Assembly: GCA_024235715.1 (NCBI GenBank)
Contig: JACKLW010000007.1
Location: 310,001-374,000 of the forward strand
DNA length: 64,000 nucleotides
Reading direction: 5' to 3'
Origin: Accumulibacter sp.
GTDB lineage: Bacteria; Pseudomonadota; Gammaproteobacteria; Burkholderiales; Rhodocyclaceae
Position numbers and translations under genes: made by a program. The first letter of the stretch is position 1. Each line of letters starts with the position of its first letter. Of this stretch, positions 1 to 64,000 are shown one piece after another. The notes below the pieces were generated by a model, which saw nothing but the letters and a program-made list of their open reading frames with translations, was not told the DNA's origin and did no database searches.

Positions 1-555
1 GCGCTGTTTCGCATCGGCGACGAAGCACGGCCGGAAGCGGCGGCAACCGTCGCCGCCTTGCAGAGCATGGGGCGGCAGGTGGTGCTGCTGAGCGGCGACG
101 CGGCGGCGGCGGCCGAGCGTCTGGCCCGGGCACTGGCGATCGACGAGGTTGTGGCGGGGGCGTCGCCGCAGGCCAAGCACGACTTCGTGCGCCAGTTGCA
201 GGCTGGCGGGGCCGTGGTGGCGATGATCGGCGATGGCATCAACGATGCGCCGGTGCTGGCTCAGGCGCAGGTTTCGGTGGCCATGGGTGGCGGTTCGCAG
301 CTGGCACGGACGCAGGCCGACCTGGTGCTGCTTTCCGAGAACCTGAGTCACCTGCTGCGTGGCGTCGTCGTGGCGCGGGGTACCTTGGCGGTGATCCGGC
401 AGAATCTGCTATGGTCGCTGGTCTACAATCTGGTCGCCCTGCCGCTGGCAATGGCCGGTTACATCACCCCGTGGATGGCTGGTATCGGGATGTCGGGAAG
501 TTCATTGCTGGTGGTCCTGAATTCATTGCGGCTGCAGACGATGGCCAGGAGCTGA
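1..555 (+). CDS. ccoI: Copper-translocating P-type ATPase, C-terminal part (CcoI/FixI-like), 5' truncated by window edge
   Basis: The reading frame is open from base 1, so the start lies outside the window. The visible 184 residues cover the end of the P-type ATPase catalytic domain, with the hinge motif GDGINDAPVL, followed by two hydrophobic segments near the C-terminus. The GDGxNDxP motif and the terminal membrane pair are diagnostic of heavy-metal (P1B) ATPases. Position directly before ccoS and ccoNOQP argues for the CcoI copper exporter that supplies Cu to cbb3 oxidase maturation, rather than a CopA detoxification pump. The metal-binding N-terminus cannot be seen, so the specific name is inferred from context. 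Confidence 0.85.
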   Translation, partial: ALFRIGDEARPEAAATVAALQSMGRQVVLLSGDAAAAAERLARALAIDEVVAGASPQAKHDFVRQLQAGGAVVAMIGDGINDAPVLAQAQVSVAMGGGSQLARTQADLVLLSENLSHLLRGVVVARGTLAVIRQNLLWSLVYNLVALPLAMAGYITPWMAGIGMSGSSLLVVLNSLRLQTMARS

Positions 556-560
556 AGCCG

Positions 561-767
561 ATGGAAACGCTCTACCTGCTGATTCCGATATCCGTGGTGC
601 TGGTCTTCCTGATCGGCATCGCCTTCTGGTGGTCCTTGCGCAGCGGCCAGTTCGACGATCTCGAAGGACCCGCGTACCGCATCCTGATGGATGACGACAG
701 CGTGCCCGCGGCAGCGCAAGGCGAACCGGGCACTTCGCCACCCGACAGCACGTCCGGGCAGGACTGA
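561..767 (+). CDS. ccoS: cbb3-type cytochrome oxidase assembly protein CcoS
   Basis: This 68-residue protein has one N-terminal membrane helix (about residues 4-25) followed by the CcoS signature FWWSLRSGQFDDLEGPAYRI, and a short acidic tail. It starts 5 bases after the ATPase stop, so the two are almost certainly cotranscribed. CcoS is a small inner-membrane protein needed for cofactor (heme/copper) insertion during cbb3 oxidase maturation. Size and motif match the family well. The tail after about residue 47 is low complexity and probably unstructured. Confidence 0.92.
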   Translation: METLYLLIPISVVLVFLIGIAFWWSLRSGQFDDLEGPAYRILMDDDSVPAAAQGEPGTSPPDSTSGQD

Positions 768-799
768 GTGGGATCGGCGGCGGTCAATCTGCGCCACTC

Positions 800-841
800 T
801 TGACGCAAGTCAAGACGGGGCGTTCCTGGGGTGGACATAAT
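800..841 (+). promoter_or_regulatory. FNR/ANR-type class II promoter upstream of a short terminated transcript
   Basis: A perfect inverted repeat TTGAC-GCAA-GTCAA lies at 800-813. A -10-like hexamer CATAAT lies at 836-841, 29.5 bases from the centre of the box. That is exactly the geometry of a class II FNR-activated promoter (box centred at -41.5), placing the start near 848. A terminator at 917-943 closes the transcript, so this promoter does not obviously serve ccoN. Confidence 0.6.
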
Positions 842-847
842 TGTCTG

Positions 848-943
848 CATTGCCGGTGCCAATCCAACGGCATTGTGCGCTGCAGGATGCAAAGGGCTTT
901 TTCTCTGTTGGGGTTCGGGTGCGTTTCGGCGCACCCTTTTTTT
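848..943 (+). ncRNA. Candidate FNR/ANR-activated small RNA, about 95 nt
   Basis: The interval is bounded by an FNR-type promoter (box 800-813, -10 at 836-841) and a strong Rho-independent terminator (917-943). No convincing reading frame lies inside. A 5-bp stem (851-855 with 868-872) holds a 12-nt loop near the 5' end, followed by single-stranded-looking sequence before the terminator hairpin, an arrangement common in Hfq-type trans-acting RNAs. FNR-induced small RNAs are known elsewhere (FnrS in enterobacteria, AniS in Neisseria), but I see no basis for calling this a homologue. It is inferred from promoter and terminator geometry only. Confidence 0.45.
917..943 (+). terminator. Rho-independent terminator
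   Basis: A 7-bp GC-rich stem (917-923 with 930-936), a 6-base loop and a run of seven T (937-943). It would end both the candidate small RNA and any readthrough from ccoIS, insulating ccoNOQP. Confidence 0.85.
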
Positions 944-977
944 GTCCATAAGGGTTCAATGATCGTCCGGGCAGCGC

Positions 978-1019
978 TTGATCTGTGTCAAGTTGGCTGC
1001 ACACGGGTTAGAATAGCAA
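978..1019 (+). promoter_or_regulatory. FNR/ANR box and promoter of ccoNOQP
   Basis: TTGAT-CTGT-GTCAA at 978-991 is a close match to the FNR/ANR consensus, lying 118 bases before the ccoN start. A -10-like sequence is found within 1009-1019 (TAGAAT at 1009, or TAGCAA at 1014, the latter at the ideal class II spacing). It fits oxygen-limited activation of the cbb3 operon, as known in other proteobacteria. Confidence 0.7.
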
Positions 1020-1109
1020 CCGCAAAGTCAGTGTCCATGCTGCTGGTAAGGGCATTGCGGGCGTCAACGGCGGTGAGAACCGGTTTTCAGTCATAAACGA
1101 GGTGAGTCC

Positions 1110-2537
1110 ATGTCGGAAGCTCAGTCAACATACAACTACAAGGTGGTGCGGCAGTTTGCCGTGATGACCGTCATCTGGGGCATTGTCGGGATGCTGGTTG
1201 GCGTGATCATTGCCGCGCAACTGGTCTGGCCGGAGCTGAATCTCGGCTTCCTGCACTTCGGTCGCCTGCGGCCCCTGCATACCAACGCCGTCATCTTTGC
1301 GTTCGGCGGCAGCGCGCTTTTCGCCACTTCGTATTACGTTGTGCAACGCACCTGCCATACGCGGATCTTCTCGGACGGGCTGGCTGCTTTTACCTTCTGG
1401 GGCTGGCAGGCGGTGATCGTTCTGGCAGCCATCACCCTGCCGCTCGGGATGACCCAAGGCAAGGAGTATGCCGAGCTCGAGTGGCCGATCGACATCCTCA
1501 TCGCGGTGGTCTGGGTGGCCTACGCGGTCGTCTTCTTCGGCACCATCGCCAAGCGCAAGGTCACTCACATCTACGTGGCCAACTGGTTCTACGGGGGCTT
1601 CATTCTGGCGGTTGCGCTGCTGCACATCGTCAATAGCGCGGCGATCCCGGTTTCGCTGACCAAGTCCTACTCGGCCTACGCCGGCGTGCAGGATGCGATG
1701 GTGCAGTGGTGGTACGGACACAACGCCGTGGGCTTCTTCCTTACCGCTGGCTTCCTGGGGATGATGTACTACTTCGTGCCCAAGCAGGCTGGTCGCCCGG
1801 TGTATTCATATCGCCTGTCGGTGGTGCACTTCTGGGCGCTGATCTTCACCTACATGTGGGCCGGTCCGCACCATCTGCACTACACTGCCTTGCCGGACTG
1901 GACGCAGTCGGTGGGCATGTTGTTCTCGCTGATTCTGCTGGCTCCGTCGTGGGGCGGGATGATCAACGGCGTGATGACGCTTTCCGGCGCCTGGCACAAG
2001 CTGCGCGACGATCCGATCCTCAAGTTCCTGATCACTTCGCTTTCGTTCTACGGCATGTCGACGTTCGAAGGCCCGATGATGGCCATCAAGACGGTCAATG
2101 CGCTGTCGCACTACACCGACTGGACGGTAGGCCACGTGCACTCCGGCGCGCTGGGCTGGGTGGCGATGATCTCCATCGGTTCGATGTACTACCTGTTGCC
2201 GCGCCTGTACGGCAAGCCGGAAATGTTCAGCGTCAAGCTGATCACGGTGCATTTCTGGGTGGCAACGATCGGCGTCGTGCTGTACATCGCTTCGATGTGG
2301 ATTGCCGGCGTAATGCAGGGCCTGATGTGGCGGGCGGTCAACGCCGACGGCACGCTGACCTACAGCTTCGTTGAATCGGTCAAGGCCTCGTATCCGTTCT
2401 GGGCGATCCGTTTCGTGGGCGGGGTCCTCTTCCTTTCCGGCATGCTGATCATGGCTTACAACATGGTCAAGACGATGGCCGGCGGTCGCACTGTCGATGA
2501 TGCGCTGGTCCTGCAGCCGGCCGGCAACCACGCCTGA
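1110..2537 (+). CDS. ccoN: cbb3-type cytochrome c oxidase subunit I (CcoN)
   Basis: Catalytic heme-copper oxidase subunit, an inner-membrane protein of 475 residues with about 12 hydrophobic helices. Likely metal and heme ligands are visible: H57 (LHTNAV), H204 (GHNAVG), the H254-H255 pair (AGPHHLHY), and H342/H344 ([10 protein letters not shown]), with E320 in the STFEGP motif used as the proton-path/calcium-site glutamate in this family. It reduces O2 to water with high affinity, using electrons from CcoO and CcoP. A GAGGTGAG ribosome site sits 4-11 bases before the ATG. First gene of ccoNOQP and preceded by an FNR-like box. Confidence 0.97.
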
Positions 2538-2549
2538 GAGAGGAATGAA

Positions 2550-3164
2550 ATGAAACTTACGCATGACGCAATTGAACGCAATGTCTGGCTGATGGTGGTG
2601 CTGACCATTCTGGTGGTCAGCGTGGGGGGGCTGGTCGAAATCGTGCCCTTGTTCTTCCAGAAGTCGACCACCGAGCCGGTGACCGGGCTGAAGCCCTACA
2701 GTCCGCTACGCCTGACCGGGCGCGATGTCTATATTCGTGAAGGCTGCTTCCTCTGCCACTCGCAGATGATCCGCCCGTTTCGTGCGGAGACCGAGCGCTA
2801 TGGCCATTATTCGGTCGCCGGCGAGTTTGTCTATGATCATCCCTTCCAGTGGGGGTCGAAGCGGACCGGCCCCGACCTGGCGCGGGTCGGTGAACGCTAC
2901 TCTGACGAGTGGCACCGTGCGCACCTGATCAACCCGCGTGACGTGGTTCCAGAGTCGAACATGCCGGCTTTCGCTTTCCTCGAGGGTAACCCGGCCGACG
3001 CGGCGCTGATCGAGACCAAGATGCGCCAATTGCGCAAGGTCGGGGTTCCCTACACCGACGAGGAAATCGCCGGTGCCAAGGCGCAGCTTGACGGCAAGAC
3101 CGAACTCGACGCGGTCATCGCCTATCTGCAGGGAATGGGCCTCGAACTGAAGAACGCGAAGTAA
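2550..3164 (+). CDS. ccoO: cbb3-type cytochrome c oxidase subunit II, monoheme (CcoO)
   Basis: The 204-residue protein has one N-terminal membrane anchor (about residues 12-35) and a periplasmic c-type heme domain. The heme motif is CFLCH at C66-C69-H70, followed by the conserved SQMIRPF. The likely axial Met is in the later SNMPAF motif. It passes electrons from CcoP to CcoN. It starts 12 bases after ccoN with a GAGAGGAA ribosome site, so the two are translated from one mRNA. Length and motif order are normal for CcoO. Confidence 0.97.
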
Positions 3165-3168
3165 GCAC

Positions 3169-3363
3169 ATGGACATCAACGATCTGCGTGCCATCGTGAC
3201 GGTCGTCTCGCTGCTGACCTTTCTGGGAGTGGTGTGGTGGGCCTACGGCGTGAAAAGCAACAAGAAGCGCTTCGAGGAAGCGGCCATGCTGCCGTTCAGC
3301 GATGAGGAAGCGGATTGGGCCGAACTTGGCCTGGATCGCAACGGAAAAAGGAAAGCATCATGA
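3169..3363 (+). CDS. ccoQ: cbb3-type cytochrome oxidase subunit CcoQ
   Basis: A 64-residue protein with one membrane helix (about residues 8-26) followed by a charged cytoplasmic tail containing KSNKKRFEEAAMLPFSD, the usual CcoQ pattern. CcoQ is a small non-catalytic subunit that stabilises the complex. It begins 4 bases after ccoO and its stop overlaps the ccoP start (ATGA), as expected in ccoNOQP operons. Confidence 0.93.
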   Translation: MDINDLRAIVTVVSLLTFLGVVWWAYGVKSNKKRFEEAAMLPFSDEEADWAELGLDRNGKRKAS

Positions 3364-4271
3364 GCGATTTTGTGAATCAGTTCTGGAACTGGTACGTCAT
3401 TCTGCTGACGGCGTTCAGCATCATTGCCTGTAGCGTCGTGCTCTGGTCGCAGAACATCACGCCTGTCAGCAGTAGCAAGGCGGCGACCACCGGTCACGTC
3501 TGGGACGAGACCCTCGAGGAATACAACAATCCGCTGCCCAAGTGGTGGATGTGGCTGTTCCACATTACGGTGGTGTTCTCGTTGATTTATTGCGTTCTCT
3601 ATCCGACGCTCGGCAGCTTTCAGGGTGTGCTGGGCTGGTCCTCGGACGGGCAGTACGCGAAGGAAGTGGCCAAGGCCGACGCCGAGACCAAGCCACTGTA
3701 CGACAAGTACCTGGCGATGGATCTGCCGGCCCTGGCCGCCGACAAGGAAGGCGTCGAAACCGGCAAGCGCCTGTACCTGACCTATTGCATGCAGTGTCAT
3801 GGTGCCGACGCGCGCGGAGGGAAGGGCTTCCCCAACCTTGCCGACAACGATTGGCAATGGGGCGGCGAACCGGCGCAGATCATCGAGACGATCAGCAATG
3901 GTCGAATGGGGGTGATGCCGGCACACGCGCAACTCGGCGCCGAAACGATCAAGGATCTCGCCAACTACGTGCGTTCGCTGTCCGACCTGCCGGCCGATTC
4001 GCTGCGCGCCGCCAAGGGCCAGGAAGCTTTCAACAGCGTCGGCTGTTCGGGCTGCCACGGGCCGGATGCGAAGGGCATGGCTGCTCTTGGGGCGCCCAAC
4101 CTGACCGACAAGGTCTGGTTGTACGGCGGTTCGGAGGCGACGATCATCGAGACCATTACCAAGGGGCGCAACAACCAGATGCCCGCCTGGAAGGACTTTC
4201 TCGGCGAGGCCAAAGTACACGTCCTGTCCGCCTACGTGATGAGTCTTGGCAAGGGTGCCGAGAGCAAGTAA
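3360..4271 (+). CDS. ccoP: cbb3-type cytochrome c oxidase subunit III, diheme (CcoP)
   Basis: This 303-residue protein has the N-terminal CcoP signature (WDETLEEYNNPLPKWW, about residues 48-63), two membrane helices (residues 9-30 and 62-85) and two c-type heme domains with motifs CMQCH (C143-H147) and CSGCH (C229-H233). It receives electrons from soluble cytochrome c or the bc1 complex and hands them to CcoO. The ATG at 3360 is chosen because it overlaps the ccoQ stop and gives the conserved N-terminus; an upstream in-frame ATG at 3315 lies inside ccoQ. Confidence 0.97.
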   Translation: MSDFVNQFWNWYVILLTAFSIIACSVVLWSQNITPVSSSKAATTGHVWDETLEEYNNPLPKWWMWLFHITVVFSLIYCVLYPTLGSFQGVLGWSSDGQYAKEVAKADAETKPLYDKYLAMDLPALAADKEGVETGKRLYLTYCMQCHGADARGGKGFPNLADNDWQWGGEPAQIIETISNGRMGVMPAHAQLGAETIKDLANYVRSLSDLPADSLRAAKGQEAFNSVGCSGCHGPDAKGMAALGAPNLTDKVWLYGGSEATIIETITKGRNNQMPAWKDFLGEAKVHVLSAYVMSLGKGAESK

Positions 4272-4288
4272 TGCAGAGGGGTTTGACG

Positions 4289-4314
4289 AGAGCGGCCCTG
4301 GCCGCTCTTTTTTT
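4289..4314 (+). terminator. Rho-independent terminator of ccoNOQP
   Basis: A 9-bp perfect stem AGAGCGGCC/GGCCGCTCT (4289-4297 with 4300-4308), a minimal loop, and a T run reaching 4314. It lies 18 bases past the ccoP stop. Confidence 0.92.
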
Positions 4315-4450
4315 CTCGTGGGCGAGATTCGCGGGGGCTTGAACCGCAGCCTCGCTGGACAAGGGACGCACCGGCCAGTGACCGCTGGTGGCAGGGGCGT
4401 AGAATGAGCAAAGCGCATCAATGGCGATGGCGCATCTTCAAGAGGTAATG

Positions 4451-5272
4451 ATGAGAAAATCAGCAAACGTTCAAGCTTTGACGGCGTGGCCCAACGCCGT
4501 CGCCGTGGCTCTGGCAGCGACCGCCATGCTGGCCGGTTGTGCAGGCGACAGTTCGATCATGGGCGATGGCGCCAACGTTACCGCCACCGACACGAAGCGC
4601 ATGACGCAAAGTGGTTTCCTGTCCGATTACGCGCGCCTGAAACCGACCGCATGGGGCGGCGGCATCGAGTGCTGGCACACGCCAACGCTCGACGCCAAGA
4701 ACTATGGCCAGGTGCTGGTCTCGCGCATCGTCGTGTCGCTGGTGCCGCCAACGGATCAGAGCGGGCCGCAAACGATCGACCCGAGCGATCTCAAGACGCT
4801 CACCGACTACTTTCACGGGGCGCTGGTCACGGCCCTGAAGCCGCAGATGCAGATTGCGCAACAAGCGGGTCCAGGGGTGCTGGTCATACGCGTCGCGCTC
4901 ACCGACCTGGTTCCGACGAAAGTCACCGACAGCATGGCCGGTACCCTGATTCCCTACGGATTTGTCGTCGAGGCGGGATCTGGCGCTGCCACCGGCAGGC
5001 CGGCAGGGTCGACGCCCTACATGGGTGAGACCGGTATGGAAATGCAGTTTCGTGACGGTGGAACGGGCGCCATCCTCGCGGAATGCCGAGACACCGAGAT
5101 CGGTCGCAAGTATGCAGCCGACGTCGATTCCGGTACGGCAGGAGCAGCACAAACGTGGGCCAGCGGCTATCTGAACTCGTTCCAGGCCTGGTCGTACGCC
5201 AAGGACGCTTTCGACAAGTGGTCGCTGTTGCTGGCAAGACGCGTCGCCGAACTGCGCGGGGTCAAGCAGTAG
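4451..5272 (+). CDS. DUF3313-type lipoprotein
   Basis: A 273-residue protein with a lipoprotein signal: basic N-terminus, hydrophobic stretch, and lipobox LAGC at about residue 30, predicting an outer-membrane lipoprotein. The body contains patterns typical of the DUF3313 family (FLSDYARLKP near the mature N-terminus, then a mixed alpha/beta domain, then a W-rich C-terminus). The ATG at 4451 follows an AAGAGG site by 5 bases; in-frame ATGs at 4421 and 4448 fit worse. It stands alone between two cco transcription units, after the ccoP terminator. Function is unknown and nothing in the sequence ties it directly to oxidase assembly. Confidence 0.75.
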   Translation: MRKSANVQALTAWPNAVAVALAATAMLAGCAGDSSIMGDGANVTATDTKRMTQSGFLSDYARLKPTAWGGGIECWHTPTLDAKNYGQVLVSRIVVSLVPPTDQSGPQTIDPSDLKTLTDYFHGALVTALKPQMQIAQQAGPGVLVIRVALTDLVPTKVTDSMAGTLIPYGFVVEAGSGAATGRPAGSTPYMGETGMEMQFRDGGTGAILAECRDTEIGRKYAADVDSGTAGAAQTWASGYLNSFQAWSYAKDAFDKWSLLLARRVAELRGVKQ

Positions 5273-5438
5273 CCTGGCCGCCCGGCGCTTGCCGAGCTGA
5301 TAAGCGGCGGCTCGAATCGCTGTCGCCGGCGACCCCGGTGAGACGTGGATTCCGCCGTGCCTTGCTCGGCAACGCTCGCTTGCTTCCCTTCGGGAGGGGG
5401 CAGACGGCCCCTCGTCGGTGCCTGAATCGGTAATTTGG

Positions 5439-5480
5439 CTGATACGTATCAAGCCCACTCCTTACACCAGGCCTTAGTAT
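5439..5480 (+). promoter_or_regulatory. FNR/ANR-type class II promoter of ccoGH
   Basis: CTGAT-ACGT-ATCAA at 5439-5452 is one mismatch from the FNR consensus. A -10-like TAGTAT lies at 5475-5480, exactly 29.5 bases from the box centre, giving a start near 5487 and a short leader to ccoG at 5522. A 7-bp inverted repeat AGTATTA/TAATACT (5476-5482 with 5493-5499) overlaps the -10 and start site. Confidence 0.65.
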
Positions 5481-5521
5481 TAGAGTTTGGTGTAATACTG
5501 AAATAGATCGGAGCCCGGATC

Positions 5522-6937
5522 ATGAATCAGGTGGCCAACAGAGAGGCCAAGGCAATTCCCATCAATGTCGAAGGTTTGTACGAGAAGCACAAGACCGTTT
5601 ATGCCCGTACCGTAACGGGAGTCTTCAGCAACTGGCGCTGGGTAATGGTCTTCTTTACCCAGGCCCTGTTCTACGGTTTGTGCTGGTTCGAGTGGAACGG
5701 CCGGCAGGCGGTTCTCTTCCATATCGTCGAACGCAAGTTCTATATTTTCGGCATGGTCTTCTGGCCGCAGGACGTGATCTACCTGGCGATCCTGCTGGTA
5801 ATTTCGGCCTACGGATTGTTCCTGGTCACCGCCGTAGGGGGGCGCCTGTTCTGTGGCTACGCGTGTCCGCAGACGGTGTATACAGAAATCCTGATGTGGA
5901 TCGAACGAAAGATAGAAGGCGAACGCCCGGCGCGAATGAAGCTCGACGCGCAGGCGATGAATCCCCGCAAGTTTCGGCTGAAGTTCATCAAGCACTCGCT
6001 GTGGCTGCTGGTGGCGCTCTGGACGGGGATCACCTTCGTTGGCTACTTCACGCCAATCAAGGAATTGCTTGGTGAAATGGCCTCCTTCCGGATCGGACCA
6101 TGGGAGGCATTCTGGGTATTCTTCTACGCGTTTTTCCTCTACATGATGGCAGGCTTTCTGCGCGAACAGGTCTGCAAGTACATGTGTCCCTACGCTCGTT
6201 TCCAGGGTGTGATGTTCGACCCGGACACCTTGATCATCACTTACGACCCCGAACGCGGCGAGCCGCGCGGGCTGCGCAGGAAGAAGGGTGCGGCCGATGC
6301 GCCGCCACTGGGCGATTGCGTGGACTGCAGTATCTGCGTTCAGGTCTGCCCAACCGGAATCGATATCCGCAACGGTCTGCAGCTCGAATGCATCGCCTGC
6401 GCGGCCTGTATCGATGCCTGCGACCAGGTGATGGACAAGGTCGGTTCGCCGCGCGGCCTGATTCGCTACTCGACCGAGAACGCCCTGGCCAGGCACTACA
6501 CGGGGCGCGAAATCCTGGCCCACCTGTGGCGCTTCAGGACCCTGCTGTACAGCACGATCCTGCTGGCAATCATCGCCGCCGCGGCCTGGAGTCTCGGCCA
6601 TCGCGTGCCGCTGAAGCTGGACGTGCTGCGCGACCGCTCCAGCCTGTCGCGCGAGGCCACCGACGGACGCATCGAGAACGTGTTTACCCTGCGCATCTCG
6701 AATACCGACGAAGCGGCACACCGCTATTCGATCGGCGTCAGCGGCATCGACGGCATCGAAATCGTCGGTGAACGAGACGTTGAGATCGCGGCGGCGTCAT
6801 CCGAGACGGTTGCCCTTTCCGCACGGGTAGACCCTGGGGCCGGGAAGAAGGGTTCAAACGAGATCTTCTTCGAAGTCCGCGCCGATGACGACGACCAGAT
6901 TGCGGTGCGCGAAAAAGCGAGCTTCTTCCTGCCATGA
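5522..6937 (+). CDS. ccoG: Cytochrome c oxidase accessory protein CcoG (FixG), polyferredoxin
   Basis: A 471-residue membrane protein with several hydrophobic segments in the N-terminal half, a conserved CGYACPQT motif (C111-C115), a second Cys pair in REQVCKYMCPYARFQG, then two 4Fe-4S ferredoxin motifs (CVDCSICVQVCP and CIACAACIDACD, about residues 266-305), and a C-terminal periplasmic Ig-like domain. CcoG is a cupric reductase-type factor that helps deliver copper to cbb3 oxidase. The domain order and length are normal. It is preceded by its own FNR-like promoter and its stop overlaps ccoH (ATGA). Confidence 0.95.
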   Translation: MNQVANREAKAIPINVEGLYEKHKTVYARTVTGVFSNWRWVMVFFTQALFYGLCWFEWNGRQAVLFHIVERKFYIFGMVFWPQDVIYLAILLVISAYGLFLVTAVGGRLFCGYACPQTVYTEILMWIERKIEGERPARMKLDAQAMNPRKFRLKFIKHSLWLLVALWTGITFVGYFTPIKELLGEMASFRIGPWEAFWVFFYAFFLYMMAGFLREQVCKYMCPYARFQGVMFDPDTLIITYDPERGEPRGLRRKKGAADAPPLGDCVDCSICVQVCPTGIDIRNGLQLECIACAACIDACDQVMDKVGSPRGLIRYSTENALARHYTGREILAHLWRFRTLLYSTILLAIIAAAAWSLGHRVPLKLDVLRDRSSLSREATDGRIENVFTLRISNTDEAAHRYSIGVSGIDGIEIVGERDVEIAAASSETVALSARVDPGAGKKGSNEIFFEVRADDDDQIAVREKASFFLP

Positions 6938-7491
6938 CTGCGAAGCGGGCGACCGACAGCGGACCATGGTATCGGCAGCCATGGCCCTGGCTGATCATGC
7001 TCGGACCGGCGGTGGTGATCATTGCTGGCCTGGTGACTGCCTACCTGGCGGTGATCAGCAATGACGGGCTGGTCGAGGATGACTACTACAAGCAGGGGCT
7101 GGCAATCAATCAGCGCAGCGCGCGTGACGAGCATGCAGCGGCCCTGGGAATCACCGCGGAGTTGGTGCTCGGCGGTGGCGCCGATCGGATTCGGGTTCTC
7201 CTGCGTGCCAACGAGGGTACTCGTCTGCCGGATGTCCTGGCTTTGCGCATCACGCACCCAACACGCCCGGGGTTTGATCAGCGTGTCGCGTTGCGCGCCG
7301 AAGGGGGAGGCATCTATGGCGGCACCCTGGCCCCGTTGCATGGGCGCTGGCGGATCGCCCTGGAAGACGAGCAGCGCGAATGGCTCCTGGCCGGCGACTG
7401 GCAAACCGAAAAACAGCCAGTACTGAGGCTGGCGGCGTCTGCCAGAAGGCCGTCTGCCGATGATGGTAATGCAGCCAGCAACAGGCGGTGA
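6934..7491 (+). CDS. ccoH: FixH/CcoH family cbb3 oxidase maturation protein
   Basis: The 185-residue protein has one N-terminal membrane helix (about residues 14-36) with the FixH-type motifs WPW, then DDYYKQGLAIN, followed by a periplasmic beta-rich domain. CcoH is thought to hold the CcoN-CcoI complex together during copper insertion. It overlaps ccoG by four bases. The C-terminal 20 residues are polar and poorly conserved-looking. Its stop overlaps a GTG codon at 7488 that could start the next small gene. Confidence 0.88.
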   Translation: MTAKRATDSGPWYRQPWPWLIMLGPAVVIIAGLVTAYLAVISNDGLVEDDYYKQGLAINQRSARDEHAAALGITAELVLGGGADRIRVLLRANEGTRLPDVLALRITHPTRPGFDQRVALRAEGGGIYGGTLAPLHGRWRIALEDEQREWLLAGDWQTEKQPVLRLAASARRPSADDGNAASNRR

Positions 7492-7727
7492 CGGACGGCC
7501 CGGGACTGGCTGCTTTCCGGTGGCTACGGTCTGTTGAGCGGTTTCCTTATCATCTTCCTGCTTGCCGTGCTCGTCTGGTTCCCGTGTTTTTCGGCAAGAA
7601 GAGCGAAGACGAACGACAGACCGGAAAACCGCTTGCCGGCGACATGCAGTCGGCGCCCATGCCCTTGCTGATCGCCAGCTTCAGGCACCAGCGGTCGCGG
7701 GTCGCAAGTCGTCCTCGTGGAACATGA
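7488..7727 (+). pseudogene. Damaged small membrane-protein gene, DUF3149-like, with two compensating frameshifts
   Basis: A GTG at 7488 overlaps the ccoH stop, and this frame runs to 7727. Its start (MTDG) and its end (FFGKKSEDERQTGKPLAGD) look protein-like, but the middle does not. From about 7501 to 7580 the +1 frame instead encodes a clear membrane helix (DWLLSGGYGLLSG, then a run of I/F/L/V), the pattern of DUF3149 small proteins. Restoring one frame needs a one-base loss near the CCCGGG run at 7498-7503 and a one-base gain near TTCCC at 7579-7583. Both are homopolymer-type sites, so sequencing or assembly error is as likely as real decay. The 3' end overlaps the convergent Nudix gene. 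Confidence 0.45.
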
Positions 7728-8226
7728 AGCGACCGGCCCGGCGGTCTGAAAAATAGGCGCGCAGGCAGAGCGTGACGCTCTGGAAAGCGAGTTCCTGCCA
7801 TGGCACCTCCTGTTCCGCGAAGAGCGCCGTTTCAAGTGTCTCCAGGCCGGCCGAGAAGCCGGTATCGAGCAGGCGGGCACGGTAGAAGAGATGCACCTGG
7901 TTGATGTGGGGGATATTGACGACTGAGAAGAGCGCACCGAGTTCGACCCGCGCGCACGCTTCTTCCAGTGTTTCGCGTGCTGCTGCCTGACGGGTGGTCT
8001 CGCCGTTCTCCATGAACCCGGCGGGCAGCGTCCACAAGCCGTAACGCGGGGCAATCGACCGCCGGCAAAGCAGGATCCGATCCTGCCATTCGGCGATGCA
8101 GCCGATCACCAGCTTGGGGTTGAGGTAATGGATCGCCCCGCAGCGCTGGCATACGTGACGCGGCAGGTTGTCGCCCTCAGGGATCGAGAGGCTGACCGGC
8201 TGCCCGCATTGACTGCAGAATTTCAT
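7681..8226 (-). CDS. Nudix hydrolase with N-terminal zinc ribbon
   Basis: A 181-residue protein. The N-terminus holds a four-cysteine zinc ribbon (CSQC and CQRC, residues 4-7 and 28-31), and residues about 69-92 hold the Nudix box, GFMENGETTRQAA then RETLEEA, matching GX5EX7REUXEE. The architecture resembles NudC-like and ADP-ribose/NADH pyrophosphatase-like enzymes that hydrolyse nucleoside diphosphates linked to another moiety, but it is shorter than NudC and the substrate cannot be assigned. It is convergent with the ccoGH unit and overlaps the 3' end of the small gene there. Confidence 0.85.
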   Translation of the reverse strand: MKFCSQCGQPVSLSIPEGDNLPRHVCQRCGAIHYLNPKLVIGCIAEWQDRILLCRRSIAPRYGLWTLPAGFMENGETTRQAAARETLEEACARVELGALFSVVNIPHINQVHLFYRARLLDTGFSAGLETLETALFAEQEVPWQELAFQSVTLCLRAYFSDRRAGRFMFHEDDLRPATAGA

Positions 8227-8521
8227 CTTTCAAGGTCCCCGGACTGCTGCTTGCATACCCGGCAAGTCTATATGATTCCGGGTCGCATGGCGTTGCCTGC
8301 ACTGCCGAATGCCGTTCCTGCCGGAGCGACGCCCTGGTGCGAGATCTCGGACCGATGGGAAGCGGCGTTGCGGCCGATGCTGGAAACGCAACAAACTGTG
8401 GTGCTGGCGCGCTGCTTTGGCAGTCGCTCCGTGTCTGCGCTACGCAATCTGGCTACAATGCGCGACAATGCTGATATAAAAGGCGGCGACGCGCCGAGCG
8501 CGCCATGACAAGGGGAGGCGG
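8227..8521. other. Intergenic region between Nudix gene and motA
   Basis: About 295 bases between divergent genes. I see no convincing reading frame and no sigma-28 (FliA) motif for motA. A -10-like TATAGA on the minus strand (about 8268-8273) could serve the Nudix gene. The motA ribosome site GGGGAGG is at 8512-8518. Confidence 0.4.
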
Positions 8522-9379
8522 ATGTTTCTGATTGTTGGCTACGTAATCATTCTCGCGTCGGCGCTGGGGACCTATGCGGTTCATGGCAGTCTGGCCGCGC
8601 TGTGGGTGCCGCTTGAATACATTGCGATCGTTGGTTTGACGATCGGTGGCTTTGTGGCCAGCAACGATTTGAAAATCATCAAATCGACAATCGGCGCGCT
8701 ACCGGGGATCTTCAAGGGCTCGAAGTTCACCAAGGTCCTCTACGTCGACCTGCTGGCCATGCTTTTCGAGGTCCTGGCGAAAGTTCGCAAGGAAGGCCTG
8801 ATGTCGATCGAAAACGACGTCGAGAATCCGGGTGACAGCCCGATCTTCAGCAAGTATCCGGTGCTCGCCAAAGACCACCACGTGATGGAGTTCATCACCG
8901 ATTATCTGCGCATGATGGTCGGTGGCAATCTCAACGCCATCGAGATCGAGAATCTGATGGATGTCGAAATCGAGACCCACCACCATGAGGTCGAGACGCC
9001 GGGACACGTCGTCTCGAAGGTGGGCGACGCCGTGCCGGCGTTCGGTATCATCGTTGCGGTGATGGGGGTGGTCAACGTGATGGGCTCGGTCGGTGAGCCG
9101 CCGGCGGTGCTCGGGAAAATGATCGGCGGGGCGCTGGTTGGTACCTTCCTGGGTATTCTCATTGCCTACGGTTTCGTTTCTCCGGTGGCCAGTCTGCTGG
9201 AACAGAAGGCGCACGAGGGGTCGAAGATCTATCAGGTGATCAAGGTCGTGCTGCTGGCGTCGATGTCCGGCTATGCGCCGCAGGTCGCGGTCGAATTCGG
9301 GCGCAAGACGCTGGCTTCCGGAGTTCGTCCGACTTTCGGCGAACTTGAGGAGGAACTCAAGAACCGCAAGGGCAAATAG
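8522..9379 (+). CDS. motA: Flagellar motor stator protein MotA
   Basis: A 285-residue inner-membrane protein with four hydrophobic segments: two at the N-terminus (about 1-20 and 30-50), a large cytoplasmic loop with the charged residues that contact FliG, then two helices (about 170-195 and 200-225). The typical MotA motifs VGDAVPAFGIIVAVMGVVN and GGALVGTFLGILIAYG are present, pointing to the E. coli-type proton stator. It is followed by motB after 32 bases, forming the usual stator operon. Confidence 0.95.
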   Translation: MFLIVGYVIILASALGTYAVHGSLAALWVPLEYIAIVGLTIGGFVASNDLKIIKSTIGALPGIFKGSKFTKVLYVDLLAMLFEVLAKVRKEGLMSIENDVENPGDSPIFSKYPVLAKDHHVMEFITDYLRMMVGGNLNAIEIENLMDVEIETHHHEVETPGHVVSKVGDAVPAFGIIVAVMGVVNVMGSVGEPPAVLGKMIGGALVGTFLGILIAYGFVSPVASLLEQKAHEGSKIYQVIKVVLLASMSGYAPQVAVEFGRKTLASGVRPTFGELEEELKNRKGK

Positions 9380-9411
9380 CGCATGCCGAGACGATCGACA
9401 GGAGGCGCTGA

Positions 9412-12571
<3,160 letters not shown>

Positions 12572-12572
<1 letters not shown>

Positions 12573-12913
12573 TGCGTCCTGACGACACTGCTCATTCTCC
12601 CTCGAAAGCGTCTGCGCCCGTGGATGCTGCCGACCTGCCCGAGGTGATCGTCTGTCGCGGCTGTGGACGGATGCTGCCTGCCAGCTCGCTCTATTGCCCG
12701 CACTGTTGCGGTGCCGACGGCCGCCGTGGGGCGACCGCCGGCGGCGCCTTTCTCGGTGGCCTGTTCGGTGTGCTGGCTGGCGGTCTGATCGCCGCCGTCT
12801 GGTCTTCGGCAGTTGGCCCAGAGCAACTCAACTGGAGCCAGATGTTTGCGGCCGTCCTGCCCTGCATCGCGATCGGCGTGGTGGTCGGCATCATTCGCAG
12901 TCGAAAGGGTTGA
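12572..12913 (+). CDS. Small zinc-ribbon membrane protein, unknown function
   Basis: This 113-residue protein has a double-CxxC zinc ribbon near the N-terminus (CRGCGRMLPASSLYCPHCCG) followed by two hydrophobic segments with glycine-rich turns (about residues 52-72 and 86-106). The ATG overlaps the purB stop (TGATG) and follows an AGGAGA site at 12561-12566, so it is translationally coupled to purB. The fold suggests a rubredoxin-like zinc knuckle tethered to the membrane. I do not recognise a named family. Confidence 0.7.
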
Positions 12914-12915
12914 GC

Positions 12916-13236
12916 GTGCCACAGTTCTCCGAGAACCTGAAGAAGCTGCCGGGGGTGTCGCATGTCGCGGCAATCAGGCTGCTGGACGCCAGCGGCGAGG
13001 AGCTGGGGGTCATCGAGAACAAGCCCGGTAGCCAGGGCTCATTGGCGGTCTACAATCACCTCGCGCAGACCTACGGGGCGATTACGCCGGAGGCGGCCAG
13101 GAAAGGCCTGGAGATGTTTGCCGAGCACACCGAGGATGCGCGTGCGAACCCGGGCAAGCATGCCAATATCGATCGCCTTCTGCTGATTGTCGAGGAGCAG
13201 AAAACACTGCGCACGAAGCACGTATTTGCCGTCTGA
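12916..13236 (+). CDS. DUF2322 family protein
   Basis: A 106-residue protein matching my memory of the DUF2322 family from betaproteobacteria: LPGVSHVAAIRLLDASGEE, then ENKPGSQGSLAVYNHLA, then a helical end. It starts with GTG 2 bases after the preceding stop. The whole protein reads as soluble alpha/beta. Function is unknown. Its place after purB and the zinc-ribbon gene suggests one transcript. Confidence 0.75.
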   Translation: MPQFSENLKKLPGVSHVAAIRLLDASGEELGVIENKPGSQGSLAVYNHLAQTYGAITPEAARKGLEMFAEHTEDARANPGKHANIDRLLLIVEEQKTLRTKHVFAV

Positions 13237-13246
13237 CCGAAACCTT

Positions 13247-13316
13247 GCCGGGCGCTGGCATCGGTCGGCGACGCGTCGCCCCGTGGCCAGCGAGCAGACG
13301 GCTACTGGCGCCCGGC
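13247..13316. repeat. Nested inverted repeats between convergent genes
   Basis: An outer 9-bp inverted repeat GCCGGGCGC/GCGCCCGGC (13247-13255 with 13308-13316) encloses a 14-bp perfect palindrome at 13267-13280. There is no T run. It sits between convergent DUF2322 and secF genes, so it may act as a structural terminator. Confidence 0.4.
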
Positions 13317-13343
13317 AGAAGCGCAGAAGCGAATCCGGAGAAA

Positions 13344-14288
13344 CTAGACGACGGCGCCATCCTCATTGGCGCCTTCGATCTGCCGCTTCGGCCTGACGAA
13401 CTGCTCGCGCGAGACGCCGAGCCACATCACCAGCGGACTGGCCACCAGCACGGACGAGTAGATGCCGAAGCAGATGCCGATGGTCAATGCCAGCGCGAAG
13501 TAGTAGAGCGTCTCGCCGCCGAAGATCAGCATCGATAGAACCATGATCTGGGTCGACCCATGGGTGATGATGGTGCGCGAGATGGTTCTGGTGATCGCAT
13601 GATCAAGGACCTGCGGCGTCGTCAGACCACGGGTCTTCTTGAAGGTCTCGCGGACGCGGTCGAAAACGACGACCGATTCATTGACCGAATAGCCGAGCAC
13701 GGCGAGCACGGCTGCCAGAACCGAGAGCGAGAACTCCCACTGGAAAAAAGCGAAGAAACCCAGAATGATGATCACATCGTGCAGGTTGGCAATGATTGCC
13801 GACACCGAGAAGCGCCATTCGAAGCGGAACGCGAGGTACACGACGATGCCGATGATCACCACGAGCAGGGCCATGGCGCCGTTCTCGGCCAGTTCTCGGC
13901 CGACCTGCGGACCGACGAACTCCACTCGGCGCAGGGTCGCGCCCGGTGCCTCCGTAGCAAGTGCCTCGATCACCGCTTCGCCGATCCTGGCCGTATTCTG
14001 CTCGGCCTTCAGCGGCAGGCGCACGAGCACGTCCTGGCTGGAACCGAAGTGCTGCACCGACACGTCGCTGTAGCCCGCCTTGTCTAGCCCGTCGCGGACC
14101 TTCTCGATATTTGCTGCCTGCGTGTAGTGCAGCTCGACCAGTGTGCCGCCGGTGAACTCGACCGACAGATGCAGGCCGCGGCTGAAAAGGAACAGCACCG
14201 CCAGCAGAAAGGTGACCAGGGATATGACGTTGAACACCAGCGCGTGGCGCATGAACGGGATGTCTTTGCTGATCCGGAAGAATTCCAT
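13344..14288 (-). CDS. secF: Protein translocase subunit SecF
   Basis: A 314-residue inner-membrane protein with six predicted helices and a periplasmic domain between helices 1 and 2. The family motifs FTGGTLVELHY, YLAFRFEWRFSVSAI and GYSVNESVVVFDRVRE are present. SecF works with SecD to use the proton gradient to pull proteins across the membrane after SecYEG/SecA. It follows secD by 12 bases. Length is normal. Confidence 0.96.
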   Translation of the reverse strand: MEFFRISKDIPFMRHALVFNVISLVTFLLAVLFLFSRGLHLSVEFTGGTLVELHYTQAANIEKVRDGLDKAGYSDVSVQHFGSSQDVLVRLPLKAEQNTARIGEAVIEALATEAPGATLRRVEFVGPQVGRELAENGAMALLVVIIGIVVYLAFRFEWRFSVSAIIANLHDVIIILGFFAFFQWEFSLSVLAAVLAVLGYSVNESVVVFDRVRETFKKTRGLTTPQVLDHAITRTISRTIITHGSTQIMVLSMLIFGGETLYYFALALTIGICFGIYSSVLVASPLVMWLGVSREQFVRPKRQIEGANEDGAVV

Positions 14289-14300
14289 CGTCTTGCGCCC

Positions 14301-16178
14301 CTAAGTGACCGCGGTTGAAGCGGAGTTGACCGGCTTCCATACCTGACCGATGGCCAGCGACTCGACCTTGCGGCGCCGTCCGTAGATCAGGTTGATCAGT
14401 GCGCGCGAGACGACCACTGCCGAGAACAGTGAGGTCATGATTCCGAGACAGTGCACCACCGCAAAGCCGCGCACCGGGCCTGAGCCGAAAATCAACAGGG
14501 CGAGGCCGGCAATCAGCGTCGTGATGTTCGAGTCGAGAATGGTCCCGAAGGCACGTTCATATCCGGTGTGGATCGCGGCCTGTGGTGATGAGCCATTGCG
14601 CAGTTCTTCGCGAATGCGCTCGTTGATCAGGACGTTGGCGTCGATCGCCATACCCAGCGTCAGCGCAATCGCGGCGATGCCCGGCAGGGTCAGCGTCGCC
14701 TGCAACATGGAAAGCAGGGCAACCAGGAAGAGCAGGTTGGACGCCAGGGCGATCACCGAAACCAGTCCGAAGAGGAGGTAGTAGGCGATCATGAAAGCGG
14801 CAATCGCCAGGAAGCCCCACATCGTCGACTGGAAGCCTTTGGCGATGTTCTCGGCACCGAGACTTGGGCCAATGGTGCGCTCCTCGATGATCTCCATCGG
14901 TGCGGCCAGCGAGCCGGCGCGCAGCAGCAAGGCCGTATCGTTGGCTTCGGTGGTGGTCATGCGGCCGGAAATCTGTACGCGGCCGCCGCCGATCTCGGCC
15001 CGGATGACCGGCGCGGTGATCACTTCGCCCTTGCCTTTTTCGACCAGCACGATAGCCATGCGCTTGCCGACATTGTCACGGGTGATGTCCTTGAAGATGC
15101 GCGCGCCTGGCGAGTCGAGGGTCAGGTGGACGGCCGGCTCGTTGGTCTGGCCGTCGAAGCCGGGTTGCGCGTCCGTCAGGCGGTCACCGGTGAGCACCAC
15201 CTGCTTCTTTACCAGAAGCGGTGCGCCACCGCGTTCGACATAGAGTTCGCTGCCAAAAGGAACCTGGCCGGCCAGCGCGGCCTCGAGGGCGCCGGCGGTT
15301 TCCTCCACCATCCGGATTTCCAGCGTTGCGGTGCGGCCGAGAATATCCTTGGCTTTCGCCGTGTCCTGCACGCCAGGCAACTGAACGACGATGCGGTCGG
15401 CACCCTGCTGGGCGATGACCGGCTCGGCCACACCGAGTTCGTTGATGCGGTTGTTCAGGGTCGTGATGTTCTGCTTGATCGCGAACTCCTGGATGCGTTT
15501 GATCGCTGCCGGCTTTAGCGTGGCGACCAGTTTGAGCTCGTCGCCTTCACCCTGGTCGGCGAGGAGCAGGTCGGGCTGATTTTCCTCGAGCGCCAGGCGG
15601 CCCTTGCTTCGTGCCGCTTCGTCACGGAAGCGGATCACGACCCGCTCGCCTTCGCGGCTGATGCCGGCGTGGCGGACATTGTTGTCACGCAGCAGCGTGC
15701 GCAGGTCGGCGCCGATCGAGTCGAGACGCTTGGTCAGCGCGCCGGGCATGTCCACCTGGAGCAGAAAATGTACGCCGCCGCGCAGGTCCAGTCCGAGGTA
15801 CATGGGTAGCGCGTGCAGGTTGGTCAGCCATTGCGGAGAACTCGACAGCAGGTTCAAAGCGATGACGTACTGCGGGTCACTGGCGTCCGGGTTGAACTGC
15901 TTTTCGAGCACGTCCTTCGCCTGCAGCTGCAATTCGTTGGTCAGCAGGCGCACTTTTACGCCGTTGCTGTCGAGAAAGATGCCGCTGTTTTCGATACCTG
16001 CGGCTTGCAGGGTGCTGGCAACGCGTTCACGTGTACTGGCGTCGATCTTCAGCGTCGCCTTGGCGCTGGAGACCTGTACGGCCGGTGATTCACCGAAGAA
16101 GTTCGGCAAGGTGTAGACCAGGCCAAACAGCAGGGCGAGGCCGACGAGGACGTACTTCCAGAGTGGATAGCGGTTCAT
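14301..16178 (-). CDS. secD: Protein translocase subunit SecD
   Basis: The 625-residue protein has an N-terminal helix (about 7-27), a large periplasmic region with P1 and P4 folds including the GLDLRGGVHFLLQVD signature, and five C-terminal helices with GMAIDANVLINERIREE and LTLGMAIDANV motifs. It is the larger half of the SecDF export motor. It lies between yajC and secF on the minus strand, the usual order. A weak ribosome site precedes the ATG at 16178. Confidence 0.96.
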   Translation of the reverse strand: MNRYPLWKYVLVGLALLFGLVYTLPNFFGESPAVQVSSAKATLKIDASTRERVASTLQAAGIENSGIFLDSNGVKVRLLTNELQLQAKDVLEKQFNPDASDPQYVIALNLLSSSPQWLTNLHALPMYLGLDLRGGVHFLLQVDMPGALTKRLDSIGADLRTLLRDNNVRHAGISREGERVVIRFRDEAARSKGRLALEENQPDLLLADQGEGDELKLVATLKPAAIKRIQEFAIKQNITTLNNRINELGVAEPVIAQQGADRIVVQLPGVQDTAKAKDILGRTATLEIRMVEETAGALEAALAGQVPFGSELYVERGGAPLLVKKQVVLTGDRLTDAQPGFDGQTNEPAVHLTLDSPGARIFKDITRDNVGKRMAIVLVEKGKGEVITAPVIRAEIGGGRVQISGRMTTTEANDTALLLRAGSLAAPMEIIEERTIGPSLGAENIAKGFQSTMWGFLAIAAFMIAYYLLFGLVSVIALASNLLFLVALLSMLQATLTLPGIAAIALTLGMAIDANVLINERIREELRNGSSPQAAIHTGYERAFGTILDSNITTLIAGLALLIFGSGPVRGFAVVHCLGIMTSLFSAVVVSRALINLIYGRRRKVESLAIGQVWKPVNSASTAVT

Positions 16179-16235
16179 GGATCCTGTGCAGTCCGATGAC
16201 GCGGGGCCGCCAGCAGGCAGGCGCCCGGCAGTTGG

Positions 16236-16562
16236 TTAGAGTGCCTTCAGCGTGCCTTTTGGGAGCAGCAGCGTGACCGCCTGCTTCTGGACCTGGATCT
16301 CGACCGCGTCGGCAACCTCGAGCGCGACGAAGTTTTCATTGACCTTGGTAATGCGGCCGGCAATGCCGCCGCCGGTGACGACTTCGTCGCCCTTGGCAAG
16401 CGCCTCGATCAAGGCCTTGTGTTCCTTGGTCCGCTTCATCTGCGGCCGGATCATCAGGAAGTAGAGGACGATGAACATCAGGATGATCGGCAGCAGCTGC
16501 ATGAAACCAGCGGTAGGATCGGCGGCGGCTGCGGTTTGGGCGTGGGCGGTACTGATCAGCAC
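16236..16562 (-). CDS. yajC: Preprotein translocase subunit YajC
   Basis: A 108-residue membrane protein with one helix (about residues 20-38) containing the FIVLYFLMIRPQMKR signature, then a cytoplasmic domain with KGDEVVTGGGIAGRI. YajC binds SecDF and modulates the translocon. Translation starts at GTG 16562, since the nearby ATG is in another frame and hits a stop within two codons; AGGAG lies 6 bases before the GTG. A minus-strand extended -10 element is found at 16602-16610. Confidence 0.95.
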   Translation of the reverse strand: MLISTAHAQTAAAADPTAGFMQLLPIILMFIVLYFLMIRPQMKRTKEHKALIEALAKGDEVVTGGGIAGRITKVNENFVALEVADAVEIQVQKQAVTLLLPKGTLKAL

Positions 16563-16601
16563 ATCAGTCTCCTGGAATGGAAGGTTGAAATTGAACCCAA
16601 A

Positions 16602-16610
16602 ATTATAGCA
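16602..16610 (-). promoter_or_regulatory. Extended -10 promoter of yajC-secD-secF
   Basis: The minus strand reads TGCTATAAT, a perfect extended -10, about 40 bases before the yajC GTG start. It suggests yajC-secDF can be transcribed independently of tgt. Confidence 0.6.
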
Positions 16611-20813
<4,203 letters not shown>

Positions 20814-20881
20814 AAATACCTCGCGTATGGGGGAAGAAGGAAAGGAGTTGCGAGCAGCACGCTCGCAGGGTCCCTAGAGTG

Positions 20882-20911
20882 AGTGACCCGGGCAAGTTTC
20901 GCCGGGTCACT
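20882..20911. repeat. Inverted repeat between PFOR cluster and ppdK
   Basis: A 10-bp perfect repeat AGTGACCCGG/CCGGGTCACT (20882-20891 with 20902-20911) with a 10-base loop, in the 161-bp gap between the oxidoreductase gene and ppdK. No T run follows on either strand, so it may be an mRNA-stabilising or attenuating hairpin rather than a full terminator. Confidence 0.5.
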
Positions 20912-20974
20912 GAATTGCAGCGCTCCTGACCTTCTGTCGGACCAGGAGCGGTAAAGCAGGTGCTGACCGGGCGA

Positions 20975-22597
20975 TCAGATTTCTTCTGCCTCCATCTTGA
21001 TCGCGCCGCACGGGCATTCGGCGACACACATGCCGCAGCCCTTGCAATAGTCATAGTTGAATTCAAAGCGCTTGCCGGGGCCGAGTTTGATCACCGCATT
21101 GTCCGGACAGACGCCGTAGCAGTTGTCGCATTCAAAGCAGTTGCCGCAGGAAAGGCAGCGGCGGGCTTCGAAAAGCGCGGTGCTCTCGTCCAGACCACCC
21201 TGCACTTCATCGAAAGTCGACTGGCGACGAATGATGTCCAGCATCGGCCGAACCGTCTTCGGCGCGTCGGCATAGTACCAGGGGTTGAGCTTCTCGAAGT
21301 TGGCGACTTCGTGCTGCGGGGCGGGCACGTGCTCCTCGCCGCGCAGCCAGGCGTCGATATGCCGCGCCGCCTGCTTGCCATGACCGATGCCGACCGTGAC
21401 ATTGCGCTCCGCGGGAACCATGTCGCCACCGGCAAAAATACCGGGATGCCCGGTCATCATGTTGGGCGCGACCTTGACCACCCCGTCAGTGACTTCCAGC
21501 CCGGGAACGCCGTCGAGCAGCCCGAGATCAACATCCTGTCCCAGCGCGAGCACCAGTGAATCGGCCTCGATGGTCTCGAACTCGCCCGTCGGTTGCGGGA
21601 AACCCTTGTCGTCGAGAGCCATCTTTTCGATGGTCAACGACGATTCCTCCGCCTGGGTGATGGTCGACAGCCACTTGACCATGATCCCTTCCTGAATCGC
21701 TTCCTCCATCTCGAAATCATGTGCCGGCATCTTGTCGCGTGTGCGGCGATAGACGATCAGCGGTTCGGCACCCATGCGCTTGGCGGTACGCGCCACGTCG
21801 ATGGCCGTATTGCCGCCGCCATAGACGACGACGCGGCGACCGAGCATCGGCTTTTCTTCGCCCTCCATGCTGCGCAGCAGCGAGATGGCGTCGACGATCT
21901 TCGCCGCGTCGCCAGCCGGAATGCGCGCGCGTTTTCCGATGTGCGCGCCCACCGCCAGGAAGGCCGCGTCGAATTTGCCGTCCTGCATGGTGTTCAGGAT
22001 GTTATCGACTTTGGTGTTCAGATTCACCTTGACGCCGAGGTCCACGACACGCTGCATTTCTGCCTCGAGAACATCGCGCGGCAGGCGGTATTTGGGGATG
22101 CCGAAGCGCATCATGCCGCCGAGCATCGGACCTGCCTCGAACACGGTGACGCTGTGGCCGAGGCGGCGCAGGTGGTAGGCCGCCGACATGCCGGAAGGAC
22201 CAGCGCCGACGACCAGCACGTTCTTGCCCGATTCACTGCTCGGTGGCGTGAGCTTCCAGCCGAGCTTGAGGGCCTCGTCACCGAGAAAGCGCTCGACCGA
22301 ATTGATGCCCACCGGCGCGTCGATCTGGCCGCGGTTGCAGACGCCTTCGCAGCTGTGGTAGCAGACCCGTCCCATGATCGCCGGAAAGGGGTTGTCTCGC
22401 GTCAGGTGCCGCCAGGCGCTTTCATAGTCGCCGGACTCGGCGTGAAACAGCCAGCCCTGAATGTCCTCACCCGCCGGGCATTGCTTGTTGCAGGGGGGCA
22501 AGCGATCGATGTAGACCGGCCGCGACGTACGCCAGGAGCCGGTGTGGTTGGCCAGCGAGGAGCCGGGGTCTAGGGTAATGGCAAAGGGCTTTTCCAT
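20975..22597 (-). CDS. NAD(P)-binding flavoprotein fused to ferredoxin domain; electron-transfer subunit of the PFOR cluster
   Basis: The 540-residue protein starts with a GltD-like N-terminal region with cysteines for an Fe-S site (PPCNKQCPAG ... CYHSCEGVCNRG, about residues 35-105), then FAD-binding (VLVVGAGPSGMSAAYHLRRLG near 128) and NADPH-binding (VVVYGGGNTAIDVARTAKR near 254) Rossmann folds, and ends with two 4Fe-4S motifs (CLSCGNCFECDNCYGVCP and CKGCGMCVAECP). It probably moves electrons between NAD(P)H and the pyruvate:ferredoxin oxidoreductase coded upstream, replacing a separate delta ferredoxin subunit. Its ATG overlaps the preceding stop (TGATG). Confidence 0.85.
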   Translation of the reverse strand: MEKPFAITLDPGSSLANHTGSWRTSRPVYIDRLPPCNKQCPAGEDIQGWLFHAESGDYESAWRHLTRDNPFPAIMGRVCYHSCEGVCNRGQIDAPVGINSVERFLGDEALKLGWKLTPPSSESGKNVLVVGAGPSGMSAAYHLRRLGHSVTVFEAGPMLGGMMRFGIPKYRLPRDVLEAEMQRVVDLGVKVNLNTKVDNILNTMQDGKFDAAFLAVGAHIGKRARIPAGDAAKIVDAISLLRSMEGEEKPMLGRRVVVYGGGNTAIDVARTAKRMGAEPLIVYRRTRDKMPAHDFEMEEAIQEGIMVKWLSTITQAEESSLTIEKMALDDKGFPQPTGEFETIEADSLVLALGQDVDLGLLDGVPGLEVTDGVVKVAPNMMTGHPGIFAGGDMVPAERNVTVGIGHGKQAARHIDAWLRGEEHVPAPQHEVANFEKLNPWYYADAPKTVRPMLDIIRRQSTFDEVQGGLDESTALFEARRCLSCGNCFECDNCYGVCPDNAVIKLGPGKRFEFNYDYCKGCGMCVAECPCGAIKMEAEEI

Positions 22598-23610
22598 CAG
22601 TTCGCCTCCTGGTCGAGCAGTCCGTATTTGCGTATGTTCTTGTCTGCCGCCGCTTGCAGGCGGGCGATCGTTTCCACTGCCGGTTTCTTGCCGAAGAGGT
22701 GCGCATAGCGCTTCTGCCGTTGCAGGTACGCCTCGACCGGCTGCTTTCTGCGAATCTTCAGGGTGCCGGTCACCTCGCCGTTCTCCGCTTCGAAGACCGG
22801 AAAGATGCCGGTTTCCTTGGCCAGGCGCGCCAGCAGGATGGTGTCCTCCGAAGCCGCGCCCCAGCCCAGCGGGCAGGGAACGAGAATGTGGATATAGCGC
22901 GCGCCACGGATGCCCATGGCCTTGGTGACCTTGTACTCGAGATCACGCAGGTCGGCGACGGTCGCCGTGGCGACGTAAGGGATTTCGTGTGCCATGGCAA
23001 TCGCCGGGACGAACTTGCCCTGGCCGAACTGGTTTCCCGGTTCCGGACCGACCGGCATGGTGGTCGCCGTGCGGGCGGCCGGAGGCGTTGCCGAACTGCG
23101 CTGCACCCCGGTATTCATGTAGCCGCCATTGTCGTAACAGATGTAGAGAACGTCGTCATTGCGCTCGAACATGCCGGAAAGGCAGCCGAAACCGATGTCC
23201 GTCGTGCCGCCGTCGCCGCCCTGGGCAACGACGCGGACATCGCCCATCTCGCCCTTGTGTTTCTTCACCTTGATCGCCGCGGCGATGCCCGTGGCGACCG
23301 CCGCGGTGTTGCCGAACAGCGAGTGAATCCAGGGGATCTGCCACGAGGTTTCCGGGTAGGGCGTCGAGAACACTTCGAGGCAACCGGTTGCGTTGGCGGC
23401 GATCAAGCGGCCGCGAGCGGCGTTCATCGCCGCATCGATGGCGTAGCGTGCGCCGAGTGCTTCACCGCAACCCTGACACGCGCGGTGCCCGGAGTTCAGT
23501 GAATTCGTACGTTGAATGTTGGCCTGGACGCTGCGTTCGGACGGTTCCAGGAGGCGATTGCCGACGGTGAAGGTGCCGGTCTGATAGAAATGGACGGGTT
23601 GAAAGCTCAT
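22597..23610 (-). CDS. porB: Pyruvate:ferredoxin oxidoreductase, beta (TPP-binding) subunit
   Basis: A 337-residue protein with the thiamine pyrophosphate motif GDGGTTDIGFG followed by DNGGYMNTG, and an N-terminal CQGCG motif typical of the 4Fe-4S cluster in the beta subunit. It carries the active site for pyruvate + CoA to acetyl-CoA + CO2 + reduced ferredoxin, a reaction that can also run backwards. The start at 23610 (MSFQPVHF) has an AGGAG site; an upstream in-frame ATG at 23733 reads into porA. It starts 11 bases after porA. Another 2-oxoacid substrate cannot be excluded. Confidence 0.9.
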   Translation of the reverse strand: MSFQPVHFYQTGTFTVGNRLLEPSERSVQANIQRTNSLNSGHRACQGCGEALGARYAIDAAMNAARGRLIAANATGCLEVFSTPYPETSWQIPWIHSLFGNTAAVATGIAAAIKVKKHKGEMGDVRVVAQGGDGGTTDIGFGCLSGMFERNDDVLYICYDNGGYMNTGVQRSSATPPAARTATTMPVGPEPGNQFGQGKFVPAIAMAHEIPYVATATVADLRDLEYKVTKAMGIRGARYIHILVPCPLGWGAASEDTILLARLAKETGIFPVFEAENGEVTGTLKIRRKQPVEAYLQRQKRYAHLFGKKPAVETIARLQAAADKNIRKYGLLDQEAN

Positions 23611-23621
23611 CGTGGGTCTCC

Positions 23622-24875
23622 TCAGCCAATACGGGCGGCAACGACGCCGACGTCGCGCAGCATGCTTTCCGCTGCCGGACCCGAACGGCGCGTCGTGCGC
23701 TCGCGTTCGAGTTGCTTGTTGACCACGTCCCAATCGAGATCGAGAAACGTCAGGCGCTCGAGTTCGCCGCGGATGGCCTTGGCAAACAGCGCGTGCAGTG
23801 ACTTCATGGTGATCGCCCGGCCGCCGAGTCCGGCGACGACGGTGTGTCCTTCGAGTTGCAGCCCGGACATGGCCATGCGTACATCGGTCGACACGACACC
23901 GCCGATGCCTACCGCCAGGCTCTTTTCGAGCACTACTACCCGTTTGGCGTTCTGCAGTGCGGCGCGGACGTTGTCGAGCGGGAAAGGCCGGTAGGAACTG
24001 ATGCCCAGAACGCCGATCTTCTCCCCAGCCTGACGCATCTCATCGACGACGTCCTTGATCGTTCCGAGGATCGAACCCATCGCGACGACGATGGTCTCCG
24101 CATCGTCCGTGAGGTAGGAATGCGTCAGACCGCCCGAATCGCGACCGAATATCGTCTTGAACTGTGCAGCCAGCTTCGGGATGAGTTCCAGGGCCTGCAT
24201 CTGCTTGGCGTGCGCGAGGTAGCGCACTTCGGAGAAGGCTTCCGGGCCAACCATTGCGCCGATCGATACTGGATCCGTGGGATCGAGTGCCTGGCGTGGT
24301 TCGTAGGGTGGCAGGAAAGCGTCGACCTGCTCCTGAGTCGGCACGTCGACGCGCTCGTAAGCGTGCGTGAGAATGAAGCCGTCCATGCAGACCATCACCG
24401 GCAGGCTCACTTCCTCGGCCAGCTTGAAAGCCAGGATGTGCAGGTCGAGAGCTTCCTGGTTGGTTTCGGCGAACAACTGGATCCAGCCGCTGTCCCGCTG
24501 CGAGAGCGCATCGGTGTGATCGTTCCAGATGTTGATCGGTGCGCCGATGGCACGGTTGGCGACGGTCATGACGATCGGCAGGCCGAGACCGGAAGCGTTA
24601 TAGACCGCCTCGCACATGAACAGAATGCCCTGCGAAGCGGTCGCTGTGTAGGTGCGGGCACCGGTTGCCGACGAGCCAATGGCGACGCTCATCGCTGCGA
24701 ACTCGGATTCGACGTTGATGAACTCGCAGTCGGTGACTTCCCCGGACTTGACCATCTCGCCGAGGCCTTCAACGATGTGTGTCTGCGGGGAAATCGGGTA
24801 GGCGCAAATGACCTCCGGCCGGCAAAGGCCGACCGCTTCGGCAACGGCGTGGGAACCTTCAGTCTGTTTAAGCAT
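23622..24875 (-). CDS. porA: Pyruvate:ferredoxin oxidoreductase, alpha subunit
   Basis: A 417-residue protein with the PFOR alpha N-terminal domain (GSHAVAEAVGLCRPEVICAYPISPQTHIVEGL), the ASQGILFMCEAVYNASGLGLPIVM segment, and a C-terminal transketolase-like domain II. Together with beta and gamma it forms the four-subunit-type enzyme. It overlaps porG by 8 bases, showing translational coupling. Length and domain order match archaeal/anaerobe-type split PFORs. Inferred to work in anaerobic acetate or glycogen metabolism. Confidence 0.9.
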   Translation of the reverse strand: MLKQTEGSHAVAEAVGLCRPEVICAYPISPQTHIVEGLGEMVKSGEVTDCEFINVESEFAAMSVAIGSSATGARTYTATASQGILFMCEAVYNASGLGLPIVMTVANRAIGAPINIWNDHTDALSQRDSGWIQLFAETNQEALDLHILAFKLAEEVSLPVMVCMDGFILTHAYERVDVPTQEQVDAFLPPYEPRQALDPTDPVSIGAMVGPEAFSEVRYLAHAKQMQALELIPKLAAQFKTIFGRDSGGLTHSYLTDDAETIVVAMGSILGTIKDVVDEMRQAGEKIGVLGISSYRPFPLDNVRAALQNAKRVVVLEKSLAVGIGGVVSTDVRMAMSGLQLEGHTVVAGLGGRAITMKSLHALFAKAIRGELERLTFLDLDWDVVNKQLERERTTRRSGPAAESMLRDVGVVAARIG

Positions 24876-25464
24876 GTGCGGCCTCCTGGTGACTTGCCCC
24901 GGCGATCTCGTCAGTGACGAACTGATAAGCCTCGGTGGCAGCAGCGATGTTGTTGCGGGCGATCTTCTCCGAGAACTTGGTATTGATGGCCTTGATCACC
25001 GACTCCAGGCGGATGATTCCCGAGGCGGCGGCGAAGCCGGCCAGCAAGGGGACATTGGGCATCGGCCGGCCGACGTGCTTGCGGCTGAGGTCGGTGGCCG
25101 GGACCGTGAGAAGCCGCTCTTCCGGCCAGTCGCGGACGAAATCGGCTAGGCCCAGATCGGTAAAGCTGCGGCTGGTGTTGATCAGGATGTAACCGCCCTT
25201 CTTCAGCCCGGAGAAGACGTCCACCTGGAAAAGCAGGGTCGGATCCTGAATGATCAGGGCATCGGGCTCCATGATTGGCTCGCGCAGCCGGATCTCCTGA
25301 TCGGCGATGCGGCAGAAGGCGACGACGGGAGCGCCGGTGCGCTCCGATCCAAAACTTGGGAAGGCCTGCGCGTGGCGTCCCTCTTCAAATGCAGCGATCG
25401 ATAACATTTCGGCAGCGGTAACCACGCCCTGGCCACCGCGACCATGTATTCGGACTTGGAACAT
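24868..25464 (-). CDS. porG: Pyruvate:ferredoxin oxidoreductase, gamma subunit
   Basis: The 198-residue protein opens with the gamma signature FQVRIHGRGGQGVVTAAEML, continues with AFPSFGSERTGAPVVAFCRI, and ends in an alpha/beta domain. It is first in the porG-porA-porB-oxidoreductase operon on the minus strand. A GGAGG site lies before the ATG at 25464. This subunit closes the CoA/TPP site in the complex. Confidence 0.92.
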   Translation of the reverse strand: MFQVRIHGRGGQGVVTAAEMLSIAAFEEGRHAQAFPSFGSERTGAPVVAFCRIADQEIRLREPIMEPDALIIQDPTLLFQVDVFSGLKKGGYILINTSRSFTDLGLADFVRDWPEERLLTVPATDLSRKHVGRPMPNVPLLAGFAAASGIIRLESVIKAINTKFSEKIARNNIAAATEAYQFVTDEIAGASHQEAAHA

Positions 25465-25754
25465 GTTTCCTCCATTGTTTTACATCGGTGTCTTTTTTGG
25501 GTCCGCGCAGCATAGCTCAGTTCGAGTTCATTGAAAACAACGACACGGCTGCCGATCACCGGCTTGCCGTGGTTTTTCGGCAACTCGCCGGAATCGGGGG
25601 CCTGCAGGCGAGTCGTGCTCGATTTCCCGCCTGCAGGACAGACCCGCCCACCTCTGGTATACGAGCCATGCTGAACAATTTTGTGCTGCTGCTTACTGCT
25701 GCTGCCGGTGTTGGTGGTACCGCCGCCAGCCTGGTTTGCTGCGCATGCCGCATT
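25465..25754. other. Intergenic region upstream of porG with a long inverted repeat
   Basis: About 290 bases between the porG start and the end of the mesaconyl-CoA hydratase gene, both on the minus strand. It holds a 10-bp inverted repeat CCTGCAGGCG/CGCCTGCAGG (25601-25610 with 25628-25637, 17-base gap). It may be an operator for the por operon or a weak terminator for the upstream operon. No FNR-type box was found here. Confidence 0.4.
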
Positions 25755-26834
25755 TCATGCCGGCAATGGGCCACTGCCCGGTCTCTTCGGCATCAGGACC
25801 GTATAGTCGAAGTCGAGAAGCACGCTTGGGTCGTAGCTGCCGTCGGCTGCCTTGTACGGGAAGTCGGCACAGTTGCGGTCCTTGGTGGCCACGGTACGCA
25901 GGCGGAGCGCGCCAAGGTCATGGCGACCGGGAAGGGACATCTGTTCGATGACCTCCGACCAGGCGTACACCGTATCGCCGGCGAATGCCGGCGATACATG
26001 CCTGCCTGCGTTGATCGCCGCGACGCTGAAGGCATTGGCCAGGCCGTTGAACGACAGCGAGCGCGCCAGGCCGATAATGTAGCCACCGTAGACGATCCTG
26101 CGCCCGAAACGTCCCTCCTTTTCCGCGTGCTGGTTGAAGTGCACCCGCGCCGTGTTCTGGTAGAGGCGGGTGGCCATCATGTGCTCGCTTTCCTCGATGG
26201 TCATCCCGTCGACGTGGTCGATGCGTTCACCGACCCGGTAGTCGTCCCATAGATCCGTGCTGCCCGAAAGCGTGGTGTCGTAGTCTTCCAGCCTGATCCC
26301 GGCCGGAATGACCAGGTCGCTCGCCGCCACGGCATCGTGAAGTTCGGGAATCACGGTGTCTGGCGCCGGTGACGCCGGATCGCGCTTGCGAACCATTACC
26401 CAGCGGCAGTAGTCGAGCGCTATCTGCCCACGCTGATTGACGCCACAGGAGCGCACATAGACGATGCCGGTCTTGCCGTCGCGATTTTCCTTGAGTCCGA
26501 TCACCGTCGAATCGGCGGTGAGCGTGTCTCCCGGATAGACACGGTGACCGAAGCGTCCGGTGGCGTAGCCGAGGTTGGCAATGGCATTGAGCGAGATATC
26601 CGGCACCGTCTTGCCGAAGACCACGTTGAAAGCCAGCAAATTGTCCACCGGCGAACGCGGGAAGGACAGGCTGTGCGCGAAGGTGTCTGCCGAGGTCAGG
26701 GCAAAGCGCGAGCCGGTCAGTGCCGTGTACAGGGCGACATCGCCTTCGGTAATCGTCCGCGGCGTCGCATGGGCGATCGTCTGGCCGACGCGAAAATCCT
26801 CGAAGAAATTGCCCCGCCTGGTCTTCTCGCTCAT
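25755..26834 (-). CDS. mch: Mesaconyl-C1-CoA hydratase (beta-methylmalyl-CoA dehydratase)
   Basis: A 359-residue double-hotdog MaoC-type enzyme. The first hotdog opens with FFEDFRVGQTIAHATPRTITEGDVALYTALTG, and the second repeats the pattern (LWDDYRVGERIDHVDGMTIEESEHMMATRLYQN). It hydrates mesaconyl-C1-CoA to beta-methylmalyl-CoA or the reverse. It is the last gene of a minus-strand operon behind mct and mcl, 33 bases after mcl. A paralogue is coded at 34705. The two-domain size (about 350) matches characterised Mch. Confidence 0.88.
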   Translation of the reverse strand: MSEKTRRGNFFEDFRVGQTIAHATPRTITEGDVALYTALTGSRFALTSADTFAHSLSFPRSPVDNLLAFNVVFGKTVPDISLNAIANLGYATGRFGHRVYPGDTLTADSTVIGLKENRDGKTGIVYVRSCGVNQRGQIALDYCRWVMVRKRDPASPAPDTVIPELHDAVAASDLVIPAGIRLEDYDTTLSGSTDLWDDYRVGERIDHVDGMTIEESEHMMATRLYQNTARVHFNQHAEKEGRFGRRIVYGGYIIGLARSLSFNGLANAFSVAAINAGRHVSPAFAGDTVYAWSEVIEQMSLPGRHDLGALRLRTVATKDRNCADFPYKAADGSYDPSVLLDFDYTVLMPKRPGSGPLPA

Positions 26835-26867
26835 CGTCTTCTCTCCCCCTCGTCCCGCATGGTCGCT

Positions 26868-27911
26868 TTACAGTCCATAGGCAGCCGCCAGGTCCGGATC
26901 GCGTCTGGCAACAAGGCTTGCCAGATCGACGATCACCCGCGCCTGTTTCCAGGTGGCGTCGTCCTGCATCTTGCCGTCGATCGTCGCCACGCCACTGCCG
27001 TCGGGCATGGCTTCCAGAATGCGCTTGGCGAACAGGACTTCCTTGACATCGGGACTGAAGACGCGTTTGGCTATGGCGATCTGGTTGGGCGCCAGCGACC
27101 AGGCGCCGGAGCAACCCATCAGGAAGGCATTGCGAAACTGCGCCTCGCAGGCCGCCTCGTCCTTGAGGTCACCGAACGGCCCGTAGAACGAGTGCAGACC
27201 GTGTGCCACGGCTGCATCGACCATGCGGGCGACGGTGTAGTGCCACAGATCCTGCTGAAAGAAGGCACGCTGGTCCTTGCCCACCTCGGGGTCTGCAAGA
27301 ACGCCGTAGCCGGGGTGACCGCCTCCGACGCGAGTGGTCTTCATGCCGCGCGACGCCGCCAGGTCTGCAGGGCCGAGGCTCAGACCGTGCATCCGTGGAC
27401 TGGCGCCGCAGATCGCCTCGACATTGGTCACCCCTTGCGCGGTTTCAAGCAGCGCGTGCAGCAGGATCGGCTTGCGGATTGCGTATTTCGCTTCGAGCAG
27501 GGCGACGTACTGATCGACGAAGTGGATATCCCAGGGCCCCTCGACCTTGGGGATCATGATCACGTCGAGCTTGTTGCCGACATGCTTGATGATCTCGCTG
27601 AGGTCGTCGAGTACCCACGGGCTGTTCAGCGCATTGATGCGCACCCACATGCCGGTATCGGCGAAATCGTTGTTTGCCAGCACTTCGATGAAGCCGGCAC
27701 GCGCCGCCTCCTTGGCGTCGATCGGAATGGCGTCCTCGAGGTTGCCGCACATTACATCGCACTTGCTGGCAGTCTCGGGCGCCTTGGCGCGGATCTTTTC
27801 GATGTGTGGCGGAAAGAAGTGGATCATGCGCTCCGGTCGCACGGGCAGTTCACGCAGGGGTTGTGGGGCACCAATGGCGAGCGGCTTGTAGAAATGGACT
27901 GGTAGCTTCAT
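26868..27911 (-). CDS. mcl: L-malyl-CoA/beta-methylmalyl-CoA lyase
   Basis: A 347-residue TIM-barrel enzyme of the citrate lyase beta family. The family start VHFYKP ... [37 protein letters not shown] with its LEDA metal/CoA motif, [19 protein letters not shown] and [10 protein letters not shown] are present. It cleaves beta-methylmalyl-CoA to glyoxylate plus propionyl-CoA and L-malyl-CoA to glyoxylate plus acetyl-CoA, or condenses them. It is the middle gene of mct-mcl-mch. AGGAAG precedes the ATG. Shared by the ethylmalonyl-CoA pathway and the 3-hydroxypropionate bicycle. Confidence 0.92.
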
Positions 27912-27991
27912 GGCATTCTTCCTGGGGAAAGAGACGGTCTGGCAGGCAAGGGCGGCGAAGGACTCATCGGTACGGTAATGCGGTCATGCGG

Positions 27992-29212
27992 TCATCCTGG
28001 CCCGGCGACCACGCCGGCGTCGTGCAGCCGGCCGACTTCCGCTTCACTCATGCCGAGGACCTCGAGCAGTATCTGGTCGGTGTGTTGGCCAAGCAGCGGC
28101 GCCGGCATCGCCGGCAGGCGGGGCGACCCGGAAAAGTCGAGTGGCGTGGTGGGCATCAGGTAGGCTCCGACGCCGGCTTGCTCGGTCATGTGGAACAGGG
28201 GATTGTCGACCGAGCAATCGGGATCGTTGGCAATCGCCTCGCGAACGCTGCGATAGGGGCTCCAGCTGACGCGGTGCGCATCGAGGACGGCTGCCGCCTC
28301 GGCCAGCGTGCGTGCCTGGCACCACGGTTCGATCAGCGCGGCGATCTGCTGGCGCGCACGGAAGCGATTGCCCTCGTCGTCCAGGTCGAGTCCGAGACGG
28401 ACGCCCAGCGCCTCGATCGACTCTTTCAGTCCGGTCGCCTTGATCAGGTCGCGCCACTGCCTGCGGGTCAGTCCGACGATCATCAGCCGCTTGCCGTCGA
28501 GTGTTTCGAAGTCGCGGCCGAAAGCGCCGTACAGGTAGTTTCCCTGTCTGGGCCGGTCGGCATCGTTGACCATCACCTCGGCGATCATTCCGACGTTGCC
28601 GATCATCGCCAGCGCCACGTCCTTGAGTGCCAGGCGTACCAACTGCCCTTCTCCGGTCAGGCGGCGGTGCCTTTCGGCGGCGAGCATGCCGATGGCGATC
28701 ATGTGGCCGCTGATGAAGTCCCACGCCGGAAAGACGTGGTTGACCACCTCGGGGGAAGCGTTCGGCCCGGTCATGAAGGGCAGGCCAACCTGCGGGTTTA
28801 CGGTGTAATCGACGTCCGAGCTGCCGTCGCGGCGACCGGTGAGATTGACCATGATCAGGTCCTGCCGATTGGCTTGCAGTGCCTCGTAGCTCAGCCAGCC
28901 GGTGGCCGGGAAGTTGGTGCTGAAGAGACCGGCGTTCTCGCCCGGCGCACAGATCAGCTCGGTCAGCAACGCCTGTCCACGGGGATTGCGCAGGTTGACT
29001 GCGATCGAACGCTTCCCCTTGTTCATGCCGGCCCAGAAAAGGCTGTGCTGGCCGCCGCGGGCCAATGGCCAGCGACCGTAGTCGAGGCCGCCGCCGATGG
29101 GGTCGAAACGGATGACGTCGGCGCCCAGTTGAGCGAGCGTCATGCCACCCAGTGGTGCGGCGACGAACGCCGAGCCTTCGACCACCCGCAGGCCCTTGAG
29201 GATACCGTCCAT
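27992..29212 (-). CDS. mct: Mesaconyl-CoA C1-C4 CoA transferase (family III CoA transferase)
   Basis: This 406-residue protein belongs to the family III (CaiB/Frc) CoA transferases: GLRVVEGSAFVAAPLGGMTLAQLGADVIR, KGKRSIAVNL, and PAWDFISGH, where D165 is the likely catalytic Asp. In the 3-hydroxypropionate bicycle, Mct moves CoA within mesaconyl-CoA from C1 to C4. The identification rests on its company: mcl, mch downstream and a mesaconyl-C4-CoA hydratase gene divergent. Without that context only a generic CoA transferase could be named. It leads the minus-strand operon, 80 bases before mcl. Confidence 0.82.
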   Translation of the reverse strand: MDGILKGLRVVEGSAFVAAPLGGMTLAQLGADVIRFDPIGGGLDYGRWPLARGGQHSLFWAGMNKGKRSIAVNLRNPRGQALLTELICAPGENAGLFSTNFPATGWLSYEALQANRQDLIMVNLTGRRDGSSDVDYTVNPQVGLPFMTGPNASPEVVNHVFPAWDFISGHMIAIGMLAAERHRRLTGEGQLVRLALKDVALAMIGNVGMIAEVMVNDADRPRQGNYLYGAFGRDFETLDGKRLMIVGLTRRQWRDLIKATGLKESIEALGVRLGLDLDDEGNRFRARQQIAALIEPWCQARTLAEAAAVLDAHRVSWSPYRSVREAIANDPDCSVDNPLFHMTEQAGVGAYLMPTTPLDFSGSPRLPAMPAPLLGQHTDQILLEVLGMSEAEVGRLHDAGVVAGPG

Positions 29213-29704
29213 ATCGTCTTACCCGTCCTGCCGCCGCGTTCTGCGGCCGCAAATGGATTCGTCAGTCAAGCCAACCGCCTTCTTGCTCATTCGCCGGCGC
29301 CAGTAAGCAGCGATATCCCGCCGCACGCGCGCCTGGCAGGCCACTGCCATGCTCGCACCGCCATTCTGACGGCGCGCTTCTTGCCCAGTGCTGCAATCCC
29401 GACGGCGGCGATCGCGAGCAGATCGCTGACTTCGTGGCCAGCATGTTGCCCGAACTTCGCAGCCAGGCATCCGTGTCCCCAAGCGCGGTCGAGGGTGCGC
29501 CCTCGCCGATGCGACGCAACAGGTCTGGCTGCCATCGTCCCCCACGGCGGAGCTGTTGCCTCCACAGAGGTGCTGCCGCCCGTCGAACACATCGGCGATG
29601 CCGTTCCGGGTGGCGGTGCAGTGCGCACAGTATATGGGAAAAGGGGGGCGCCGGCGCACGCTTGCGACGCGGGCAGCGACGGCGCGCAACGTATGTGCGC
29701 CGGC
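29213..29704. other. Divergent control region between mct and meh
   Basis: About 490 bases of GC-rich sequence before the meh promoter. No protein-like frame with a ribosome site was found; open frames on both strands are Arg/Ala-rich shadows. It must hold the mct-mcl-mch promoter, but no clear -35/-10 pair for the minus strand was recognised. Confidence 0.4.
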
Positions 29705-29733
29705 TTGAGTTTGCCCGCCTGCTGTGCTGTACT
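29705..29733 (+). promoter_or_regulatory. Candidate sigma-70 promoter of meh
   Basis: TTGAGT (29705-29710), a 17-base spacer, then TGTACT (29728-29733), giving a start near 29740, 34 bases before the meh ATG. Confidence 0.45.
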
Positions 29734-29773
29734 TGCCGAAGGCCTCCGGAACCCACGCAAAAGGATACGCTTG

Positions 29774-30631
29774 ATGACAGACGTGACAGCAGACTATGGC
29801 GCCTGGATTGGCCGCCGCGAAGTCACCGACGACGAACTGGCCCTGGCTCCGGCACTGGCGGCGGCCGCGACCCTGGACGACACGGCGACGCACTTCGAAC
29901 GAGGCAGCGCACTTCCGCCGCTGTGGCACTGGTTCTACTTCCTGCCGAGGGCGGCGCAGGCGCAGCTCGACGTCGACGGGCACCCGCGCCGGGGTGGTTT
30001 CATGCCACCGGTTCCCTATCCCAGACGGATGTTTGCCGGTGGCCGAACGCGCTACCACCGGCCGCTACTGATCGGTCAGCCGGCGCGGCGCGAAGCGCTG
30101 ATCCGGGATGTTCGGGAGAAATCGGGTCGCTCTGGCTCGCTGGCCTTTGTTTCCGTGAGCTACAACTTCTATCAGGATGGCGAGCTCTGTATCGAGGAGG
30201 AGCAGGACATTGTCTATCGTGAGCCAGGGCCGGCGGTTGCTCGTCCGCAAGTGATCGCCTGGACGCCCCTCGGGGAAGGCACCTGGTCACGTATCGTGAC
30301 GCCGGACCCGAAACTGCTCTTCCGCTTCTCGGCGCTTACCTTCAACGCCCATCGCATTCATTACGACCGGCCCTACGCCACCGAGGAGGAGGGCTATCCC
30401 GGGCTGGTCGTGCATGGCCCCTTGACCGCAGTCCTGCTGATGGAACTGCTGCGCACGCATGCGGGCCGGCCGGTCAGGAGCTTCAGCTTCCGCGGCTTGG
30501 CTCCACTGTTCGATCTCGCGCCGTTTCGCGTGCTTTGCACCGGCGGCAAAGACGGCCAGATGTCGCTCGTCGCGCAGGCACCCGACGGAGTCGCCGCGAT
30601 GAGCGCCAGCGCCGAGTTGGTGCCGGCCTAG
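29774..30631 (+). CDS. meh: Mesaconyl-C4-CoA hydratase (citramalyl-CoA forming)
   Basis: A 285-residue hotdog-fold protein of the FAS1-type dehydratase/MaoC kind: an N-terminal hotdog-like half (WIGRREVTDDELALAPALAAAATLDD ... PPLWHWFYFLP ... RRGGFMPPVPYPRRMFAGG) and a C-terminal MaoC half (FSALTFNAHRIHYDRPYATEEEGYPGLVVHGPLTAVLLMELL) with the catalytic Asp/His motif. Meh hydrates mesaconyl-C4-CoA to citramalyl-CoA in the second part of the 3-hydroxypropionate bicycle. ATG 29774 follows an AAAAGGA site. The open frame extends far upstream antisense to mct, which is not real. Confidence 0.85.
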   Translation: MTDVTADYGAWIGRREVTDDELALAPALAAAATLDDTATHFERGSALPPLWHWFYFLPRAAQAQLDVDGHPRRGGFMPPVPYPRRMFAGGRTRYHRPLLIGQPARREALIRDVREKSGRSGSLAFVSVSYNFYQDGELCIEEEQDIVYREPGPAVARPQVIAWTPLGEGTWSRIVTPDPKLLFRFSALTFNAHRIHYDRPYATEEEGYPGLVVHGPLTAVLLMELLRTHAGRPVRSFSFRGLAPLFDLAPFRVLCTGGKDGQMSLVAQAPDGVAAMSASAELVPA

Positions 30632-31143
30632 TCGCCTTGCCCGGAACGGCGCTCATGGCGCCGGCAAGGCAATCCTGAAGGACAGAGACGGTGGAGCGGC
30701 CAAAGGCCTCCGCTTCACCGGCGTCGAACCGTTGGCAGCTGTCAATGGGCGCGCTGCTTGTGGCAACTCCCGTGCAACGGCAGCGCCGCCAGCAGTTCTG
30801 TGTCCGTCCGGGGTCTTCCATGGCTGAGCAGGTCCGAGCCCTTGCCAAATTCCCGTTTTCCTGTGCATGCCCGAAGGGCGCCTCGCCTTCGCACTCCCAT
30901 GGGCGCTTGGCTCAGGCGCCCACAGTCGAGGCTGGCGGGCGTATTGGCGACGGCTTTTCCCTGTCTCGATCGCACTTGCCCGTTCTCCGCCATCGAGAAA
31001 CGGCGTGCCCTGGCGTTCTCGGTACGGCCAGGAAGGGTATCGGGCACGGCTAACCCTGGTGGCGCGCCCACGAACGAAGGCGGCCGTACGCGATAGCGAA
31101 CGATCGGGGTCGGCGAAACCGTCTTCCACGTTTTACTCTTATC
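30632..31143. other. Long intergenic region upstream of the ethylmalonyl-CoA operon
   Basis: About 510 bases without a supportable gene. Several frames are open on both strands but lack ribosome sites and look like GC-driven noise. A bulged inverted repeat around 30634-30670 (GCCTTGCC...GGCAAGGC) follows the meh stop and may end its transcript, though no T run is present. Further right, AT content rises abruptly from about 31120, marking the control region of the next operon. Confidence 0.4.
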
Positions 31144-31171
31144 TCTTATATAAGATCGAAGAGATCTCTTC
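31144..31171. promoter_or_regulatory. Tandem palindromes, putative operator of the ethylmalonyl-CoA operon
   Basis: Two perfect palindromes lie side by side: TCTTATATAAGA (31144-31155) and GAAGAGATCTCTTC (31158-31171). They end 17 bases upstream of the -35 box at 31189, the place expected for an activator or repressor site. The regulator is not coded nearby. Confidence 0.5.
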
Positions 31172-31188
31172 CTGTGGCCGTAATCGTA

Positions 31189-31217
31189 TTGCCTTGTGCC
31201 ACGATCGCCGATAGAAT
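31189..31217 (+). promoter_or_regulatory. Sigma-70 promoter of the ethylmalonyl-CoA operon
   Basis: TTGCCT (31189-31194), 17-base spacer, TAGAAT (31212-31217). The start would be near 31224, leaving a leader of about 78 bases before the first gene at 31302. Confidence 0.6.
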
Positions 31218-31301
31218 CCTCATTAACTGCGAGGAATAGTACGGTAAGACAAATGCATGATATTTATGGATTTGCAGTGTGCTCAATTTTGGAGGGACGA
31301 A

Positions 31302-32741
31302 ATGAAACTTACGCTCAGCCATGATGAAATAGGTGCCTATTCTGGCGAGTTGCACGCTTGCAACGAGGCTTTCAAATCGCACTACCCGGCGGATTCCTTC
31401 GACCGGCAGCCGGTGCATACGGTCTACGGGGGCGCCAATCTGTTCAAGGCCGGCTTTGCCGGCAAGTTGGGTGAGGTTGCGCTCAAGACCCTCGATACCT
31501 ATGCCCCCAGTTACAGCGTCTTCGCCCGCGCACTTGGCTTGCCGCGCGCCGACACCTTGCCGACGAATCCGATGGAGCTGGCCAGCCTCACCCGTGCGCT
31601 GGAAACGAATCCCGACCTCGTCCGAGAGACCAAGCAGGCCGCCTGGCTGGCTTATACGGTCTACAACCGGGTCGTGAAGAAGTTGCAGAGCGAGCCGATT
31701 GAAGACAACCGCATCGACTTCGAAGATGGCTACGGCAATCGCCCGGACGATGAAGAAGATGGTCATGCCGTCTCGGCTGCCGACGAAGTCGCCAAAGGGA
31801 TGGGCGATGGCGTGCTCTCGCCGTTTATCGGCATCCGGGTGAAGACCTTCTCGGAAGAGTGCAAGCTGCGCTCGATTCGCACCCTGGACATCTTCCTGAC
31901 GCGGCTGGCCGAGAAGACCGGCGGCAAACTGCCGCAGAACTTCATCGTCACGCTTCCGAAGGTCACTACGCCGGGTCAGGTGTCGACCTTCGTAAAGATT
32001 CTCGAGAATCTCGAGTCTCGACTTGGTTTTCCCAAGGACTCGCTGAGAATGGAGATCATGATCGAAACGACGCAGTCGATCATCAATCACAAGGGGGAAA
32101 ACACGGTTCCGCTGCTCGTCGCTGCCGCCGGTGGCCGCTGCCGCTCGGCGATCTTCGGGACCTACGACTACACGGCCTCGTGCAACATTACTGCCGCACA
32201 CCAGACGCACACCCATCCGGCCTGCGATTTCGCGCGCCACGTGATGCAGGTCAGTCTGGCCGGAACCGGAATAACGATCAGCGACGGTGCGACCACCAGC
32301 ATGCCGATCGGGCCGCACAAGGCGGCCAGGGACGCTGTTCTGTCGGCGCAGCAGATGGACGAGAATCGCGCCGTCGTGCACGGTGCCTGGAAGCTGCACT
32401 ACGACAATATCATGCACTCCCTGCGGCACGGCTACTATCAGGGCTGGGATTTGAATCCGGGCCAGTTGCCGGTGCGCTATGCGGCGATGGACACCTTCTT
32501 CCTCAGCAGTCTGCAGGATGCCTCGGCGCGGCTGAACGCTTTTCTCAACAAGGCCGCTCAGGCGACGCTGGTCGGCAATACCTTCGACGACGCAGCGACA
32601 GGTCAGGGCTTGCTGAACTTCTTCTTGCGGGGAATGGCGTGCGGCGCGATCACCGAGCAGGAAGTTCTCGCGACGGGAATCACTCTGGACGAGTTGCGCT
32701 CGCGTTCGTTTGTCCAGATTGTCAGCAATCGGACCAGCTAG
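31302..32741 (+). CDS. DUF6986-like HpcH/HpaI (citrate lyase beta) superfamily protein, function unknown
   Basis: A 479-residue protein with the TIM-barrel signatures of the CoA-ester lyase/HpaI aldolase superfamily: RIDFEDGYGNRPDDEED (residues 138-152), IVTLPKVT (215-222), EIMIETTQS with E255, and GTYDYTAS with D289, probable metal ligands. Motifs QPVHTVYGG near residue 36 and YYQGWDLNPGQLPVRYAA match my memory of DUF6986, a family sometimes mislabelled phosphoenolpyruvate kinase. It is much longer than Mcl (347). GGAGGG lies 5 bases before the ATG. As the first gene of the ethylmalonyl-CoA operon it probably acts on a CoA ester or related oxoacid of that pathway, but this is inference. Confidence 0.72.
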   Translation: MKLTLSHDEIGAYSGELHACNEAFKSHYPADSFDRQPVHTVYGGANLFKAGFAGKLGEVALKTLDTYAPSYSVFARALGLPRADTLPTNPMELASLTRALETNPDLVRETKQAAWLAYTVYNRVVKKLQSEPIEDNRIDFEDGYGNRPDDEEDGHAVSAADEVAKGMGDGVLSPFIGIRVKTFSEECKLRSIRTLDIFLTRLAEKTGGKLPQNFIVTLPKVTTPGQVSTFVKILENLESRLGFPKDSLRMEIMIETTQSIINHKGENTVPLLVAAAGGRCRSAIFGTYDYTASCNITAAHQTHTHPACDFARHVMQVSLAGTGITISDGATTSMPIGPHKAARDAVLSAQQMDENRAVVHGAWKLHYDNIMHSLRHGYYQGWDLNPGQLPVRYAAMDTFFLSSLQDASARLNAFLNKAAQATLVGNTFDDAATGQGLLNFFLRGMACGAITEQEVLATGITLDELRSRSFVQIVSNRTS

Positions 32742-32785
32742 CAAGCGACGCAACAGCCGATCAGCTATCAAGAAAGGGATGAGCC

Positions 32786-34462
32786 ATGACAGAGGTCAAC
32801 AGCGGAATGCAGGTGGCGGTACGGTATCTCCAATCAGCCGATGCACTGATCGGGAAGTCGCTGGGCTGGATGAAGCAGCAGTGTGCCGGCGACAAGGGAG
32901 TCTCCAGCGAGAAGCTCGACGCCCATCAGATGGCCAGTTTCGATCTGGCATGGTGTGCCGCTGAAGCGACCGCTGCACGTTTTGCGGCTGACTATGCCGG
33001 CAAGGTTGCCGCGGCCGGTGCGACAGGCGATGGCCCATGTCTGGAAGAGCGGATGGCGCTGGTGTTTTGCGCCGAGGCCTTGCAGAACATTCACAACCGT
33101 TTCTGGGCGCGCCCGCAGTGTTTCGGCGTGAATGCCGGCGAACTGGCCGCCTTCGCCTCTTCCGAAATGGCTGTTTTCTGCCAGACGCAACTCGATGCGC
33201 GCAATCTGGAAGCGCTTGGCAGGCAGGTGGCGGCACTGGAGGGCGACAGCGGTGCCTACATGCTCGGCGATGACGCGATGATGATGCAGGACGCGTTCCG
33301 CAAGCTGGCGACCAACGTGGTGATGCCTCTGGCCGAGGAGATTCATCGCGAGGACCGGATCATTCCGCAGGAAATCCTCGAGCCGCTGACGGAAATGGGC
33401 TGCTTCGGCCTGTCGATTCCGGAACGTTTCGGCGGTATCCAGAGCGACGATCATGAAGACAACATGGGGATGATCGTGGTCACCGAGGAACTGTCGCGCG
33501 GCTCCCTCGGTGCGGCAGGCAGCCTGATCACCCGTCCTGAAATCCTCAGCCGCGCCCTGCTCAAGGGCGGAACGGAAGCGCAGAGACAGAAGTGGTTGCC
33601 GCAGGTGGCGATGGGCGATCCATTGTGCGCCATCGCGGTCACCGAACCGGATACCGGCTCGGACGTCGCGGCCATGCGCCTCAAGGCGACCAGGTGCGAT
33701 GGCGGCTGGATTCTGGACGGCGTCAAGACCTGGTGCACCATGGCCGGCAAGGCTGGCGTGCTGCTGGTCCTGGCCCGATCCAACCCGGACCGCTCGCTCG
33801 GTCACAAGGGCTTGAGCATGTTCCTGGTGGAAAAGGACTCGTATGACGGGCACGATTTCGAGTATCGTCAGGCGCAGGGTGGCGTGCTGACCGGCCGGGC
33901 GATTTCGACCATTGGTTACCGCGGGATGCATTCCTATGAACTGTTCTTCGACAACATCTTTGTCCCTGACGAGAATCTGGTCGGCGGTCCGGAAGGCGAA
34001 GGGAAGGGCTTCTACTTCACCATGGCCGGCTTTGCGGGCGGACGAATTCAAACTGCCGCACGTGCCATCGGCGTCATGCAGGCGGCTTTCGAACGTGCCG
34101 TTTCCTATGCCGGCGAGCGCAAGGCATTCGGCAAACCGATTGGCGACTATCAACTGACGCTGGTCAAGTTGGCGCGCATGGCAACTCTGCTGACCGTCTC
34201 CCGGCAATTCACCTACGCCGTCGGGCGTCTCATGGACCAGGGTTCAGGGCAGATGGAAGCGAGCATGGTGAAGCTCTTCACCTGTCGGACCGCCGAGTGG
34301 CTGACCCGCGAAGCGCTGCAGATCCATGGGGGTATGGGCTATGCCGAGGAGTCGCCCGTCAGCCGCTATTTCCTGGATGCCCGTGTGCTGTCGATTTTCG
34401 AAGGGGCCGAAGAAACGCTGGCCCTGAAGGTGATCGCGCGCGCGCTCATCGACGCGGCGTAG
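32786..34462 (+). CDS. mcd: (2S)-Methylsuccinyl-CoA dehydrogenase
   Basis: The 558-residue flavoprotein combines an extra N-terminal helical region (about residues 1-150) with a complete acyl-CoA dehydrogenase fold: CAIAVTEPDTGSDVAAMRLKAT, FDNIFVPDENLVGG, RIQTAARAIGVMQAAFERAVSYAGERKAFGKPI, and QIHGGMGYAEESPVSRYFLDARVLSIFEGAEE. The long N-terminus separates Mcd from ordinary acyl-CoA dehydrogenases of about 380-400 residues. It oxidises methylsuccinyl-CoA to mesaconyl-C1-CoA, passing electrons to ETF. It starts 44 bases after the lyase-fold gene with an AAGAAAGGGA site. Confidence 0.93.
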   Translation: MTEVNSGMQVAVRYLQSADALIGKSLGWMKQQCAGDKGVSSEKLDAHQMASFDLAWCAAEATAARFAADYAGKVAAAGATGDGPCLEERMALVFCAEALQNIHNRFWARPQCFGVNAGELAAFASSEMAVFCQTQLDARNLEALGRQVAALEGDSGAYMLGDDAMMMQDAFRKLATNVVMPLAEEIHREDRIIPQEILEPLTEMGCFGLSIPERFGGIQSDDHEDNMGMIVVTEELSRGSLGAAGSLITRPEILSRALLKGGTEAQRQKWLPQVAMGDPLCAIAVTEPDTGSDVAAMRLKATRCDGGWILDGVKTWCTMAGKAGVLLVLARSNPDRSLGHKGLSMFLVEKDSYDGHDFEYRQAQGGVLTGRAISTIGYRGMHSYELFFDNIFVPDENLVGGPEGEGKGFYFTMAGFAGGRIQTAARAIGVMQAAFERAVSYAGERKAFGKPIGDYQLTLVKLARMATLLTVSRQFTYAVGRLMDQGSGQMEASMVKLFTCRTAEWLTREALQIHGGMGYAEESPVSRYFLDARVLSIFEGAEETLALKVIARALIDAA

Positions 34463-34518
34463 TTCCGGCTCCAGCCTGCAGGTCGTCGCGCCGATGGTCA
34501 TGGCAGCGCAGCCGGTGA

Positions 34519-34530
34519 CGGTCATGACCG
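34519..34530. promoter_or_regulatory. Perfect palindrome in the mcd-mch2 gap
   Basis: CGGTCATGACCG at 34519-34530 is a perfect 12-bp palindrome in the 242-base gap after mcd. A weaker CCCCGA/TCGGGG hairpin follows at 34619-34644. The gap may hold an internal promoter for mch2-ecm-meaB-ccr. Confidence 0.3.
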
Positions 34531-34704
34531 CTTCCTTCACTTGCGGTGCGCATTCCGGCATGCGCGCCGCTGTTGTTTGAGTGGCGGTGAGCAGGCCTCC
34601 TGGAGTCCTCGCCTCATTCCCCGATCCTTGTCTCCCGCTCGGGGTGAAACAGAAGGGAGATTCGTGAGTCGCGAATGCGACTTGCACGGCAAAAGGAAGA
34701 TTCC

Positions 34705-35886
34705 ATGTCGCAAGCGATTCGTTTCCGACCGCAGGTCGAGCTGGCTGAAACAGTGAAGGTGGACCTGCAGAAGGTCCGCTACCCTCACTATGGACGCTAT
34801 CTGGAGGAGTTCGTGCCGGGGCAGGTGTTTGTGCACCCGCGTGGCTTCACCTTCTTCCCCGCCCAGATGGAGGCCTTTGCCCGCACCTACATGCAGTGCA
34901 ATCCGCTGTACATCAATCAGGAGTACGCGCGGGCCAGCGGTTTTGCCGGCCTGCTGGCTTCGCCGCAGATGGTCTTCAACGTCGTTCTCTCGCTCGGCGT
35001 GCAGAACGACTCGGAAAAGGCAATGGCGAACCTCGGCTATTACGATGCGCAGTACTTGCGGCCGGTTTATCAGCTGGACACGATTCGCGCCCTGACCAGG
35101 GTCATGGACCGCAAGGAGCGTGGCGCCGGCAAGCCCGGTATCGTGACCATCCGGACATTGGGCATCAACCAGAATGACGAGGTGGTTCTGCAGTACCAGC
35201 GCAAGATCATGGTCGCCGGGCAGGGTGACCGTCCGCCAACCACGCCCCTGCCGCCCTCCGCGGCGATGCCGGCCTTCCCCTGGGTCGAGGATGCCGCGGT
35301 CTCCCTGCCCGAGTTTCCGGCTGCGCTTCCTTCCGGCCTGACCGGGCCAACTTCCTACTTCGAGGATTTTTCCGTCGGCGAGATCATCGTTCACGCCAAT
35401 GGCAGAACGATCACCGATGAACATCAGCCGCTGACCTACGCGGTGGGAAATACGCATCCGCTGCACTTCGATCGCGTCTTCAGTTCCGGCCTGTCGGGCA
35501 AGATGAGCGGAGATCCCATTGTTTATGGGGGGCTGGTTTTCGCCTGGCTGGAAGGCCTGGCCAGTCGCGACGTCAGCGAGAACAGCGTATGGGAGCTCGG
35601 TTTCACGGAGGGCTATCATACTCAGCCCTCGGTCGGCGGCGACACCGTTGCCGCCCTGTCGCGCGTCCTGGCCGCCGAAGATGCCCCCGGCGAGTTGGGC
35701 GCCAGCTTCGGCATCGTGACTTTTCAGCTGGTCGGCGTCAAGAACGTCAGTGCCGCCACCGCTTTTGCCGAATACGGCGAGGATTTGTTCATCAAGGAAA
35801 ACGACAAGAAGGCGATGAACAAGGAAAAGATCGAGGCGAAGATTTTTGAGATCGAGAGACGTCTCTTGATCAGGAAGAGGAGCTAG
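34705..35886 (+). CDS. Second MaoC-type (mesaconyl-CoA hydratase-like) enzyme of the ethylmalonyl-CoA operon
   Basis: A 393-residue double-hotdog protein: N-terminal half with YHYGRYLEEF-like opening (YPHYGRYLEEFVPGQVFVHPRG) and C-terminal half SYFEDFSVGEIIVHANGRTITDEHQPLTYAVGNTHPLHFD, then a Lys/Glu-rich tail of about 30 residues. It is longer than, and clearly diverged from, Mch at 25755. Being in the operon with mcd and ecm, it is the natural candidate for hydration of mesaconyl-C1-CoA in the ethylmalonyl-CoA pathway. ATG 34705 follows AAGGAAG. Another enoyl-CoA substrate is possible. Confidence 0.8.
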   Translation: MSQAIRFRPQVELAETVKVDLQKVRYPHYGRYLEEFVPGQVFVHPRGFTFFPAQMEAFARTYMQCNPLYINQEYARASGFAGLLASPQMVFNVVLSLGVQNDSEKAMANLGYYDAQYLRPVYQLDTIRALTRVMDRKERGAGKPGIVTIRTLGINQNDEVVLQYQRKIMVAGQGDRPPTTPLPPSAAMPAFPWVEDAAVSLPEFPAALPSGLTGPTSYFEDFSVGEIIVHANGRTITDEHQPLTYAVGNTHPLHFDRVFSSGLSGKMSGDPIVYGGLVFAWLEGLASRDVSENSVWELGFTEGYHTQPSVGGDTVAALSRVLAAEDAPGELGASFGIVTFQLVGVKNVSAATAFAEYGEDLFIKENDKKAMNKEKIEAKIFEIERRLLIRKRS

Positions 35887-35888
35887 TC

Positions 35889-37907
35889 ATGGATTCCGTG
35901 CAAACGAAACGGGACCGTCCCTGGTTGATGCGGACCTACAGTGGTCACAGCTCGGCCCGGGCGTCCAACGCGCTCTATCGAACCAATCTTGCCAAAGGCC
36001 AGACCGGGTTGTCGGTGGCCTTCGATCTGCCGACGCAGACCGGCTACGATGCAGACAGCCCCCTGGCCAGGGGCGAGGTCGGCAAGGTTGGCGTGCCGAT
36101 ATCGCATATCGAGGACATGGATCAGTTGTTTGACCAGATACCCCTCGACCAGATGAACACGGCGATGACCATCAACGCCACGGCGCCATGGCTGCTGTCC
36201 CTGTATATCGGCCTGGCACAGCGCAGAGGCATCGACCCGAAGAAGCTGAGCGGCACGACCCAGAACGACATCATCAAGGAATACCTGTCGCGGGGTACCT
36301 ACATCTATCCGCCGGGTCCGTCGATGCGCCTGATCGCGGACACCATCAACTACACCGTCAAGCACGTGCCGAAGTGGAATCCGACCAACATCTGCAGTTA
36401 CCACTTGCAGGAGGCAGGGGCTACGCCGGTCCAGGAACTGGCCTATGCCCTGTGCACCGCGACGGCCGTTCTGGACCGCGTCCAGGCGTCTGGCGAGATC
36501 AGGCCGGAAGAGTTTTCACAGGTCGTCGAGCGCATCTCCTTCTTTGTCAACGCGGGCATCCGTTTCGTCGAGGAGTGTTGCAAGCTGCGGGCATTCGGCG
36601 AGATGTGGGACGAGCTGACGCTGACCCGCTACAAGGTGGCCGATCCGAAGCTGCGCCGTTTTCGCTATGGCGTGCAGGTGAACTCGCTGGGGCTCACCGA
36701 ACCGCAGCCGGAAAACAATGTGCAGAGAATCGTCCTGGAAATGCTGGCGGTGGCGCTGTCCAAGGGCGCTAGGGCGCGTGCCATCCAGCTTCCCGCGTGG
36801 AACGAGGCAATGGGTTTGCCGCGGCCCTGGGACCAGCAATGGGCGTTGCGCATGCAGCAGGTCTTGGCCTTCGAGACCGATCTGCTGGAGTACGAAGACA
36901 TTCTCGACGGCTCGCCGGTGATTGCGGCGAAGGTCAGGCAGCTCGTCGAGGGTGCCAGAAGAGAGATCGAGAACGTCGAAGCGCAGGGCGGGATCATTGC
37001 CGCGATCGAATCCGGTTACGTCAAGCGCGAGCTGGTGGCCAGCCACATGCAGCGCTTGCGCGCGATCGAGTCGGGCGAACTGAAGATCATCGGGGTCAAC
37101 TGCTTCCAGGAAACCGCGGAGTCCCCGCTGACCCTGGGTAGCGATGGCGGTATCATGAAGACCGATCCGGCCGCCGAACGTGAGCAGATCGAAAGGCTGC
37201 AGGCGCATCGAAAGAAGCGCAGCGAGGCCGACGTTCAGGCCGCCCTGCAGGGGCTGAGCGATGCCGCCAGAAGCGGCGACAACATCATGCCAAGTTCGAT
37301 TCGCTGCGCCCTGGCCGGCGTCAGCACCGGCGAGTGGGGTGATTCGCTGCGCGCTGTGTTTGGTGAGTTCCGCCCGCCGACGGGGATCGATATCGCCATC
37401 GACAGCCGCGCCGTACTTGGCAAGAAGGATCAGGTCACCGATCTCAGGGCGAGAGTCGCCAGCACCGGTGCGGCACTGGGCCGTCCCCTCAAGCTGCTGG
37501 TCGGCAAACCCGGGCTGGACGGACATTCCAACGGCGCGGAGCAGATTGCCGTCAAGGCGCGTGACGTCGGCTTCGAGGTGGTCTACGACGGGATCCGCCT
37601 GACGCCGCAACAGATTGCCCAGGCTGCCGAAGAGGAAGGCGTGCATATGGTCGGCCTGTCGATACTTTCGGGAAGCCACATGGAGCTGGTGGAATCGGTG
37701 CTGCAGGAGCTGCGTTCGCGCGATCTGGCGAGCGTGCCGGTGATCGCCGGCGGGATTATCCCGCAAGAGGACGCAACGAAGCTGGCCGCGCTCGGCGTCA
37801 GCGCAGTCTACACGCCCAAGGATTTCAATCTCAATACGATCATGGCCGACATGGTGGACGTGATCCGCCACGCCAACGGGCTCGAACGGCTTGGTCAGCT
37901 GCCCTGA
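35889..37907 (+). CDS. ecm: Ethylmalonyl-CoA mutase (B12-dependent)
   Basis: A 672-residue protein with the methylmalonyl-CoA mutase-like catalytic barrel (RTYSGHSSARASNALYRTNLAKGQTGLSVAFDLPTQTGYDAD) and a C-terminal cobalamin domain with DGHSNG (about residue 544), the LSILSGSHMELV segment and AGGIIP. Single-chain size about 670 residues, close spacing to meaB and ccr, and lack of a second subunit gene point to ethylmalonyl-CoA mutase (MeaA) rather than methylmalonyl-CoA mutase. It makes methylsuccinyl-CoA from (2R)-ethylmalonyl-CoA. It starts 2 bases after the MaoC gene. Confidence 0.92.
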   Translation: MDSVQTKRDRPWLMRTYSGHSSARASNALYRTNLAKGQTGLSVAFDLPTQTGYDADSPLARGEVGKVGVPISHIEDMDQLFDQIPLDQMNTAMTINATAPWLLSLYIGLAQRRGIDPKKLSGTTQNDIIKEYLSRGTYIYPPGPSMRLIADTINYTVKHVPKWNPTNICSYHLQEAGATPVQELAYALCTATAVLDRVQASGEIRPEEFSQVVERISFFVNAGIRFVEECCKLRAFGEMWDELTLTRYKVADPKLRRFRYGVQVNSLGLTEPQPENNVQRIVLEMLAVALSKGARARAIQLPAWNEAMGLPRPWDQQWALRMQQVLAFETDLLEYEDILDGSPVIAAKVRQLVEGARREIENVEAQGGIIAAIESGYVKRELVASHMQRLRAIESGELKIIGVNCFQETAESPLTLGSDGGIMKTDPAAEREQIERLQAHRKKRSEADVQAALQGLSDAARSGDNIMPSSIRCALAGVSTGEWGDSLRAVFGEFRPPTGIDIAIDSRAVLGKKDQVTDLRARVASTGAALGRPLKLLVGKPGLDGHSNGAEQIAVKARDVGFEVVYDGIRLTPQQIAQAAEEEGVHMVGLSILSGSHMELVESVLQELRSRDLASVPVIAGGIIPQEDATKLAALGVSAVYTPKDFNLNTIMADMVDVIRHANGLERLGQLP

Positions 37908-37913
37908 CGAAAC

Positions 37914-38942
37914 ATGGCCCAGGCAAACCTTCCCGAACCCGAGCAGCTGGCCTTGCGGATACTGCGCGGGGAGCGCGCGGCGGTTGCCGGTGGTCTGAAT
38001 CTCCTGGACAACAAGCTTCCGGAAGCGCGCAACCGCTCGGCGCGTCTGCTGGCCGCGCTCTCCGGCGAGCGTGCGCTGAATGACGGCCACCTCGTCGGGG
38101 TGACGGGTCCCCCCGGCGCCGGGAAGTCGTCTCTCGTTTCGGCGATGATACGCGAGTGGCGGCTCGCGGGCAGGACCGTCGGAGTGCTGGCGGTGGATCC
38201 GTCCAGCCGGCCGGAATTGGGCGGAGGCGCCTTGCTGGGCGATCGCATTCGCATCAAGAATTCCTCTCACGACGACGGTTTGTTCATTCGCTCGCTGGCC
38301 AATCGCAACCAGTTGGGGGGCGTCGCGACCGAGGTCTGGCCAATGAGCTGGCTGATGCTGGCCTGCTTCGACATCGTGGTCATCGAGACCGTCGGCGTCG
38401 GGCAGACCGAAATCGATATCGCGGAGATCGGTGATACCGTCTGTTATGTGGCGCAGCCGGCGTCGGGCGACACGATCCAGTATCTCAAGTCGGGAATCAT
38501 CGAAATACCGGATATCTTCGTGGTCAACAAGTCGGATATTGGCGCTGCGGCGCGCAAAACGGCCAGTGAACTTGGCCGCAGCGCGCCCCGGCCCGACCGC
38601 CGGGACGACTGGGATTATCCCGTGTGTCTGGTGAGCGCGACGATGAATACGGGGATCAGGCAGCTTAACGAGCATTTCGACAGGCACCGCAAATATCTTG
38701 TCGGCGCCGACTTGCTGGGCACGCTGCGTGCTCGCCATCAAAGCGGCTGGGTAGTACGCCTGTTGAAAGAGGAGTTCGGAACGTTCGGCCTGGAACTGAT
38801 CGGCGGCTGCGCGGCTGTCGGCGAAAGGCTTGGGGAAAACCAGCACCGTCAGTTTGAAGAATACGAGCGTATGCGCAAGCATATTCTTTCCAGATTCATG
38901 TCGGCAAGCCAGCCGAGTAGTCTAACCAAAGGAGCATCCTGA
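37914..38942 (+). CDS. meaB: MeaB/ArgK-type G protein chaperone for the B12 mutase
   Basis: A 342-residue GTPase of the G3E/SIMIBI class with Walker A GPPGAGKS (residues 65-72), the [19 protein letters not shown] switch region, ETVGVGQTE (Walker B region), and NKSD for guanine specificity. MeaB-type proteins guard and load cobalamin in mutases such as Ecm, the gene directly upstream (6-base gap). Its stop overlaps the ccr start (TGATG). Length is normal. Confidence 0.93.
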
Positions 38943-40696
38943 TGAGCAAACAACTGTATGAACTAGGCGATAGGCCCCCCCTGGGCGAAGTTCCGGAACA
39001 GATGCATGCCTGGCTGATCCGCCAGGACCGTTTTGGCAAGCCCACCGAGGCGTTTCAGAAGGAAGTGGTGAATACCCCGGCGATCGCCGACGATGAGGTC
39101 CTGGTACTCGTGATGGCGGCGGGGATCAACTACAACAACGTGTGGGCGGCACTCGGCTTCCCGGTCAACGTCATCGGCGCCCGCAACAAGGCCGGCGAGC
39201 CCGAAGACTTCCATATCGGCGGCAGCGACGCCTCCGGCATCGTCTACGCGGTCGGCAAGGACGTGACCAACGTCAAGGTCGGGGACGAAGTGGTGATGCA
39301 TTGCGGCCAATGGGATCGCAACTGCAGCTGGGTCAAGAAGGGTGGCGACCCGATGTACTCGCCCTCGTTCAAGATCTGGGGATACGAAACCAATTACGGC
39401 AGTTTTGCCCAATTCACCAAGGTGCAGGGTCACCAGTGCATGCCCAAGCCCAGGCACATGACCTGGGAAGAGTCGGCGGCGTATACGCTGGTCGCCGCGA
39501 CGGCCTGGCGGATGCTGCACGGCTGGGAAAGCAGTTCGATCAAGAAGGGCGATGTGGCCCTGATCTGGGGTGGCGCAGGCGGCCTGGGTTCGATGGCCAT
39601 CCAGATCGCCAAGGCGGTCGGCGCGACATCGGTGGCCATCGTGTCGGGCGAGGACAAGTTCGACTACTGCATGAAGCTGGGTGCGAAAGGCTGCATCAAC
39701 CGTAACGACTTCGATCACTGGGGCATGTTGCCGCACTGGAAGGACAACGCCGGCTACGCCAAGTGGCTGAAAGGCGTGCGCTCCTTTGGCGCGAAGATCT
39801 GGGAAGTGCTGGGCGAGAAGCGCGCGCCGAACATCGTCTTCGAGCATCCTGGCGAAACGACCATCCCGACTTCGATTTTCGTGTGTGAAACCGGTGGCAT
39901 GGTCGTCGTCTGCGCCGGCACCTCGGGCTACAATGCGACCGTCGACCTGCGCTACCTGTGGATGCGGCAGAAGCGCCTGCAAGGCTCGCATTTTGCCAAT
40001 GCCGTGCAGTGCAACCAGATGAACGAGCTGGCGCTTGCTGGCCTGATCGATCCCTGCATGTCGCGAGCGTTTACCTATGACGATCTGCCCCTGGCACATC
40101 AGTTGATGCACGACAACAAACACCCGCACGGCAACATGTCGGCGCTGATTGGCGCTACCGAATTCGGCCTGGGTGCCAGTGGCAAGCCGGCCGTGGCGAT
40201 TGTGCATCCGACGCTGCCCAAGGACGATGTTCACACGACGCCGGCACCCTATCCGATGTCCACGCCGCTGCCGGGCATTGCCGAGGGCGAACCCGTTACC
40301 ATTGCCGACGATGGCAGCAAGGTTCGCGATCTGATGCATCGTGGCATCATTTCCTGTGCGCCGGGCGATTCCGTCGGTGCTGTCGCCAAGATCATGGTCG
40401 ACAACGAGATTCATGCCGTGGTCGTCATGGATGCGCAGGGCGGAGCCGTTGGCGTCGTGTCGCAGACCGACATGGTTCTGGCGCGGCAGGGCCGGACGCC
40501 GGATCAGGCGCGCGCGATGCAGGCCGGGGAGATCATGACCCCGGGTTGCGCGACCTGCGATGCGGAGATGCTGTTGAGCGACGCGGTCAGCCTGATGACG
40601 GGGCGTCGTATGCACCGTCTGGTGGTGACCGAGCAGGGTCAGCCGGTGGGCGTCATTTCCATGACCGACGTGGTCCGCAAGATCATCGGCGAGTGA
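38942..40696 (+). CDS. ccr: Crotonyl-CoA carboxylase/reductase with fused C-terminal CBS pair
   Basis: The 584-residue protein begins with a typical Ccr of about 430 residues in the medium-chain dehydrogenase family: [76 protein letters not shown] (NADPH fold, 205-228) and [15 protein letters not shown]. It reductively carboxylates crotonyl-CoA to ethylmalonyl-CoA. After a proline-rich linker (about 430-455), residues 459-584 form two CBS motifs, each ending in a ligand-binding pattern (GVVSQTDMV near 504, GVISMTDVV near 570). CBS pairs usually bind adenine nucleotides, so energy-state control of this step is likely but unproven. The fusion is unusual. Last gene of the operon. Confidence 0.93.
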
Positions 40697-40772
40697 TCGC
40701 CGCGCGCCAGGTCAGCGGCATCTGCCGTCGTCCCTCCGCGGCCGGCCCGGTCCGGGCAAGGGGCGCTGCAAA

Positions 40773-40808
40773 CCCTTCCCCGTCCTTGCGGACGGGGAAG
40801 GGATTTTC
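40773..40808 (+). terminator. Strong terminator of the ethylmalonyl-CoA operon
   Basis: A perfect 13-bp stem (40773-40785 with 40790-40802) with a TTGC tetraloop followed by ATTTTC. It separates ccr from the oxidoreductase gene at 40835. Confidence 0.88.
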
Positions 40809-40834
40809 TCGAAAACGATGGAGAATTTCCCAGC

Positions 40835-41812
40835 ATGCGAGCCATCGTCTGCCGTGAACTCACTGGTCCCGCCGCGTTGCGGATCGAGGAGCTTGCCGAA
40901 CCTCTCTCCGGTCCCGGGCAGGTGCGCATTCGGGTCCGTGCCTGCGGGGTCAACTTTGCCGACAGCCTGATTACCCGCGGCCAATATCAAAAACAGCCAG
41001 CAACCCCTTTCGTTCCGGGTTTTGAAGTTGCCGGAGAGGTGCTCGAGGTGGGCGCCGGCGTGACCGGGTTCGCGCCCGGCGATCGGGTGCTGGCCCTGAC
41101 GCCCCACGGTGGCTACGCCGAGCAGGTTGCCGCCGACATCACGCGTTGTGTGCCGATACCGCCGACCATGTCCTGGGAACACGCCGCGGGATTTCCGGTG
41201 GTGTTTGGCACGTCGCATGTCGCCTTGTGGCATCGCGCACGCTTGCAGGCAGGCGAGACGCTGGTCGTGCACGGTGCCTCCGGTGGCGTCGGGCTGACCG
41301 CCGTTGCCATTGGCAAGCGTCTGGGGGCCACGGTCATCGCCACGGCCAGCGGCCCGGCAAAGCTCGCGGTGGCCCGCGAACACGGCGCCGACCACCTCAT
41401 CGATTCCAGCCGGGAGGATGTTCGCGAGCGGATCAGGGACCTGACCGCCGGTCGTGGTGCCGACGTGGTCTACGATCCCGTTGGCGGTGCGTTATTTACG
41501 GCTTCGCTGCGCAGCATCGCTTTCGAAGGGCGAATCCTGGTCATCGGTTTTGCCGGCGGCGACGTGCCGCAGATCCCTGCCAATCACCTGCTGGTCAAGA
41601 ATGTCGACGTGATCGGCGTTAACTGGCCGGCTTACGCCGAATTGCTCCCCCGAGTAATGATCGAGAGTTTCGCGACGCTTGTTCAATGGTATCTCGACGG
41701 CGCCATCCAGGTGCACGTTTCGGCGACCTATCCGCTGGCAAGGGCGGTCGAGGCGCTCGATCAGGTCGTGAGCAGAAAATCCACGGGCAAGGTGGTTATT
41801 ACTACCGAGTGA
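40835..41812 (+). CDS. Zinc-independent quinone oxidoreductase-like (MDR family) NADPH enzyme
   Basis: A 325-residue medium-chain dehydrogenase/reductase without the zinc-binding cysteines: MRAIVCRELTGPAALRIEELAEP, VNFADSLITRGQYQ, PGFEVAGEVLEVG, and nucleotide-binding VVHGASGGVGLTAVAIGKRLGA. The family includes NADPH:quinone reductases and enoyl-CoA or acryloyl-CoA reductases. It lies after the ccr terminator on the same strand. The exact substrate is unknown; an enoyl-CoA role would fit the neighbourhood but is only a suggestion. Confidence 0.82.
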   Translation: MRAIVCRELTGPAALRIEELAEPLSGPGQVRIRVRACGVNFADSLITRGQYQKQPATPFVPGFEVAGEVLEVGAGVTGFAPGDRVLALTPHGGYAEQVAADITRCVPIPPTMSWEHAAGFPVVFGTSHVALWHRARLQAGETLVVHGASGGVGLTAVAIGKRLGATVIATASGPAKLAVAREHGADHLIDSSREDVRERIRDLTAGRGADVVYDPVGGALFTASLRSIAFEGRILVIGFAGGDVPQIPANHLLVKNVDVIGVNWPAYAELLPRVMIESFATLVQWYLDGAIQVHVSATYPLARAVEALDQVVSRKSTGKVVITTE

Positions 41813-42086
41813 AGCGCAGCGCCGCTTAATGGAGTGACGTTTTGCCTGCCGGGACGCGCGCTCGAATGTGTATTATCGATTGGTATGACAATGGAGACTG
41901 CCGTTTGACCGGGGGTCCAATATAAAGGATACTCGTTGCCATGCAATTCCAGTCCCTGGCCTCGCGACCTCTCTGGCTCGAAATGGCCGGAATGCTCCAA
42001 AACACACACTGGCGCAGGCGATAGCAGGCGTCATTTTCCCTGGGCACGGCCATGTCCGTGCTGATAATCACCATGAAAGGCCTGTC
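41813..42086. other. Intergenic region upstream of phaJ
   Basis: About 270 bases without a gene. It contains the candidate phaJ promoter at 41905-41933 and an untranslated leader of roughly 147 bases. No terminator hairpin with a T run was seen after the oxidoreductase gene. Confidence 0.4.
41905..41933 (+). promoter_or_regulatory. Candidate sigma-70 promoter of phaJ
   Basis: TTGACC (41905-41910), 17-base spacer, GATACT (41928-41933). The predicted start is near 41940. Confidence 0.5.
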
Positions 42087-42536
42087 ATGAATCCCCAGAA
42101 CGGTTACGATATTGAAGACTTGTCAGTCGGCATGAGCGCAGAAATTGCCAAGACGATTACCGATGCGGACCTCGTCATGTTTGCCGGCGTGTCCACGGAC
42201 GTCAATGCGGTTCATATGGACGAGGATTTTGCAAAGACGACGATGTTTGGCGGCCGCATCGCGCACGGCATGTTGTCGGCCAGCCTGATCTCGGCGGTGC
42301 TCGGCAACCGTTTGCCCGGGCCGGGCTGCATTTACATGAGCCAGGCCTTGCGTTTTCGTGCGCCGGTGCGTCCCGGCGACACGGTCCATGCCAGGGTTAC
42401 CGTCAAGGAAGTTTTCGCCGACAAGGGGCGGGTAGCGCTCGATACCGTATGCACGGTGGGAGACAAGGTGGTCATTGACGGAGAAGCGATGCTGATGCCA
42501 ACCTCGCGCAGCAAGCGCGAAGCGGCCGGCAAGTAG
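42087..42536 (+). CDS. phaJ: (R)-specific enoyl-CoA hydratase (PhaJ-type MaoC)
   Basis: A 149-residue single-hotdog protein with the R-hydratase motif: AGVSTDVNAVHMDEDFAKTTMFGGRIAHGML contains the catalytic Asp and His. It converts trans-2-enoyl-CoA to (R)-3-hydroxyacyl-CoA, a PHA monomer, and could supply or drain crotonyl-CoA at the Ccr branch. AAAGG precedes the ATG. It stands alone between the oxidoreductase gene and a convergent reductase gene. No PHA synthase gene is within the window. Confidence 0.87.
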   Translation: MNPQNGYDIEDLSVGMSAEIAKTITDADLVMFAGVSTDVNAVHMDEDFAKTTMFGGRIAHGMLSASLISAVLGNRLPGPGCIYMSQALRFRAPVRPGDTVHARVTVKEVFADKGRVALDTVCTVGDKVVIDGEAMLMPTSRSKREAAGK

Positions 42537-42590
42537 TTCGTCGTGAGCGGTGCCGGGCGCGGCTTGCCCTGGCGAGCAGCTTGCCGGCAC

Positions 42591-43403
42591 CTACCAGTAC
42601 TTCTCGAAAGCCATTTGTCCGGGCACGCCACGGCGGCTGGTGGCGAACCCACGCGCGCCCAGCGCCTGTCGTAGCGCAAGCGCCATTTCCGGGTTGCCGC
42701 AGACCATCAGGCGCGACGCCTCGACTCGCAGCGGCCTGCCCGCGGCTTCTTCCAGTCGGCCGTCGGCCAGCAGTTCCGGGATCCGCGCAGCAAGCGGTGT
42801 TGCCCCCGCTTCCCGCGTCACCACCGGAAGATAGGCCAGCCGTGCCCTGCCGCTGGCGACAGCGTGGTCATCGGCCAGCGCCTGCAGTTCATCGCGATAG
42901 GCGAGCTCCGATGATCGGCGCACGCTGTGGACGACAATCAGCCGTTCGAAGTCGCGCCAGACCGTTGCACCGCGCAGGATGGAAACAAACGGCCCCAGCC
43001 CCGTCCCGCTGGCCAGCATCCATAGCTCGCGACCGGTGGCCAACTGGTCGACCGTGAGGAACCCGAAACTGGCCCGGTCGACCAGAATCGTCTCGCCCGG
43101 CTGCACGTGCGACAGGGCGCCTGAAAAGCGACCGCCGGGAACCAGTGTGGCCAGGAATTCGAGTTCGTCTGCAGCAGCATCGGAAACCATCGAAAAGGGT
43201 CGCCAGACGAGGCCAGTGTCGGTCCTGACGCCGAGCCGCGCGTACTGACCCGGCGTGAAACGGAATTCGTCGTCGCGGGTGGTGCAGAACGACAGCATGT
43301 TTGCGGTCCAGTAGCGGATCTCCGATACCCGCTGCGTCGTCCATTTCTGGTCTGCAGTCGGGTCGGGAGGGATCTGCGGGCCGGATTTGGCGGACAGACT
43401 CAT
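42591..43403 (-). CDS. fpr: Ferredoxin-NADP(+) reductase
   Basis: A 270-residue flavoprotein with FAD-binding RFTPGQYARLG and WRPFSMVS motifs and an NADP-binding domain (MLASGTGLGPFVSILRG; LMVCGNPEMALALRQAL) ending in a short FEKYW-type C-terminus typical of bacterial Fpr. It exchanges electrons between NADPH and ferredoxin/flavodoxin and could couple to the pyruvate:ferredoxin oxidoreductase in this window. The start at 43403 has GGAG 7 bases upstream; an in-frame ATG at 43436 lacks one. Convergent with phaJ. Confidence 0.9.
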   Translation of the reverse strand: MSLSAKSGPQIPPDPTADQKWTTQRVSEIRYWTANMLSFCTTRDDEFRFTPGQYARLGVRTDTGLVWRPFSMVSDAAADELEFLATLVPGGRFSGALSHVQPGETILVDRASFGFLTVDQLATGRELWMLASGTGLGPFVSILRGATVWRDFERLIVVHSVRRSSELAYRDELQALADDHAVASGRARLAYLPVVTREAGATPLAARIPELLADGRLEEAAGRPLRVEASRLMVCGNPEMALALRQALGARGFATSRRGVPGQMAFEKYW

Positions 43404-43499
43404 GGCGTATCTCCGTCGGTTTCGTGGATTTGGCAATGTCCTGTGGCGTCGTCGGCGGGCGGGCCATGGCAGCGTTCCTGGGCACGTGCAACAGCCATG

Positions 43500-44261
43500 T
43501 CAGCTGCTACTGAAGAACAGGGCCGCCATGATCAGACCGGTCACGACGATGGCCGCGCGCAGCACCGGTGCCGGTATCCGGCGCGCAAAGCGCGCGCCGA
43601 AATAGCCGCCGGCGGTGGCCGCGATCATCATCATCAGGGCCTGCGGCCAGGCCACCACGCCGCCCCAGGCGTAGACCGCGACGGCAATCGACGTCAGCAA
43701 GGCCGATACGACGTTCTTTGCCCCGTTCATTGCGTTCAGATTGCTTTGACCGAGCAGGCCGAACAAGGCCAGCAACAGAATGCCGAGCCCGCCGTTGAAG
43801 TAGCCGCCATAGATCGAGACGGCCATCAGCCCTGCCGTGGCGCGGATTGCCGAGACGTGGCCGGGACGATCACCATCGGCCCGGCGCAACAGCGTCGGGC
43901 CGATGGCAAACAGCAGGGTTGCAAGCAGCAACAGCCAGGGAACCAACACGCGAAACGTGCGATCGTCGGTCAGCAGCAGCAGAGCGGCACCAGTCGCGCC
44001 GCCGAGCAGGCTTACGGCAGCCAAACCGCCCAGGGACAATCCGGGCGGCGCCTGCAGATCTTCGCGAAAGCCCAGCGCTCCGGAGGCGTAGCCGGGCAGG
44101 AGGGCGACAGTGCCGGTGGCGTTCGCGGCAAGGGGCGGCACGCCTGTGAATACCAGCGCCGGCAAGGTCAGAAAGCTGCCGCCGCCGGCGACAGCGTTCA
44201 GGGTGCCGGCAGCGAAAGCTGCAACGAGAAGCAGCGCGAGGTTCAGGGTGGTGTCAAGCAT
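43500..44261 (-). CDS. TauE/SafE family membrane transporter
   Basis: A 253-residue protein with about eight hydrophobic segments, the early motif AAFAAGTLNAVAGGGSFLTLPALVFTGVPPLAANATGT and the later repeat GGYFNGGLGILLLALFGLLG, both typical of the TauE/SafE (former DUF81) exporters. These are proposed to export sulfonates, sulfoacetate or related anions. Nothing next to it reveals the substrate. Lies 96 bases upstream of fpr on the same strand. Confidence 0.88.
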   Translation of the reverse strand: MLDTTLNLALLLVAAFAAGTLNAVAGGGSFLTLPALVFTGVPPLAANATGTVALLPGYASGALGFREDLQAPPGLSLGGLAAVSLLGGATGAALLLLTDDRTFRVLVPWLLLLATLLFAIGPTLLRRADGDRPGHVSAIRATAGLMAVSIYGGYFNGGLGILLLALFGLLGQSNLNAMNGAKNVVSALLTSIAVAVYAWGGVVAWPQALMMMIAATAGGYFGARFARRIPAPVLRAAIVVTGLIMAALFFSSS

Positions 44262-44509
44262 CAGGCATTCCGGTTAGTCGATAGCGATCGTCGGGGCGAG
44301 GAGACGTTCGACCAGGCCCGGCTGGCAAGCTTCCTGCAGTGGTCGCCGGGTCGGCGAAGTCGGCCGTCAAAAGGCCTGACGCAGCACGGCGAACCAGTGC
44401 TGACCCCGTGAAGCCGGGCGCGCCGTCGCGCCGGTCCGGCGACGTCGTCTACAATGGCGGAATACTAGCAAACATTTCTGTTGAGAATTCTCCTCGCTGG
44501 AGCCAGCTG
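44262..44509. other. Divergent gap between TauE/SafE gene and yaaA
   Basis: About 250 bases. A short palindrome GAGAATTCTC (44483-44492) lies just before the yaaA ribosome site and may be regulatory. No gene is seen. Confidence 0.35.
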
Positions 44510-45277
44510 ATGATCATCGTTCTATCGCCCGCCAAGACCTTCGACTTCCAGACGCCATTGACGCTCGACGAGCATTCCCAGCCGCAGTTTCTGGAGCAGT
44601 CGCAGATTCTGATCGAACGTCTGCGCGAATTCTCGCCGGCGGAACTTGCCAGCCTGATGCGGATCAGCGACAAGCTCGCAGCGCTGAACGCGACCCGCCA
44701 CGCCGAGTGGACACCAGCCTTCACACGTGACAACGCCAGGCAGGCGGCCCTGGCCTTTGACGGCGACGTCTATGCAGGTCTCGATGCCGAGACCCTGTCG
44801 CTGGACGACCTGCGCTTTGCGCAGGCGCACCTGCGCATTCTCTCGGGGCTCTACGGCGTGCTGCGTCCGCTCGACCTGATCCAGCCGTACCGGCTGGAGA
44901 TGGGAACCCGGTTGGCCAATCCCGGCGGCAGGGACCTTTATGCCTTCTGGGGCGAACGCATCACCGAGGCCCTCAACACGGCGCTGGTCGAAGCGCAGGC
45001 GACGGTGTTGCTCAACCTGGCGTCGGAAGAGTACTTCAAGGCGGTAAGGCCGAAGAAACTGTCGTTGCCGGTGATTCGACCGGTCTTCGAGGACTGGGGC
45101 AACGGCAAGTTCCGGGTGGTCAGCTTCTACGCCAAGCGTGCACGCGGCCTGATGGCGCGCTTTGCGATCATCAACCGTCTGACCGACCCCGTGGGCCTCA
45201 AGGACTTTGCGGTCGGTGGCTATGCCTACGCCGACGATGCTTCCAGCGACAGCGTCTGGGTATTCAGGCGCCGTTGA
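44510..45277 (+). CDS. yaaA: Peroxide stress protein YaaA (DUF328/UPF0246)
   Basis: A 255-residue soluble protein opening with the family signature [13 protein letters not shown], then [37 protein letters not shown] and [15 protein letters not shown]. In E. coli, YaaA limits intracellular iron and DNA damage during hydrogen peroxide stress, as part of the OxyR regulon. The ATG 44510 is chosen for the conserved N-terminus; the frame is open to 44339 without support. It is a monocistronic-looking gene here. Confidence 0.95.
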
Positions 45278-45379
45278 TGTGACGGTTGCGTCCATGCAAG
45301 CCTTGCCTGCGGCCTTCGGCGGAGTTTCCCCGAAGGCCTGTCGGCGGCGGGGGCGGCGCGGGGCCCTGCTGCCCGTGTG

Positions 45380-45811
45380 TCAGCAGCCGGCGAGCAGCGC
45401 TGCTGCGGCTTGTGCCGTGACTATGGCGCATGACGGTACCGGACGACGGCGCCTCACCAGCCTGAGCAGTTCCTGGTCACGGGTGATCAACAAATCGGCA
45501 CGGCAGCGCACCCCCAGAATCAGGAACTTCTGATCGTCGGCGTCGCGGCAGCGCGGCAGCAGGTAGTCCTCGACCCCGACGGCTTCGCACAGCGTGACAA
45601 AACGGCAGTAGCGCTCGATCAGCACCCGTTGCGCCGCAGCATCAAGAGAAAACTGCGGGTAGGCAACGACCCGCTGCAGTTCTTCCAGGCACCGACGGTC
45701 GCTGAAGCACTGCAGCGAGCCATCGTCGATGGCGCTGCGCAGCGCCCGCGTCTGCGGATCGGCGAAGTGCAGCAGGTCGATGATGATATTGGTGTCGAGA
45801 ACGGCACGCAT
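45380..45811 (-). CDS. PIN-domain protein (PIN_3-like), no partner antitoxin
   Basis: The 143-residue protein has the PIN nuclease start MRAVLDTNIIIDLL with D6, an acidic pair E43-E44, an acidic patch RDADDQ near residue 90, and D112 in LLITRDQELL: four acidic positions of a metal-dependent RNase site. This branch (PIN_3) often consists of toxins. No antitoxin gene adjoins; the upstream neighbour, 4 bases away on the same strand, is a flavoenzyme gene. It may be an orphan toxin or an RNA-processing nuclease. Confidence 0.8.
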   Translation of the reverse strand: MRAVLDTNIIIDLLHFADPQTRALRSAIDDGSLQCFSDRRCLEELQRVVAYPQFSLDAAAQRVLIERYCRFVTLCEAVGVEDYLLPRCRDADDQKFLILGVRCRADLLITRDQELLRLVRRRRPVPSCAIVTAQAAAALLAGC

Positions 45812-45815
45812 GCCG

Positions 45816-46949
45816 CTAGCCGAGTTGCAGTTCGGCGACCACCTGTTCGGCGATCGCCAGACACGCCGTCAGGCCCGGCGATTCGATGCCGAACAGGTTG
45901 ACCAGTCCGCGAATGCCATGTTGCGCCGGTCCCTGGATCAGGAAATCAGCGGCTGGCTGGCCGCGGCCGGCAATCTTTGGCCGGATGCCGGCATAGGCTG
46001 GCGCCAGCGCGTCGTCGGGCAAGGCCGGCCAGTAGCGGCGAATCTCGGCGTAGAAGGCGTCGGCGCGTGCCGGGTCGACGCGGTAGTCGAGCCCGCCGAT
46101 CGGCTGCGCAGGAGCCGGGTCGGGCAACCACTCGACATCCGGGCCGAAGCGCGCCTGGCCACCGAGATCGAGCGTCAGGTGCACTCCGAGGCCCCCGGCC
46201 TCGGGAAGTGGATAGAGCAGCCGCGAGAACGGTGCCCGGCCAGCGAGCGCATAGTAGTTGCCCTTGGCGTGGAAGTTTGCCGGAATCAGTGCGCGTGGAA
46301 AGCCGGCCAGCGAGGCGGCGACCTCCGGCGCCCACAGCCCGGCGGCGTTGACCACCAGCGAGGCCTTGAAGCGCAGGCGGTCAGCGCCGCCGCTCTCCAG
46401 CACCATGCCGGTCGGCCCGAGCGCGCCATGGCTCAGCGGGCTGTGCAGCGCCAGCAAAGCGCCGTCACGCTGCGCATCACCGAGCAGGGCCAGCATCAGG
46501 CCGTGGCTGTCGACGATGCCGGTGGACGGCGAGAGCAGGGCAGCGGTACATGCCAGCTCGGGCTCGAGCGCGCGCGCCTCCGCGGCGCTCAGACGTTGCA
46601 GATCGTCCACTCCGTTGGCGTCTCCTTGTTGCTGCAGCGCCGCGAGTAGCCTCTCCTGGTCCGGCGAGGTGGCGACGATCAGCTTGCCGCAGCGTCGGTG
46701 ACCGACCGCGTGCGTCGCACAGAACTCATAGAGCTGCCTGCGGCCGGCAACGCAGAGTCGGGCCTTTGCCGAAGCCGCCGGATAGTAGAGTCCGGCGTGG
46801 ATCACCTCGCTATTGCGGGCGCTGGTTTCGGTGCCGAAAGCGCCCTGCCGTTCGAGAATCACCGTCTCGAATCCTCGCCCTGCCAGCGCCCGTGCGCAGG
46901 CAAGGCCGACCACGCCGGCACCGATCACCACCGCCTCGATGCTCTCCAT
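45816..46949 (-). CDS. FAD-dependent oxidoreductase, LhgO (L-2-hydroxyglutarate oxidase)-like
   Basis: A 377-residue DAO-fold flavoprotein. The FAD-binding Rossmann motif [22 protein letters not shown] is followed by [26 protein letters not shown], the hallmark of LhgO-like enzymes that oxidise L-2-hydroxyglutarate to 2-oxoglutarate, with later [11 protein letters not shown]. The start 46949 is chosen for a GAGAG site; an upstream ATG at 47084 gives an unlike extension. The PIN gene follows 4 bases later. Confidence 0.85.
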
Positions 46950-47104
46950 TGTTTGCTCTCCGCTGCCGATCAGCCATTGTAGCGGCTGGGTACGGCACGC
47001 GTTGAGCGAAACTCCGGCAAGCCGTGCTTTGCCGGTGACGAACAGCGCTTGCTGGCCGATTTGGCGAGCAAGACGCCTGTGCAACCCGTGTGCTGCCTAA
47101 GGCG

Positions 47105-48616
47105 TCAGCGAACCGCCGTGCAAATTGGCGTTGGCGAACACGATGCCGGCAGACGGACCTGCACGTTCGTGCCCTTGCCGTCTGCACAGCTGGTGATGGT
47201 AATCGAACCACGGTGCCCGCAGACGATCTCGCGGGCGATCGGCAGACCGAGGCCACTGCCAACAGTCGTTGCATCCGGCAGACGGTGAAAGCGCTCGAAT
47301 ACACGGTTGCGCTCGTGTTCGGGAATGCCGGGACCGCTATCGCTGACATCAATTTCGACAACCGTTGCGGTATGAACGCAGCGCAGGGTGACCTGTCCAC
47401 CGGCGGGCGTGAATTTGAGTGCGTTGTCCACCAGATTTGCGATCAGCTCCCTGAGTAGCGTTGGATCGCCGGTGACCGTCGCAACATCGCGCTGGATGCC
47501 GAAGTCGATCTTCTTTTCGTCGGCGATGCGCAGCCACTCTTCCAGCATCTCATCGATCAATCCTGCCAGATCTACCGACGACGCACTTGCCATCAAATGC
47601 TGACTGCCCTCCGCCCGCGCGAGCGCCAGCAGCTGGTTGGCCAGTCGTGTGACCCGCTTTACGGACGTGCGCAGGCTGTTTGGCACCGAAAGCTCAGGTT
47701 GTTCGCGGCACAGCAGTTCAACCTGCACCTGCAGTGCAGCGAGCGGGGTGCGCAGTTGATGCGCGGCATTCTGCAGGAACTCCCGTTGTGCCGCGTTCGC
47801 TTCCCGCAAGCGAGTCAAGAGTGCATTCAGCGCGCCTACGACTTCGCGTATTTCGACTGGTACGTGCCGTAGATCCACCGGGGCCAGATCCTGGCCGGAA
47901 CGTTCCGCAAGCTCCTTTTCCAACTGGCGTAGCGATGCCAGTCCGGAGGTTATTCCATAGCGCACGACTACGGCGACGGCCGCGAGCAGCAGGAGCACGG
48001 CAAGGCCAAAGCCAAGCAATAGATCGCGAATGGCATCACGGCGCTTGCCCAGTGTCTCGGCGACCGTTACGTAAATCCCGTGCTTGTCGACCACCGGGTG
48101 AAAGCGCACGCCACGTATTGCTTGCCCGCGGAAGCGTGTATCAAAAAAGAGACTGCGTGGCGCGGCGGCTTTCGTGCTGACGTCGCGTGGTGACGTGTTC
48201 GGTGGCCCGGGATCGGGAACGATTTCCGCGAGAATGGGGGCCGCGATTTCGGGTGGAGGCAGATCGGCGTCGCCGGCAATGATTTGCCCCGCGTCATCGC
48301 GAACCCGAAAGTAGATGTGGTCCACAGTGTCGGTGCGCAGGAGCGCTTCTGCTTCGCCCGTCAGATTGATCGTGACTCCGCCATCTTCGACTCGCACGCG
48401 ATTGGCGATGCCGTTCGCGAGGTTCAACAGACTCTGGTCGTACGCGCTGCTGACGACCTTTTCTGCTGCGCGATAGGCAAATACACCCCCCGCGCACAGC
48501 GCGACCAGAAGGGGCCCCGCCAATGCCTTCAGCAGGCTGCTGCGCAGGCTGGTGCCAGGCGATGCGTCGGCGGCACTGTTGCCCGCCCTTGCAAGTGCGC
48601 TACTGGCCGTTGGCAT
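47105..48616 (-). CDS. Sensor histidine kinase, QseC/TctE type
   Basis: A 503-residue inner-membrane kinase: helix (about 26-48), a periplasmic sensor domain of about 150 residues (TctE-like N-terminus), a second helix (about 197-219), HAMP-like linker, H-box with H286 (NAAHQLRTPLAALQ), N-box NLVDNALKFTPAGG and G-boxes DSGPGIPE and GSGLGLPIAREIV. It overlaps the end of the response regulator gene by 17 bases. Divergence from DUF485-actP suggests it senses carboxylates such as acetate or a related signal, but the ligand is unknown. Confidence 0.9.
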   Translation of the reverse strand: MPTASSALARAGNSAADASPGTSLRSSLLKALAGPLLVALCAGGVFAYRAAEKVVSSAYDQSLLNLANGIANRVRVEDGGVTINLTGEAEALLRTDTVDHIYFRVRDDAGQIIAGDADLPPPEIAAPILAEIVPDPGPPNTSPRDVSTKAAAPRSLFFDTRFRGQAIRGVRFHPVVDKHGIYVTVAETLGKRRDAIRDLLLGFGLAVLLLLAAVAVVVRYGITSGLASLRQLEKELAERSGQDLAPVDLRHVPVEIREVVGALNALLTRLREANAAQREFLQNAAHQLRTPLAALQVQVELLCREQPELSVPNSLRTSVKRVTRLANQLLALARAEGSQHLMASASSVDLAGLIDEMLEEWLRIADEKKIDFGIQRDVATVTGDPTLLRELIANLVDNALKFTPAGGQVTLRCVHTATVVEIDVSDSGPGIPEHERNRVFERFHRLPDATTVGSGLGLPIAREIVCGHRGSITITSCADGKGTNVQVRLPASCSPTPICTAVR

Positions 48617-49286
48617 CGTGCCGTATCCTGCTGGCGATGTTGGCGACGATCTCCAGCCGGTAGCCAAAGCCGCGCACCGTGCGAATGTTCAGGCCAGCGA
48701 CTTCCAGTCGTCGCCGCAGCCGACAGACATACACTTCCAGGGCGTTGACGCTGCTGTCGGCCTGCAAATGTTCCTTCGCAACCGTGTGCCCGTCGGCAGT
48801 GGCAAGAGCAGTGAGCAAATCCCATTCCCTGCTGGAGAGAATCAATGGCCTGTCCGCCAGGGAGGCGTGGCGCGCCTGAATGTCCATGCTCAGGGGACCG
48901 AACTGGATACTATGCGTAAGGTCACTGGCACCGCGACGCGTGATGGCGCGCATGCGCGCGGTGAGTTCGGCCAACTCGAACGGCTTTGACAGGTAGTCGT
49001 CTGCACCCAGGTCCAGACCGTAGATTCGGTCGTCGAGTGCATCTCGCGCGGTGATCATGACCACAGCAAGCGATTGGCGACGTTCGCGAATTCGTCGGAC
49101 TATTTCGTAGCCGCCGAGTCCCGGGAGAGCAACATCGACCAGGACGAAGTCGAAGCCCCTTTCCTGCAACAAGCGATCCGCAGTCATGCCATTCGACTCC
49201 ACGACGACGCTGTCGCCCTGTCCGGCAAGAAAGGTCGCAATGCCATCTGCCAGTTCGGGATCATCTTCTATCAAAAGTACACGCAT
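48600..49286 (-). CDS. OmpR/PhoB-family response regulator
   Basis: A 228-residue protein with a receiver domain (acidic EDD at 7-9, phosphoacceptor D51, Thr in MITARD, Lys in YLSKPF) and a winged-helix DNA-binding domain (SREWDLLTALAT ... YVCRLRRRLEVAGLNIRTVRGFGYRL). It belongs to the QseB/TctD/PmrA subgroup. The start at 49286 is chosen for the conserved N-terminus and GAGGTG upstream. TGTAAG direct repeats in the adjoining intergenic region are its probable binding sites. Confidence 0.92.
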   Translation of the reverse strand: MRVLLIEDDPELADGIATFLAGQGDSVVVESNGMTADRLLQERGFDFVLVDVALPGLGGYEIVRRIRERRQSLAVVMITARDALDDRIYGLDLGADDYLSKPFELAELTARMRAITRRGASDLTHSIQFGPLSMDIQARHASLADRPLILSSREWDLLTALATADGHTVAKEHLQADSSVNALEVYVCRLRRRLEVAGLNIRTVRGFGYRLEIVANIASRIRHDANGQ

Positions 49287-49484
49287 GAAACACCTCGATT
49301 GCAGACTGAAATAGAGCAAACGGCGCGTGCAGGAAGCGCGCGGAACAGCGCGATTGCATTGGCTGCGCCGCTGATTGTACGCGCTGACCGCGGTTCGCAA
49401 ATGATGAACAGCTGCAGCTGTGCGAGTGCCGTGGGGATGGCCTTGTGGAGACCGGCCCGGGATCCGTGGCTCCAGCAAGGCAAC

Positions 49485-49576
49485 GTTAAGATTTCCGACA
49501 GATATGTGTAAGTCTCTGTTTTATATATATAAAGTAGAAACTTTGTAAGCGCGGTGTAAGGTCGTCACCCTACTGT
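49485..49576 (+). promoter_or_regulatory. Response regulator direct-repeat boxes and promoter of DUF485-actP
   Basis: TGTAAG occurs at 49544-49549 and 49555-49560, spaced 11 bases, the one-helical-turn spacing typical of OmpR-family regulators such as PmrA/QseB. Another pair, GTTAAG at 49485 and TGTAAG at 49507, is 22 bases apart. A -10-like TACTGT (49571-49576) follows the proximal repeat by 10 bases, the usual activator geometry, with a start near 49583. Confidence 0.55.
49520..49548 (-). promoter_or_regulatory. Candidate promoter of the two-component operon
   Basis: On the minus strand, TTACAA (49548-49543), a 17-base spacer and TATAAA (49525-49520). The -35 overlaps one TGTAAG box, so the regulator may control its own operon. 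The leader would be about 225 bases. Confidence 0.5.
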
Positions 49577-49632
49577 GGCCTCCGCAGTCAAGCCAAACGA
49601 GTCGAGAAACCATTCCTGTGCGAGGAGGCGAA

Positions 49633-49950
49633 ATGAAGGAAGAAGATGTGGTTGCGCGTATTGCCGCCAACCCCAAGTATCACCGACTGGTGCGTACGCG
49701 CTCCAGCTACAGCATCACCATGACCATCCTGGTCATGCTCATCTACTACGGCTACATCCTGCTGATTGCCTTTGACAAGGACTTCCTGGCGCAGAAGATG
49801 GGTACCGACATGGTGACTTCGATCGGCATTCCGATGGGCCTTGGCGTAATCATTCTGACGATCCTCATCACCAACCTCTACGTACGCCGTGCGAATTCCG
49901 AATTCGACGATCTCAATGCCGAAATCATAGAAGAGGCATACAAACAATGA
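49633..49950 (+). CDS. DUF485 family membrane protein, ActP-associated
   Basis: A 105-residue protein with two membrane helices (about residues 24-46 and 60-82) and the DUF485 start [24 protein letters not shown]485 genes (yjcH in E. coli) nearly always precede actP. A GAGGAGG site lies 4-10 bases before ATG 49633. It overlaps actP by four bases. Its role may be to assist the symporter; this is not established. Confidence 0.92.
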
Positions 49951-51635
49951 TGCCGAGAACGATGCACAAGGGACTGGGTTTCATGCTCGGCATGCTGGTG
50001 GCGGGTGCCGCCCTGGCAGCTGGTGCCGATCTCGGCACTACCGTCAAGCAGGAAACCAACTGGGTCGCCATCAGCATGTTTGGCGCTTTCGTGATCATGA
50101 CGCTGTTCATTACCAAGTGGGCGGCGAGCAGGACCAAGACGGCTGCCGATTTCTATACCGCCGGCGGTGGCATCACCGGTTTCCAGAACGGTCTGGCGAT
50201 CGCCGGGGACTACATGTCCGCGGCGTCCTTCCTCGGTATTTCCGGGCTGGTGTTCGCCAACGGTTTCGACGGCCTGATCTTCTCCATCGGCTGGCTGGTT
50301 GGCTGGCCGGTACTCACATTCCTGATGGCGGAGCGTTTGCGCAATCTCGGTAAGTTTACCTTTGCCGATGTGGTTTCGTATCGCTTTGCACAGACCCCGA
50401 CGCGCGTGTTTGCCGCCTGTGGCACCCTGGTCGTCGTGGCTTTCTACATGATCGCGCAGATGGTCGGCGCCGGTCAGCTCATCAAGGTGCTGTTCGGCCT
50501 TGACTATCACTACGCCGTGATGATCGTCGGGGTGTTGATGATGTGCTACGTGCTGTTCGGCGGCATGACGGCCACCACCTGGGTTCAGATCATCAAGGCC
50601 ATCATGCTTCTCTGCGGTGCAACCTTCATGGCGCTGGCAGTGCTCTGGCAGTTTCACTTCAATCCCGAACTGCTCTTCGCCAAGGCCGTTGAAATCCACA
50701 GCAAGCACGATGCCATCATGGCGCCGGGCGCGCTGATCAAGGACCCGATCTCGGCACTCTCGGTCGGCATGACACTGATGTTCGGCACGGCAGGTCTGCC
50801 GCACATCCTGATGCGCTTTTTCACCGTTCCGAGTGCGAAAGAAGCGCGCAAGTCGGTTGGTTGGGCAACCACCTGGATCGGCTACTTCTACATCCTGACC
50901 TTCATCATCGGTTTCGGTGCAGTTGTTCTGCTGACCCAGGATCCGGGCGCGTACTACGTCGAAGGCGACCTGGCCAAGGGTCTCAAGGGCGGCGGCAACA
51001 TGGCTGCCATCCACCTGGCCAACGCTGTGGGCGGCAACGTCTTCCTCGGCTTCATCTCTGCGGTGGCTTTCGCCACAATCCTCGCGGTGGTGTCGGGACT
51101 GACCTTGTCCGGAGCCTCTGCCGTTTCGCACGATCTGTACGCCACGGTGTTCAAGAAGGGGCATACCGACTCGAACCACGAGTTGCGTGTGTCCAAGATC
51201 ACGACCATCTGCCTCGGTGTCGTCGCGGTCTTTCTGGGTATCGCCTTCGAAAAGCAGAACGTTGCATACATGGTGATGCTGGCCTTCGCCATCGCCTGTT
51301 CGGCCAACTTCCCGGTGCTCTTCATGTCGGTGCTGTGGAAGGATTGCACGACCAGGGGCGCGGTTGCCGGCGGGGTAGTAGGCTTGCTCAGTTCGGCCGG
51401 CCTGACCATCGCCTCGGCTTCGGTATGGGAGGCCGTGATGCACAACCCGAAAGGAAGTGCATGGTTTCCGTACTCCTCGCCTGGCCTTTTCTCGATGAGC
51501 GCTGCCTTCCTGACCATCTACCTGGTTTCAAAGACGGACAACAGCAAGCAGGCCAAGCTCGAGCGTGCGCTCTACCCTGCGCAAAAGGTTCGCTCCGAAA
51601 CGGGTGTTGGTGCGGCAGGTGCATCGGGTCACTGA
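49947..51635 (+). CDS. actP: Cation/acetate symporter ActP
   Basis: A 562-residue member of the sodium:solute symporter family with about 13-14 membrane helices. An N-terminal signal-like helix, then [65 protein letters not shown], and [19 protein letters not shown] are ActP hallmarks. It takes up acetate, feeding the acetyl-CoA pathways coded elsewhere in the window. The ATGA overlap links it to DUF485. A terminator follows. Confidence 0.95.
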
Positions 51636-51669
51636 ACAGCGACAGTGCCCTCCTCAAAGGCAACAAGAC

Positions 51670-51692
51670 GGCCCGCGCTTCGCGGGCCTTTC
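51670..51692 (+). terminator. Terminator of DUF485-actP
   Basis: An 8-bp perfect stem GGCCCGCG/CGCGGGCC (51670-51677 with 51681-51688) with a 3-base loop and a TTTCCTCT tail. Confidence 0.7.
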
Positions 51693-51977
51693 CTCTCCGG
51701 CTTGTCTCCGCGACGGCACTTCGCGAACTGGCTGGCGGAGGCGAACGCCGCTACCCTGGAAGGCTCGGTCCCCGCAACTCGTCGATGCTGCCGTTGGACG
51801 GCAGCAATCGATACTTTGCCGGCTGTGCGCTGAATCGGTACACTGGCGGGACGCTGCAGATCGGGCAGCGCCGATGTTGGCTGTCGCTGAGCCAGGGCGA
51901 CCTGCCCGACGACAGTGGCTATTAAGCTACATAACCTGCGTTGCAACCGTGCCGAAACGACAAAGGAGCGCCTGACC

Positions 51978-52553
51978 ATGCTCCCAGACCATCCCAGTCA
52001 CCAGGAAGCCATCGTCGCAACGCGGCACTGGCTCGAGCGCGCGGTGATCGGTCTCAACCTCTGTCCTTTTGCCAAGGGTGTGCACAGCAAGGGGCAGGTG
52101 CGCTACGCGGTCAGCGATGCGATTGATGAAGAGGGCCTGCTCGCCGATCTCGAACGCGAATTGCACGCGCTGCTGGCCATGGCGCCGGAAGAGATCGATA
52201 CCACGCTGCTCATCCACCCCCGGGTGCTCAATGACTTCGACGACTACGTCGCGTTCCTCGACCTGGTTAATGTCGTTCTCAGGACGCAGCAGCTCGAAGG
52301 TGTCCTTCAGGTCGCCAGCTTCCACCCCGATTACGCGTTTGCCGGCACCGACGCGGACGACATAACGAACTGCACGAACCGCGCCCCGTTCCCGACGCTG
52401 CACCTGCTGCGCGAGGCCAGTCTCGACCGCGCGGTCGCCGCTTTTCCCGACGCCGCCTCGATCTACGAGCGCAACATGCAGACGCTGCGCGAACTCGGCA
52501 GCGAAGGCTGGCAGGCGCTCGGCGTCGGCGTGACGCCTGGCAAGGGCAGGTAG
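51978..52553 (+). CDS. DUF1415 family protein
   Basis: A 191-residue soluble protein with the DUF1415 features ATRHWLERAVIGLNLCPFAKGVHSKGQVRY and HPDYAFAGTDADDITNCTNRAPFPTLHLLREASLDRA. The CPFAK cysteine and the NRAPFPTLHLLRE segment are the conserved core. Function is unknown. ATG 51978 has an AAAGGAG site 9 bases upstream; an in-frame ATG at 51915 does not. It is followed by arfB after 7 bases. Confidence 0.88.
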   Translation: MLPDHPSHQEAIVATRHWLERAVIGLNLCPFAKGVHSKGQVRYAVSDAIDEEGLLADLERELHALLAMAPEEIDTTLLIHPRVLNDFDDYVAFLDLVNVVLRTQQLEGVLQVASFHPDYAFAGTDADDITNCTNRAPFPTLHLLREASLDRAVAAFPDAASIYERNMQTLRELGSEGWQALGVGVTPGKGR

Positions 52554-52560
52554 GCCGCCA

Positions 52561-52971
52561 ATGTCCGGGCCGCGCATCGAGTTGCGCGAGAGCGAAGTCG
52601 AGTTCATCGCCATTCGCGCGCAGGGGGCTGGTGGTCAGAACGTCAACAAGGTATCGAATGCCGTCCATCTGCGCTTCGACATCGGCGCTTCGTCACTGCC
52701 CGATGAGATCAAGGCGCGTCTGCGGCAACTGCGGGACCAGCGAATCAGTGCCGACGGGCTCGTGATCATCAAGGCACAGGCGCACCGCAGCCTCGATCGC
52801 AATCGCCTCGACGCGCTCACTCGCCTGCGCGAGTTGATCGCCAGGGCGGCGTTCACGCCGACGCCGCGCCGGCCGACCCGGCCGACGCGGGGTTCGCAGA
52901 TCAGGCGCGTCGACAGCAAGGTGCGACGTGGGGCGGTCAAACTGCTCCGTGGGCGGGTCGACGAGCACTGA
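52561..52971 (+). CDS. arfB: Alternative ribosome-rescue factor ArfB (peptidyl-tRNA hydrolase)
   Basis: A 136-residue protein with the release-factor GGQ loop (RAQGAGGQNVNKV, about residues 19-31) and a basic C-terminal tail (RRPTRPTRGSQIRRVDSKVRRGAVK) that enters the mRNA channel of stalled ribosomes. ArfB hydrolyses peptidyl-tRNA on non-stop complexes. Length and domain order are as in E. coli YaeJ. It is probably cotranscribed with the DUF1415 gene. Confidence 0.95.
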   Translation: MSGPRIELRESEVEFIAIRAQGAGGQNVNKVSNAVHLRFDIGASSLPDEIKARLRQLRDQRISADGLVIIKAQAHRSLDRNRLDALTRLRELIARAAFTPTPRRPTRPTRGSQIRRVDSKVRRGAVKLLRGRVDEH

Positions 52972-53049
52972 TCGACAGTCGGCAGGAAGCGGAATTCGGC
53001 AGGGAGCAGCTATGCACATGGTGTGCCACTCAGAGCCAGGAGCGTGCAG

Positions 53050-53589
53050 ATGACGCCCGCCGCAGTTCTCGCATTCTGGTTCGACGAGGCGACGCCCGCA
53101 CAATGGTGGGCGAAGTCCGCCGAATTCGACCGCCTGATCGCGGCGCGATTCGGCGCCCTGCACGCTGCGGCCAGCCGTTGCGAACTCTACGCCTGGCGCG
53201 GCAGCGCGGACGGTCGCCTGGCAGAGGTCATCGTCCTCGATCAGTTCTCGCGCAACATTTTCCGTGATCGCGCGGACTCCTTCGCCACCGACGCACTGGC
53301 GCTGGTGCTTGCCCAGGAAGCCGTCGCCGCTGGCGCCGATAGCAGCCTCGACGCGGCGCGCCGTGCTTTCCTCTATATGCCGTACATGCACAGCGAGTCA
53401 CGACTGATCCATGCGCAGGCGGTCGCGCTGTTTTCTGCGCCGGGAATGGAGAACAACCTCGCCTTCGAGCTTCGCCACAAGGCAATCATCGAGCGCTTCG
53501 GTCGCTACCCGCATCGGAACGCCATTCTCCGGCGGCAGTCGACGCCGGAGGAGGTCGAGTTCCTGAAGAAGCCGGGCTCAGGGTTCTAG
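53050..53589 (+). CDS. DUF924 family protein
   Basis: A 179-residue all-helical protein with family patterns VLAFWFDEATPAQWWAKSAEFDRLIAARF, VIVLDQFSRNIFRD, FLYMPYMHSESRLIHAQAVALF and FGRYPHRNAILRRQSTPEEVEFL. This TPR-like family is widespread and uncharacterised. ATG 53050 lies behind an AGGAGCG site. It is separated by 78 bases from arfB. Confidence 0.9.
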   Translation: MTPAAVLAFWFDEATPAQWWAKSAEFDRLIAARFGALHAAASRCELYAWRGSADGRLAEVIVLDQFSRNIFRDRADSFATDALALVLAQEAVAAGADSSLDAARRAFLYMPYMHSESRLIHAQAVALFSAPGMENNLAFELRHKAIIERFGRYPHRNAILRRQSTPEEVEFLKKPGSGF

Positions 53590-53608
53590 GCGGGCGAGGC
53601 GGAGCCGG

Positions 53609-53845
53609 TCATTTCAGCGCTGCGATGCCGGCACCAAAGTTGATATGGAAGGTGGCGCCATCGAGGACGAGCGCGGGCACGGAGTGGACACCTGCGGCTT
53701 CAGCTTCGTCGAGCCGTGACTTGTTCTCGCCGAGGTGGACGACTTCGAGGTCGTATCGCAAAGGGTCGAGCGCGTTGGCCAGGTTTTGTTCGGCTGCCAT
53801 ACACACCGGGCATCCGGCGTGATAAAAAGTCGCTGTGGTTTTCAT
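53609..53845 (-). CDS. Small thioredoxin-like protein with CPVC motif
   Basis: A 78-residue thioredoxin-fold protein. FYHAGCPVC places the redox cysteines at C12 and C15 directly after the first strand, as in glutaredoxin/thioredoxin-like small reductants, and SVPALVLDG contains the cis-Pro. It is shorter than thioredoxin. The ATG at 53845 has an AGGA site. It is divergent from an HxlR-type regulator gene with an inverted repeat in the shared 127-bp gap, so the regulator probably controls it. Confidence 0.8.
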   Translation of the reverse strand: MKTTATFYHAGCPVCMAAEQNLANALDPLRYDLEVVHLGENKSRLDEAEAAGVHSVPALVLDGATFHINFGAGIAALK

Positions 53846-53925
53846 GATGATTTCCTCTGGAGTGGAGTTGAGTTCGTGCCGGGAGCACGGGATCATTCTA
53901 GATGCGCCTCGTTTGGTCGGAAAGC

Positions 53926-53943
53926 GGGCACTTTTTGGTGCCC
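53926..53943. promoter_or_regulatory. Inverted repeat, putative HxlR operator
   Basis: GGGCAC-N6-GTGCCC at 53926-53943 in the 127-bp gap between the divergent thioredoxin-like and HxlR genes. The symmetry and location suit a dimeric winged-helix regulator. Confidence 0.45.
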
Positions 53944-53972
53944 CGGTAACCTTTCGGTGTAAATCGTTGGCC

Positions 53973-54305
53973 ATGAACGAAAAAAATGATTCATCTGCTT
54001 CGACGCCATCCGTTTACCGCCATCTTGAAGAAGTGGTTGGCTGCAAATGGTCGGTGTCGGTATTGATCGCCATTGCCGACGGTGTTGCACGCCCAGGCGA
54101 GCTGGAACGTCGTGTGGCGGGAATCTCGAAGAAGATTCTGTCCGAGCGCTTGCGCAAGCTGACGCTGTACGGCTTGCTGAAGAAACATGCCTACGCCGAA
54201 GTGCCTCCGCGCACAGTCTATTCACTGACCGACACCGGCCGGAAACTGGTCGATATCATTGAACAGATACGAACCCTGGACGGACAGATTGCCAGCGCCG
54301 GATAG
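53973..54305 (+). CDS. HxlR/MarR-type winged-helix regulator with single cysteine
   Basis: A 110-residue DNA-binding protein: VYRHLEEVVGCKWSVSVLIAIADGVARPGELERRVAGISKKILSERLRKLTLYGLLKKHAYAEVPPRTVYSLTDTGRKLV matches HxlR proteins, with C24 replacing a glycine in the usual GGKW motif. It is the only cysteine, so a redox switch by intersubunit disulfide or thiol modification is plausible. ATG 53973 gives the normal length. The target is probably the divergent thioredoxin-like gene. Confidence 0.85.
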   Translation: MNEKNDSSASTPSVYRHLEEVVGCKWSVSVLIAIADGVARPGELERRVAGISKKILSERLRKLTLYGLLKKHAYAEVPPRTVYSLTDTGRKLVDIIEQIRTLDGQIASAG

Positions 54306-54344
54306 GGAGTGCGCCAGCGCTCTCTACGCACGGGAAAGTTGCCG

Positions 54345-55211
54345 ATGTCGCGAGCGCTGACCTTTTCCCTGACCCTGCTGGCGATGATTGCGTTCGCGGG
54401 CAATTCGCTGCTCTGTCGACTGGCGCTGAAGCACAGCAGCATCGATGCCGCCAGCTTCACCACCATTCGCATCGTCTCTGGCGCGCTCGCGCTGTGGCTG
54501 ATCCTGCGTCTGCGTGCCGGGACGCACACGGCAACCGGAAGCTGGCCGTCGGCACTGGCGCTGTTTGCCTATGCAGGCGGCTTCTCCTATGCCTACGTCA
54601 GTCTGCCCGCAGCGGCGGGCGCCCTGCTGCTCTTTGGCGCGGTACAGGCAACCATGATCGGTTACGGACTGTGGGCCGGCGAGCGGCTGACGATGCGCCA
54701 ATCGACGGGGCTGTTGCTTGCTTTCGGCGGCCTGGCAATCCTGCTGTTTCCCGGTCTCTCGGCGCCGCCCGTGCCTGGCTCGCTGCTGATGCTGGGTGCT
54801 GGCGTTGCGTGGGGTATCTATTCCCTGCGTGGCAAGGGTGCCGGCGACCCGATCTGTGCGACGGCAGGCAATTTCCTGCGGGCGACGCCGATGGCGGCGG
54901 CGCTGAGTGTGGTCATGCTTCCGTGGAGTTCGCTGGATGCGCTGGATGCGCTGGATGGCGTCGGTGTCTGCTACGCGATCGCTTCTGGCGCGCTTGCTTC
55001 GGGTCTCGGCTATGCGGTCTGGTACACCGCCTTGCGCGGGCTGAAGGCAACGAGCGCGGCCAGCGTGCAGCTCAGCGTGCCGATCATCGCCGCAGTCGGT
55101 GGCATCGTCTTCCTCGGTGAAGCCATCAGCGTGCGCCTGGTGATCGCCTCCGCAGCAATCCTCGGTGGAATCGCGCTGGTCATTGTCGGCAAGCAGGCCG
55201 ATCGGCGATGA
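54345..55211 (+). CDS. DMT-superfamily (EamA) transporter
   Basis: A 288-residue membrane protein with ten hydrophobic segments arranged as two five-helix EamA repeats (LTFSLTLLAMIAFAGNSLLCRLALK and GSLLMLGAGVAWGIYSLRGKGA). Members export amino acids, metabolites or drugs; the substrate here is unknown. The start MSRALTF at 54345 is preferred over an earlier ATG at 54309. It starts 39 bases after the HxlR gene and may be cotranscribed. Confidence 0.9.
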   Translation: MSRALTFSLTLLAMIAFAGNSLLCRLALKHSSIDAASFTTIRIVSGALALWLILRLRAGTHTATGSWPSALALFAYAGGFSYAYVSLPAAAGALLLFGAVQATMIGYGLWAGERLTMRQSTGLLLAFGGLAILLFPGLSAPPVPGSLLMLGAGVAWGIYSLRGKGAGDPICATAGNFLRATPMAAALSVVMLPWSSLDALDALDGVGVCYAIASGALASGLGYAVWYTALRGLKATSAASVQLSVPIIAAVGGIVFLGEAISVRLVIASAAILGGIALVIVGKQADRR

Positions 55212-55376
55212 AGTCGGCGGATCGCGGCAGGCAGCTCGGGACGGGCGGCTTGTCCGCGCCCTCGTCCCGACAGGCGCCGCATTGGCACGGGCGGCCAGGA
55301 TTCGCCGCGCGAGGCGATGCCCGTATACTCTGCCAGCGCCCGGCAAGGGTGATGGTCCACGGAGCGAGGAGGAGGA

Positions 55377-55790
55377 ATGGCTTATCAAGAGAGCTTTGAC
55401 GTCAACAGCCGCGGCCGCGGCACCGTCGAGATCACCGTCGAAGTGGCGCGCATCGTTCGTGCGTCGGGTGTCCAGATCGGCCTGGCCAACGTCTTCGTGC
55501 AGCACACCAGCTGTTCGGTGGTGTTGACCGAGAACGCCGATCCGTCGGTGCGCCGCGATCTGGAGACGCTGGCGGCGCGCTGGGCGCCCGATGGGGACGC
55601 CGCCTATCATCATGACAGTGAGGGCGACGACGACATGGCCGCTCATGGCAGAAACATCCTGGCCGGCGCATCGCTGGGCGTGCCGGTCGGCAAGGGCGCA
55701 CTGCTGCTCGGCACCTGGCAGGGGATCTACCTCTGGGAGCATCGCACGTTCCCGCACCGACGGCGGGTCATCGTCACGGTCGTCGGCTGA
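55377..55790 (+). CDS. YjbQ/UPF0047 family protein
   Basis: A 137-residue soluble protein of the YjbQ family: SRGRGTVEITVEVARIV, VFVQHTSCSVVLTENADPSVRRDLE, YHHDSEGDDDMAAHGRNILAGASLGVPV and GTWQGIYLWEHRTFPHRRRV. The conserved His and Asp/Glu residues form a small-molecule site. Some members show low thiamine-phosphate synthase activity, but the physiological role is unsettled. AGGAGGA precedes the ATG. Confidence 0.92.
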   Translation: MAYQESFDVNSRGRGTVEITVEVARIVRASGVQIGLANVFVQHTSCSVVLTENADPSVRRDLETLAARWAPDGDAAYHHDSEGDDDMAAHGRNILAGASLGVPVGKGALLLGTWQGIYLWEHRTFPHRRRVIVTVVG

Positions 55791-55848
55791 TCGCTATTCT
55801 TGCTAAACTCGGCCGCTTGATCGTCTCGCGACTGGAAGAGGAAAAGCA

Positions 55849-56727
55849 ATGAAAATCGGATTCATCGGTCTGGGTATCATGGGGCGCCCGATGGCGCTGA
55901 ACCTGCTGCGCGGCGGGCACGAGCTGACCGTCTGGGCGCGTCGCGCCGAGTCGATGCAGCCCCTGCTCGATGCCGGCGCCAGCGGCGCTGACAGTCCGGC
56001 CGGCGTGGCCAGCGCGGTCGAGCTGGTGATCTCCGTCGTCGCCGACGCCCCCGACGTCGAGCAGGTGATGCTCGGCGAGCAGGGCGTCGCCAGCGCCGAC
56101 CGTGCAGGGCTGGTGGCGGTCGACATGAGTACCATCCGGCCGGCGGCGGCGCGTGACATCGGCGCAAGGCTGCTCGAACAGGGTGTCGACTTCCTCGATG
56201 CGCCGGTTTCCGGTGGCGAGGTCGGCGCCGTTGCCGGCAGCCTGTCGATCATGGTCGGCGGCAGCGTTGCCGCTTTCGACACGGCGCGACCGGCCTTCGC
56301 GTGCATGGGCAAGAACATCGTGCATGTCGGTGATTCAGGTGCCGGGCAGGTGGCCAAGGCGGCCAACCAGATCGTCACCGGCGCTGGCGTGCTGACCGTC
56401 GCCGAAGCGCTCAATTTCGCCGCCCGCAGCGGCGTCGATCCGGCCAAGGTGCGCGAAGCACTGCTCGGTGGCTTCGCCTACTCGAAAATCCTCGAGAACC
56501 ACGGTCAGCGCATGCTCGACCGCAACTTCAAGCCGGGTTTCAAGTCCTGGATGCATCAGAAGGACATGAACATCGTCATGCAGAGCGCGCACGAGCTGGG
56601 CATGTGCCTGCCGGTAGCGGCGGCGACGGCGCAGATGTATAACGCCATGGTCGGTTCGGGGCTTGGCGAAGAGGATTCGATTGCCATTCTCAAGTTGCTC
56701 GAACGGCTGTCGGGCGGCGAAGACTGA
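55849..56727 (+). CDS. Beta-hydroxyacid dehydrogenase, tartronate semialdehyde reductase-like
   Basis: A 292-residue NAD(P)-dependent enzyme of the GlxR/GarR/3-hydroxyisobutyrate dehydrogenase family: FIGLGIMGRPMALNLLRGGHELTVW (nucleotide fold), DAPVSGGEVGA, and GAGQVAKAANQIVTGA with the catalytic lysine. Close likeness to GlxR suggests 2-hydroxy-3-oxopropionate (tartronate semialdehyde) as substrate, which would fit glyoxylate handling, but this is inferred. It overlaps the next, paralogous gene by one base. RBS GAGGAAAAG. Confidence 0.88.
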   Translation: MKIGFIGLGIMGRPMALNLLRGGHELTVWARRAESMQPLLDAGASGADSPAGVASAVELVISVVADAPDVEQVMLGEQGVASADRAGLVAVDMSTIRPAAARDIGARLLEQGVDFLDAPVSGGEVGAVAGSLSIMVGGSVAAFDTARPAFACMGKNIVHVGDSGAGQVAKAANQIVTGAGVLTVAEALNFAARSGVDPAKVREALLGGFAYSKILENHGQRMLDRNFKPGFKSWMHQKDMNIVMQSAHELGMCLPVAAATAQMYNAMVGSGLGEEDSIAILKLLERLSGGED

Positions 56728-57605
56728 TGCAGCTCGGCTTTATCGGCCTCGGCGTGATGGGTCGGCCGATGGCCATGCACCTGCTGCATGCCGGTCACCA
56801 ACTATCGGTCTGGGCGCGCCGACGGGAGTCGAGCCAGCCGCTGCTCGATGCCGGCGCCGTTGGCTGCGCGACGCCGGCGGCCGTTGCGCAACGCAGTGAA
56901 GTGGTGTTCACCATGCTCACGGCCGGCGCCGACGTCGAGCGCGTGGCCCTGGGGCCCGACGGGCTGGTGGAGGGGTTTGCCAGCCATTCACTGCTGATCG
57001 ACATGAGCACCATCGGGCCGGCGATGGCGCGCTCGCTGGCCGAGCGCCTCGCGCTGGCCGGCATCGACATGCTCGATGCGCCGGTTTCCGGCGGCGGCCA
57101 GGCGGCCGCCGCCGCGACCCTGGCGATCATGGTCGGCGGCAAGGTGGCGGTGCTCGAACGCGTTCGTCCGCTGTTGGCGTTGCTCGGCAGGGCGATCGTG
57201 CATGTCGGCGGCAATGGCGCCGGGCAGGTGGCCAAGATGTGCAATCAGATGATCATGGTCGGGGCAATACAGGCGGTGGCCGAGGCATTGCACTTCAGCA
57301 GCGTGTCGGGCGCCGATCCCGCAAAAGTGCGCCAGGCGCTGGCGGGCGGTTCGGCAGGCAGTCGCGCGCTTGAAGTCATGGGTGGAAGAATGGTCGACCG
57401 CGACTTCGTCGCCGGTGTCGAGGCCCGCCTGCACCACAAGGATTACGGCATTGCGCTGGACGCCGCGTACCGGCTCGGCCTGCCCCTGCCGATTGCCGGG
57501 CAGGTCTGGCAGCAACTCAACGCATTGATGGCGATGGGCTGGGGGCGGTCGGACACCGCCGCCCTGCTGCGCGTCCTGGAAGCGAGCCGGCGCGCCACAC
57601 CATGA
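56727..57605 (+). CDS. Second tandem beta-hydroxyacid dehydrogenase
   Basis: A paralogue of exactly the same length (292 residues): FIGLGVMGRPMAMHLLHAGHQLSVW, DAPVSGGGQAAAAAT, and GAGQVAKMCNQMIMVG keep the cofactor, substrate and catalytic-lysine motifs. It is clearly diverged from its neighbour, especially in the C-terminal half, so the pair is an old duplication with probably different substrates. It begins in TGATG overlap with the first copy and overlaps the following gene by four bases. Confidence 0.87.
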   Translation: MQLGFIGLGVMGRPMAMHLLHAGHQLSVWARRRESSQPLLDAGAVGCATPAAVAQRSEVVFTMLTAGADVERVALGPDGLVEGFASHSLLIDMSTIGPAMARSLAERLALAGIDMLDAPVSGGGQAAAAATLAIMVGGKVAVLERVRPLLALLGRAIVHVGGNGAGQVAKMCNQMIMVGAIQAVAEALHFSSVSGADPAKVRQALAGGSAGSRALEVMGGRMVDRDFVAGVEARLHHKDYGIALDAAYRLGLPLPIAGQVWQQLNALMAMGWGRSDTAALLRVLEASRRATP

Positions 57606-57943
57606 GAGCCGGTCGAACCGGTCTCCTCATCGCGCTGCTCGTCCTGCCGGGCGCCAGTGCGAGCCTGGCCGGCTTGAAACAGCAGCCCGGGATCCGTGTC
57701 GCCGGCATCGATCTGGTCGAGCTCGGCTTCCTTGAACAGCGTTTCGCCGTGCTGTTGCGGGTACGCAATCCGAATGGCCTCGAGTTGCCAATCACCGGCC
57801 TGAGCTTCGACATCGACGTCAACGGGCTGCGCTTCGTCGCCGGGCTGTCCGAAGAGGCCGTCACCGTGCCGCGTTTTGGCGAAGGGCTGCTCGACGCGCT
57901 CGCCCACGGTCGGCGTGGCGGCCGGCTCCCGCGCCCTACTTGA
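57602..57943 (+). CDS. LEA type 2 (WHy-domain) protein, C-terminus apparently truncated
   Basis: A 113-residue exported-looking protein with an N-terminal signal (RTGLLIALLVLPGASASLA) and a LEA2/WHy beta-sandwich (RVAGIDLVELGFLEQRFAVLLRVRNPNGLELPITGLSFDIDVNG). The family runs to about 150 residues; here the last part (about residues 97-113, GRRGGRLPRPT) reads out of register, while the +1 frame (VGVAAGSRALLD) looks like the natural continuation before breaking down. A frameshift near 57893-57900 is likely. ATGA overlap with the preceding gene. The 3' end overlaps a convergent gene by 8 bases. Confidence 0.6.
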   Translation: MRAGRTGLLIALLVLPGASASLAGLKQQPGIRVAGIDLVELGFLEQRFAVLLRVRNPNGLELPITGLSFDIDVNGLRFVAGLSEEAVTVPRFGEGLLDALAHGRRGGRLPRPT

Positions 57944-58154
57944 CCGGGATGATCAGCTTGTCCCAGCCCGAACCATCTTCGTCCGAGTCGGGCTTGCGGT
58001 TGCGGCCGATCATCGCCAGCCGCGCTTCCATTTCCGCAATCGACTGGTCCGTGAATTGAAGCTTGCGGCGGTCGGCGCCGCAGCGGCGTTCAGCCTGGCC
58101 AGCCGGTCGCTCGATCTGCCGCTGGCGTCGGTCTGGTCCTCTGTTCGTGCGCAT
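57936..58154 (-). CDS. Small conserved-looking hypothetical protein, 72 aa
   Basis: Seventy-two residues, highly charged: a repeated DRR pattern (RRQRQIERP, ERRCGADRRKLQ) followed by a helix FTDQSIAEMEARLAMIGRN and the tail DEDGSGWDKLIIPVK. A strong AAGGAG site sits 7 bases before the ATG, supporting a real gene against the overlapping shadow frames. I do not recognise the family. One Cys. Possibly a nucleic-acid-binding small protein, judging by charge only. Confidence 0.6.
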   Translation of the reverse strand: MRTNRGPDRRQRQIERPAGQAERRCGADRRKLQFTDQSIAEMEARLAMIGRNRKPDSDEDGSGWDKLIIPVK

Positions 58155-58453
58155 TGCTCGCTCCTTGAAATCGCTGCATCAACGTCGCGATGGATAGGCC
58201 GTCAGCCAGAGCCGGCAATCTCTTGCCGATCCTGAGCGGCCTCGCTGGTGGCGGTCCACGGACGATCACTAGCGGTGCTTGTTGCGCTCACTTCCAAGCA
58301 TTATCCGGAAAACGTCACCTTAACACCAGCGCGGGCAACCGGGGCTTGCGCGTGGCCGGATCCGGCGTTTGCAGGATGCTGCCCGGCCGCGCTTCGCGCG
58401 CTGTGACTGCGCGGTGCGCGTCGCTGCCGTCGCAGCGCGCGGGGCCGGATGCA
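58155..58453. other. Intergenic region downstream of the Hsp70 operon
   Basis: About 300 bases between the 72-aa gene start and the end of the large Hsp70 gene, both minus strand. Short GC-rich hairpins lie around 58385-58400, without a T run. Nothing else is supportable. Confidence 0.35.
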
Positions 58454-61288
58454 CTAGGCCGACCTGTCGTCGTGCAGCAGGCGCAATCCGGCGGGCAGGG
58501 ACTCGCCGAAAGCACGGCGTTCGTCGGCCTTGTCGAGCTCGATCACGGTCGTGATCTGATCGATCCAGCTGCTGCTCGCATTGATTGCGGCAAGCCGCGC
58601 GAGCACTTCGTCGCGGCTGCCGTCGGGCAGATCCCGCGAGCGGTCGCCGGTCAGGCGGGCCAGTTGCGTCGCCGCAAACGCGGCCGGCTCGACCTTCTTC
58701 CAGTCGGTGGCCAGCACACCTTCCAGCCAGCGACAGGCATCTTCCGCCGGCACGACCTGGTGGGCACTGCCGTAGAGCGGTTGCCGTGCGCCGATGCGGC
58801 CGAGTGCCCACCAGCCGAGCGGTTTTTCGGAGGCTCTGGACAGCCTGTCGAGCAGCCAGTCGCCGACCTCGATCTTGCGTTCGACGGGCAGTCTTTCGAG
58901 TGATGCGACCAGGCGCAGCATGTCGTCGTGGCTGCCGCTGATCGGCGCTGGCTGGCGGTTGCGGGCCTTGACGGTCTCGGCCTGCAAGGGGGGCAGAAGT
59001 TCGGCAAGCAGCAGGGCCTGCGTGTCGGCGGGCAGGCCACCGGCTGCGCGCCGCCAAAGTGTCCACCACTCGGACCAGTTCTGGCTCTCGTTGACGTACT
59101 GGATGCCTTGCGTCAGCAGGGCGCTGAGCTGTTCGATGCGCCAGTCGTCGATGGCGTCGCCGAGACCCGGGCGCAGGCAGTAGCCGGCGAGATTGAGCCA
59201 CAGGCGCTCGTGTTCCGGCGAGCGGCGCCGGCGCCGTGCACGCTGCAGCAGGGCGTCGAACAGGGCGCGCAGCAACGGCAGTTCCCAGTCCTCGCGTTTG
59301 CCGAGCAGGTGTTCGAGCTGACCGCGCAGGCGGCGCACTTCCTTGCTGTCAACCGCTTGCGAACGGCCGCCGAAAATTTGCTCGATGGATTTCACCGCGT
59401 CGACGAAACGTGGCGGCAGGACTTCCGACGAAGCCGTCGTCGCTTCCCCGTCGCCACGCAGCTGGAACTCGAGCAGCCAGCGGCGCGCCGGATTGTCGAT
59501 ACTGACGCAATGCAGTTCCAGGCTCCCGACCTCGGTGATGCCGCTGATCAGTTCGACGCGCACTTCGCGCTGATTGCTGTCAGCCTGCGGCTGCACGACG
59601 GTGGCGATCGGCGGCAGGCGGACGAAGTCTTCGTCGTCGAGGGCCGCGATCTCGCCGGGCTGGTAAACGGTGTCGGCGACCGACGACGCAAGATAGAAAC
59701 GTACCGGCTGGCCGAGGCGCAGGCTGAAGGTACGTTCCGGCAGGCGGATTTCGTGACCTTCCTCGCTGCCGCGCGGCAGGATGCAGATGCCGCGCCGCTG
59801 CTTGCTGCCTTCCTCGAGGACCAGGAAATAGCTGCGTGCCGATCCGCCGCCGATCCGTCGTCCGTGCCCCTGCCGGACCAGCGCGTAGGCGACCGCGCCG
59901 CGGGCGACGGCGACGTCCGGGTTGTCGTTGTGCAGCAGGCGCAGCGGCGCGCCGCGCCAGTCGGCGAGGGTGGCCTGCAGGCGTTCGCTGAGCGCCTCGG
60001 CGCGAAAGACGCCGCCGTTGAGCAGCAAGGTGTCGGGTACCGGCAGCTCCGGCTTCCCTTGCTCGCCGCCGTCGTCGCGCTCGTCGGGTTGTTCGCTCGC
60101 CGCATGCGCCGCTGCATCGTCGGCCAGCGCCCGTTGCGCCGCCTGCCGGTGCCGTCTGAGGAAGGCCGCGACATGGCGGGTGATCGCCGGGTCGGCGGGA
60201 TAAGGCAGTCCGAACTCGACCAGTCCGGAACGCCGCTGCAGCACCGGCTGATCGGCCGCAACGCGCGGCAGGAAACCGTCGATGACCAGGTTCAGGACTT
60301 CGTCGCGGTGCAGCTCGATGGTGCGCGCGCCGCCGATCAGTTTCGCACCGCCGCCGAGCAGTGTCAGCAGGACCGATTCCGGCGCGCCAGTGGCCAGCAG
60401 TTGTTCCTTGGCCGCTCGACAGCGGGCGGTCAGCTGCGAAAAACGTGCCGCCGACAATTTCTTGCCGCCGCTGTCCGGCAGGCGTGATTCGACCAGGTGC
60501 GCGAGCGCCAGATCCATGTTGTCGCCGCCGAGCATCAGGTGGTCGCCGACGCCGATGCGCGTCAGCTCCGGCTCGCCGTCCTTGAACGCCACCTGGATCA
60601 GGGTCAGGTCGGTGGTGCCGCCGCCGACATCGCAGACCATCAGCAGCCGCGTCTCCGCGAGTTCTTCGTCGATGCCCTGCTGGTGGCGGAAAAGCCAGTC
60701 GTAGAACGCCGCCTGCGGCTCCTCGAGCAGGCGCAGCCTGGGCAGGCCGGCCTGTCGCGCCGCCTCGAGGGTCAGGGCCCGCGCGCCTTCGTCGAAAGAT
60801 GCGGGAACGGTCAGGATCACCTGCTGCTGTTCGAGCGGCGCGTTCGGGAAACGGTGTGACCACGCCGCGCGGACATGCGCCAGATAGCTGGCGCTGGCGC
60901 CGACCGGCGAGACCCTGGCGACGCCGTCTTCGGCGCCCCAGGGCAGGATCGGCGCCATGCGGTCGACGGATGCATGCGACAGCCAGCTCTTGGCGCTGGC
61001 CACCAGCCGACCGGGCACCTGCGCGCCGAGTTCGAGGGCAAAACGACCGGTGAGGGCGAGTTCCGCACCCTCGTCGGCAGGCCAGGGCAACTGCAGGTCG
61101 CCGGGGCTGAGCTCGCCCGCCGCCGGATGAAAACGCACCGAAGGCAGCAGCGGGCGGGCGGCAACCTCGCCGGCGCCGACCAGCTGCTCGATCTCGAAGA
61201 GTTCGACCCGCTGCTCGCCGGGCGCCGTGTAGGCGACGACGGTATTGCTCGTCCCGAGGTCGATGCCGACGATGTACTGCTGCTTCAT
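58454..61288 (-). CDS. Hsp70-family ATPase with long C-terminal extension (DUF3731-like)
   Basis: A 944-residue protein. The N-terminus is an Hsp70 ATPase: IVGIDLGTSNTVVAYT, LTVPASFDEGARALTLEAAR, LLEEPQAAFYDWLF, VCDVGGGTTDLTLIQV, LMLGGDNMDLALA. Instead of the classic peptide-binding domain it has a beta-rich middle region (about 450-600) and an alpha-helical C-terminal part of about 330 residues with W-rich segments (ESQNWSEWWTLWRRAAGG, GWWALGRIGARQPLYG). ATG 61288 is chosen because the Hsp70 start motif follows; the frame stays open to 61849 inside the upstream gene. It starts 5 bases after that gene's stop. Confidence 0.85.
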   Translation of the reverse strand: MKQQYIVGIDLGTSNTVVAYTAPGEQRVELFEIEQLVGAGEVAARPLLPSVRFHPAAGELSPGDLQLPWPADEGAELALTGRFALELGAQVPGRLVASAKSWLSHASVDRMAPILPWGAEDGVARVSPVGASASYLAHVRAAWSHRFPNAPLEQQQVILTVPASFDEGARALTLEAARQAGLPRLRLLEEPQAAFYDWLFRHQQGIDEELAETRLLMVCDVGGGTTDLTLIQVAFKDGEPELTRIGVGDHLMLGGDNMDLALAHLVESRLPDSGGKKLSAARFSQLTARCRAAKEQLLATGAPESVLLTLLGGGAKLIGGARTIELHRDEVLNLVIDGFLPRVAADQPVLQRRSGLVEFGLPYPADPAITRHVAAFLRRHRQAAQRALADDAAAHAASEQPDERDDGGEQGKPELPVPDTLLLNGGVFRAEALSERLQATLADWRGAPLRLLHNDNPDVAVARGAVAYALVRQGHGRRIGGGSARSYFLVLEEGSKQRRGICILPRGSEEGHEIRLPERTFSLRLGQPVRFYLASSVADTVYQPGEIAALDDEDFVRLPPIATVVQPQADSNQREVRVELISGITEVGSLELHCVSIDNPARRWLLEFQLRGDGEATTASSEVLPPRFVDAVKSIEQIFGGRSQAVDSKEVRRLRGQLEHLLGKREDWELPLLRALFDALLQRARRRRRSPEHERLWLNLAGYCLRPGLGDAIDDWRIEQLSALLTQGIQYVNESQNWSEWWTLWRRAAGGLPADTQALLLAELLPPLQAETVKARNRQPAPISGSHDDMLRLVASLERLPVERKIEVGDWLLDRLSRASEKPLGWWALGRIGARQPLYGSAHQVVPAEDACRWLEGVLATDWKKVEPAAFAATQLARLTGDRSRDLPDGSRDEVLARLAAINASSSWIDQITTVIELDKADERRAFGESLPAGLRLLHDDRSA

Positions 61289-61293
61289 GGTCC

Positions 61294-63141
61294 TCAGTCC
61301 GCTGCGCTGCCGCGCGCATCGAACTCGACTTTCCAGCGTTCGGGTCCGTCGTGCGGCAGCGCTTCGAGTTCGAGGGTACCGGCCTCGGTGACGCGCGCAT
61401 GCAGCTTGACGCGTACGACTTCGCCGGCTGCGCGGCCTTCGGCGGGCAGCGTCGTCTGGATCTCGGCGAGTTCCTGCAGTTCCTCGGGCTCCCACTCGTC
61501 GAGCAGCGTGCCGACCTGATCCTGGCGGCGAACCGAAGAGCCGAAGAAGCGGAAGCGTACCGATTCGCCGACCACCAGCCCGAATTCCTGTTCCGGCAGG
61601 GCGGCATCGCTGCCTTCCTCCATGCCGAACGGTGCCAGGCACAGCGCCTGCACCGGCGGTTGCATGCCGGGCACTGCCGGCATCACCGATTCGATCGCGA
61701 CGTAGTACGAACGCGCCGTGCCGCCCCGGATGCGCACCCCCTGGCCGCGGCGCACGTAGCCGTAATAGGCGCCGCCACGGGCGACCGCCAGATCGAGATC
61801 GGCGCCTTCGAGCTGGCGCGCCGGCGGGGCGCCTTCGGCAGCGAGCCACGAGTTGATCGTCGCCAGCGTACGCTCGGCGAGCAGTTCCGACTTGAACACC
61901 CCCCCATTGAACAGTACCGCGGTCGGGTGCAGGAATGTGGCGCCTTCCGGCAGGGCGCCGGTAAAGCCTTCGAGTTCGGCAGTCGCCGCGACCTGGCGAG
62001 CCAGGAAGGCGGCGAGGTGACGGGTGATCGCCGCGTCATGCGCGTAGGGCAGGCCGAGCTGGGTCAGGCCGGCGCGCCCGCGCACCTGCGGGCGATCGGC
62101 GATTTGCGCGTCCGGGAAGAAGCCTTCGAGCAGGGTGGCGGTCAGCTCGGCGCGGGTCAGCTCGCTGCGCAGCGAACCGCCGATCAGTTTGGCGCCGCGG
62201 CTGGCGATGACCAGCGGCACTTCGCCGAGCGACGCGTCGTTGAGCAGCGCTTCCTTTGCCGAGCGGCAGGCATGGGTCAGCGCCCGCAGCTGCCAGGCGT
62301 CGGTCTTGATGCCCTGGGCGCCCAGCTTGCTGGCGACGGCGAAGGCCAGCGCCAGGTCCATGTTGTCGCCGCCGAGCAGGATGTGCTCGCCGACCGCCAC
62401 GCGGTGCAGTTCGAGGACGCCGTCGCGTTCGAGAACGGCAATCAGCGAGAAGTCGCTGGTGCCGCCGCCGACGTCGGCGACGAGGATGATCTCGCCCGGC
62501 CGTACCTGCTTGCGCCAGCTGCCGCCGCTCTTCTGAATCCAGCTGTACAGCGCCGCCTGCGGCTCCTCGAGCAGGATCATGTGCGTGCAGCCCGCCGTCC
62601 TCGCCGCTTCGGCGCTCAACTCGCGTGCCGCCGGATCGAAGGAAGCCGGGATGGTGACGACGATCTCCTGTTCGACGAAGGGCGCCTCCGGGTGGGCCAG
62701 GTCCCAGGCAGCGCGCAGATGCGCGAGGTAGCGCAGCGAGGCTTCGAGCGGCGACAGCCGCGCCACTTCGGGCGGTGCGTCGTGCGGCAGGATGTCCGCG
62801 CGCCGGTCGACGCCGGCATGGCAGAGCCAGCTCTTGGCGCTCGACACCAGCCGGATCGGCGTGGCCGCACCGCGGCTGCGCGCCATTTCGCCGACCGCAT
62901 AGTCCTGCTCGGCGGTCCACGGCAGGCTGAGGTCGCCGGGCGCCAGTTCGCTGGCATGCGGCAGGTAGATGAACGACGGCAGCAGTCCCGGCGACTCGAC
63001 CGAACCGGGGGCGGTCAGCTGCGGGATGGCGAGGACTTCCTGCGCGACGTTCTCGCCGTCGCTGTTGGCGATGTCGACGTAGGACAGCGCGCAGTGCGTG
63101 GTACCGAGATCGATACCAATGGAAAATTTTGCTTCACTCAT
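61294..63141 (-). CDS. Hsp70-family ATPase (second member of pair)
   Basis: A 615-residue Hsp70-like protein: SIGIDLGTTHCALSYVD, VTIPASFDPAARELSAEAAR, LLEEPQAALYSWIQ, VADVGGGTSDFSLIAV and ILLGGDNMDLALA mark the ATPase. After about residue 470 the sequence does not resemble a DnaK substrate-binding domain but ends in a beta-rich module (ARVTEAGTLELEALPHDGPERWKVEFDAR), shared in outline with its larger neighbour. It lacks the DnaK EEVD-like tail and there is no dnaJ or grpE nearby. It overlaps the DUF2760 gene by four bases. Confidence 0.87.
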   Translation of the reverse strand: MSEAKFSIGIDLGTTHCALSYVDIANSDGENVAQEVLAIPQLTAPGSVESPGLLPSFIYLPHASELAPGDLSLPWTAEQDYAVGEMARSRGAATPIRLVSSAKSWLCHAGVDRRADILPHDAPPEVARLSPLEASLRYLAHLRAAWDLAHPEAPFVEQEIVVTIPASFDPAARELSAEAARTAGCTHMILLEEPQAALYSWIQKSGGSWRKQVRPGEIILVADVGGGTSDFSLIAVLERDGVLELHRVAVGEHILLGGDNMDLALAFAVASKLGAQGIKTDAWQLRALTHACRSAKEALLNDASLGEVPLVIASRGAKLIGGSLRSELTRAELTATLLEGFFPDAQIADRPQVRGRAGLTQLGLPYAHDAAITRHLAAFLARQVAATAELEGFTGALPEGATFLHPTAVLFNGGVFKSELLAERTLATINSWLAAEGAPPARQLEGADLDLAVARGGAYYGYVRRGQGVRIRGGTARSYYVAIESVMPAVPGMQPPVQALCLAPFGMEEGSDAALPEQEFGLVVGESVRFRFFGSSVRRQDQVGTLLDEWEPEELQELAEIQTTLPAEGRAAGEVVRVKLHARVTEAGTLELEALPHDGPERWKVEFDARGSAAD

Positions 63142-63701
63142 AGTTCAACCTCCGCCGGCGCGACGATATGCAGATCATGGCTGCCGGCAAGTTTGGGGAG
63201 GCGCGTTTCGAGCACGCGCCAGCCGCGGTGTGTGATGTGGCCGCTGAAAGGTGGCTCACCGACGACGTTGCCGGTGATGCGTATCGCCGCGGCGTCGAAG
63301 CCCTCGGGCAGGGTGATTGCGCTGCCTTCGTCTTCCTCGCGCACCGGGTCGATGGTGAAGTTGTCCACCAGTACCTTGCGGCAGCCTTCATGGACCAGGC
63401 GGGCGGCCGCGCCGATGTCGGCGTCGGCATAGGCAGCGACGTCCTCCTGGATGAAATCGATGAAACGGGCCTCGCGCTGCAGCAGGCCCAGGAGTTGCAG
63501 GGCGCCGTCAGGCGCCGCTTCCTTGAGTGGCGGTGCGGCAGGCTTCGCGACGGCCGCTGCCGCTTCGGTGGCCTGGCCTTGCCGCTCGGCCGCCCGCAGC
63601 GCCTGCACGCCGCCGGCGAACGCGCTGTTGCCAAGGATCTTGAAGAAGCTGGCGATGGCAATGCCGATTCTGCTGAAAAAATGTGGATTGTCTGGCTTCA
63701 T
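63138..63701 (-). CDS. DUF2760 family protein
   Basis: A 187-residue protein with a short N-terminal hydrophobic helix (FFSRIGIAIASFFKILGNSAFA), an Ala-rich linker and a compact domain (LQLLGLLQREARFIDFIQEDVAAYADADIGAAARLVHEGCRKVLVDNF ... GHITHRGWRVLETRLPKL) matching DUF2760. Such genes lie next to Hsp70-family genes in other proteobacteria, as here, so it may be a partner or membrane anchor of the Hsp70 pair. It heads the three-gene operon. Confidence 0.82.
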   Translation of the reverse strand: MKPDNPHFFSRIGIAIASFFKILGNSAFAGGVQALRAAERQGQATEAAAAVAKPAAPPLKEAAPDGALQLLGLLQREARFIDFIQEDVAAYADADIGAAARLVHEGCRKVLVDNFTIDPVREEDEGSAITLPEGFDAAAIRITGNVVGEPPFSGHITHRGWRVLETRLPKLAGSHDLHIVAPAEVEL

Positions 63702-64000
63702 GGACGGGTCCTGGTATTTGCCGCCGCAGCGGCTCGGTGACAGGCTTCAAGACCCGGCCGCGGCAGCGCCAGAACTGGCTGCTGCTTCGCGCCGGGTGTT
63801 GGGGGGATCGTTCCGGGTGGGGCAATGTTTGAGAGGCAATTCTTCAGGCCTGCGCATGGTAGCGATGGCCGCAGCGATACGCAACGCCGGTCGCGCCGCG
63901 CGGCCCCGTCGCGAGACGCCCACCACTACCCGTCAGACGGGATTGCTGCGGTGCAATATAAACCATTTTGCCGCTTTCGGGTAGGGGCTGCGGCAGGGGT
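63702..64000. other. Upstream region of the DUF2760-Hsp70 operon, to window end
   Basis: No supportable gene. A minus-strand -10-like TATATT lies at 63955-63960 without a good -35, and a palindrome CCCGTC-A-GACGGG lies at 63929-63941. A heat-shock-type sigma-32 promoter was looked for and not seen. Any divergent gene would start beyond the window. Confidence 0.35.

Follow-up and report, generated by a model that had tools for sequence, protein, structure and literature searches.

Crotonyl-CoA carboxylase/reductase (Ccr) spends NADPH to commit crotonyl-CoA to ethylmalonyl-CoA, and crotonyl-CoA exchanges with 3-hydroxybutyryl-CoA, the precursor of PHB. Enoyl-CoA carboxylases/reductases are also used in synthetic CO2-fixing pathways. 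They have been termed the fastest CO2-fixing enzymes (PMC12632816), and the Ccr of K. setae is reported to form a dimer of dimers with N81, F170, E171 and H365 at its CO2 site (PMC10966969). The usual form of the enzyme ends at the dehydrogenase fold. For the protein described here, the best PDB matches are AntE (4y0k/4y1b, 545 bits), which we take to serve antimycin biosynthesis, and 9kva (527 bits); both matches cover the Ccr part, the chains are 410–426 residues long, and the match stops before any CBS pair. The bare Ccr 4gi2, presumably from Methylobacterium extorquens, shares with our protein the catalytic domain, the pathway and the N/Y/E/H residues of the CO2 site, but lacks a CBS pair. 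Among metabolic enzymes, IMP dehydrogenase (a weak match of the CBS part) also has a CBS pair, although this is inserted in a TIM barrel and not attached behind a medium-chain reductase as a C-terminal tail. AcuB (9s52 and others) contains a comparable Bateman module and has been reported as an energy sensor in acetate/acetyl-CoA metabolism, where its AMP-bound form inhibits AcuC (PMC13121692). The likeness to our protein lies in the CBS pair (16%–20% identity), whereas AcuB is a separate regulator with an ACT domain that acts on a deacetylase, and our CBS pair is fused to the enzyme. In the open-licence literature and under these exact terms, no paper joins crotonyl-CoA carboxylase with a CBS domain, crotonyl-CoA and cystathionine beta-synthase domain share no paper, and neither crotonyl-CoA carboxylase nor CBS domain is named together with Accumulibacter, although some other allosteric Ccr may already have been published.

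The window analyzed here, a 64,000-nucleotide stretch of an Accumulibacter sp. contig, encodes a Ccr fused to a CBS pair. The gene (ccr-CBS; 38942..40696, plus strand) starts with ATG and forms a single open frame of 584 amino acids with no internal stops. It overlaps the stop of the preceding meaB-like gene by one base, and a ribosome-binding-site-like AAAGGAG (38928..38934, plus strand) ends 7 nt upstream of its start. Residues 1–412 (38942..40177) make up the catalytic part, of which residues 17–412 match TIGR01751 with 556.7 bits, above the curated cut-off of 378.55. The 172 residues beyond comprise a proline-rich linker (about residues 413–457, 40178..40312), a first CBS repeat with outer limits set by hand (residues ~458–517, 40313..40492; motif GVVSQTD at 40451–40471, residues 504–510) and a second (residues 528–582, 40523..40687; motif GVISMTD at 40649–40669, residues 570–576), all on the plus strand. 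The Pfam CBS model scores 86.3 bits in total (cut-off 24) over two stretches, of which 528–582 scores higher. The original prediction, made from the letters of the DNA, had described a Ccr running through a linker into two CBS motifs, and both the coordinates and the signature motifs hold up against TIGR01751 and Pfam CBS. The fusion is not an artefact of a single assembly, since residues 1–584 lie in one open frame in this genome and in 22 of 27 other genomes of the genus, and since 55 of 64 loci recovered in a scan of a genome collection are fused. The architecture is real, conserved and rare, and makes the protein a variant of an enzyme already known.

The catalytic part looks intact because all four CO2-site residues have counterparts: N65, Y148, E149 and H350 align with N81, F170, E171 and H365 of the K. 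setae enzyme, three of the four being identical (positions counted on the alignment; chain index and the numbering of PMC10966969 differ by a constant 2). The position of F170 is occupied by tyrosine here, as in 4gi2. N65, Y148 and H350 are invariant in 46 aligned rows and E149 is nearly so. The protein would thus be expected, from its residues, to catalyze NADPH-dependent reductive carboxylation of crotonyl-CoA.

To place the fusion among Ccr proteins, we compared genomes at several taxonomic levels. No match at E ≤1e-80 occurred in the 33 other genomes of the family and order. The five genomes of the genus that lack the fused Ccr were also without an Mcd match at E ≤1e-150, and one genome (G027) had a Ccr and no Mcd match at that threshold. 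Even sampling of the class gave matches at E ≤1e-80 in 4 of 369 genomes (the source genome, two further fused forms and one bare form), and in an even sample of the Pseudomonadota, Ccr occurred in 61 of 398 genomes at E ≤1e-50 but was fused in 2 of the 61 (the source genome and G698; three candidates scored per genome in both samples). For the other 59, no match at E ≤1e-50 extended into the CBS part, and the 28 of their loci that were read to the stop all ended at 412–418 residues. Across all 37 bare proteins read, the ends fell at 412–422 residues in the numbering of the window protein, which supports the earlier statement that Ccr normally stops after the dehydrogenase fold. With 2 of 61 Ccr-bearing genomes fused, the idea that most Ccr homologues have a CBS pair, which would have counted against the original prediction, is rejected for the phylum sample.

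A peptide-pattern scan of 84,980 species genomes returned the 64 loci mentioned above, 55 fused (four of them, L075, L079, L090 and L092, partial or frame-broken) and 9 bare; such a scan finds near relatives best, so distant fused forms may have been missed. The top named matches were Candidatus Accumulibacter genomes (≤92% identity). Labels of fused loci included Accumulibacter, Propionivibrio, Competibacter, Contendobacter, Defluviicoccus, SAR324, Rhizobiales, Rhodospirillales and some vaguer names, and a fused form labeled as a Deltaproteobacteria MAG belongs to the Myxococcota by taxonomy. Some labels may be binning errors, for example, that of a Synechococcaceae MAG (L075) with 85% protein identity. 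The fused form is common to Accumulibacter and unrelated glycogen-accumulating lineages, and was found in phosphate-, glycogen- or PHA-storing bacteria of wastewater.

Genes surrounding ccr-CBS include those of the ethylmalonyl-CoA pathway. They form a run on the plus strand in the order DUF6986, mcd, mch, ecm, meaB and ccr-CBS, then qor and a MaoC-like hydratase gene. The genes for (2S)-methylsuccinyl-CoA dehydrogenase (mcd, 32786..34462; 624 bits to the solved structure PDB 8ciw) and a mesaconyl-CoA hydratase-like protein (mch, 34675..35886) precede that of a coenzyme-B12 acyl-CoA mutase (ecm, 35889..37907), which scored 523 bits against a methylmalonyl-CoA mutase equivalog cut-off of 876 and is, by context, probably an ethylmalonyl-CoA mutase. 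A meaB-like GTPase gene (37914..38942) lies directly before ccr-CBS. Of the ethylmalonyl-CoA gene set, mcd, mch, ecm and ccr all lie together, the distinction of Ecm from Mcm being made by context. On the other side, ccr-CBS adjoins a quinone oxidoreductase-like reductase gene (qor, 40835..41812), as it does in Accumulibacter loci and many Competibacteraceae loci, and the MaoC-like protein (42087..42536) is possibly an (R)-enoyl-CoA hydratase. The DUF6986 protein encoded upstream of mcd (31257..32741, 589 bits, weakly HpcH-HpaI-like) may be a pathway lyase; its gene also lies upstream of mcd in two SAR324 loci and in one bare-Ccr locus (L082). Elsewhere in the same genome (4.1 Mb, 90.5% complete), the best epimerase match scored 45 bits to TIGR03081 (cut-off 115), and a match to isocitrate lyase was above its cut-off. 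For these bacteria, the pathway has been assigned in published work to balancing redox under anaerobic conditions, to supplying propionyl-CoA or to assimilating acetyl-CoA (PMC12604563, PMC8956781, PMC9041414). Its genes have been reported to be raised under low phosphate, above all in type I Accumulibacter (PMC12604563).

Conservation and predicted structure both bear on what the CBS pair does. In both motifs, G, S, T and D show no variation across the 24 aligned CBS pairs, and are all kept in the Myxococcota fused protein, which is 57% identical to the window protein overall. Over 38 rows, the Ccr part had a mean column conservation of 0.88, compared with 0.79 in the CBS pair and 0.72 in the linker. 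Median pairwise dN/dS of the CBS pair was 0.12 among 12 Accumulibacter-group proteins and 0.13 among 14 Competibacteraceae-group proteins, about twice that of the Ccr part (0.06–0.07) and compared with 0.16–0.17 for the linker (same 26 of the 38 rows), ratios that are rough because dS is high (0.69–0.97 for the longer parts). The CBS pair is under purifying selection. Modeled alone, it reaches a pLDDT of 88.7, and Foldseek matches the model to Bateman proteins with a probability of 1.00, including Atu1752 and CBSX2 with AMP. AcuB with AMP, ADP, ATP or Ap4A and CBSX2 with AMP align at TM 0.75–0.81 by query length, and the top matches by E-value are CBS proteins with unstated ligand. In a monomer model of the whole protein (pLDDT 78.3), linker residues 419–438 and 445–454 and Ccr residues 305–340 fall below 50, and because this holds for most of the linker, the model gives no fixed contact between Ccr and CBS pair.

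We consider it fairly probable that the protein is an active NADPH-dependent Ccr whose CBS pair binds an adenine nucleotide that raises or lowers its activity; catalytic activity, ligand and allostery are all features that we infer. A Bateman module with two intact motifs on a flexible linker would most simply be an allosteric adenylate sensor, and direct control by energy charge is plausible given the intact motifs, the purifying selection and predicted-fold matches that include AMP-, ADP- and ATP-bound AcuB. As for direction, we lean very slightly toward inhibition by AMP or ADP with relief by ATP over the reverse. Ccr would draw C4-CoA away from PHB into the ethylmalonyl-CoA pathway, using NADPH and CO2, and the CBS sensor would set this branch by adenylate state across the feast/famine, anaerobic/aerobic cycle. 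The claim of energy-charge control, as originally put forward for this gene, is a good hypothesis. If true, it would offer a handle on the split of C4-CoA between PHB and propionyl-CoA or pyruvate in phosphate- and glycogen-accumulating bacteria, and a natural nucleotide-switchable Ccr would be useful for synthetic CO2-fixing pathways.

Other functions of the CBS pair are conceivable. CBS pairs are able to bind other ligands, and the motif residues do not fix which. The pair could sense the ratio of NAD(P)H to NADP, a CoA ester, c-di-AMP or another nucleotide, and tune the enzyme to redox or pathway state. Atu1752 (3fhm), for which we assume that the ligand includes NADH, is among its best matches in both structure and sequence. 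In these bacteria, the pathway is proposed to balance redox under anaerobic conditions (PMC12604563, section 4.2.3), and the same paper discusses it as a redox outlet. We regard a non-energy ligand as rather unlikely, however, as the motifs are of the ordinary type, the fold matches include adenylate-bound CBS pairs and nothing indicates a specific other ligand. CBS pairs also commonly dimerize, and a module that mainly dimerizes or docks Ccr to pathway partners, with no regulatory ligand, would suit both the linker predicted to be flexible and the operon neighbors, which are conserved in Accumulibacter, Competibacteraceae and SAR324 loci. This seems improbable, since in both repeats the residues of the ligand site rank with the most conserved positions, a constraint that docking by itself would not impose. 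That the CBS tail is neutral and does nothing is very improbable, being contradicted by the purifying selection and by the retention of the tail, with both motifs intact, in distant lineages.

Beyond ccr-CBS and its operon, the window points to a second set of genes. About 10 kb from ccr-CBS, on the minus strand, are genes for 2-methylfumaryl-CoA isomerase (mct, 27992..29212; 801 bits to TIGR04253, cut-off 725), a malyl-CoA/citramalyl-CoA lyase-like aldolase (mcl, 26868..27911) and a second mesaconyl-CoA hydratase-like protein (meh candidate, 25755..26834). The best PDB matches of the aldolase are 6kin and 4l7z (663 bits to the latter, presumably a Chloroflexus enzyme), and it scores below the NCBIfam lyase cut-offs. 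POR subunits are encoded with these three genes within 23622–29212 (minus strand). By its predicted gene content, this segment, close to the ethylmalonyl-CoA operon, represents part of a 3-hydroxypropionate bi-cycle. Accumulibacter and Competibacter are known to have such a partial bi-cycle (PMC6593406), with mct, mcl-like and meh-like genes in common with the window, but the passages of that paper on it treat it as a route for assimilation of organic substrates, with no tie to a fused Ccr.

Outside the genus of the window, an Mct homologue (E ≤1e-60) goes with the fused Ccr, which is a new association. It was present in 26 of 32 fused genomes compared with 8 of 69 bare-only genomes (Fisher P = 9e-12, a test that ignores kinship; duplicates G812 and G817 left out), although matches at this threshold may include other CoA transferases. 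Counting only Mct above the curated cut-off, the figures were 6/32 and 0/69 (P = 7e-4, kinship again ignored). The six fused genomes with no match at E ≤1e-60 were G803, G806, G814, G819, G823 and G824. Inside the genus, where all 23 fused genomes have Mct, the link is uninformative because 4 of the 5 genomes without Ccr have it too. The most distant fused form seen is that of the Myxococcota locus (L080), in which ccr-CBS, a citE/RipC-like lyase gene, a weakly MaoC-like hydratase gene and mct follow one another in this order on one strand. In a Rhizobiales locus (L068), LysR, a hydratase-like gene and mct lie upstream of ccr-CBS on the opposite strand. The L080 lyase and the Mct proteins of both loci scored below curated cut-offs, and the hydratase-like proteins of the two loci have no similarity to each other (E = 1.0). 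Together, the three neighborhoods suggest a shared putative route from mesaconyl-CoA to pyruvate and acetyl-CoA, though other uses of the genes are possible. The upper half of the ethylmalonyl-CoA pathway would lead via Mct, mesaconyl-C4-CoA hydratase and citramalyl-CoA lyase to pyruvate, for a net conversion of acetyl-CoA, CO2 and 2 NADPH to pyruvate; the Mcd step would release two electrons, and ferredoxin would not be involved. We put forward only tentatively, and with more doubt than belief, that the CBS-Ccr is the regulated entry to this hybrid route and that a switchable Ccr has spread horizontally among feast/famine storage bacteria. For a specialist, the association with Mct and the mobility of the gene are likely the most surprising results.

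Phylogenetic analysis of the Ccr part was based on 113 proteins (94 distinct) after 7 partial rows were dropped. In the large tree, 57 fused rows fell on one side of a branch (support 70/83; the program warns of long branches), and a 27-row tree with one extra bare sequence also recovered a fused branch (80/73). These placements allow a single fusion event. One gain followed by later loss is also possible, since bare rows fall among fused rows in a 32-row tree. As for the source of the CBS pair, a stand-alone CBS gene beside a bare Ccr was considered as precursor, but among open frames of up to 560 aa in the loci, HMMs listed no separate CBS gene near bare Ccr, and tblastn at eight loci returned chance-level matches only (best E 0.13). 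Nor was a close donor found in 200 Pseudomonadota genomes, where the best match outside the source genome scored 79 bits and 10 of 11 non-own matches sat in open frames of 148–275 aa.

The ccr-CBS gene appears to have moved between unrelated bacteria. A tree of ecm (quick method) joined Accumulibacter to SAR324 (support 99), apart from Competibacteraceae, and the same grouping imposed on the Ccr part was rejected (AU P = 4e-5; the group was chosen with the trees already in view). The same picture comes from protein identities: compared with a Competibacter locus (L054), the window proteins are 71% (Ecm), 49% (MeaB) and 83% (Ccr-CBS) identical, and compared with a SAR324 locus (L078), 76%, 57% and 64%. 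Judging from these comparisons, ccr-CBS has evidently moved separately from the operon. Between A. iunctus (L055) and its sister in the ecm tree, A. conexus (L043), DNA identity is 91%–96% up to ccr, 79%–86% over ccr and qor, and 83%–89% (a partial recovery) beyond. This looks like a local gene replacement in one of the two. In A. iunctus, the far more divergent ccr-CBS and qor lie at 10001–13000 of the locus. The segment groups with Contendobacter in the large tree (98/83), and in a smaller tree has no clear placement or groups weakly with Accumulibacter.

Some genomes carry more than one Ccr, either one fused and one bare (G802 and G804) or two fused copies (G808 and G815). Second fused copies were seen in some Competibacteraceae-related genomes (L049, 9815–17746; L063, 9941–11767; L067, 9926–11749), where L063 occurs beside L058 and L067 beside L066, and neither L063 nor L067 has any of the searched operon neighbors nearby. 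In a Propionivibrio MAG (L079, 5379–11745), each of mcd, ecm and ccr-CBS is broken into at least two frames, possibly through sequencing errors.
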